A DNA stretch of 33,639 bases from Parcubacteria group bacterium Gr01-1014_30 (GTDB lineage Bacteria > Patescibacteriota > Minisyncoccia > Minisyncoccales > 2-12-FULL-40-12), in the NCBI GenBank assembly GCA_007376185.1, contig VMFS01000006.1, positions 1-33,639 of the forward strand. The letters are read 5' to 3'. This document shows, in pieces, positions 1-33,639 of the stretch. The position numbers and the translations under genes were made by a program. The first letter of the stretch is position 1; the number at the start of each line of letters is the position of its first letter. The notes under the pieces were generated by a model. The model was not told where the DNA came from. It saw only the letters and a program-made list of their open reading frames with translations, and did not search any database.

Positions 1-2
1 TT

Positions 3-170
3 CCATTCTGGCAACAAAAGAAGGACGAGAAGAAGGGTGGCTGGGGGTACTCCGGTATGGAACACCTCAACGCCTACGATGTCGTCTCGGAGCAGGCCAG
101 GAAGTTCATGGCTTCCCACATCGCTCCTATGGTCGCCATTCTCGACGACCTGAAAGTTGTCGCGGCGTAA
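3..170 (+). CDS. C-terminal end of an unidentified protein (truncated by window start)
   Basis: Open frame from the window edge to TAA at 168-170 (…GYSGMEHLNAYDVVSEQARKFMASHIAPMVAILDDLKVVAA*), followed by a terminator-like hairpin. Confidence 0.5.
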   Translation, partial: PFWQQKKDEKKGGWGYSGMEHLNAYDVVSEQARKFMASHIAPMVAILDDLKVVAA

Positions 171-193
171 GCACTTGCCGCACCTGTCCAATG

Positions 194-230
194 ACCCGCC
201 TAGTAGCAAAAACGGCGGGTTTTTTCTTTT
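194..230 (+). terminator. Rho-independent terminator
   Basis: ACCCGCC(194-200)…GGCGGGT(214-220) followed by TTTTTCTTTTTT. Confidence 0.8.
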
Positions 231-241
231 TTGAATTTGAA

Positions 242-445
242 AGAACAAAGAATTTGCCGCTAAAGCACCGAATTTTTCAAACGAAAGTGATTTGAAAAAT
301 TTGGTGAATCGAGTTATAATTAACTCGATTAAAAACTTGAAATTGTCAGCGGTGCGGCGGAGCCGCGATTTCGGAATTGCACGGGGGGGGTTTCCTCGCC
401 GCCTGCGGCGGCGAAATGCGTTCGGACTAATTTCAATATACTGCA
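242..445 (+). repeat. Copy 0 of a ~120-nt degenerate structured repeat, preceded by recombinase-like sequence and two long hairpins
   Basis: AAGAATTTGCCGCTAAAG near 250; inverted repeat CACCGAATTTTTCAAA…TTTGAAAAATTTGGTG; perfect AATCGAGTTA-TAAT-TAACTCGATT; GCGGC-GGA-GCCGC (354-366); CGCCGCC-TGC-GGCGGCG; end motif TTCGGACTAATTTCAATATACTGCA (421-445) shared with 22529-22553 and 25415-25439. Confidence 0.55.
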
Positions 446-488
446 TAAGATCGTAAAAGGTCGCGTAAGACAACTTTCAAAAAAACTT

Positions 489-869
489 ATGGCTATTTTT
501 GGAAAATCGCCTTCAACAAAGCCGGAAAAAGAAGCTCTTCAACCCTTAAAGCCAATGCCAAAGCCCGCGCCAGAAAAACCCAAAACAATGTTTGAGCAAA
601 GCAAGCATTGGGGCAGAAGCGATTTTGTGAGAAGGGCGACAGAGGGCTCTTTGAGTATAGGCGGCAGAGGACTTGATAGCTACGAGCGAAAAAAGGTGAT
701 GGGAGAGCTTTTCCCTTCTTCAAGATTCGGTACCCACATTTCCAACCAAGACGTCAAAAGAACGATGCGCGAGCTGCGCAAGCAGGCGTGCTCCGGCTCT
801 TGGACCCAGAGAAGCGAGGCGCAAAGAAAGCTGGACTACTTAAAAAAAAGCACAGGAATTAATATTTAA
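489..869 (+). CDS. Hypothetical protein (126 aa, Pro/Lys-rich N-terminus)
   Basis: ORF upstream of recO; no recognised family. Confidence 0.6.
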   Translation: MAIFGKSPSTKPEKEALQPLKPMPKPAPEKPKTMFEQSKHWGRSDFVRRATEGSLSIGGRGLDSYERKKVMGELFPSSRFGTHISNQDVKRTMRELRKQACSGSWTQRSEAQRKLDYLKKSTGINI

Positions 870-873
870 AGTC

Positions 874-1518
874 GTGTTCACCCACTACAGGACTGAGGGG
901 ATTGTTTTGAAGAAAACCGACAGAGGAGAGTCAGACCAGTTGTTGACGGTTTACACCAAGGACTTCGGCCGTTTGGAGATTTTGGCAAAGGCAGTCAGGA
1001 AAATTTCTTCAAAACTGCGTTCGGCTTCCGAACTTTTTTATTTATCTGAAATAGAATTCATACAGGGTAAAACCTTAAAAACCCTGACCGACGCCGTTTT
1101 AATAGATAAGTTCTCGGCCATAAGGAGCGACTTAAAAAAATTAAAAGTTGCCTATAAAGTTGCCGAAGATTTTGACAATTTAATCAAAGGCCAAGAAAAA
1201 GACCCAAAAATCTGGCATTTACTCAGCGAGACATTTCAAAGGTTGAATAACCAGTCATTGGTTATTAGCCGTTTGTCATTGGTCTATTATTACTTTTTCT
1301 GGAACTTGGCCTCTTTGTTGGGTTATCAGCCCAAAATTCAGGATTGCTTCGTGCAAGGACAAAAGACCGACTGCGACGCCGTAAAAATCATAAAAATTAT
1401 TTTAAGGAAGGATTGGAGCCTATTGATACGATTGAAGCTGGAGCCCCGATACTTAAAATCATTGAAAAGCGTTTCCAGTTGGTATAGTGTAAAAATACAG
1501 GAAGAGTATGAAACATAA
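874..1518 (+). CDS. recO: DNA repair protein RecO
   Basis: GTG start; N-terminal YRTEGIVLKKTDRGESDQLLTVYTKDFGRLEILAKAVRK is typical of the RecO OB-fold. Confidence 0.85.
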   Translation: MFTHYRTEGIVLKKTDRGESDQLLTVYTKDFGRLEILAKAVRKISSKLRSASELFYLSEIEFIQGKTLKTLTDAVLIDKFSAIRSDLKKLKVAYKVAEDFDNLIKGQEKDPKIWHLLSETFQRLNNQSLVISRLSLVYYYFFWNLASLLGYQPKIQDCFVQGQKTDCDAVKIIKIILRKDWSLLIRLKLEPRYLKSLKSVSSWYSVKIQEEYET

Positions 1519-3133
1519 GTTCGTCGTTTTTATTTTAATTTTAGGAACCTTGATCGGGCTTTCAGGCTACTACTATTACCAGAGAAATGTTTACTCAAGA
1601 GAGGTTTTGCGGCTTGAGATTCTGGGTGAGCCAGAACCACAGGCCTTGGCAGGAATAGACTATTTGGTCAAATACAAAAATAACGGCAACGTGTCGCTGG
1701 AAGACGCAGAGTTAATCTTTCAGTATCCGGAAAACTCTTTGCCCTCGGGCGAGCTGCGCCAAAGAGCGATAACGCCCTTGGAAGACATTTATCCTGGAGA
1801 GGAAAGAACAGCGACGTTTTCAGGAAAGCTTTTGGGCAGAGAAGGCGAAACAAAAACAGCCAAAGTCAGTTTAAAGTACCGTCCAAAAAACTTGAAGGCG
1901 TTTTTTGAGTCCTCAACCACTTTTACCAGCAGAATTAAGTCCTTGCCTTTGACTTTTGAGGTTGACATTCCTTCAAAAGTGGAAGCTGGCAAGGAGCTTC
2001 AGTTTTTTATAAATTACTTTTCAAACTCGGAGTGGCCAGTCGCTGGATTGAGAGCTAAAATTGAATATCCTTCGGGGTTTGAGTTCTTCTCAAGCAAACC
2101 CCAGGCTTTGGACAAGACAGAGTGGGATTTGCCCCTTTTGCAAAAGACAGACGGCGGCAGGATTGAGATTAGGGGCAAGCTCTTAGGCGACCTTCAAACG
2201 CAAAAATCTTTTCGGGCGACTCTTGGTTTGTGGTCAGAAGGCAACTTTATTTTGCTGAAAGAAGTGACCAGAGTTGCTGAAGTTATCAGGCCTTCGCTTT
2301 TGGTTTTTCAGCAGATTAACGGCAGTCAGCAATACACAGCCAGCCCGAGCGAAGTTCTTAACTACGAGATTTTTTTTAGAAACATAGGCCAGGAGCCTTT
2401 TCAAGAGCTGTTTTTAGCGGCAAACCTTGAGGGGGAGGCCTTTGACTTTGACACGGTCAGGTCTGACTCCGGGCAGTTCAACAAAGATGGCGGCTTCATT
2501 ACCTGGGATTGGCGGGAGATTCAAAAACTAAGATTTTTGCAAGGAGGTGAGGAAGGTAAAGTGGAATTTTGGGTAACTTTGAAAGGCGGCTCCGAAACCC
2601 CCTTGTCGCAAAAGAACCATTCTTTGAAAAATACGGTTGTCATATCGCAAGTCAGAGAAGAGTTTGAGACCAGATTAAACTCGCTCTTTGAAGTTTCACA
2701 AATGGCCTTTGTCCAAGACGAGGTTTTCCAAAGTTCTGGCCCCGTTCCTCCCATAGCTGGGCAAACGACCAACTATACCATACTTTGGGAAGCAAAAAAC
2801 CTTTACAATGACCTCGCAGGCGTTACAGTCAGGGCTACGCTTTCGCCACAGACGCGCTTAACCGGTAAGATTTTTCCAGAAGACGCTCCTTTAACGTACG
2901 ACTCCGCATCAAGAGAGGTTGTTTGGTCTTTGGGTAAACTTGAAGCGGGTTCCGGCATTGACAAACCCTCTCCAAGTGTAGCTTTCCAGGTTGCTTTTAA
3001 TCCGGACTCATCGCAAGTAGGGCAGACGCCTCAAATTGTTAGCCAAGCGAAAATTTCGGGGCAAGACACTTGGTCAGGGGCTAATTTGGAGAGTACGGAT
3101 AGCTCAATAACGGGCGGGCCCGTTGGTCAGTAA
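1508..3133 (+). CDS. Membrane-anchored protein with repeated extracellular beta-sandwich-like (DUF11-like) domains
   Basis: N-terminal TM (FVVFILILGTLIGLSGYYYY), then several domains of the kind 'YFSNSEWPVAGLRAKIEYPSGFEF' and 'YEIFFRNIGQEPFQELFLAANL'. Confidence 0.6.
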   Translation: MKHKFVVFILILGTLIGLSGYYYYQRNVYSREVLRLEILGEPEPQALAGIDYLVKYKNNGNVSLEDAELIFQYPENSLPSGELRQRAITPLEDIYPGEERTATFSGKLLGREGETKTAKVSLKYRPKNLKAFFESSTTFTSRIKSLPLTFEVDIPSKVEAGKELQFFINYFSNSEWPVAGLRAKIEYPSGFEFFSSKPQALDKTEWDLPLLQKTDGGRIEIRGKLLGDLQTQKSFRATLGLWSEGNFILLKEVTRVAEVIRPSLLVFQQINGSQQYTASPSEVLNYEIFFRNIGQEPFQELFLAANLEGEAFDFDTVRSDSGQFNKDGGFITWDWREIQKLRFLQGGEEGKVEFWVTLKGGSETPLSQKNHSLKNTVVISQVREEFETRLNSLFEVSQMAFVQDEVFQSSGPVPPIAGQTTNYTILWEAKNLYNDLAGVTVRATLSPQTRLTGKIFPEDAPLTYDSASREVVWSLGKLEAGSGIDKPSPSVAFQVAFNPDSSQVGQTPQIVSQAKISGQDTWSGANLESTDSSITGGPVGQ

Positions 3134-3153
3134 CAATGAGCGACTTAATGGAC

Positions 3154-3178
3154 CCCCCCACCAAAATTTGGTGGGGGG
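3154..3178 (+). repeat. Near-perfect palindrome upstream of glyQS
   Basis: CCCCCCACCAAA-A-TTTGGTGGGGGG, 12-bp arms, no following U-run, 15 nt before the glyQS ATG. Confidence 0.75.
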
Positions 3179-3193
3179 CAGGCAAAATAGTTT

Positions 3194-4543
3194 ATGCCAG
3201 AATTAAAACAAGTTAATCTAATGGATAAGATAGTGAGTTTATGTAAGAGGCGGGGTTTTGTGTTTCCGGGTTCTGAAATTTATGGAGGGCTTTCGAATTC
3301 TTACGACTATGGGCCGCTTGGCGTTGAGCTCAAGAACAACATCAAGAAAGTTTGGTGGGAGCGGTTTGTTCATAGACGTGATGATATGGTTGGCATCGAC
3401 GCGGCGATAATTATGAATCCTAAGGTTTGGGAAGCAAGCGGGCACGTGAAAGAATTTTATGATTCTCTTATGCAGTGTAAAAAGTGTAACTCTATTTTTA
3501 GAGATGACGAAATTCCAGGATTTATTGTTCGTCATGATAAGTATGACGCTGGCAAAGTTAAAGATCTAACCTGCCCTGAATGTAAACAAAAGGGTGATTT
3601 TACTTCACCTACTCTTTTTAGTCTCATGTTCGAAACAAATTTAGGGCCAGTGAAAGATAGAAAATCTAATGTTTATCTCCGCCCTGAGACGGCCCAGGCA
3701 ATGTTCGTGGATTTCAAACAGATATTGGATACGAATCCGCGGCTGAAGATACCCTTTGGCATTGCCCAGATTGGCAAGGCATTCAGGAATGAGGTCACAC
3801 CTGGCAACTTTATTTTCCGAACGCGTGAGTTCGAGATGATGGAAATTGAATACTTTATTCGTGAAAAAGAATGGAAGAAGTGGTTTGATTACTGGCTTGA
3901 TGAAATGAAAGGTTGGCTCCGCGACGACTTGGGCATTTCCGATGAAAATCTTGAGTTTGTAGAGATTCCGGAAGGTGAGCGCGCGCACTATTCCAAGCGG
4001 ACTATTGACATTGAGTATCAGTATCCATTTGGCCAGAAAGAACTTTACGGACTGGCCTATCGTACCGACTTTGACTTAAAAGCGCACTTCAAAGAACTTC
4101 CTTACCGTGATCCAGAAACCGGTGAGGAATTCTGGCCGCACGTGGTTGAGCCTACGTGGGGAGTGGATCGTTCGGTCCTCGTGGTACTCCTTGAGAGCTA
4201 CACCGAAGAAAAAGACCGGGTTGTTTTGAGATTGCCTCCTAAACTCGCGCCCTACAAAGCGGCCGTTTTTCCGTTGCTCGCGAACAAACCGGAGTTGGTC
4301 AAGCTTGCTCGCAAAATTTACGAGGACTTGAGGAAAGATTTTACAGTTGCCTGGGACGATAGGGGAAACATTGGCAAAAGATATTACAGCCAAGACGAAA
4401 TCGCAACGCCTTGGTGCATCACCGTTGACTTCGACAGCTTGAAAGATAAAACAGTAACCATGCGCGACCGCGACACCACCAAGCAAAAAAGAGTAAAAAT
4501 CTCCAACCTCGCAAAAACCATTTCTGAGGCCCTTGTATTGTAA
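3194..4543 (+). CDS. glyQS: Glycyl-tRNA synthetase (alpha2 class II type)
   Basis: Motifs SLCKRRGFVFPGSEIYGGLSNSYDYGPLGVELKNN, RPETAQAMFVDF, GIAQIGKAFRNEVTPGNFIFRTREFEMMEIEYF. Confidence 0.95.
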   Translation: MPELKQVNLMDKIVSLCKRRGFVFPGSEIYGGLSNSYDYGPLGVELKNNIKKVWWERFVHRRDDMVGIDAAIIMNPKVWEASGHVKEFYDSLMQCKKCNSIFRDDEIPGFIVRHDKYDAGKVKDLTCPECKQKGDFTSPTLFSLMFETNLGPVKDRKSNVYLRPETAQAMFVDFKQILDTNPRLKIPFGIAQIGKAFRNEVTPGNFIFRTREFEMMEIEYFIREKEWKKWFDYWLDEMKGWLRDDLGISDENLEFVEIPEGERAHYSKRTIDIEYQYPFGQKELYGLAYRTDFDLKAHFKELPYRDPETGEEFWPHVVEPTWGVDRSVLVVLLESYTEEKDRVVLRLPPKLAPYKAAVFPLLANKPELVKLARKIYEDLRKDFTVAWDDRGNIGKRYYSQDEIATPWCITVDFDSLKDKTVTMRDRDTTKQKRVKISNLAKTISEALVL

Positions 4544-4591
4544 AGCCTTTATAGAATTTGAAAATTAGTAGCGATAGATAAAATATAAACA

Positions 4592-5446
4592 ATGGCTTTT
4601 GTTAATACACTTCCTTACATAAGTAATCCCATTGAGGAGTTTAAGGATTACAAGTTCGTTGAGTGGGAGTCGGGCATCTATCCTCGGTTCAAGGGCGGTG
4701 TTAAGCAGGAAGAAATTAATTTTTTTGTTGAGTTGATTACGAAAAGAGGTTTGAGACAAATCCTTGATTTTGGCGTTGGCGGGGGTCTGGAGTTAAGCAA
4801 CATTATCAAAACGCTACAAAAAAGGCATTACCCCTTTGAGAGCGCTGAAGCTAACGAAGTAGACGACACTTTTATAAAAATGACCTCCGCCCTTTTCAAG
4901 AAAGAGAAACAGAGCGTTTTAATCCACAAAGCCAACTGGCTTGATTTGCCTAAAGCAACACCGCCCTACACTCATAATTTCGACTTCGGCTTTTTAACTG
5001 GCAACTCTTTGACTTATATAGGTGGCGGTACGCGGGAATATACCAAGAAAGCCCAACAGAGTATTGTTAGCAAGTTTGCCGGACTTATTGAAAAGGGCGG
5101 CTATATATTCATAGATTCCCGCAATTACGACTACATAAAATCGTTGATGAACTTGCCCAAGGAGGAAATCTTTCAGAATTTCACTTTTGATTATTCAATT
5201 TACTATCATGGTTTTCAAAAAAAAGTATTGGTATTTCCGGCTTATATCAGCGACACGGTTGTTGTTTTACATTACTATGACAAAGAAAGGAAAGTTTGGA
5301 GCAAACTTGATCTTTATCCTATTTATCAAGGCGACATGCTTGAAATTCTTGGCAATGACTTTAAGGTTGAGAAAATTTTTTATGATTTTGGCAAAAGTAA
5401 CAAAAACAAGAGCTTGTTCGTTCAGTATTTAGCCAAGAGGAGGTAA
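4592..5446 (+). CDS. Class I SAM-dependent methyltransferase-like protein
   Basis: Motif I-like ILDFGVGGGLELSNI and downstream FDFGFLTGNSLTYIGGG…GLIEKGGYIFIDSRNYDYI. Confidence 0.65.
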   Translation: MAFVNTLPYISNPIEEFKDYKFVEWESGIYPRFKGGVKQEEINFFVELITKRGLRQILDFGVGGGLELSNIIKTLQKRHYPFESAEANEVDDTFIKMTSALFKKEKQSVLIHKANWLDLPKATPPYTHNFDFGFLTGNSLTYIGGGTREYTKKAQQSIVSKFAGLIEKGGYIFIDSRNYDYIKSLMNLPKEEIFQNFTFDYSIYYHGFQKKVLVFPAYISDTVVVLHYYDKERKVWSKLDLYPIYQGDMLEILGNDFKVEKIFYDFGKSNKNKSLFVQYLAKRR

Positions 5447-5475
5447 TGAAAAAGAAACCAGGTGTAAGGAAACTG

Positions 5476-5504
5476 TTGACAAAGATATATCCGTTGTATA
5501 TACT
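5476..5504 (+). promoter_or_regulatory. Sigma70-type promoter for the TA operon
   Basis: TTGACA (5476-5481), 17-nt spacer, TATACT (5499-5504); antitoxin ATG at 5513. Confidence 0.75.
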
Positions 5505-5512
5505 TTAGGCAT

Positions 5513-5794
5513 ATGGCTAAAACTACAATCAACATCAAGGCGGATAGGGAGGTAAAAGAAAGAGCGCAGAAAGTGGCTAGAGGTCTCGGTATGCCCCTTT
5601 CCACCATTATTAACGCTTACTTAAACCAGTTTATTCGCACAAAGGAAGTTCACTTTTACTTGGAAGGAGAACTAAAACCTTCTGTTAAGAAGCGTTTGGA
5701 CCGCCTTCAGAAGGAAGCTCTGGAGGGAAAAAATCTTTCGCCGACTTTTCGTACTCCTCAGGAAATGGATGTTTATTTAGAATCTCTGCGTTAA
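5513..5794 (+). CDS. RelB/DinJ-family antitoxin
   Basis: MAKTTINIKADREVKERAQKVARGLGMPLSTIINAYLNQFI is a typical ribbon-helix-helix RelB/DinJ N-terminus; start of the downstream toxin overlaps the stop. Confidence 0.85.
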   Translation: MAKTTINIKADREVKERAQKVARGLGMPLSTIINAYLNQFIRTKEVHFYLEGELKPSVKKRLDRLQKEALEGKNLSPTFRTPQEMDVYLESLR

Positions 5795-6054
5795 TGGAGA
5801 TAATACTCCACAGGAGCTTTGAGAAGAAATTCATTAAGCGCCCTCCGAAAATTCAGGAGGCGTTTAAAAACCGCCGGAATTTATTTCTGGAAAATCCGCT
5901 CCACCCGCTTCTCAACAATCACCCGCTCAGTGGCGACCGGAAAGGTCAGTGGAGCATTAATGTTACCGGCGACTGGCGGGCCATTTATGTGTTTAGAGAT
6001 GAAAGTACGGTCGTTTTCATTGACATAGATACTCACAGCAATCTTTATAAATAA
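5794..6054 (+). CDS. RelE/YafQ-type mRNA interferase toxin
   Basis: 86 aa; HRSFEKKFIKRPPKIQEAF…HPLSGDRKGQWSINVTGDWRAIYVF matches the family pattern; coupled to antitoxin. Confidence 0.85.
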   Translation: MEIILHRSFEKKFIKRPPKIQEAFKNRRNLFLENPLHPLLNNHPLSGDRKGQWSINVTGDWRAIYVFRDESTVVFIDIDTHSNLYK

Positions 6055-6083
6055 TAAAGAAGCGGTATACTTTTTTAAAGGAT

Positions 6084-7349
6084 ATGGTTAGAAAAACGAC
6101 TTTGAAAAACGGGTTGAGAATTATAGCGGTTCCGCAGTCAAATACAAGGGCGGTTACGGTTTTGGTGCTCGTGGGCACGGGGTCAAAGAACGAGAAAAAA
6201 GAACTAAACGGCATTTCTCACTTTTTAGAGCATATGTTTTTCAAGGGCACGAAAAAAAGGCCCACCACCACGGCCATTGCCGAAACATTAGACAAAGTTG
6301 GAGGCATTTACAACGCTTTTACCGGAGAGGATTACACGGGATATTTTGCCAAAGTGGACAGCCCTCACTGGGAGTTAGCTTTGGATTGGGTTTCAGACAT
6401 TTTTTTTAACTCGCTTTTACCGCCAAAAGAAATTGAACGCGAAAGAGGAGTCATTATCGGAGAAATAAATATGTACCAGGACCACCCCATGGATTACATT
6501 GGGATTTTGTGGCAAAAACTTTTGTATGGAGACCAGCCAGCCGGGCGCCCGGTTGCCGGAACCAAAGAAACGGTGTCAAAGATATCGCGACAAGATTTGT
6601 TTTCATATCGGCTAAGCCAATACACGGCTTCAAACACCATTGTTTGCGTGGCGGGCAACGTTGAAGAAAAAGAAGCTGTTACAAAGGCAAAGCAGTATTT
6701 TTCAAAAATAAAAGCGGCAAGCCCGCAAAAGAAATTAAAAGTCGTTGAACGACAAACAAGGCCGGAATTTCTTCTGGAACAAAGGAAAACCGACCAAACC
6801 CACCTTTGTTTGGGAGTCAGGGGTTTTAATTTGTTTCATCCACAGAGGTATGGCCAAGAGCTGCTGGCCGTCATTTTAGGAGGAATGATGAGCTCTCGCC
6901 TTTTCATAAAAGTCAGGGAACGGCTGGGCTTGGCTTACTACGTAAGCACGTCTTCTGAAGCGGACCCCGACACAGGGTTTTTGGTGACGCAAGCCGGACT
7001 CCACAACGACAAGGTTGAAAAAGGCATCTTAACCATACTCAAAGAGTACAAAGAAATTTCGCAAAAAATAGTTCCTGCAAAAGAGCTGCAAAAAGCCAAG
7101 GACTATGTTAAAGGCAAAACCGCTCTAACTTTGGAAACATCCGACAGCCAAGCGAGTTTTTTCGGCTTTCAAGAGCTCTTGAAAAAAGAAATTTTGAACC
7201 CAGAACAAATTTATAGAGAAATTGATAAAATCACGCAAAGTGATATTCTGAAAGTGGCAAGGGCTTCTTTCAGACCAGAAAAACTGAACTTGGCGCTTAT
7301 TGGTCCTTTTTTTGACAAAAAGAGATTTGAGAAGATATTAACTTTATGA
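6084..7349 (+). CDS. M16 family zinc peptidase
   Basis: HFLEHMFFKGT (HxxEH) with downstream E in ERERGVIIGEINMYQDHP; C-terminal M16 domain. Confidence 0.93.
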   Translation: MVRKTTLKNGLRIIAVPQSNTRAVTVLVLVGTGSKNEKKELNGISHFLEHMFFKGTKKRPTTTAIAETLDKVGGIYNAFTGEDYTGYFAKVDSPHWELALDWVSDIFFNSLLPPKEIERERGVIIGEINMYQDHPMDYIGILWQKLLYGDQPAGRPVAGTKETVSKISRQDLFSYRLSQYTASNTIVCVAGNVEEKEAVTKAKQYFSKIKAASPQKKLKVVERQTRPEFLLEQRKTDQTHLCLGVRGFNLFHPQRYGQELLAVILGGMMSSRLFIKVRERLGLAYYVSTSSEADPDTGFLVTQAGLHNDKVEKGILTILKEYKEISQKIVPAKELQKAKDYVKGKTALTLETSDSQASFFGFQELLKKEILNPEQIYREIDKITQSDILKVARASFRPEKLNLALIGPFFDKKRFEKILTL

Positions 7350-8380
7350 ATATGGACGACGGAAAAACCTTGGACATTTCTTGGGCGACGATGCTAAAGA
7401 TCGGCGTAGCAGCCATTAGCTTTTACCTTTTGTATTTGCTCCGAGAAACCGTTGTTCTAGTTGTTTTCTCTCTAGTTATTTCGGTTTTGTTCGCGCCGGC
7501 TATTGACTTCATCCAAAGAAGAGGCATCAACAGAATTTTGGCCGCCAGCTTGGTTTTCGTTGCGGTTTTCGGTTTTTTGGGTTTTTCGGTTTATTTGATT
7601 TCCTTGGCTTTTATTTCCGAAGTTCGCCAAGTGACCACTGATTTCAGCTATTATTTTGAACTCTTGGCGCCGCCTTTGCGAGGCCTCGGATTTGAGGCGT
7701 TCCAAGATCTTGAGGTTTTCTTGGGCTCGCTTGAAGTATGGTTAAGAGGGGCTTCAGCAAACATTTTTGCAGCTTTATCAGTTGTTTTTGGAGGTGTTTT
7801 TGACGCTTTGTTCATATTTTTCCTGGCATTTTTCTTTTCTCTGGAGGAAAGAGAAGTTGAGAAGGCCATAAGAGTGCTTTTCCCGAAAAAGTACGAGGAG
7901 TTGGCTTTAAGAATTTGGGTAAAGTCGCAGCAGAAAATTTCCGGGTGGTTTGGAACAAGGATTTTAGCCAGCGTTTTCGTGGGCTTGGCAACTTTTGTGG
8001 CTTTGAAGATATTCGGGGTCAACTACGCCATCAGTTTGGGCTTGTTTGCCGGCGTCACCAACATAATTCCTTATTTGGGACCGCTTTTTGCCGGAGTTGT
8101 AATCGCGGCCCTGGTTCTTATTGACGATTGGCTAAAGGCCTTGTTCGTGCTAATCGTTTTTATTTTGATTCAGCAGGTTGAAGGGAACATTCTAAGCCCG
8201 ATTTTAACGAAAAAAATAATTGGCCTGAACCCGGCTTTGGTGCTGATAGCTTTGATTGTCGGGGGAGAGCTTTTTGGATTTCTGGGAGTTATTTTGGCAA
8301 TCCCCTTGGCCGGCATTCTGTTTGACTTTTTGACAGAATTTCTTACAAAGAGAAAGACGCGGGACATGCAACCTCAATGA
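7346..8380 (+). CDS. AI-2E family transporter
   Basis: Multi-TM; NYAISLGLFAGVTNIIPYLGPLFAGV and QQVEGNILSPILTKKIIGLNPALVLIALIVGGELFGFLGVILAIPLAG. Confidence 0.92.
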   Translation: MNMDDGKTLDISWATMLKIGVAAISFYLLYLLRETVVLVVFSLVISVLFAPAIDFIQRRGINRILAASLVFVAVFGFLGFSVYLISLAFISEVRQVTTDFSYYFELLAPPLRGLGFEAFQDLEVFLGSLEVWLRGASANIFAALSVVFGGVFDALFIFFLAFFFSLEEREVEKAIRVLFPKKYEELALRIWVKSQQKISGWFGTRILASVFVGLATFVALKIFGVNYAISLGLFAGVTNIIPYLGPLFAGVVIAALVLIDDWLKALFVLIVFILIQQVEGNILSPILTKKIIGLNPALVLIALIVGGELFGFLGVILAIPLAGILFDFLTEFLTKRKTRDMQPQ

Positions 8381-8381
8381 G

Positions 8382-8510
8382 CCCCGTTAGAAGTTTGCCA
8401 CTGCTAAACACTTTAAACTTTGAACAGTTATTTTATTTGGTTAAACCCACGCCAAAAAAGAACCTCTGGTCTTTTTTGGCCTATGACGCATATGCAAACT
8501 TCTAACGGGG
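8382..8510 (+). repeat. Junction element A (CCCCGTTAGAA family)
   Basis: Perfect 17-bp arms CCCCGTTAGAAGTTTGC (8382-8398) / GCAAACTTCTAACGGGG (8494-8510); internal hairpin GCCAAAAAAG…CTTTTTTGGC (8451-8480); flanked by TGAG (8378-8381; 8511-8514, adjacent to the arms). Confidence 0.85.
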
Positions 8511-9193
8511 TGAGCCAGCTTTTTGTTACGGCTACGCCCTTGGGCAACCTCAAAGACGTTACTTTGAGAGCGCTGGATGTTCTAAAAGAGGTTGATTTAA
8601 TTTTATGCGAAGACACTAGGGTAACGAAAAAATTGCTGGAACGTTACAATATAAAAACGCCCCTTTTAAGTTATCACCAGCATTCAAAAATTCCAAAGCT
8701 TGACCACATCTTGGAACTTTTGAAAAGCGGCAAAAACTTGGCTTTGGTTTCGGATTCTGGCACCCCGGGTGTTTCTGACCCCGGAGCAAAGTTAATTGAA
8801 TTTGTCCAAGTTCGGCTTCCAGAAACCAAAATTGTGCCTGTTCCTGGGGCTTCGGCCTTGGCCGCGGTAGCCAGTATTTCTGGGTTTCCAATGGACAGAT
8901 TTTTGTTTTTGGGCTTCCCGCCCGCCAAAAAAAAGCGAAAAAAGTTTTTTGAAGAAGTAGTTAGCTCAAAATACCCCGTAATTTTCTACGAATCACCTCA
9001 CCGCATTATAAAAACCTTAAAAGAACTACAACTACTAACTAAAAACTATCAACTAAAAACTAAACTAGTTGTTTGTCGTGAATTGACCAAAAAATTTGAG
9101 ACAATTTATCGCGGGACTGTTGAGCAGGTTTTATATAAACTAGAAAAGAGCCAAATTAAAGGAGAATTTGTGGTAGTGGTTGACAAAAAATGA
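8510..9193 (+). CDS. rsmI: 16S rRNA (cytidine(1402)-2'-O)-methyltransferase RsmI
   Basis: LFVTATPLGNLKDVTLRALDVLKEVDLILCEDTRVTKKLL, VSDSGTPGVSDPG, VPVPGASA; GTG at 8510 (ATG at 8483 or 8492 possible; ORF opens at 8420). Confidence 0.93.
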   Translation: MSQLFVTATPLGNLKDVTLRALDVLKEVDLILCEDTRVTKKLLERYNIKTPLLSYHQHSKIPKLDHILELLKSGKNLALVSDSGTPGVSDPGAKLIEFVQVRLPETKIVPVPGASALAAVASISGFPMDRFLFLGFPPAKKKRKKFFEEVVSSKYPVIFYESPHRIIKTLKELQLLTKNYQLKTKLVVCRELTKKFETIYRGTVEQVLYKLEKSQIKGEFVVVVDKK

Positions 9194-10677
9194 AAAAGAA
9201 AAAGTTTTATATTACAACCAGCATAGCTTATACAAACGCGTTGCCCCACGCCGGCTTTGCTTTGGAGCTGGCGCAGGCCGACGTTTTAGCTCGCTATTAC
9301 AGAGGATTGGGCAAAGACGTGTTTTTTTTGACCGGAACAGACGAACACGGCAAAAAAGTTGCCAAGGCCGCAAAGGAAGCTGGAGAGTCACCCCAGGAGT
9401 TTACGGATAAAATTTCTTCGCGGTTCAGAGCGTTGACCAAAATCCTCAATATCTCAAACAGCGACTTTATCAGGACAACCGATAAAAAGCGACATTGGCC
9501 GAGCGTCAAAAAGGTTTGGCTTAAACTGAAAGCTAAAGGAGACATTTACAAAAAAAAGTACCAAGGGCTTTACTGCGTCGGCTGCGAGGCCTTTATCGTA
9601 AAGAAGGATTTGAAGGGCGGTAAATGCCGCATACATCTGCGATTTCCAGAAATTGTGGAGGAAGAAAATTACTTTTTTCGGCTGTCAAAGTACTCAAAAA
9701 AGATAGGAGAGATTCTTCGCAGCGGCAAAATTAAAATAGCGCCGCAAAAGAGGAAAAACGAAATGCTGAGTTTTGTGAAGCAGGGTTTGCAAGATGTCAG
9801 TTTCTCAAGGCCGAGGGTCGCTGAGACTTCGTCTCCTCTCCCGCCTCATTTCGCTCCGCGAAAATCGGCAAAGGATTTGAGCTGGGGCGTGCCCGTGCCA
9901 GGCGATAGCAAGCAGACGGTCTATGTTTGGGCCGACGCTTTGGTAAATTACATTTCTCTACTTGAACACATTACCAAATTCAAGAGATACTGGCCGCCGG
10001 ATTTACATTGTTTGGGCAAAGATATCTTTAAGTTCCACGTTTTAATTTGGCCGGGAATGATTTTGTCTTTGGGCTTGCCTTTGCCGAAAGCAATGCTTGT
10101 TCACGGGTTTATTACCGTCGGCGGGCAGAAAATGTCAAAGTCTTTAGGTAACGTTGTTGACCCCTTTGAATTGGTTCGGAAATATGGCGCAGACGCGGTT
10201 CGCTATTTTCTTTTGCGCGAGATCCCGGCGACTGAAGATGGGGACTTTACGCACCAAAAGTTTGAAGGTCGCTATAACGCTGATTTGGCTGGAGGTTTAG
10301 GGAATCTTGTTGCTCGGGTTGTTGCGCTTGCAGGAAAACTAAAAATGCAAAACGTAAAGCGCAAAACTACAACTCAAAGCTTAAAATTAAAGATAGAGAT
10401 AAGTAAAACTTGGAGAAAATATCACAAAACTTTAAAGGAGTTTAAGTTTAACGAGGCGCTATCGGCTGTCTGGGGGCTGATTGCTTCTTGCGACCGTTAC
10501 ATTGAGAAAGAACAACCGTGGAAGGAAAGCAAAAAACAAAAAGAAGTTATTGGCCATTTATTATTCGTCATTAGTCAAATAGCCGAGATGGTAAAGCCGT
10601 TTTTGCCGGAAACCGCGGAGAAGATTTTTGAACAGTTGAAAATCAAAAAGAGAAAACCCTTGTTCCCGCGGGTGTAA
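9190..10677 (+). CDS. metG: Methionyl-tRNA synthetase
   Basis: FYITTSIAYTNALPHAGFALE, GTDEHGKKVAKAA, KMSKSLGNVVDPFELV; contains an apparent in-frame insertion near residues 208-228. Confidence 0.95.
   Translation: MKKKKFYITTSIAYTNALPHAGFALELAQADVLARYYRGLGKDVFFLTGTDEHGKKVAKAAKEAGESPQEFTDKISSRFRALTKILNISNSDFIRTTDKKRHWPSVKKVWLKLKAKGDIYKKKYQGLYCVGCEAFIVKKDLKGGKCRIHLRFPEIVEEENYFFRLSKYSKKIGEILRSGKIKIAPQKRKNEMLSFVKQGLQDVSFSRPRVAETSSPLPPHFAPRKSAKDLSWGVPVPGDSKQTVYVWADALVNYISLLEHITKFKRYWPPDLHCLGKDIFKFHVLIWPGMILSLGLPLPKAMLVHGFITVGGQKMSKSLGNVVDPFELVRKYGADAVRYFLLREIPATEDGDFTHQKFEGRYNADLAGGLGNLVARVVALAGKLKMQNVKRKTTTQSLKLKIEISKTWRKYHKTLKEFKFNEALSAVWGLIASCDRYIEKEQPWKESKKQKEVIGHLLFVISQIAEMVKPFLPETAEKIFEQLKIKKRKPLFPRV
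9810..9869 (+). repeat. In-frame two-hairpin insertion inside metG, containing the 30-nt repeat (9818-9847)
   Basis: GCCGA…TCGGC outer stem; GAGAC-TTC-GTCTC (9823-9835); TTTCGC-TCC-GCGAAA (9849-9863); encodes RVAETSSPLPPHFAPRKSA between SFSRP and KDLSWGVPVPGD. Confidence 0.7.
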
Positions 10678-10787
10678 CCCCGTTAGAAACTTAACGAGAA
10701 AGTAGGTAATACCACCCTTCAGAGACGAAGTCGGCTTCGCCTTTTGGAGAATATACTACTTTGCGCCTGGCTGAGCTTCTAACGGGG
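10678..10787 (+). repeat. Junction element B (CCCCGTTAGAA family)
   Basis: CCCCGTTAGAA (10678-10688) directly after the metG stop; TTCTAACGGGG (10777-10787); nested AAAGTAG/CTACTTT and CGAAG-TCGG-CTTCG. Confidence 0.8.
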
Positions 10788-10797
10788 CGTAACAAAC

Positions 10798-10825
10798 TTG
10801 ACAAGCCCGCGTCATAATATAAACT
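10798..10825 (+). promoter_or_regulatory. Possible sigma70-type promoter
   Basis: TTGACA (10798-10803), 16-nt spacer, TAAACT (10820-10825). Confidence 0.5.
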
Positions 10826-10831
10826 GATAAA

Positions 10832-11003
10832 ATGACGTTCAGCGCGGCGCCGCAAAATCATATTTTGAACCCCCGGCCAAATCTATTTTGATTTGGTTTA
10901 TTTTGTTTATCATCAACCTTGGCAGAGGTTGGCAGGAGGCCTTAGAAGCGAAAAACTAAAATTAACTTTAGTCCTCCGGCCAACCGGAGGACTTTCAGTT
11001 TTT
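10832..11003 (+). ncRNA. Candidate short transcript without a convincing ORF
   Basis: Sits between the promoter at 10798-10825 and a terminator-like hairpin at 10971; the only ATG frame seen (10833) ends after about 19 codons. Confidence 0.3.
10971..11003 (+). terminator. Rho-independent terminator-like hairpin
   Basis: GTCCTCCGG-CCAA-CCGGAGGAC then TTTCAGTTTTT. Confidence 0.65.
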
Positions 11004-11108
11004 GTCTGAGGAACGTTTACCGTTTTCAAAGCAGGCGTTCCCCAGGTTGAAACTTAAAAACTGAATAAAAAGCGGCTCGCTCTGAAGAATCGCGAAGAGA
11101 GGGTCATC

Positions 11109-11288
11109 ATGCGGGGAGTAAGGAATATTACGGTATGCCCTTCTTGCCTTGAGGAAATTTACCGTCCCAGCGATGCTGTTGTGATTTGCGGACTTCGCGT
11201 TCACGACAGACAGTATTGTCGGGATAAAGTTCCGGAAATTAAGAAGGAGTTGGAGACGAGCAGCAGCGGCCATCAGAGGAGGAAATGA
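11109..11288 (+). CDS. Small Cys-rich (zinc-ribbon-like) protein, 59 aa, absent from the supplied ORF track
   Basis: ATG after GAGAGGG; MRGVRNITVCPSCLEEIYRPSDAVVICGLRVHDRQYCRDKVPEIKKELETSSSGHQRRK*. Confidence 0.5.
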   Translation: MRGVRNITVCPSCLEEIYRPSDAVVICGLRVHDRQYCRDKVPEIKKELETSSSGHQRRK

Positions 11289-11307
11289 GGAAATTAATTT
11301 TTAAGAA

Positions 11308-11337
11308 AGGGGAGTCAGTATTTTTACTGCCTCCCCT
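11308..11337 (+). terminator. Hairpin after the small ORF
   Basis: AGGGGAG-T-CAGTA-TTTT-TACTG-C-CTCCCCT; no clear U tail. Confidence 0.35.
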
Positions 11338-11374
11338 GTTCCATTTCCGGTGAAATTTTATTAAGATTAGGAAT

Positions 11375-12247
11375 ATGCCCAAACTAATCGATACTCACGC
11401 TCACTTAAATTTTAACGCATTCAAGAACGACGTTGACAAGGTTGTCAGGCAGTGTTTGGCAAACGACGTCTGGATGATCAACGTTGGCACGAAATACGAA
11501 ACCAGCCAAAAAGCAGTGGAGTTGGCTCAAAAATACGAAAAGGGTGTTTTCGCGGCCATTGGCTTGCACCCTATTCACTTGGACACTGGGTTGGTAAAAA
11601 TAAAAAACGATACAGAGGAAGTTGAGGTTCACGCGGCAGAAGAGTTTTTTGACTATCAGAAGTACGAAGAACTGGCTAAAAGCCCAAAGGTGGTTGCCAT
11701 TGGTGAGGTTGGATTGGATTATTACTGGCGGCCAAAAACAACAAAAAAGAAAGAGCTTTTCAAGCAAAAACAAAAGGACTTACTGACAAAACAGCTTGAC
11801 TTGGCAAAAGAACTTAACTTGCCCGTAATCTTTCACTGCCGCATGGCCTACAACGATCTGGTAGAGATTTTGCGAAAGCGCCGTAATATTAATAAATATA
11901 CACCTGACGAATTATTAATAAAAGGAGTGGTGCACTGTTTCGCGGGTAGTTGGCAACAGGCGCAAAGGTTCTTGGAAATGGGCTTTTGCCTCGGCTTTAA
12001 CGGAATAATTTTCAAAAAAATTAAGGATATCGATTTTGAAGAAGTTATCAGAAACACACCTCTGGATAGGGTCTTGCTTGAGACAGATTGTCCTTACTTG
12101 GCGCCGCCTCCAACAGAGGGCCGAAACGACCCCTTGACCCTAAAGTATATCGTCGAGCGCGTTGCCAAAATCAAGAATTTGAGCTATGAAAAGGTAGCTG
12201 AGGCCACCACTGAAAACGCCAAAAAACTCTTCTCTATCTCTATATGA
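11375..12247 (+). CDS. TatD family hydrolase/DNase
   Basis: LIDTHAHLNF, AIGLHPIHLD, AIGEVGLDYYW, PVIFHCRMA, LLETDCPYLAPPP. Confidence 0.95.
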   Translation: MPKLIDTHAHLNFNAFKNDVDKVVRQCLANDVWMINVGTKYETSQKAVELAQKYEKGVFAAIGLHPIHLDTGLVKIKNDTEEVEVHAAEEFFDYQKYEELAKSPKVVAIGEVGLDYYWRPKTTKKKELFKQKQKDLLTKQLDLAKELNLPVIFHCRMAYNDLVEILRKRRNINKYTPDELLIKGVVHCFAGSWQQAQRFLEMGFCLGFNGIIFKKIKDIDFEEVIRNTPLDRVLLETDCPYLAPPPTEGRNDPLTLKYIVERVAKIKNLSYEKVAEATTENAKKLFSISI

Positions 12248-14955
12248 TTAAATATAGCCCGCAAAAGATTGAGCGAAAGTGGCAGAGAGTTTGGTTAAAA
12301 AGCGGAATATATTGGGCAAAAGACGGCTCAAAGAAAAAGAAATCCTATATTCTGGTTGAGTTTCCCTATCCTTCGGGAGAGGGTCTGCACGTGGGGCATT
12401 GCAGGCCTTATATCGCTTTTGACATTCTTTCTCGCAAAAGAAGAATGGATGGTTTTAACACTCTTTTCCCCATGGGCTGGGACGCTTTTGGTTTGCCCAC
12501 GGAAAACTACGCCGTGAAAACCGGAATTCACCCTAGAGTTGCCACACGCAAAAACACCGCTTTTTTCAAGCGCCAGCAAAAATCCTTGGGCCTTTCTTTT
12601 GATTGGAGCCGCGAGATTAACACCACAGACCCGGGATACTACAAATGGACGCAGTGGATATTCTTGCAGCTTTTCAAAAACGACCTTGCCTACAAAGCGA
12701 AAATGCCCATTAACTGGTGTCCTTCCTGTAAGATTGGTTTGGCTGCCGAAGAAGTCATTGACGGTTCTTGCGAGAGGTGTGGCGCTAAAGTGATCAGGAA
12801 AGAAAAGGAGCAGTGGTTATTGCGAATTACCAAATACGCCGAAAGGTTAATTCAGGATTTGGACTTGGTGGATTATCCGGAAAAGGTAAAGACCTTACAA
12901 AAAGATTGGATCGGGCGCTCGGAAGGGTGGGAAGTTCAATTTCCAATTTCCAATTCTCAATTGCCGAACGAGACGAAGTCGAGCGAGGCGCGAGAGGAGC
13001 CGAAGGCTCCTCGAGCTTCAATTAATGTTTTTACCACAAGGATTGACACTCTTTTTGGCGCAACATATCTGGTTTTGGCGCCCGAGCATCCTTTTATCGA
13101 AAATTCGAAATCCCTGCCTGCGCAGGCAGGCGAAATCCGAAATTCGAAATTTGTTCAAAAATATATTGAAGAGGCAAAGGGGAAAACAGAAAGAGAAAGG
13201 ATTTCAGAAGTCAAAGAAAAAACAGGAGTTGAGCTAAAGGGACTTGTAGCCTTAAATCCGGCAAACGGAAGAAAGATACCGATTTACATTGCCGACTACG
13301 TTTTGGTTCACTACGGAAAGGGCGCAATTATGGCCGTACCTGCGCATGACTCTCGCGACTGGGATTTTGCCAAAAAATACAACCTGCCGATAATAGATGT
13401 TATAAAACAGCAACAAGATACAAGCAACAAGATACAAGATACAAAAGCGTTCGCTGAGGCTCCGCCTCCTCTCACGCCTCGGCTTTCCGCCTCAGCTTAT
13501 GAAGGCGAAGGGATTTTGATTAACTCGGACAGGTTTACGGGGATGAAATCTGAAGACGCAAGAATCAGGATTGGAGATTGGTTACAAAAGCAAGGTCTGG
13601 CCAAAAAGACCGTTAACTATAAACTGCGCGACTGGATTTTTTCCAGACAACGTTACTGGGGAGAGCCCATACCGCTTGTCTTTTGCGAAAGGTGCGCCCT
13701 TCGACAAGGCTCAGGGCAGGGCTGGGTTCAGATTCCTGAAAAGGATTTGCCCTTGAAGCTCCCAAACGTTAAGGATTACAAACCAACCCAAGAGGGCGAG
13801 TCGCCTTTGGCAAAAGTTAAAAGCTGGGTTGAGACCAAATGTCCCAACTGCCATGGCTCAGCCAGGAGGGAAACCGACGTTATGCCAAACTGGGCAGGTT
13901 CTAACTGGTACTACCTCGCATATTTGATGCGAGGAATTTTTAGTTTTCAATTTCCAATTTCCAAATATAAAAAGGTGTTTAAGTACTGGATGCCTGTGGA
14001 TTGGTACAACGGAGGCATGGAACACAGCACTTTACATTTGCTGTATTCTCGTTTCATATTCAAGTTTTTGTGGGACATTGGAGCTGTCCCAAAATCCATT
14101 GGTCCAGAGCCCTACAAGAAACGAACTTCTCACGGAGTAATCTTGGGCGAGGGCGGAATTAAGATGTCAAAATCCAAGGGCAACGTGATTACTCCAGACC
14201 AAGTGGTTTGGCGACAAGGAGCCGACACTTTAAGAGTTTACGAAATGTTTATGGGGCCGTTTGGCGAAACTATCACTTGGGATCCAAAGGGTGTGAAGGG
14301 AGCGAGAAGGTTTCTTGAAAAAGTTTGGAAACTGTTTGGAAAATACGAAATCCGACCACAGCCCATTTTCAATAGGCTGGGTCGCCCAGCCCTTATTCAA
14401 GGGCTGCGGCGAAATCCGAAATCCGAAATGCCGATTTCATCGAGCATCCTCGACAAAGTCGGGACAAATCCCAAATCCCAAGCCCCAATTTCCCAACTCG
14501 AGCGTCTTTTGCACAAAACCGTTAAAAAAGTTGGCGAAGACATAGAAAATTTGAGGTTTAACACGGCGATTTCGGCTCTGATGGTGCTGGTGAATGAGTT
14601 ATCAAAAAATAAAGAACAATTAACAGAGAACAATTTAAAAGTATTTTTGCTGCTCTTAGCTCCCTTTGCCCCGCACCTTTCAGAAGAGCTTTGGCAAAGA
14701 ATGAGATATAAAAACAGCGTTCATTTGCAACCATGGCCGAAATACGACCCAAAACTTGTCAAAGAAGAAACTTTCACTTTGGTTATTCAGATTTCGGGCA
14801 GAGTTCGCGACAAAGTTGAGGCGCCATCTCGCATCTCGGAAAAAGAAGCCAAAGAGCTTGCAATTTCTTCAGAAAGAGTTAGAAAGTGGATTGCAGGGAA
14901 AGGAATAAAAAAAGTGGTATTTGTGCCGGGAAAGTTAGTGAATATCGTAGTGTAA
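12244..14955 (+). CDS. leuS: Leucyl-tRNA synthetase with multiple in-frame repeat insertions
   Basis: FPYPSGEGLHVGHCRPY, MGWDAFGLPTENYA, YWMPVDWYNGGMEHSTLHLLYSRF, KMSKSKGNVITPDQ. Confidence 0.96.
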   Translation: MIKYSPQKIERKWQRVWLKSGIYWAKDGSKKKKSYILVEFPYPSGEGLHVGHCRPYIAFDILSRKRRMDGFNTLFPMGWDAFGLPTENYAVKTGIHPRVATRKNTAFFKRQQKSLGLSFDWSREINTTDPGYYKWTQWIFLQLFKNDLAYKAKMPINWCPSCKIGLAAEEVIDGSCERCGAKVIRKEKEQWLLRITKYAERLIQDLDLVDYPEKVKTLQKDWIGRSEGWEVQFPISNSQLPNETKSSEAREEPKAPRASINVFTTRIDTLFGATYLVLAPEHPFIENSKSLPAQAGEIRNSKFVQKYIEEAKGKTERERISEVKEKTGVELKGLVALNPANGRKIPIYIADYVLVHYGKGAIMAVPAHDSRDWDFAKKYNLPIIDVIKQQQDTSNKIQDTKAFAEAPPPLTPRLSASAYEGEGILINSDRFTGMKSEDARIRIGDWLQKQGLAKKTVNYKLRDWIFSRQRYWGEPIPLVFCERCALRQGSGQGWVQIPEKDLPLKLPNVKDYKPTQEGESPLAKVKSWVETKCPNCHGSARRETDVMPNWAGSNWYYLAYLMRGIFSFQFPISKYKKVFKYWMPVDWYNGGMEHSTLHLLYSRFIFKFLWDIGAVPKSIGPEPYKKRTSHGVILGEGGIKMSKSKGNVITPDQVVWRQGADTLRVYEMFMGPFGETITWDPKGVKGARRFLEKVWKLFGKYEIRPQPIFNRLGRPALIQGLRRNPKSEMPISSSILDKVGTNPKSQAPISQLERLLHKTVKKVGEDIENLRFNTAISALMVLVNELSKNKEQLTENNLKVFLLLLAPFAPHLSEELWQRMRYKNSVHLQPWPKYDPKLVKEETFTLVIQISGRVRDKVEAPSRISEKEAKELAISSERVRKWIAGKGIKKVVFVPGKLVNIVV
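12935..13023 (+). repeat. leuS insertion 1: heptad array plus 30-nt hairpin repeat (inverted)
   Basis: CAATTTC CAATTTC CAATTCT CAATTGC; GGAGCC-GAA-GGCTCC; the reverse complement of 12985-13014 matches 9818-9847 at 25/30 positions. Confidence 0.75.
13102..13150 (+). repeat. leuS insertion 2: 39-nt unit between AATTCGAAAT direct repeats, with an 18-nt palindrome
   Basis: AATTCGAAAT at 13102-13111 and 13141-13150; CCTGCCTGCGCAGGCAGG at 13113-13130. Confidence 0.8.
13410..13498 (+). repeat. leuS insertion 3: heptad array plus 30-nt hairpin repeat (direct)
   Basis: GCAACAAGATACAA twice in tandem (13410-13437) plus GATACAA; 13451-13480 matches metG 9818-9847 at 26/30; outer stem GCTGAGG/CCTCAGC. 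Confidence 0.75.
13696..13719 (+). repeat. leuS insertion 4: 24-nt in-frame insertion
   Basis: GCCCTTCGACAAGGCTCAGGGCAG adds ALRQGSGQ between FCERC and GWVQIPEKDLP; GCCCT…AGGGC stem. Confidence 0.6.
13948..13968 (+). repeat. Short heptad array in leuS
   Basis: CAATTTC CAATTTC CAAATAT, encoding QFPISKY. Confidence 0.45.
14346..14506 (+). repeat. leuS insertion 6: stacked hairpins and heptad arrays
   Basis: GGCTGGG-TCG-CCCAGCC (14375-14391), AGCCCTT-ATTC-AAGGGCT (14388-14405), GAAATCC GAAATCC GAAATGC, CAAATCC CAAATCC CAAGCCC CAATTTC; encodes PQPIFNRLGRPALIQGLRRNPKSEMPISSSILDKVGTNPKSQAPIS. Confidence 0.7.
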
Positions 14956-14956
14956 C

Positions 14957-15066
14957 GGAGACCCCGCCCCCTAAGCCGTCGGATTTATTATCCAAAGTGA
15001 ATTTTCTGCTCGTGATACGATTTACTCTGAGGATGATATTAAACAGCATAGGGGGCGGGGTACTCC
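14957..15066 (+). repeat. Junction element D between leuS and glmS
   Basis: GGAGA-CCCCGCCCCCTAAGC (14957-14976) / GCATAGGGGGCGGGGTACTCC (15046-15066). Confidence 0.75.
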
Positions 15067-15076
15067 TTTCAGTCGT

Positions 15077-16912
15077 ATGTGTGGCATAGTCGGCTACATC
15101 GGCAGACAGGATAACCCTCGGTTGGGGCTGGAGGCGTTGAAACGTTTGGAATACAGGGGTTATGATTCCGCGGGCGGAGCGTGGTTTGATTTGGGAAAGA
15201 GAAAAGTTTCGGTTTTGAAAGCCGTTGGCAAGATAAAAAGATTAGAAGACAAGTTTCCCGACTATAAAATCTCGGGCCGCCCTTTCATTTTCCACACCAG
15301 ATGGGCCACTCACGGCGGCGTGACAGAAAAGAACGCGCATCCCCACTGGGACTGCCAGAAAAACGTTTTTCTGGTGCACAACGGCATTATTGAAAACTTC
15401 AAAGACCTGAAAGAAAACCTTATAAAGGAGGGCCACCGATTTGTCTCAGAAACAGACACAGAGGTTTTGGCGCACCTTGTTGAGAAGTTTTTCCAAGGCA
15501 GGTTAGAAGAAGCCGTGAGAAAGGCCTTAAGTTTGGTGAGAGGTACTTACGCTTTGGCAATCATTGCGGCAAAAGACCCTGAAAAACTGGTTTTGGCGAG
15601 AAACTCAGCCCCCTTGCTCATTGGTTTGGGCCAGGACGAGTTTTTTGGGGCGTCTGACCCTTCTGCGGTTCTGGCGCACACAAAAAAAGTTGTTTACCTT
15701 GACGACGGCGACATGGCCGTTTTAACGCCTGCTAACTTTTACATTCAGGATTTTAAGAAGAATAGAGTTGACAAAGTTATCCATGAAATTGACTGGACTT
15801 TGCAAGAAGCCCAAAAAGGAGGGTATCCCCACTTTATGCTCAAAGAAATAATGGAACAGCCAGAGTCCTTGGCCAACGCTTTAAGGGGGCGGTTGATAAC
15901 GGAGCAGGGTTTGGCAAAACTCGGAGGGTTAGAATTGGTTGAAGATAAACTGCGACAGGTAGAGCGCTTAAACATAATAGCTTGCGGCACCGCCTACTTG
16001 GCGGGCATGGTCGGGGAGTATATGCTGGAAGAATATGCCGGCATTCCAACTGAAACCGACTTGGCTTCAGAGTTCAGGTATAGAAAACCAATTTTAGACA
16101 AAAAAACCGCCTCCATTTTTATTTCCCAGTCAGGAGAAACTTTGGACACCTTGGTGGCCTTGAGAGAAGTTAAAAGAAAAGGCGGCCTTTCTTTGGCTAT
16201 TGTGAACGTTGTCGGTTCTTCGGTAACCAGAGAGACGTCAGCCGGAATTTACAACCACGCGGGCCCAGAAATCGGAGTGGCATCAACCAAGGCCTTCACT
16301 TCCCAACTGGCTCTGCTTGCTTTGCTTACTCTTTTTTTGGGGAGGCAGAGGCAAATGTCTTTTGTGATGGGACAGCGTTTGGCAAGGGAGATTTCAAAAC
16401 TGCCTGCTTTGGCCGCTGAAACCCTGAAAAAAACTTCCAAGCAGGCAAAAAAACTGGCAAAAAAATATCATAAGTTCAACAACTTTTTGTATATGGGCAG
16501 AAAATACAATTACCCCATAGCTTTGGAGGGCGCCCTTAAACTGAAAGAGATTTCGTACATTCACGCCGAAGGTTATGGAGCTGGCGAAATGAAACACGGC
16601 CCACTGGCTTTGATTGACAAAAATTTTCCAACCTTTGCCATTTGCCCCACGGATTCAGTTTACGAAAAAACTTTTTCCAACATGCAGGAAATTAAAGCGA
16701 GAAAAGGAAAGATAATTGCCGTTGCTACCGAAGGCGACAAAGAAATTAAGAGCGTTGCCGACGACGTAATTTACATTCCCAGAACTTTGGAGATGCTCAC
16801 GCCGATTTTGGCCGTAATGCCTTTGCAGCTTTTCGCTTACCACTGCAGCGTCTTGCGCGGCCACGACCCCGATTATCCCAGAAGCTTGGCAAAGTCGGTA
16901 ACGGTGGAATAG
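15077..16912 (+). CDS. glmS: Glutamine--fructose-6-phosphate aminotransferase
   Basis: MCGIVGYIGRQ Ntn start, FHTRWATHGGVTEKNAHPHWD, ACGTAYLAG, FISQSGETLDTLVALRE, C-terminal YPRSLAKSVTVE. Confidence 0.98.
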   Translation: MCGIVGYIGRQDNPRLGLEALKRLEYRGYDSAGGAWFDLGKRKVSVLKAVGKIKRLEDKFPDYKISGRPFIFHTRWATHGGVTEKNAHPHWDCQKNVFLVHNGIIENFKDLKENLIKEGHRFVSETDTEVLAHLVEKFFQGRLEEAVRKALSLVRGTYALAIIAAKDPEKLVLARNSAPLLIGLGQDEFFGASDPSAVLAHTKKVVYLDDGDMAVLTPANFYIQDFKKNRVDKVIHEIDWTLQEAQKGGYPHFMLKEIMEQPESLANALRGRLITEQGLAKLGGLELVEDKLRQVERLNIIACGTAYLAGMVGEYMLEEYAGIPTETDLASEFRYRKPILDKKTASIFISQSGETLDTLVALREVKRKGGLSLAIVNVVGSSVTRETSAGIYNHAGPEIGVASTKAFTSQLALLALLTLFLGRQRQMSFVMGQRLAREISKLPALAAETLKKTSKQAKKLAKKYHKFNNFLYMGRKYNYPIALEGALKLKEISYIHAEGYGAGEMKHGPLALIDKNFPTFAICPTDSVYEKTFSNMQEIKARKGKIIAVATEGDKEIKSVADDVIYIPRTLEMLTPILAVMPLQLFAYHCSVLRGHDPDYPRSLAKSVTVE

Positions 16913-16913
16913 T

Positions 16914-17372
16914 ATGTCGCATGTTCACGAAAAAATTGATTTTGTGGTTTCAGCGTGGATTGTCTATGAAGACAAAATACTTTTGGTTTACCATAAACTT
17001 CTGCAGATGTGGCTGCCCGTAGGCGGTCACGTTGAGCTTGACGAAACCACGGACCAAGCCCTGTTTCGCGAAGTTAAAGAAGAGTGCGGGCTTGATATAG
17101 AAGTTATTGGAGAAAAGCCTCCATACCTTGAGGGTTCTTCCGCAAGATTTTTATTGAGGCCCGCATATGTTGATATTCACCCTTTTGACGACAAACACCA
17201 GCACATAGCCTTGGAGTATTTTGCAAAAGCAAAATCAAATTCGGCGCGATTATCAGAACGTGAACACGAGCAAATTAAATGGTTTACTGAAAGAGAGTTA
17301 GACGACCCGCAATACAATGTACCAATCGCCGTGAAGTTTCTTGCCAAAAAAGCATTAAGATCAGTTAAATAA
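16914..17372 (+). CDS. NUDIX hydrolase
   Basis: Nudix box GGHVELDETTDQALFREVKEECGL. Confidence 0.93.
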   Translation: MSHVHEKIDFVVSAWIVYEDKILLVYHKLLQMWLPVGGHVELDETTDQALFREVKEECGLDIEVIGEKPPYLEGSSARFLLRPAYVDIHPFDDKHQHIALEYFAKAKSNSARLSEREHEQIKWFTERELDDPQYNVPIAVKFLAKKALRSVK

Positions 17373-17375
17373 AAT

Positions 17376-18371
17376 ATGAAAAAACGCATTGTTTGCTTGG
17401 GAGGAGGAACAGGGACTTCGGTGGTTCTATCGGGCCTTAAAAAATATCCGGTTGAACTGTCGGCCATCGTTTCAATGGCAGACAGCGGAGGTTCCAACAG
17501 AGTAATCAGAGACGAGTTCGGGCTTTTACCCACGAGCGATATAAGGCAGTGTTTCGTGGCTTTGGCCCAAGACCAGAATAATCTGGAACATTCTTTGAGA
17601 GAGCTTTTTGCTTATCGTTTTCCCTTGGGCAAGGGTTTCAAAGGAATGACTTTCGGCAATTTGTTTATGGCAGCTTTGACCGACATTTTTGGTTCTCAAG
17701 TAGCGGCGATCAAAAAGACAGGCCAGATCTTAAGAATTAAAGGAAAAGTTTTGCCAGCCACACTGACCAACTCAAATTTGGTGGCTATTTACGAGAACGG
17801 CAAAAAAGTAGTGGGAGAGAGTAAGATTGACGAAACGAAGAGAGGCGGCAAGGTTAAAATAAAAAAGGTCTATTTGAAGCCGGAACCTCGCGCCTATCCG
17901 GAAGCGGTTGAAGCTATCTTGAAGGCGGATTTGGTGGTCATTGGCCCCGGCGATTTATACACCAGCTTAGTGGTAAATTTGACGATTCCAGGAATTGTCA
18001 AAGTTCTCAGAAAAACCAAAGCCAAAATAGCTTATGTTTTGAACTTAATGACCAAGTTCGGTCAAACATATGGTTTTAACGCCAAAGAGCACGTTTCGGT
18101 GATGGAAAAATACCTTGGCAAGGGATGTTTGGATTTTGTCTTGGTCAATTCAAGAACCCTGCCCAAGCCCGCCCTAAAAAAATACAAGAAAGCCGAGGAG
18201 CTTCCGGTTGTTGACAACTTGGAAGATAGTTATTTTAAAGTAGTAAGGGGTGATTTTCTAAGCTTGAAAGAAACAAAAAAAGTTCCGGGTGACGTTTTGA
18301 AAAGAAGTTTAATTCGCCACGATTCCGACAAGTTGGCCAAAGTGTTAATAAAATTATGCAGACCCCGTTAG
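17376..18371 (+). CDS. yvcK: YvcK/GlmR family protein (CofD-like fold)
   Basis: IVCLGGGTGTSVVLSGLKKYPVELSAIVSMADSGGSNRVIRDEFGLLPTSDIRQCFVAL. Confidence 0.93.
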   Translation: MKKRIVCLGGGTGTSVVLSGLKKYPVELSAIVSMADSGGSNRVIRDEFGLLPTSDIRQCFVALAQDQNNLEHSLRELFAYRFPLGKGFKGMTFGNLFMAALTDIFGSQVAAIKKTGQILRIKGKVLPATLTNSNLVAIYENGKKVVGESKIDETKRGGKVKIKKVYLKPEPRAYPEAVEAILKADLVVIGPGDLYTSLVVNLTIPGIVKVLRKTKAKIAYVLNLMTKFGQTYGFNAKEHVSVMEKYLGKGCLDFVLVNSRTLPKPALKKYKKAEELPVVDNLEDSYFKVVRGDFLSLKETKKVPGDVLKRSLIRHDSDKLAKVLIKLCRPR

Positions 18372-18429
18372 AAATTTTACACAGTGGGGCCATTCAGAAA
18401 AACTTATGAATCAAAAATTTCTAACGGGG
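18363..18429 (+). repeat. Junction element C (CCCCGTTAGAA family)
   Basis: CCCCGTTAGAAATTTT (18363-18378) / AAAATTTCTAACGGGG (18414-18429), perfect 16-bp arms. Confidence 0.85.
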
Positions 18430-19662
18430 CAGGCGGTAATCTTGGCCGCGGGCGAGAGTTCCCGCTTCTGGCCCTTAAATAAAAAACACAAGTCGCTTTT
18501 TTGCCTCTTGGAAAAGCCTTTGATTTTATTAACTCTTTTGAACTTGAAAAAAGCCGGCGTCAAAGAGGTCGTTATTCTCCAGGGAGTCAGCAAGGATATT
18601 GAGAGCGAGCTTAAAAGACACAAACTGCCCCAAGGTCTAAAAATAAAGTATGTTGTTCAAAAAGAACCCCGGGGCACTGGCGACGCATTGCGTCAGGCGG
18701 CAAATCATTTGGAGCAAAAGTTTCTGGTTTTATACGGCGATGACTTTTACGGAGAGAAGGACTTAAAAAACTGTCTAGCCAAGTTTCCGTCCGTTTTGCT
18801 TAAAGAAACAAAAAATATTTCAAACTTCGGGGTGGCGGTTGTTGACAAAGACCGCGTCAAAAAAATCGTTGAAAAACCGCTCCGGCCTCCAAGCAACCTC
18901 GTCAATGCCGGAGGTTATTTTATTCCAAAAGCAGTGCTTGAGGAAAAAATAGCCGAGTCAGAAAGAGGTGAATTGGAGATAACTGATTATATTAATCGGT
19001 TAGCCCAAAAAAGTAAAGTGTATTTTGTAAAAGCCAGCGATTGGTTTCCTTTGTCTTTTGCGTGGGACTTGCTTGCCGTTAATGAGTTTTTATTAAATGG
19101 TATTAAAACTAAAATAGAGGGAAAAGTTGAGAAAAACTGCCATGTTCAGGGCCCTGTTTTTGTGGGTAAGAGAACTATTATCAAGAGCGGAACTTACGTT
19201 GAGGGCCCGGTCTGGATTGGAGAAAACTGCGAAATTGGTCCAAATTGTTTTTTGAGGCCTTTTAGTCATCTCGGAGATAACTGCCGGATTGGACACGGGG
19301 TTGAGATTAAGAACTCGGTTGTTTCCAAGGGTTCAACAATACCTCACCTTAACTATGTCGGCGATTCAATTATCGGAGAAAACTGCGACCTCGGCGGCGG
19401 GACAGTTTTTGCGAATTTGCGGCTTGACAGACAAAATGTGAGGTCTAAAATTAAAGGAATTATGGTGGATACTGGTAGGAAAAAGCTGGGAGCTGTTTTG
19501 GGCAGAGGAGTTCAGGTTGGAGTGAACAGTTCTCTGATGCCCGGCGTTCTGGTTGGAGAGAATTCTGTCATTGGCCCTCATTCTTTAGTGCGTGAAAACG
19601 TTGCCGACGACACTATTTTTTACTCAAAATTTGACAAAGTTGAGCAAAAAAGAGTTCCTTAA
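18406..19662 (+). CDS. GlmU-like sugar-1-phosphate nucleotidyltransferase with left-handed beta-helix domain
   Basis: AVILAAGESSRFWPLNKKHKSLF nucleotidyltransferase motif; C-terminal hexapeptide repeats (GENCEIGPNCFLRPFSHLGDNCRIGHGVEIKNSVV). Confidence 0.9.
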   Translation: MNQKFLTGQAVILAAGESSRFWPLNKKHKSLFCLLEKPLILLTLLNLKKAGVKEVVILQGVSKDIESELKRHKLPQGLKIKYVVQKEPRGTGDALRQAANHLEQKFLVLYGDDFYGEKDLKNCLAKFPSVLLKETKNISNFGVAVVDKDRVKKIVEKPLRPPSNLVNAGGYFIPKAVLEEKIAESERGELEITDYINRLAQKSKVYFVKASDWFPLSFAWDLLAVNEFLLNGIKTKIEGKVEKNCHVQGPVFVGKRTIIKSGTYVEGPVWIGENCEIGPNCFLRPFSHLGDNCRIGHGVEIKNSVVSKGSTIPHLNYVGDSIIGENCDLGGGTVFANLRLDRQNVRSKIKGIMVDTGRKKLGAVLGRGVQVGVNSSLMPGVLVGENSVIGPHSLVRENVADDTIFYSKFDKVEQKRVP

Positions 19663-19677
19663 AAACTGAGTAGGAAA

Positions 19678-19747
19678 CCCCGTAATACAACTTTCGGTGC
19701 GCTTCGCGCAACATCGCCCAAGGGCGATCGAAAGATGATATACGGGG
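19678..19747 (+). repeat. Cloverleaf-like structured element E
   Basis: CCCCGTA(19678-19684)/TACGGGG(19741-19747); CTTTCG(19691-19696)/CGAAAG(19729-19734); TGCGC-TTC-GCGCA (19698-19710); ATCGCCC-AA-GGGCGAT (19713-19728). Confidence 0.75.
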
Positions 19748-19770
19748 AAACCCCGAGAAAGGAGGGGGCG

Positions 19771-20058
19771 ATGGCGAAGCTGATAAAGTTGGAGCCAGGC
19801 GAGGTTGTACATATTGAGATACCCGGGTGGTTCGCGGATTCAAGCGCCCCGAAGATTATCTGTCAGGTTTGCTGTAAGTATTTCGGGCGCCACAGAATCA
19901 TATATTTGCTTGAGGATCGAAGATTTTGCGTCTGCGAAAGCAACTTTCGGGAAGAGTTCCCATGCGGGTTCAGTTTCTCCGACCGTATGAGCAATGATGA
20001 GATTCGGATTGAGGCCGACAGACATATTGAGAGGTTGAAAGCGCGCGTTAATGATTAG
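19771..20058 (+). CDS. Small Cys-containing hypothetical protein (95 aa)
   Basis: ATG preceded by AAAGGAGGGGG RBS; CQVCCKYFGRHRIIYLLEDRRFCVCESNF. Confidence 0.6.
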   Translation: MAKLIKLEPGEVVHIEIPGWFADSSAPKIICQVCCKYFGRHRIIYLLEDRRFCVCESNFREEFPCGFSFSDRMSNDEIRIEADRHIERLKARVND

Positions 20059-20075
20059 CGCGCTTTATTGTTTTT
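20043..20075 (+). terminator. Terminator-like hairpin
   Basis: GCGCGTTAA-TGA-TTAGCGCGC (one G-U pair) then TTTATTGTTTTTC. Confidence 0.6.
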
Positions 20076-20114
20076 CTTGCGCGATTTTGTGCGGCCGTGG
20101 TATTGTTAGTTAAC

Positions 20115-20678
20115 ATGACGGCACAGGAAGCGGCAAAGGCAGTGAGGCAAGGAAAGGTTTTGGTTTGTCCAACAGACACGGTTTACGGCTTGGTGTGCGA
20201 CGCAACCAACAAAAAAGCGGTTGAAAAATTATTTAAAGTAAAAAAGAGAAAGTTATCAAAGTTTTTGCCAATTTTTGTCAAAGACATCTCAATGGCAAAA
20301 AGATTGGCTCATATTGATAAAAAACAAGAGAAGTTTTTAAGAAAAGTTTGGCCGGGCAAAGTAACGGCGGTTCTGGAGCGTAAAACTAAAAGCGCAAAGC
20401 GAAAAATATACGGAATTGATAAAAACAAAATCGGCCTACGAATTCCTAACTACAAATTAGTACTGGATTTGCTCAAAAACACAAACAGGCCTTTGACTGG
20501 TACATCAGCAAATATTTCTGGAAAGCCCGCGTCAACTAAAATTGGAGAAGTTTTACGGCAGTTCTCCGGCAAAAAACACAAACCCGATTTAATAATTAAC
20601 AGAGGCAACCTGCCCAAAAGCAAACTATCCAGAGTTGTTGATTTAACCGGAAAAAAAATAAAAATTTTAAGAAAATGA
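20115..20678 (+). CDS. tsaC: L-threonylcarbamoyladenylate synthase (Sua5/YrdC/TsaC)
   Basis: VLVCPTDTVYGLVCDATNKKAVEKLFKVKKRKLSKFLPIFV, RPLTGTSANISGKP; GTG at 20097 is an alternative start. Confidence 0.93.
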   Translation: MTAQEAAKAVRQGKVLVCPTDTVYGLVCDATNKKAVEKLFKVKKRKLSKFLPIFVKDISMAKRLAHIDKKQEKFLRKVWPGKVTAVLERKTKSAKRKIYGIDKNKIGLRIPNYKLVLDLLKNTNRPLTGTSANISGKPASTKIGEVLRQFSGKKHKPDLIINRGNLPKSKLSRVVDLTGKKIKILRK

Positions 20679-22006
20679 CTCTAAAACAAACAGACCCCGA
20701 AGTTTACGAAATTATAGAGGCGGAAAAGCAGAGGCGAAGAGAAGGTTTGGAAATGATTCCTTCAGAAAATCACACTTCTCCAGCGGTTTTGGAGGCCTTA
20801 GGTTCAATTTTGACGGACAAGTATTCGGAAGGTTATCCGGGTAAGCGTTACTACGGGGGCAACGAGTTTATTGATAAAGTTGAAAACTTGGCTATTGAGC
20901 GCGCCAAGAAGGCCTTCCTCGTGCCTTATGCCAACGTGCAGGCGTATTCCGGAACGCCCGCAAACACGGCCGTTTATCTTGCCGCTTGCGAAGTTGGCAA
21001 CATGATTATGGGTCAGAGTTTGCCAGACGGCGGGCATTTGAGCCACGGAGCAAACGCGACTTTCTCTGCGCGTTTTTACAAAAGCCAACCTTACCACGTG
21101 AAATCGGACGGCTATATTGATTTTGACGAGGTTTGGCGTCTGGCGAGGGAACATAAGCCAAAGCTGATTTGGGTTGGGGCTTCGGCCTACGCGAGACAGT
21201 TTCCTTTTGCGGAAATGGCAGAAGTCGCCGATGAAATTGGCGCCTGGCTTGCCGCTGACATCGCTCACATTGCCGGGCTTGTTGTTGCCGGGGTTCACCC
21301 CAGTCCTGCCCCGCATGCGCACATCATAACCACGACAACCCACAAAACTTTGCGAGGGCCGAGAGGCGCCATTGTTATGGCAACTCAAAAAGGCCTTGAA
21401 AAAGACCCGGACCTTGGAAAAAAGATTGATAAGGCGGTTTTCCCGGGAGGAGTGCAAGGAGGTCCGCACAACCACCAGACCGCCGCCATTGCCGTGGCTC
21501 TGAAAGAAGCAATGACGCCTGAGTTCAAAGAATACGCAGCGCAGATTACCAAGAACGCCAAAGTGCTCGCCGCAGGGTTAATGGAAAGGGGAGTTAAAAT
21601 TGTCTCTGGCGGAACGGACAACCACTTAATGCTTATTGATTTAACTCCCTACGGAAATGGTCTCGGCATTTTTTTGGAAGAGGCGCTGGATATGGCTGGC
21701 ATCACCGCGAACAAGAACACGGTGCCTCAAGACCCTTCTTCGCCTTTTTATCCTTCTGGCTTGCGTCTTGGCACGCCGTGCATAACCACGCGAGGAATGA
21801 AAGAGAAAGAAATGACTGAAATCGCCGCTTGGATAGCCAGAGTTGTTGACTTGATTAAAGATTACCAACTGCCCGAAGACAAAGGAGAGAGAAAAAGTTA
21901 TCTCAGGAATTTCAGAAAAGAAGTGGCCGTTAGCGAAACGCTTAAAAAAATAAAAGAAGAGGTCATAGAGCTAAGCAAAAAATTCCCCATCCCAGCCATA
22001 CACTAA
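20675..22006 (+). CDS. glyA: Serine hydroxymethyltransferase
   Basis: LEMIPSENHTSPAVLEALGS, KYSEGYPGKRYYGGNEFID, ADIAHIAGLVVAG, TTTTHKTLRGPRGA. Confidence 0.97.
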   Translation: MTLKQTDPEVYEIIEAEKQRRREGLEMIPSENHTSPAVLEALGSILTDKYSEGYPGKRYYGGNEFIDKVENLAIERAKKAFLVPYANVQAYSGTPANTAVYLAACEVGNMIMGQSLPDGGHLSHGANATFSARFYKSQPYHVKSDGYIDFDEVWRLAREHKPKLIWVGASAYARQFPFAEMAEVADEIGAWLAADIAHIAGLVVAGVHPSPAPHAHIITTTTHKTLRGPRGAIVMATQKGLEKDPDLGKKIDKAVFPGGVQGGPHNHQTAAIAVALKEAMTPEFKEYAAQITKNAKVLAAGLMERGVKIVSGGTDNHLMLIDLTPYGNGLGIFLEEALDMAGITANKNTVPQDPSSPFYPSGLRLGTPCITTRGMKEKEMTEIAAWIARVVDLIKDYQLPEDKGERKSYLRNFRKEVAVSETLKKIKEEVIELSKKFPIPAIH

Positions 22007-22521
22007 TGGCTTTTGATTTATATCTCTTTCAAACAATAAATCAATTCGCGGGGAGATTTTCGTGGCTGGATACTCTCGCCGTTTTTTTGGCCAGGTACTT
22101 TGAGTTTTTTTTGATTTTGTCTTTGCTTTTGTTGTTGGCGTTCAATTCCAAAAAGTACTGGCGCATGTTAACTGAAAGTTTTGGCGCGGCCATACTTTCC
22201 AGATTTGTCATTACAGACTTAATACGCTGGTTTTGGCAAAGACCAAGGCCGTTCGTTGAAAACCACATTAATTTGCTTTTTGACTACAATGCTTCGGCAG
22301 CTTCTTTCCCTTCGGGGCACGCGGCCTTTTATTTCGCTTTGGCCTTGACGCTTTATCTCCGCAACAAAAAACTCGGCTCGGTTTTCCTCCTTGCCGCTTT
22401 TTTAATTTCTTTTGCGCGCGTTTTTGCGGGCGTGCATTGGCCCTCAGACATACTAGCCGGAGCCGTTATCGGGATATTCTCCGGCTGGCTTGTCTTTAAA
22501 CTCTCCAAGAAGTTGAGATAA
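22006..22521 (+). CDS. PAP2 superfamily phosphatase (membrane)
   Basis: RPRPF, ASFPSGHAAFYFA, RVFAGVHWPSDILAGAVIG. Confidence 0.92.
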   Translation: MAFDLYLFQTINQFAGRFSWLDTLAVFLARYFEFFLILSLLLLLAFNSKKYWRMLTESFGAAILSRFVITDLIRWFWQRPRPFVENHINLLFDYNASAASFPSGHAAFYFALALTLYLRNKKLGSVFLLAAFLISFARVFAGVHWPSDILAGAVIGIFSGWLVFKLSKKLR

Positions 22522-22522
22522 A

Positions 22523-22671
22523 AGGTGGTGCAGTATTCTTAAATTAGTCCGAACCGCTTTCGTCCCGACTGCTGTCGCGGGCGAGGAAGTCCCCCCGCGA
22601 AAAAATTCTGAAAATGCGGCGGAGCCGCACCGATGATAATTTCCAGTTTTTCTTTGGCGGCAAATTCTTAA
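22523..22671 (-). repeat. Copy 1 of the ~120-nt element (island left edge) plus 34-nt recombinase-derived segment
   Basis: TGCAGTATTCTTAAATTAGTCCGAA (22529-22553); TGCGGC-GGA-GCCGCA; 22638-22671 identical to 24495-24528. Confidence 0.65.
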
Positions 22672-23171
22672 TCAAATCTTTTCAAAAAATGACCAACTTC
22701 ATTTTTGGACCACCAAGCAAAATCCGCCGGAACATTTTTCTTGGTAAATTCTACCACTTCGATTATTCGATTACCAAAACTTCCGATTTTTGGCTTGGTG
22801 CTCAATTCAGCTACGACAAGAGGAACGATGGCCCACTGGTCGTCTTTTTTCTGGACAGAAGATTCGATATCAACAACCTTATACGATTTTACACTAATAC
22901 CCGTTTGGGATTTTACAATTCGTTTTACACATTGTTCTACAGACTCACCATATCGAATCAAGTTGTGACAAAAATAAAGAAGCCCATTCGGATATTTTTT
23001 AGCGTGTGGCGGCGCTTCATGTCCGGGAATACTTTTTCGTCTCAACGCAATATATTTTCCATTCCACTTCAAAATTATCTCAAAAGTAAGGTGAGTGCCG
23101 CCCCTTACTTGATATTTCAAGGGCTTACCAAAATTGGCTTCTTTATTTTTCCAAATGTATTTGAAGCTCAT
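22668..23171 (-). CDS. NUDIX-like protein
   Basis: 167 aa; TFEIILKWNGKYIALRRKSIPGHE…NGLLYFCHNLIRYGESVEQCVKRIVKSQTGI resembles a degenerate Nudix fold. Confidence 0.55.
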   Translation of the reverse strand: MSFKYIWKNKEANFGKPLKYQVRGGTHLTFEIILKWNGKYIALRRKSIPGHEAPPHAKKYPNGLLYFCHNLIRYGESVEQCVKRIVKSQTGISVKSYKVVDIESSVQKKDDQWAIVPLVVAELSTKPKIGSFGNRIIEVVEFTKKNVPADFAWWSKNEVGHFLKRFD

Positions 23172-23356
23172 AGGATTAAAAAATTTTCTTCCCCCAAAAT
23201 GCGAAATCGTGAATTCGTTTTTACCCCCAAAATTGAATACAAATTAGTCGCCGAGCGAAGCGAGGCGAACCAAAACCGCTTGCAATTTCCAACGTGGTGT
23301 GGCTTTACAAAGCCGCTCGAACCTATTTTAGCAAAAATTTCTAGAAACTCCCAGGA

Positions 23357-23479
23357 GGCCGCGCTCCGCGCGGCCAAATGCTTCTAATTGCGCTCGGCCA
23401 GCGAAGCTGGCCTCGCGCTGATCTGCCGCCGCCTTTCTGAAAAAATTGCCGCCGGATTTCGTGCCAGTCAAAGACTGGC
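23357..23479. repeat. Cluster of strong hairpins between two island genes
   Basis: GGCCGCGC-TCC-GCGCGGCC (23357-23375), GGCCAGC-GAA-GCTGGCC (23396-23412), GCCAGTC-AAA-GACTGGC (23463-23479). Confidence 0.8.
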
Positions 23480-23491
23480 GCGCCGCCTAAT

Positions 23492-24145
23492 TTAGTCCGT
23501 AAGCGAGGCTTTAGTGAGGACAACTAAATATTTCTCAAAATAACCCCCATCTTCTTCATCATCGAATTTTTTATGTTCTACCCTTAAACCAAATGAAGCC
23601 GCAGCTTCAAAGAATGCTTTATATTTCCTCAAAAATTCTTCCTCCGACTCTGCTTTAAAAGGATATAGCCTTGCCTCACCGCCTACTTTCAAGACACGGG
23701 CAATTTCCGATAGCCAGTTCAATACTTGCTGTTTATCTTCTTGCCTTAATTTCTGATGCATATCCTGTTTTTCTTCCGCCCATTCTAAATAACTTGGTTC
23801 TGAAAACCGAGAAACAGAATATAATCCAAAAATTCTGTCAAATGTTTTATCTTTGAATGGTAATGCTTCGGCTTCACCAGCAACAGATTTTCTTTGCCAA
23901 TCCGGCAGACGAGTAACCTTTTGCCCCATTTTGGCTTTATAGTATTCTGGATTTAGAGATACAACATTAGTATTTTGATCAGCCAATTCTCTCGACAGGT
24001 TTTCATTCTCTCCTGAACCCAAATCGAGAACCTTTTTTCCAGCTAACTCGTCGCGTTTAAAATCCAAAGCCTTCTCGTAATCTGAAAGGCTCCTGCCTGT
24101 AGGTATGGTAGTTTTTTCAGTTGTGCTTTCCCAATATTTTTCCAT
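23492..24145 (-). CDS. SAM-dependent methyltransferase
   Basis: KKVLDLGSGENENLSRELADQN motif I; AEALPFKDKTFDRIFGLYSVSRF; EIARVLKVGGEARLYPF. Confidence 0.85.
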   Translation of the reverse strand: MEKYWESTTEKTTIPTGRSLSDYEKALDFKRDELAGKKVLDLGSGENENLSRELADQNTNVVSLNPEYYKAKMGQKVTRLPDWQRKSVAGEAEALPFKDKTFDRIFGLYSVSRFSEPSYLEWAEEKQDMHQKLRQEDKQQVLNWLSEIARVLKVGGEARLYPFKAESEEEFLRKYKAFFEAAASFGLRVEHKKFDDEEDGGYFEKYLVVLTKASLTD

Positions 24146-24179
24146 ATTCCAAGGCGCTTATGATTTATTAAAATTTTAG

Positions 24180-24528
24180 CGGTTTTTGTATTAAAAAGAA
24201 AGAGGCCCACGAAATCTCACGTTGAGATAATCGCAGGCCCATATGCCAGATGAGAGAACAGCTGAACTTACGAAACTCTGGCGAGTTTCGCAAGGTGGGG
24301 AATTTGAGGGACCTAATCAAGCCGCGATCTACAAAATGAATAATCTTTCCGCCATCTACAGAATTACGAGCTAGTCTATCGGGATGCCACGAGATAATTC
24401 CATCCGCTTTTCCTTGTTCCAAAAATGACAACATTTCTGCGAATTTCATTCGTCCGGGTTCTTTTGCGGTTTTGGCTTCCTGAAAGAAAGCGACAATTTC
24501 CAGTTTTTCTTTGGCGGCAAATTCTTAA
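24180..24528 (-). pseudogene. Degraded serine recombinase (resolvase-domain fragment)
   Basis: Minus strand reads EFAAKEKLEIVAFFQEAKTAKEPGRMKFAEMLSFLEQGKADGIISWHPDRLARNSVDGGKIIHFVDRGLI, then similarity to the family is lost (apparent frameshift); start codon and C-terminal domains are missing. Confidence 0.8.
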
Positions 24529-24558
24529 AAATTATGAATCTAAAAAAATATCAAACAA

Positions 24559-25269
24559 CTATGGTCCTCTCTGCTCATATTCTTTCGTTTCTACAAATCG
24601 AATTTCTTTTTCGGTTTTTGGAATTGTCCAAAGATTTAGATGACTTGAACCAAAATCAGAATAGAAAAGTGCTAAATGTGCTTCAATTAAATTTTGATAT
24701 TCCACCATTTTCTTCATTGTTACAAAGCTGGCGTTACTACCTCGGTCTGCGTACCAAACTACAGAATATTTATCAAAATCAACTTCCGACATTACAGGTT
24801 GATTTGGATTTTTCGGAAAAGGTAATCCTGAAACTTCATCGTAGGCGTTTACCATGTATTTCCATATATTCTTTAGTTCTGCTTCTGTGCGAAAAATCCC
24901 GCGATATATGGAATAATCATAAGATTTCTTTAAACGCCAATCAGTATGCAAGTCTACTTTCTGGAATGATATTTCGCGTGGTTCTCCGCTCGGTTCTTGC
25001 GGAACCTCTTCCTCAATCCCAATTTGTTTTGCGTTATACCAACCAGTGCCGGACCCATTTGTACACAACTTTTGGTATAAATCACCAATTGGAATATCGC
25101 ATAAATAGCGAATGCAAGGTGAATTTGTTTCTGCCTCGCATTGCTCTTTTGATGCAAACACTTTCGGCATATTCAACAAAGTTTCTTTGTTTAGTACAAA
25201 AAATGCAAAACCACCGACGCCAATCAGAAGCAACAAAATTACAATGAGTAGTAAATTCTTTTTTAACAT
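24559..25269 (-). CDS. Membrane-anchored hypothetical protein
   Basis: Likely start at 25269 (MLKKNLLLIVILLLLIGVGGFAFFVLN…); the longer ORF start at 25443 runs through repeat copy 2. Confidence 0.6.
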   Translation of the reverse strand: MLKKNLLLIVILLLLIGVGGFAFFVLNKETLLNMPKVFASKEQCEAETNSPCIRYLCDIPIGDLYQKLCTNGSGTGWYNAKQIGIEEEVPQEPSGEPREISFQKVDLHTDWRLKKSYDYSIYRGIFRTEAELKNIWKYMVNAYDEVSGLPFPKNPNQPVMSEVDFDKYSVVWYADRGSNASFVTMKKMVEYQNLIEAHLALFYSDFGSSHLNLWTIPKTEKEIRFVETKEYEQRGP

Positions 25270-25354
25270 AAAAATGATTAAAAATTTTCTTGCCCCCAAA
25301 ATTAAAACGCAGTTCGAGCCGATGTTTTTAACAGGTTCTTTGGCAGTTTTTATC

Positions 25355-25444
25355 GGCGCGGCGGAGCTGCACTTGCGGGCAGAGCTTCCTCGCCGCCGCA
25401 GGCGGCGAAAACCGTTCGAACTATCTTTAAAATACAGCACCACT
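25355..25444 (+). repeat. Copy 2 of the ~120-nt element (island right edge)
   Basis: GCGGC-GGA-GCTGC; CGCCGCC-GCA-GGCGGCG; TTCGAACTATCTTTAAAATACAGCA (25415-25439) followed by CCACTT. Confidence 0.65.
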
Positions 25445-25464
25445 TAGGAAAAGTCAAAGAGTTT

Positions 25465-25549
25465 TGGTGCCGGGGGAGGGAATCCAACCCTCAAGCCTTG
25501 CGGCACGCGATTTTGAGTCGCGCGTGTTTAGCGGTTTCACCACCCCGGC
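25465..25549 (-). tRNA. tRNA-Leu (anticodon CAA), CCA encoded
   Basis: GCCGGGGTGGTGAAACCGCTAAACACGCGCGACTCAAAATCGCGTGCCGCAAGGCTTGAGGGTTGGATTCCCTCCCCCGGCACCA; 7-bp acceptor stem, anticodon loop CTCAAAA, long variable arm. Confidence 0.95.
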
Positions 25550-25576
25550 GCAGTTGAAATTTTAGCAGTTCTTTGA

Positions 25577-27667
25577 TTATTTTTCAACATTGGAGACACA
25601 CTCTTTGCTGGAGCATTTTATTTGCTTCCTTTTTGTTTCCACGAGCAGAGAGCCGCACTTTCCGCATTTTTCGCCGGTTGGTTTATCCCACAAAGCAAAG
25701 TCGCACTTTGGGAATCTGTTGCAGCCGTAAAAAATTTTCCCTTTTTTGGTTCTTTTTTCGGTTATTTGCCCTTTGCCGCATTTTGGGCAAGCTACATTCA
25801 AGGAGTTCTCTTTGAGCGATTCTGTGTATTTGCACTTTGGAAACGTGGAACAAGCGTAAAACTTTCCAAACTTGCCCAAGCGAATCAAAAGCGGAGAGCC
25901 GCATTTCGGACAGGTCTTGTCGGTGGGTTCTTCAGTAAACTCTTTTTTTGAAACCTCGTCGTATTTTTTCTGAAGATTTTCTGCAAATGGGTCGTAAAAC
26001 TCGCGAATTACATTAACCCATTTCATCTCGCCCAAAGCTATTTTATCCAAATTTTCTTCCAGGAGCGCCGTAAACTTTATGTCAACCACTTCTGGGAAGT
26101 GGTTGACTAAAATGCCGTTAACAACGGTTCCTATTTCCGTGGGCCTGAATCTTTTTTGTTCGTCTTTCTCAATGTAGTTTCTTTCCTGCACCGTTGACAA
26201 AATCGGAGCATAAGTTGAGGGGCGGGCAATGCCTTCCGTTTCAAGGGCGCGAATCAAAGTAGCTTCGGTGTACCGGGGAGGGGGTTGGGTAAAGTGCTGT
26301 GAGGGAATCAGTTTTATCAGCTTTAAAAGCTCATTTATCTGCAAAGGCGGTAATTCTGTTTCTTCGTATTTTATCGGATAAACCTTTAGGAAACCATCAA
26401 ACCTAAGAACTTGTCCGGTAGCTTTAAATGTGTATTTTGGAATTTGGGATTTGGAATTTTGGATTTGTTTAGGATTTCGGATTTCTGATTTCGGATTTCC
26501 GGCTTCGATTTCTACAGCGGTAGAATCGAAGCCGGCCTGCGCCATCTGCGAGGCCAAGAAACGCCGCCAGATTAAGTCGTAGAGCTTGAGTTGGTTTTGT
26601 TCCAGTTTAGCTGAAATTTTATCTGGAGTGTTTTCGGCATAAGTTGGCCGCAAGGCCTCGTGAGCTTCCTGGGCGCCCTTTGATTTGGTTTTGTATTGTC
26701 TAAACTGATGGTAGTTTTCGCCAAAAGTACTGACTATAAATTTTTTGGCAGTCCCCAAGGCAAGCGACGAGAGATTTAAGGAGTCGGTTCTGTGATAAGT
26801 CGTCCAGCCCTTCTCGTAAAGCTGTTGTGCCAAACTCATTGTAAGTTTGGCAGGCCATCCGAAGCGGTTCCAGGCGGTTTGCTGCAAGGTTGAGGTTGTG
26901 AAAGGCGGCAGAGGATTCCGCCTGACCTCTTTTTTGTCAACGCTTTGAACCTTGTATTCTGCCCCTTCCAGGTCCCTCAAGATTTTATCTGCTTCTTCCT
27001 TGTTTTTAACCCCAAGTTTAGGAATAATCTTCTCGTCTTTTTTAACAAGTGAAGCCGAAAATTCGCCACCTCCTTTTTTAAGAAGTGCCTCAATACTCCA
27101 ATATTCTTGCGGCACGAATTTTTCTATCTCTCTTTCTCGTTCCACCACCAAGCGCACCGCCACGGACTGCACTCTGCCTGCTGACAAGCCTCTGGCCACT
27201 TTTTTCCACAAAAAAGGCGATAGCTTGTAACCAACGATGCGGTCCAATATTCTTCTTGCCTGCTGGGCGTCAACTAGCTTTTGGTCAAGTTTTCTCGGAT
27301 TTTTCAGCGCTTCTTCAATCGCCTGCTTGGTGATTTCGTGGAAAACTATTCTTTGGTAGGGATTCTTTCCGTTCAAGTCCAAAAGATAAGCTAAGTGAAA
27401 AGCAATTGCCTCTCCTTCTCTGTCTTCGTCTGTTGCTAAAATCACCAAACTCGCTTTTTTCGCCTCTTTTTTCAAGACATCCACGTTTTTTTTCGCCTTG
27501 GGAATGACGACGTATTTCGGGTTAAAGTTCTTTTGCAAGTCAACGCCGAGCTCGTTCTCGGGCAAGTCGCGAATGTGACCGTAAGAAGAAAGGACTTTGT
27601 ATTTGGGTCCCACGTACCTGGAAATGGTTTTTGATTTTGTAGGGCTTTCAACTAGAACTAATTGCAT
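25577..27667 (-). CDS. topA: DNA topoisomerase I, with C-terminal zinc-ribbon repeats
   Basis: LVLVESPTKSKTISRYVG, ILATDEDREGEAIAFHL, GRVQSVAVRLVVERE, YHRTDS, three CxxC zinc ribbons. Confidence 0.97.
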   Translation of the reverse strand: MQLVLVESPTKSKTISRYVGPKYKVLSSYGHIRDLPENELGVDLQKNFNPKYVVIPKAKKNVDVLKKEAKKASLVILATDEDREGEAIAFHLAYLLDLNGKNPYQRIVFHEITKQAIEEALKNPRKLDQKLVDAQQARRILDRIVGYKLSPFLWKKVARGLSAGRVQSVAVRLVVEREREIEKFVPQEYWSIEALLKKGGGEFSASLVKKDEKIIPKLGVKNKEEADKILRDLEGAEYKVQSVDKKEVRRNPLPPFTTSTLQQTAWNRFGWPAKLTMSLAQQLYEKGWTTYHRTDSLNLSSLALGTAKKFIVSTFGENYHQFRQYKTKSKGAQEAHEALRPTYAENTPDKISAKLEQNQLKLYDLIWRRFLASQMAQAGFDSTAVEIEAGNPKSEIRNPKQIQNSKSQIPKYTFKATGQVLRFDGFLKVYPIKYEETELPPLQINELLKLIKLIPSQHFTQPPPRYTEATLIRALETEGIARPSTYAPILSTVQERNYIEKDEQKRFRPTEIGTVVNGILVNHFPEVVDIKFTALLEENLDKIALGEMKWVNVIREFYDPFAENLQKKYDEVSKKEFTEEPTDKTCPKCGSPLLIRLGKFGKFYACSTFPKCKYTESLKENSLNVACPKCGKGQITEKRTKKGKIFYGCNRFPKCDFALWDKPTGEKCGKCGSLLVETKRKQIKCSSKECVSNVEK
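26437..26535 (-). repeat. Heptad array adjoining a 16-bp hairpin within topA
   Basis: Minus-strand heptads encode NPKSEIRNPKQIQNSKSQIPK; hairpin CCGGCTTCGAT-T-TCTAC-AGCG-GTAGA-ATCGAAGCCGG (26499-26535). Confidence 0.65.
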
Positions 27668-28514
27668 ATATATTTCCGCCTAAGTTTCTAACTCTACCTT
27701 TTATTTCCAAAACCGCAAGGGTTGCGGCAACCGAGCTTGCCGGAAGTTTCGTCTTCTCAATAATTTTGTCAATATACAAACTTTCTTCTAAAAGAGCGTT
27801 AATTACAGCATGCTCTTTTGGGTTGTCGCCCACTGCGCTGCCGGCCTTTACAATCTTGGGAATTTTTAGTTCCTTTAATACATCGTTGGCCGAGTCAACC
27901 AGCTTGGCGCCTTTTTTGATCAAGGAGTGTGACCCCTTTGAATTTGAAGAGTAAATTGAGCCTGGAATCGCAAACAATTTCCTTTTTTGAACCAGTGCGC
28001 AATCGGCCGTGATCAAAGCTCCCGACTTTTGTTTAGCTTCAACAACCAGCACGCCCAGAGACAGTCCGGAAACGATGCGGTTTCTTTGAGGAAAAGTGAA
28101 CTTTGTGCCGCGGGTTCCTGGAGGGTATTCGGAAATCAAGCAACCCCCAGTTTCCAGTATTTTTCCTGCCAGCTTAAGGTTTGATTGCGGGTACAAGCTT
28201 TTTTCGTCAAGACCAGTTCCCAGAACGGCAATGGTTCTTTTCCCCCTTTCAACAGCGGCCTCATGCGCAAAAGTGTCAATGCCCGGAGCCAGCCCAGAAA
28301 CAACTGTTAAGCCGGCGTCGGCTAAATCTCCGGCCAGGCCCAGAGCCGTTTGCTTGCCGTAAACTGAATATTTTCTTGCTCCCACCACGGCAAAACAGTT
28401 TTCTTCAGGTTTTATCTCTCCCTTGTAGTAAAGAACTTTTGGCGCATCTCTGATTTTTTTCAGAGCTCGGGGATAATTTTTGTCTTTGATTGAAACTTTT
28501 TTTATTTCAGCCAT
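27648..28514 (-). CDS. dprA: DNA-processing protein DprA
   Basis: FAVVGARKYSVYGKQTALGLAGDLADAGLTVVSGLAPGIDTFAHEAAV, FPQRNRIVSGLSLGVLVVEA. Confidence 0.95.
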   Translation of the reverse strand: MAEIKKVSIKDKNYPRALKKIRDAPKVLYYKGEIKPEENCFAVVGARKYSVYGKQTALGLAGDLADAGLTVVSGLAPGIDTFAHEAAVERGKRTIAVLGTGLDEKSLYPQSNLKLAGKILETGGCLISEYPPGTRGTKFTFPQRNRIVSGLSLGVLVVEAKQKSGALITADCALVQKRKLFAIPGSIYSSNSKGSHSLIKKGAKLVDSANDVLKELKIPKIVKAGSAVGDNPKEHAVINALLEESLYIDKIIEKTKLPASSVAATLAVLEIKGRVRNLGGNIYAISSS

Positions 28515-30481
28515 TAAGTAAATGTAGCACCAATTTTCAATTTATCAACCGCTTCTGACAACATCTGGCAGTATAAGTTTAATCCCACGCGGTTCACACT
28601 GCCCGATTGCTCTCTGCCCAGTATGTTTCCGGCGCCTCTTTGCTCCAAATCTTTTTGAGCTAGCCGGTAGCCCGAACCCAGCTCTTCTGCTTCCTTTAGA
28701 GCCAAAATGCGCTCTCTTGCCCGAGGAGACAATTTTTTCGGATACAGGAAATAGGCATAGGCCTGCGAGCGGGAGCGTCCAACTCTGCCCCTTATTTGGT
28801 ACGCCTGCGCCAGTCCTAACCTTGTTGAGTCGGCAACGACCAAAGTATTGACGTCTGGTAGATCCAGGCCGTTTTCAATTATGGTGGTGGCCAACAAGAC
28901 GTTGGTCTTCTTGCGCTGAAAATCTTCCATCACTTTTGCCAGCTCCTTTTCTTTCATGCGGCCGTGAGCTAGGCCTAAACGCAACATGCTAACTAATTCA
29001 CGGAGAAGTTTTTGGGCAAAGCCGATTGTTTGGACCTTGTTGTGCAAATAGTAAACTTGGCCGCCTCTGGAAAGTTCGGACTCAATTGCGGCTTTAACGG
29101 TTTTTTCTGAAAAGGGTAAAATGATCGTCTTGATGGCGTATCGGCCCGCAGGCGGCGTTTGAACCAAGCTGACGCTTTTTAAAGAAGAAAGGGCCATATA
29201 GAGAGTTCTTGGTATGGGTGTGGCCGATAAGGACAGCATGTCAAGAGAAGCGCGAGCGCGTTTCAGTTTTTCTTTTTGCTTGACCCCAAATTTTTGTTCG
29301 TCGTCTATAACCAGGAGTCCCAGGTTTTTGAACTCAACGTCTTTTGACAGAAGGCGATGCGTGCCGACAACAATGTCAACTTTGCCGCTTTTTAAGTTAT
29401 CAACCGTTGCTTTTTGTTCCTTTTTTGTTTGAAACCGCGACAAAACCTCAACTTTCAAAGGCAAGTTTTTTAACCGCTCTTTGAAGTTTTGGAAATGCTG
29501 TTTAGCCAATATGGTTGTGGGGCAAATAAGAGCTGACTGCCGGCCAGAGCCCGCAGCTTTTACCATTACCCGCAAAGCTATCTCGGTTTTGCCAAAACCC
29601 ACGTCGCCCAAAATTAGTCGGTCCATGGGCTTTGGTTTTTCCAGATCGCGCATAACGTCTTCAATCGCTTGGAGCTGGTCCGGGGTCTCTCGGTGCGGGA
29701 AACTCGAGGCTAAATGAAAGTCAATTTCAGCGTCTGGCAAGTAAGGCGGTCTTTGAGCAGTTTCTCTTTTGGCGTATATTTCCAGAAGCTCTTTGGCAAA
29801 CTTGATCGCGTCTTCTTTCGCTTTTTTCTTCGTCTTCTGCCAGCTCCAACTGCCCAAGCGCGAAATTTTGGGGTCGGTAAAGCCAACGTATCTTGAAAGC
29901 TTTCTTTCCAAACCCAGAGGCACGTAAAGTTTGTCGCCTTGCGCGTACTCCAGAAGATAGTAGCTTAAATCTTGATGTTGCTCTACGCCGGCGAATCGGC
30001 CGACCCCGTGGTCCAAGTGAACCAAATAATCTCCGGGTTTTAATCCTGTTATGTCGGAAAACAACCTTTGCGACTTTAGCCGTTTTTTTAAGATCTTCCT
30101 TGATTTTTCCCCATCGGTGACTTTTTGGGGCAGTTCTGAAATTTCTTGGACTGTGTTGCCAAAAAACTCCAAGCGGAAGGCACCTTGTGAGTTTACTGGG
30201 AAGACGTCGATGAGGCCGCCTCTTTGGGCGAACTCTCCCAGTTCTTGAACTTCCAAAACTTTTTCATAGCCCATTTCGTCAAGTTTTCTTAGAAGCTCGG
30301 AAAGCTTGCAGATTTGATTTTTTTGGAGATATATTGTGTTGTTTTCAAAAAATGACTGGGTTTTTCTTGCGGTCAAAATTGCGTTTAAGTTCTGTTCAAA
30401 CCAAAAATTCCCCTTTTCCAAAAAGTAGGTGGTTAAGCTGACTATTAAAACCCTGTCAATAATTTTATCGGTTATATTCAT
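28514..30481 (-). CDS. mfd: Transcription-repair coupling factor Mfd (short form, 655 aa)
   Basis: RID-like GDYLVHLDHGVGRFAGVEQ; helicase motifs RLILGDVGFGKTEIALRV, LLVIDDEQKFGV, SATPIPRTLYM, ATTIIENGLDLPDVNTLVV, QIRGRVGRS. Confidence 0.92.
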   Translation of the reverse strand: MNITDKIIDRVLIVSLTTYFLEKGNFWFEQNLNAILTARKTQSFFENNTIYLQKNQICKLSELLRKLDEMGYEKVLEVQELGEFAQRGGLIDVFPVNSQGAFRLEFFGNTVQEISELPQKVTDGEKSRKILKKRLKSQRLFSDITGLKPGDYLVHLDHGVGRFAGVEQHQDLSYYLLEYAQGDKLYVPLGLERKLSRYVGFTDPKISRLGSWSWQKTKKKAKEDAIKFAKELLEIYAKRETAQRPPYLPDAEIDFHLASSFPHRETPDQLQAIEDVMRDLEKPKPMDRLILGDVGFGKTEIALRVMVKAAGSGRQSALICPTTILAKQHFQNFKERLKNLPLKVEVLSRFQTKKEQKATVDNLKSGKVDIVVGTHRLLSKDVEFKNLGLLVIDDEQKFGVKQKEKLKRARASLDMLSLSATPIPRTLYMALSSLKSVSLVQTPPAGRYAIKTIILPFSEKTVKAAIESELSRGGQVYYLHNKVQTIGFAQKLLRELVSMLRLGLAHGRMKEKELAKVMEDFQRKKTNVLLATTIIENGLDLPDVNTLVVADSTRLGLAQAYQIRGRVGRSRSQAYAYFLYPKKLSPRARERILALKEAEELGSGYRLAQKDLEQRGAGNILGREQSGSVNRVGLNLYCQMLSEAVDKLKIGATFT

Positions 30482-30562
30482 TCACCGAGCCCCGTAGGTC
30501 GGAAGAGATAAACCTCTTCCTTATCTTCGTTAACACTTGATGGGCGAAGGTAAAGATGAACT

Positions 30563-31162
30563 TCAGTTCACTTCTGACATTGCTTTTTCCACCCCTTCTT
30601 TTAGCGCAAATTCAAGGGCTTGGCAAGTTTTTTTTATAACTTCTTTTACCACTCTTTCTTCTCCTTTCGTAAACTTCCCCAAAACAAATTTCTCGTCCAC
30701 GGGTTTCTCGTCCACGGGTTTCACCCGTGTATTTTGTGCCTTTATTCCTATACGGAATCTGACAAAGTTTTTCGTTCCAAGCTCGTCAATGATTGATTGG
30801 ACTCCTTTGTGGCCCGCAGACCCCCGGCCGAGTGAAATTTTGAGTTTACCCAGCGGCAAGTCCAGGTCATCGTGAATTACGTATAAACTTGTAACGTGTA
30901 ACTTGTAACGCGAAACTAGTTTTTTGACTGCTTTGCCAGAGTCGTTCATACCAGGTAGTGAAAATTCGACCACTGCCGGAGGCAGTGATAATAAACGAAG
31001 TTTAGTCGAATTTCTACTACCTTGCATAAAAGTTGTCGGTTTTGCCAAAATCACGCCTTTCAAATTCAAGCACTCAAGTTCGTCAATGACTCTTGCACCG
31101 ATGTTATGCCGCGTTTTTTCAAACTTTTTGCCAGGGTTGCCCAATCCAACAATAAGTACCAT
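30563..31162 (-). CDS. pth: Peptidyl-tRNA hydrolase with in-frame insertion
   Basis: MVLIVGLGNPGKKFEKTRHNIGARVIDEL, KPTTFM…MNDSGKAVKKLV, VIHDDLDLPLGKLKISLGRGSAGHKGVQSIIDEL. Confidence 0.95.
   Translation of the reverse strand: MVLIVGLGNPGKKFEKTRHNIGARVIDELECLNLKGVILAKPTTFMQGSRNSTKLRLLSLPPAVVEFSLPGMNDSGKAVKKLVSRYKLHVTSLYVIHDDLDLPLGKLKISLGRGSAGHKGVQSIIDELGTKNFVRFRIGIKAQNTRVKPVDEKPVDEKFVLGKFTKGEERVVKEVIKKTCQALEFALKEGVEKAMSEVN
30950..31027 (-). repeat. 78-nt hairpin insertion in pth
   Basis: GGTAGTGAAAATTCGAC (30954-30970) / GTCGAATTTCTACTACC (31005-31021), 15/17 paired; nested CACTGCC-GGA-GGCAGTG (30971-30987); ATG on both sides in frame. Confidence 0.85.
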
Positions 31163-31168
31163 AAAAAG

Positions 31169-31303
31169 ATAGAATCTAGAATTTAGAATATAGAATCTAG
31201 AAGGAGAATACGGAATATAGAATAAAAAGGGGAAGTTCTCCTTAAATTCTTAATTCTAAATTCCCATTCTATATTCCAGATTCAAGATTCCAAATTCTAA
31301 ACT
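31169..31303. repeat. Large imperfect inverted repeat made of period-7 units
   Basis: AGAATCT AGAATTT AGAATAT AGAATCT AGAAGG… and the facing arm TTCTTAATTCTAAATTCCCATTCTATATTCC…; inner AGGAGAA/TTCTCCT. Confidence 0.75.
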
Positions 31304-31319
31304 ATTATACCACCGCCAC

Positions 31320-31347
31320 TTGTAAAACTACAAAAATTTGTTATAAT
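31320..31347 (+). promoter_or_regulatory. Promoter-like sequence upstream of lepB
   Basis: TTGTAA, 16-nt spacer, TATAAT (31342-31347); ATG at 31357. Confidence 0.55.
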
Positions 31348-31356
31348 CACAAAGGT

Positions 31357-31893
31357 ATGAAATCGCTCTTTGTTTTTATTTGGGAAGTCGTAAAGGTGGT
31401 CGTGATTGCGACGGCAATCGTTGTTCCGATACGCTATTTTTTGTTTCAGCCGTTTTTGGTGAAAGGTCAGTCAATGGAGCCAAATTTTGCCAACGGCGAC
31501 TACCTGATTATTGACCAGCTTTCTTACCGCTTCAGAGAGCCTCAAAGAGGCGAAGTTGTGGTTTTTAAGTATCCGCAAATGCCTTCTCAAAGATACATTA
31601 AGAGAATCTTGGGGTTGCCCGGCGAAACCGTTGAAGTAAAAGAGGGAAAGGTGGTGGTTTCGGGTTTTGAGCTGAAAGAGTACTACTTGCCGAGCTCAGT
31701 CTTTACCGACGAGAAAGGATTCGAAAGAGTTGCTCTGGGTGAAAACGAATACTTTGTTTTGGGCGACAACAGGCCCGCTTCTTCTGACTCCAGAGTTTGG
31801 GGCATTCTTCCCGGAGAGAACATCATTGGTAGAGTTTTTATAAGAGCTTGGCCCTTTGTCGTCTTTGCAAAAGTAGAGGCGCCCGAGTACTAA
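31357..31893 (+). CDS. lepB: Signal peptidase I
   Basis: VKGQSMEPNFANGDYLIIDQLSYRF, RYIKRILGLPGETVEVKEGKV, VLGDNRPASSDSRVWG. Confidence 0.96.
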   Translation: MKSLFVFIWEVVKVVVIATAIVVPIRYFLFQPFLVKGQSMEPNFANGDYLIIDQLSYRFREPQRGEVVVFKYPQMPSQRYIKRILGLPGETVEVKEGKVVVSGFELKEYYLPSSVFTDEKGFERVALGENEYFVLGDNRPASSDSRVWGILPGENIIGRVFIRAWPFVVFAKVEAPEY

Positions 31894-31896
31894 ATT

Positions 31897-33180
31897 ATGG
31901 CTAAGAAACCAAAATTTCAGCGGCCAACGGGGATGTACGACATTCTGCCCGAAGACCAGAAGTACTTTCAGAAGGTTTTGCGCGCGTGCGAGGGAGCGGC
32001 GGAGTTTTACGGGTTTGAAAAAATAGATACTCCGGTTTTGGAAGAGACCGCGCTTTTTGAAAAGGGAACTGGCCTTTCAACAGACATCGTTCAAAAAGAG
32101 ATGTATTCTCTAAGGACCAAAGGAGGGGACTATTTGACTTTGAGGCCTGAATGGACTCCGGGCATTGTCAGGGCTTACATTGAGCACGGAATGTTTAATC
32201 TGCCACAACCCGTAAAACTTTGGCATTTCGGTCCCGTCTTTCGCCACGAACGCCCCCAGGCAGGCCGTTTGCGCGAGTTTAAGCAGTTCGGTTTTGAGGT
32301 TTTTGGAGAGGTAAGTTCGGTTATTGACGCGCAAATTATTCAGATTTTCTGCAATATCTTAAAAGAGCTGCGGCTGAAAAACATAGTCGTTGAAATAAAC
32401 TCAATCGGCGACAGCAAGTGCCGTCCTTATTACAAAAAAATGCTGGTGAGTTATTTCAGGTCGCGCGAACAAGGACTTTGCTCTGACTGCCGCCGCCGTT
32501 TGCGGGAAAACCCATTGCGAATTTTGGACTGCAAGGAAGAAAAGTGCCGCTTTTTGGTTTCTCAGGCGCCCCAGCTAATTGACCATCTTTGCGAAGAATG
32601 CCACAGTCATTTCAAAGAGGTGCTTGAGTTTTTGGACGAGCTGGAAATACCTTACCATTTGAATCCCTACTTGGTTCGCGGCCTTGACTACTACACGAAA
32701 ACGGCTTTTGAGATTTACGAGAATTCCCACGAGGGTAGGCAGCAGGGAGCTTTGCCGTCTGGCGGCAGGTACGACAACTTGGTTAAGCATTTGGGCGGAA
32801 AAGACACTCCGGCTTCGGGCGGGGCTAGCGGCGTGGAAAGAATTGTCAACTTGCTCAAAGCAAGGGGTTTGAAGTTTCCCCAGCCCCCGAGTCCAAAGAT
32901 ATTTTTGGCCCAGCTCGGGAGTTTGGCCAAAAGAAAGGGAGTAAAATTGATGGAGAACTTCAGAAAAGAAAGAATCCCTGTGGCAGAGTCATTCGGCCGT
33001 GACTCGCTCAAAGCGCAAATGGCAAGAGCAAACAAGCTGGGAGTTGAGTACACTTTAATTTTGGGGCAAAGGGAAGCGCTTGAAGGCGAAATTATCGTGC
33101 GAGACATGGAGAATGGAAACCAAACAACGGTGAAATTGGACGAAGCCGTTGCCGAAATGGAAAAAAGAGCTAAAAAATAA
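31897..33180 (+). CDS. hisS: Histidyl-tRNA synthetase
   Basis: PTGMYDILPEDQKYFQKV, LRPEWTPGIVRAYIEHG, FRHERPQAGRLREFKQFGFEVFG, YLVRGLDYYTKTAFEIYE. Confidence 0.96.
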   Translation: MAKKPKFQRPTGMYDILPEDQKYFQKVLRACEGAAEFYGFEKIDTPVLEETALFEKGTGLSTDIVQKEMYSLRTKGGDYLTLRPEWTPGIVRAYIEHGMFNLPQPVKLWHFGPVFRHERPQAGRLREFKQFGFEVFGEVSSVIDAQIIQIFCNILKELRLKNIVVEINSIGDSKCRPYYKKMLVSYFRSREQGLCSDCRRRLRENPLRILDCKEEKCRFLVSQAPQLIDHLCEECHSHFKEVLEFLDELEIPYHLNPYLVRGLDYYTKTAFEIYENSHEGRQQGALPSGGRYDNLVKHLGGKDTPASGGASGVERIVNLLKARGLKFPQPPSPKIFLAQLGSLAKRKGVKLMENFRKERIPVAESFGRDSLKAQMARANKLGVEYTLILGQREALEGEIIVRDMENGNQTTVKLDEAVAEMEKRAKK

Positions 33181-33181
33181 G

Positions 33182-33520
33182 GTGGAAGATTGCATTTTTT
33201 GCAAAATAGCCAATAAAGAAGAAGCGGCTGAGATAGTTTACGAAGATGAAAGAGTTGTGGCTTTCAAGGATATTTATCCTAAAGCGCCAGTCCATATTTT
33301 GATAGTCACTAAAAAGCACATACATTCGGCAAATCACATTGAACCGGAAGACAAGGAGTTGGTGGGAGAGCTGTTTCTGGTTGCCAAAAAAGTTGCCAAA
33401 GAGCAGGGGGTAGCGGAAACGGGCTACCGACTTTCCTTTAACGTTGGGAGGGACGCGGGGCAAGTTGTAGACCACTTGCATATGCACTTGTTGGGTGGTA
33501 AGAAGATACCGCTGGCGTAA
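33182..33520 (+). CDS. HIT family protein (HinT-like)
   Basis: GTG start; DCIFCKIANKEEAAEIVYEDERVVAFKDIYPKAPVHILIVTKKHI; HLHMHLLGGKK. Confidence 0.95.
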   Translation: MEDCIFCKIANKEEAAEIVYEDERVVAFKDIYPKAPVHILIVTKKHIHSANHIEPEDKELVGELFLVAKKVAKEQGVAETGYRLSFNVGRDAGQVVDHLHMHLLGGKKIPLA

Positions 33521-33569
33521 CAATTATTATCAGCATATTTCCCACATCGGAAGGGGGTCGGTCGGGTCG

Positions 33570-33620
33570 CGGGAGTTTCCGCGGAGCGGAAACTCCCGAC
33601 CTGGAAACCATCCGGTTTCC
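33570..33620. repeat. Two strong hairpins at window end
   Basis: CGGGAGTTTCCGC-GGA-GCGGAAACTCCCG (33570-33598); GGAAACC-ATCC-GGTTTCC (33603-33620); overlaps CCCCGTATA (33619-33627). Confidence 0.8.
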
Positions 33621-33639
33621 CCGTATAGGAAAACAGGCT

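Follow-up and report, generated by a model that had tools for sequence, protein, structure and literature searches.

In the reduced genomes of Rickettsia, palindromic elements (RPEs) of about 150 bp are located in frame within protein genes and are expected to be translated with them, 44 of these elements having been reported inside genes of R. conorii (PMC10969869). GTAG REPs, units of 20-40 bp that carry a GTAG tag in unpaired form at one end, can lie inside genes as well (PMC3733652). Besides, blocks that are bypassed during translation are known from T4 gene 60, where a stop codon follows 3' of the take-off codon and the second ORF is out of frame, and from the mitochondria of Magnusiomyces (PMC5009743).

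The locus described here lies in a window of 33,639 nucleotides, i.e., the whole stretch of DNA analysed, from Parcubacteria group bacterium Gr01-1014_30 (contig VMFS01000006.1, positions 1 to 33,639). Its gene for peptidyl-tRNA hydrolase (pth) contains a hairpin-forming insert, which in all likelihood represents a MITE-like, non-coding palindromic element of Parcubacteria that entered the gene in frame and is translated through. Like an RPE, it is a palindrome that lies in frame in coding genes, the likeness being one of description and not of compared sequences. Unlike RPEs, it belongs to another lineage and is clearly intragenic in only two of 104 copies, about half of the copies being located at start codons. 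With MITEs it shares the short length, the lack of coding capacity, the terminal inverted repeats, the target-site duplication and the dispersed occurrence; in contrast to these, no autonomous partner was found, and the element features a long, near-complete hairpin with an invariant A-C mismatch and a strong association with start codons. The resemblance to the GTAG REP/RAYT system consists in the palindrome, in GTAG motifs near the ends and in a Y1 transposase gene in the same genome. Still, an assignment to the GTAG REPs was rejected, as the element measures 59-311 nt, carries GTAG in paired form in both arms, generates a 4-bp duplication and has no copy beside the Y1 gene. The coding gap of T4 gene 60 and the byp elements of yeast mitochondria are likewise hairpin-forming inserts between matched codons of a gene, but the insert in pth is in frame and open, its matched codon is a transposition duplication and no stop follows the first ATG. 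A bypass of the gene 60 type was therefore rejected with regard to both stop codon and frame, and the matched ATGs lend nothing to it.

The pth gene and its insert

The pth gene (30563-31162, minus strand) encodes a product of 199 aa including the insert and is the only PF01195 locus in the genome, which comprises 769 kb in 11 contigs and is about 97% complete. The Pfam match of the product (5.7e-49) is split into two stretches. In an alignment with 25 relatives, the protein outside the insert is intact and conserved, including the motifs GLGNPG, TRHN, MNDSG and HDDLDLP, and the equivalents of the catalytic residues Asn10, His20, Asn68 and Asp93 (E. coli numbering) are present. The position of Asn114 is occupied by Lys here and in nearly all aligned relatives, which is comparable to Arg103 of T. 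thermophilus Pth.

Exactly between TTF and MN, the protein carries 26 extra residues (QGSRNSTKLRLLSLPPAVVEFSLPGM), and the Asn right after the second Met aligns with Asn68 of E. coli Pth, the proposed oxyanion stabiliser (PMC11994314). The extra residues result from a palindromic mobile element of 74 nt (30951-31024, minus strand, GGTAGTAG arm first), recognised by family membership and fold, and from a 4-bp target-site duplication, TATG, which follows the rule of the family. One copy of the duplication is located on the gene-5' side (31025-31028, minus strand) and the other on the gene-3' side (30947-30950, minus strand), the ATG of the latter preceding the codon of the catalytic Asn. The element and one TATG amount to 78 nt or 26 codons, and their removal yields TTF-MNDSG, i.e., the canonical Pth motif, just as the first-pass annotation had read it.

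The left terminal inverted repeat CAAGGTAGTAGAAATTCGAC (31005-31024, minus strand) differs from the family by one substitution at its end (CCAGG to CAAGG), whereas the right one (30951-30970, minus strand) equals the family consensus. The nested hairpin noted in the first reading was located in the variable interior at 30971-30987 (minus strand, CACTGCC-TCC-GGCAGTG). A repeat search delivered an inverted-repeat pair with arms of 26 nt and 81% complementarity, and the RNA fold of 30940-31035 reached -38.5 kcal/mol (z = -7.5), with none of 200 shuffles being as good. Coordinates, fold and alignment thus agree on a near-complete hairpin insert beside the catalytic Asn. The frame in which the insert is entered (ATG CAA GGT AGT AGA AAT TCG ...) is free of stops, and a peptide such as LLSLPPAVVEFSLPGMNDSGK would derive from the insert. 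A single-sequence AlphaFold model of the 199-aa protein is not interpretable (pLDDT 38, pTM 0.27). The insertion had been regarded as recent, a view that conservation of the 26 residues in distant relatives would contradict; none of the 25 aligned Pth proteins, which belong to further genomes of the same order, contains them.

Further peculiarities of the locus concern its length and its repeats. The stretch between HNIGARVIDEL and VILAKPTTF is mostly missing in the Pth described here (31076-31162) and in those of some related genomes (L028, L029, L035 and L036); this shortening before VILAKPTTF amounts to about 15-20 residues compared to most relatives and is independent of the insert. Small in-frame tandem duplications occur at 30689-30718 (15 nt twice, giving a VDEKP repeat) and at 30886-30913 (14 nt twice), and the gene as a whole carries several recent-looking insertions. 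Upstream of pth, the stretch 31164-31301 consists of ATTCTATATTCT / TAGAATATAGAAT repeats that are degenerate and could pair as inverted repeats.

A family of palindromic elements in Parcubacteria

When the insert was used as a query against its own genome, further copies appeared, and an arm pattern allowing up to three mismatches detected about 13 arm pairs there. Beyond this genome, a similarity search found copies in 12 of 60 genomes. Within the order, 17 of 247 genomes carry exact arms, the reversed control pattern having found none, and within the class 16 of 387 genomes do, with up to 34 arms per genome. The carriers include Portnoybacteria, Nealsonbacteria, Azambacteria and other Parcubacteria, while the pattern was not found in viral contigs. 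As the same sequence recurs in the genome and in its relatives, the insert in pth is far beyond chance. The analysed set comprises 104 distinct copies, of which about 13 belong to this genome and the remaining ones to other Parcubacteria. The copy in pth is unique in sequence among them, and its nearest relative (92% identical) resides in a genome of another family of the order, a match between families which suggests, from sequence comparison, a recent movement of the element. A literature search found no paper on such palindromic elements in Patescibacteria, and this family of mobile elements in Parcubacteria is apparently undescribed so far.

All copies follow the layout CCAGGTAGTAGAAATTCGAC - variable interior - GTCGAATTTTCACTACCTGG, with conserved terminal inverted repeats of about 20 nt and interiors that differ in length and sequence; most copies measure near 70 or 130-150 nt. 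GTAG is paired with CTAC of the opposite arm in nearly all copies. At arm position 10, A stands opposite C in 102 of 103 distinct copies, adjoined by a G-U pair, and this conserved mismatch hints at a recognition of the folded strand and its orientation. Two-sided arm changes that preserve pairing were counted 66 times, compared to column shuffles that averaged 15, never exceeded 26 and ignore the relatedness of the copies. Regarding the flanks, identical 4-mers enclose 42 of 62 copies, with 9.6 expected if flanks are paired at random, and the equality peaks sharply at a width of 4; in the larger set, 69 of 104 copies show this identity. The duplicated 4-mers are varied, CATA being the commonest besides CATT, CAAG, CACA, CGTG, TTGA, CAAA and TTTT. 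Because such varied but exact 4-bp duplications characterize the family, the paired ATGs in pth are to be regarded as a TATG target duplication and not as evolved take-off and landing sites. Accordingly, one of the two origins initially proposed for the duplicated ATG holds in refined form, the duplication comprising the four base pairs TATG.

At L088 (G000:C9:80000-80680), L101, L105, L106 and L112, copies are nested or adjacent: one element has entered the arm of another, the duplication there being TTTT, and several copies surround an rplJ-like start.

None of the interiors is long enough to contain a transposase gene. An autonomous element was sought by means of unpaired or widely spaced arms (in the long loci, arm pairs spaced by 0.33-4 kb with an ORF between them) and none was found. 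DDE transposases of PF01609 or PF13701 were absent from the own genome, and the DDE genes in relatives are without flanking arms. A gene for a Y1 (IS200/REP-type) transposase of 210 aa is present (L026, G000:C6:22653-22973), no element copies lie beside it, and Y1 enzymes are not known to generate target duplications. As an autonomous partner was not found within the transposase families searched, the element is referred to as MITE-like.

Copies at start codons

The ATG of the 3' duplication opens at least 60 codons in 51 of the 104 copies, a count that includes pth itself, where this ATG is internal; at any other offset, only 0 to 3 copies do so. Examples are L096, L097, L099, L103, L147, L148, L155, L160, L221 and L232, with about 40 others. 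Ten of the start-codon genes were identified by Pfam, namely SecA, MreC, UvrB, DnaX, HisS, SmpB, NDK (in two genomes), an S1-domain protein and ArgS. For SecA, SmpB and ArgS, the profile matches set in no more than a few residues from the Met of the second ATG, which is therefore a real start. The start of ndk carries an element of 137 nt in one genome (L221, G434) and of 132 nt in the other (L232, G401), due to either inheritance or repeated insertion.

This position exceeds what the purging of coding insertions would deliver. A total of 551 kb from two genomes rich in the element contains TATG 3229 times in coding regions, 573 times in intergenic regions and 303 times at called starts. Of the copies with TATG-type duplications there, 19 are located at starts, compared to 6 at other places. 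Relative to the 35% that would result if only insertions into coding sequence were purged, this excess is significant (p = 3e-5), in a test whose gene calling was crude and in which some copies are possibly inherited and not independent, e.g., those of NDK in two genomes.

Among the copies at starts, insertion lengths show no preference for multiples of three, and a frame opened by the first ATG is mostly closed by a stop within the element. An N-terminal extension was thus rejected as a general cause of these copies, and the genes presumably initiate at the second ATG. Likewise, a special targeting of promoters was rejected, since the frequency of upstream -10-like boxes is similar for the starts with copies (13 of 51) and for control TATG starts (22%). 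A Shine-Dalgarno-like motif was found in only 12.5% of the control starts, and the rarity of such motifs may explain why the loss of the native leader is tolerated. This start-codon habit was unexpected and is a more interesting result than the insert in pth.

Probable translation through the insert and competing explanations

For all copies, the element and one 4-mer were removed by a script and ORFs spanning the resulting junction were searched. Clearly intragenic copies are those in pth and in L089, an ORF of 408 aa (G000:C11:44974-45041). Both insertions comprise 78 nt, are in frame and open, and are read in the same frame of the element (GSRNS...VEFSLPG in pth, GSRSS...AELSLPP in L089). 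Two more junction-spanning ORFs, at L022 and L233, are small, and it is doubtful whether they are real. L107, L175 and L193 were considered as disrupted genes and rejected, as inspection placed them at gene boundaries, where the following gene begins directly behind the element. The gene of L089 has no relative in 60 genomes, hence there is no empty site for comparison. Among the 104 copies, no intragenic one was out of frame; with only two intragenic copies, the chance of frame alone is about 1 in 9, so that their being always in frame is weak evidence.

Although scarce, these intragenic data favour ordinary translation. Skipped hairpins would need neither an in-frame length nor the absence of stops, and translation is therefore preferred over skipping. 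According to the proposed mechanism, the element would insert at 4-mers of the TATG/CATA type and duplicate them, and the insertion in pth would have been kept since its length of 78 nt is divisible by three and no stop occurs in the entered frame. Ribosomes would then translate the insert, and plain translation into a Pth of 199 aa with 26 extra residues directly ahead of the Asn68 equivalent's Met-Asn junction appears to be the best-supported reading of the sequence. Selection would have removed intragenic copies with stops or out of frame, while those at start codons would be tolerated since the duplication regenerates the ATG. Against this explanation, 26 extra residues adjoining a catalytic residue would be expected to hurt, and the pth described here may represent a newly arisen and failing allele of a single assembled population.

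The strongest of the rival explanations assumes that pth is inactivated or crippled, with the allele or lineage losing the gene or compensating by another peptidyl-tRNA hydrolase. The location of the insert directly before the oxyanion-stabilising Asn speaks for it, whereas the preserved frame and the intact, conserved rest of the gene make it unlikely. Moreover, in the roughly 97% complete genome no second Pth was found, and PF00472 is represented by only two loci, taken as RF1 and RF2, without a third PF00472 protein as an ArfB-type backup. Inhibition of Pth1 is reported to kill E. coli (PMC4929431). Since neither a second Pth nor an ArfB-like protein was found, the insert-bearing Pth is probably functional. 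Thus, where the first-pass annotation left open whether the enzyme tolerates the insert or the insert is skipped, tolerance is the more likely part, impairment being its alternative, and skipping is disfavoured.

Translation through the insert would be incomplete if the hairpin were functionally transparent to the ribosome, with start copies initiating at the ATG of its 3' base and some ribosomes on pth skipping the insert. We consider this quite improbable; if so, folding of the element would permit initiation at that ATG despite the displaced native leader.

Still less can be said for translational bypassing, in which the ribosome would take off at the first ATG, slide past the hairpin and land on the second one, leaving a normal Pth of 173 aa. 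A very stable hairpin between matched ATG codons, placed next to a catalytic residue, invites this idea, and precedents exist in the systems named above. Nevertheless, the codon match is accounted for by the 4-bp duplication found at most copies and arose as a by-product when the element inserted; the insert preserves the frame and contains no stop, and the putative take-off codon is followed by CAA and not by a stop as in gene 60; none of 104 copies is both intragenic and out of frame, so that no intragenic copy needs a bypass; and no feature of the element is specific to the intragenic position. The take-off and landing codons initially suggested are accordingly abandoned, and bypassing is very unlikely.

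An assembly artefact, conceivable for a multi-copy repeat in a genome of several contigs, deserves hardly any credence: the copy in pth is unique in sequence, the frame is exactly preserved, the 4-bp duplication fits the family, and 74 nt is less than the usual length of short reads. Removal of the hairpin from the RNA by intron-like splicing or processing, although suggested by clean boundaries and the hairpin structure, has practically nothing in its favour, as intron features were not noticed, the interior varies in length and sequence across copies, and a length of 59-311 nt is not what would be expected of a self-splicing intron.

Significance

Translation through the insert would place a mobile element inside an essential enzyme, beside its active site, in parallel to the Rickettsia palindromic elements. 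Besides, the habit of sitting on the starts of genes such as secA, smpB, hisS and argS, together with the regeneration of the ATG, suggests a route of survival for the element in a small, gene-dense genome whose starts are mostly without a recognisable Shine-Dalgarno motif. It also opens to experiment the question of how initiation proceeds on genes whose leader is replaced by a hairpin of 70-150 nt.
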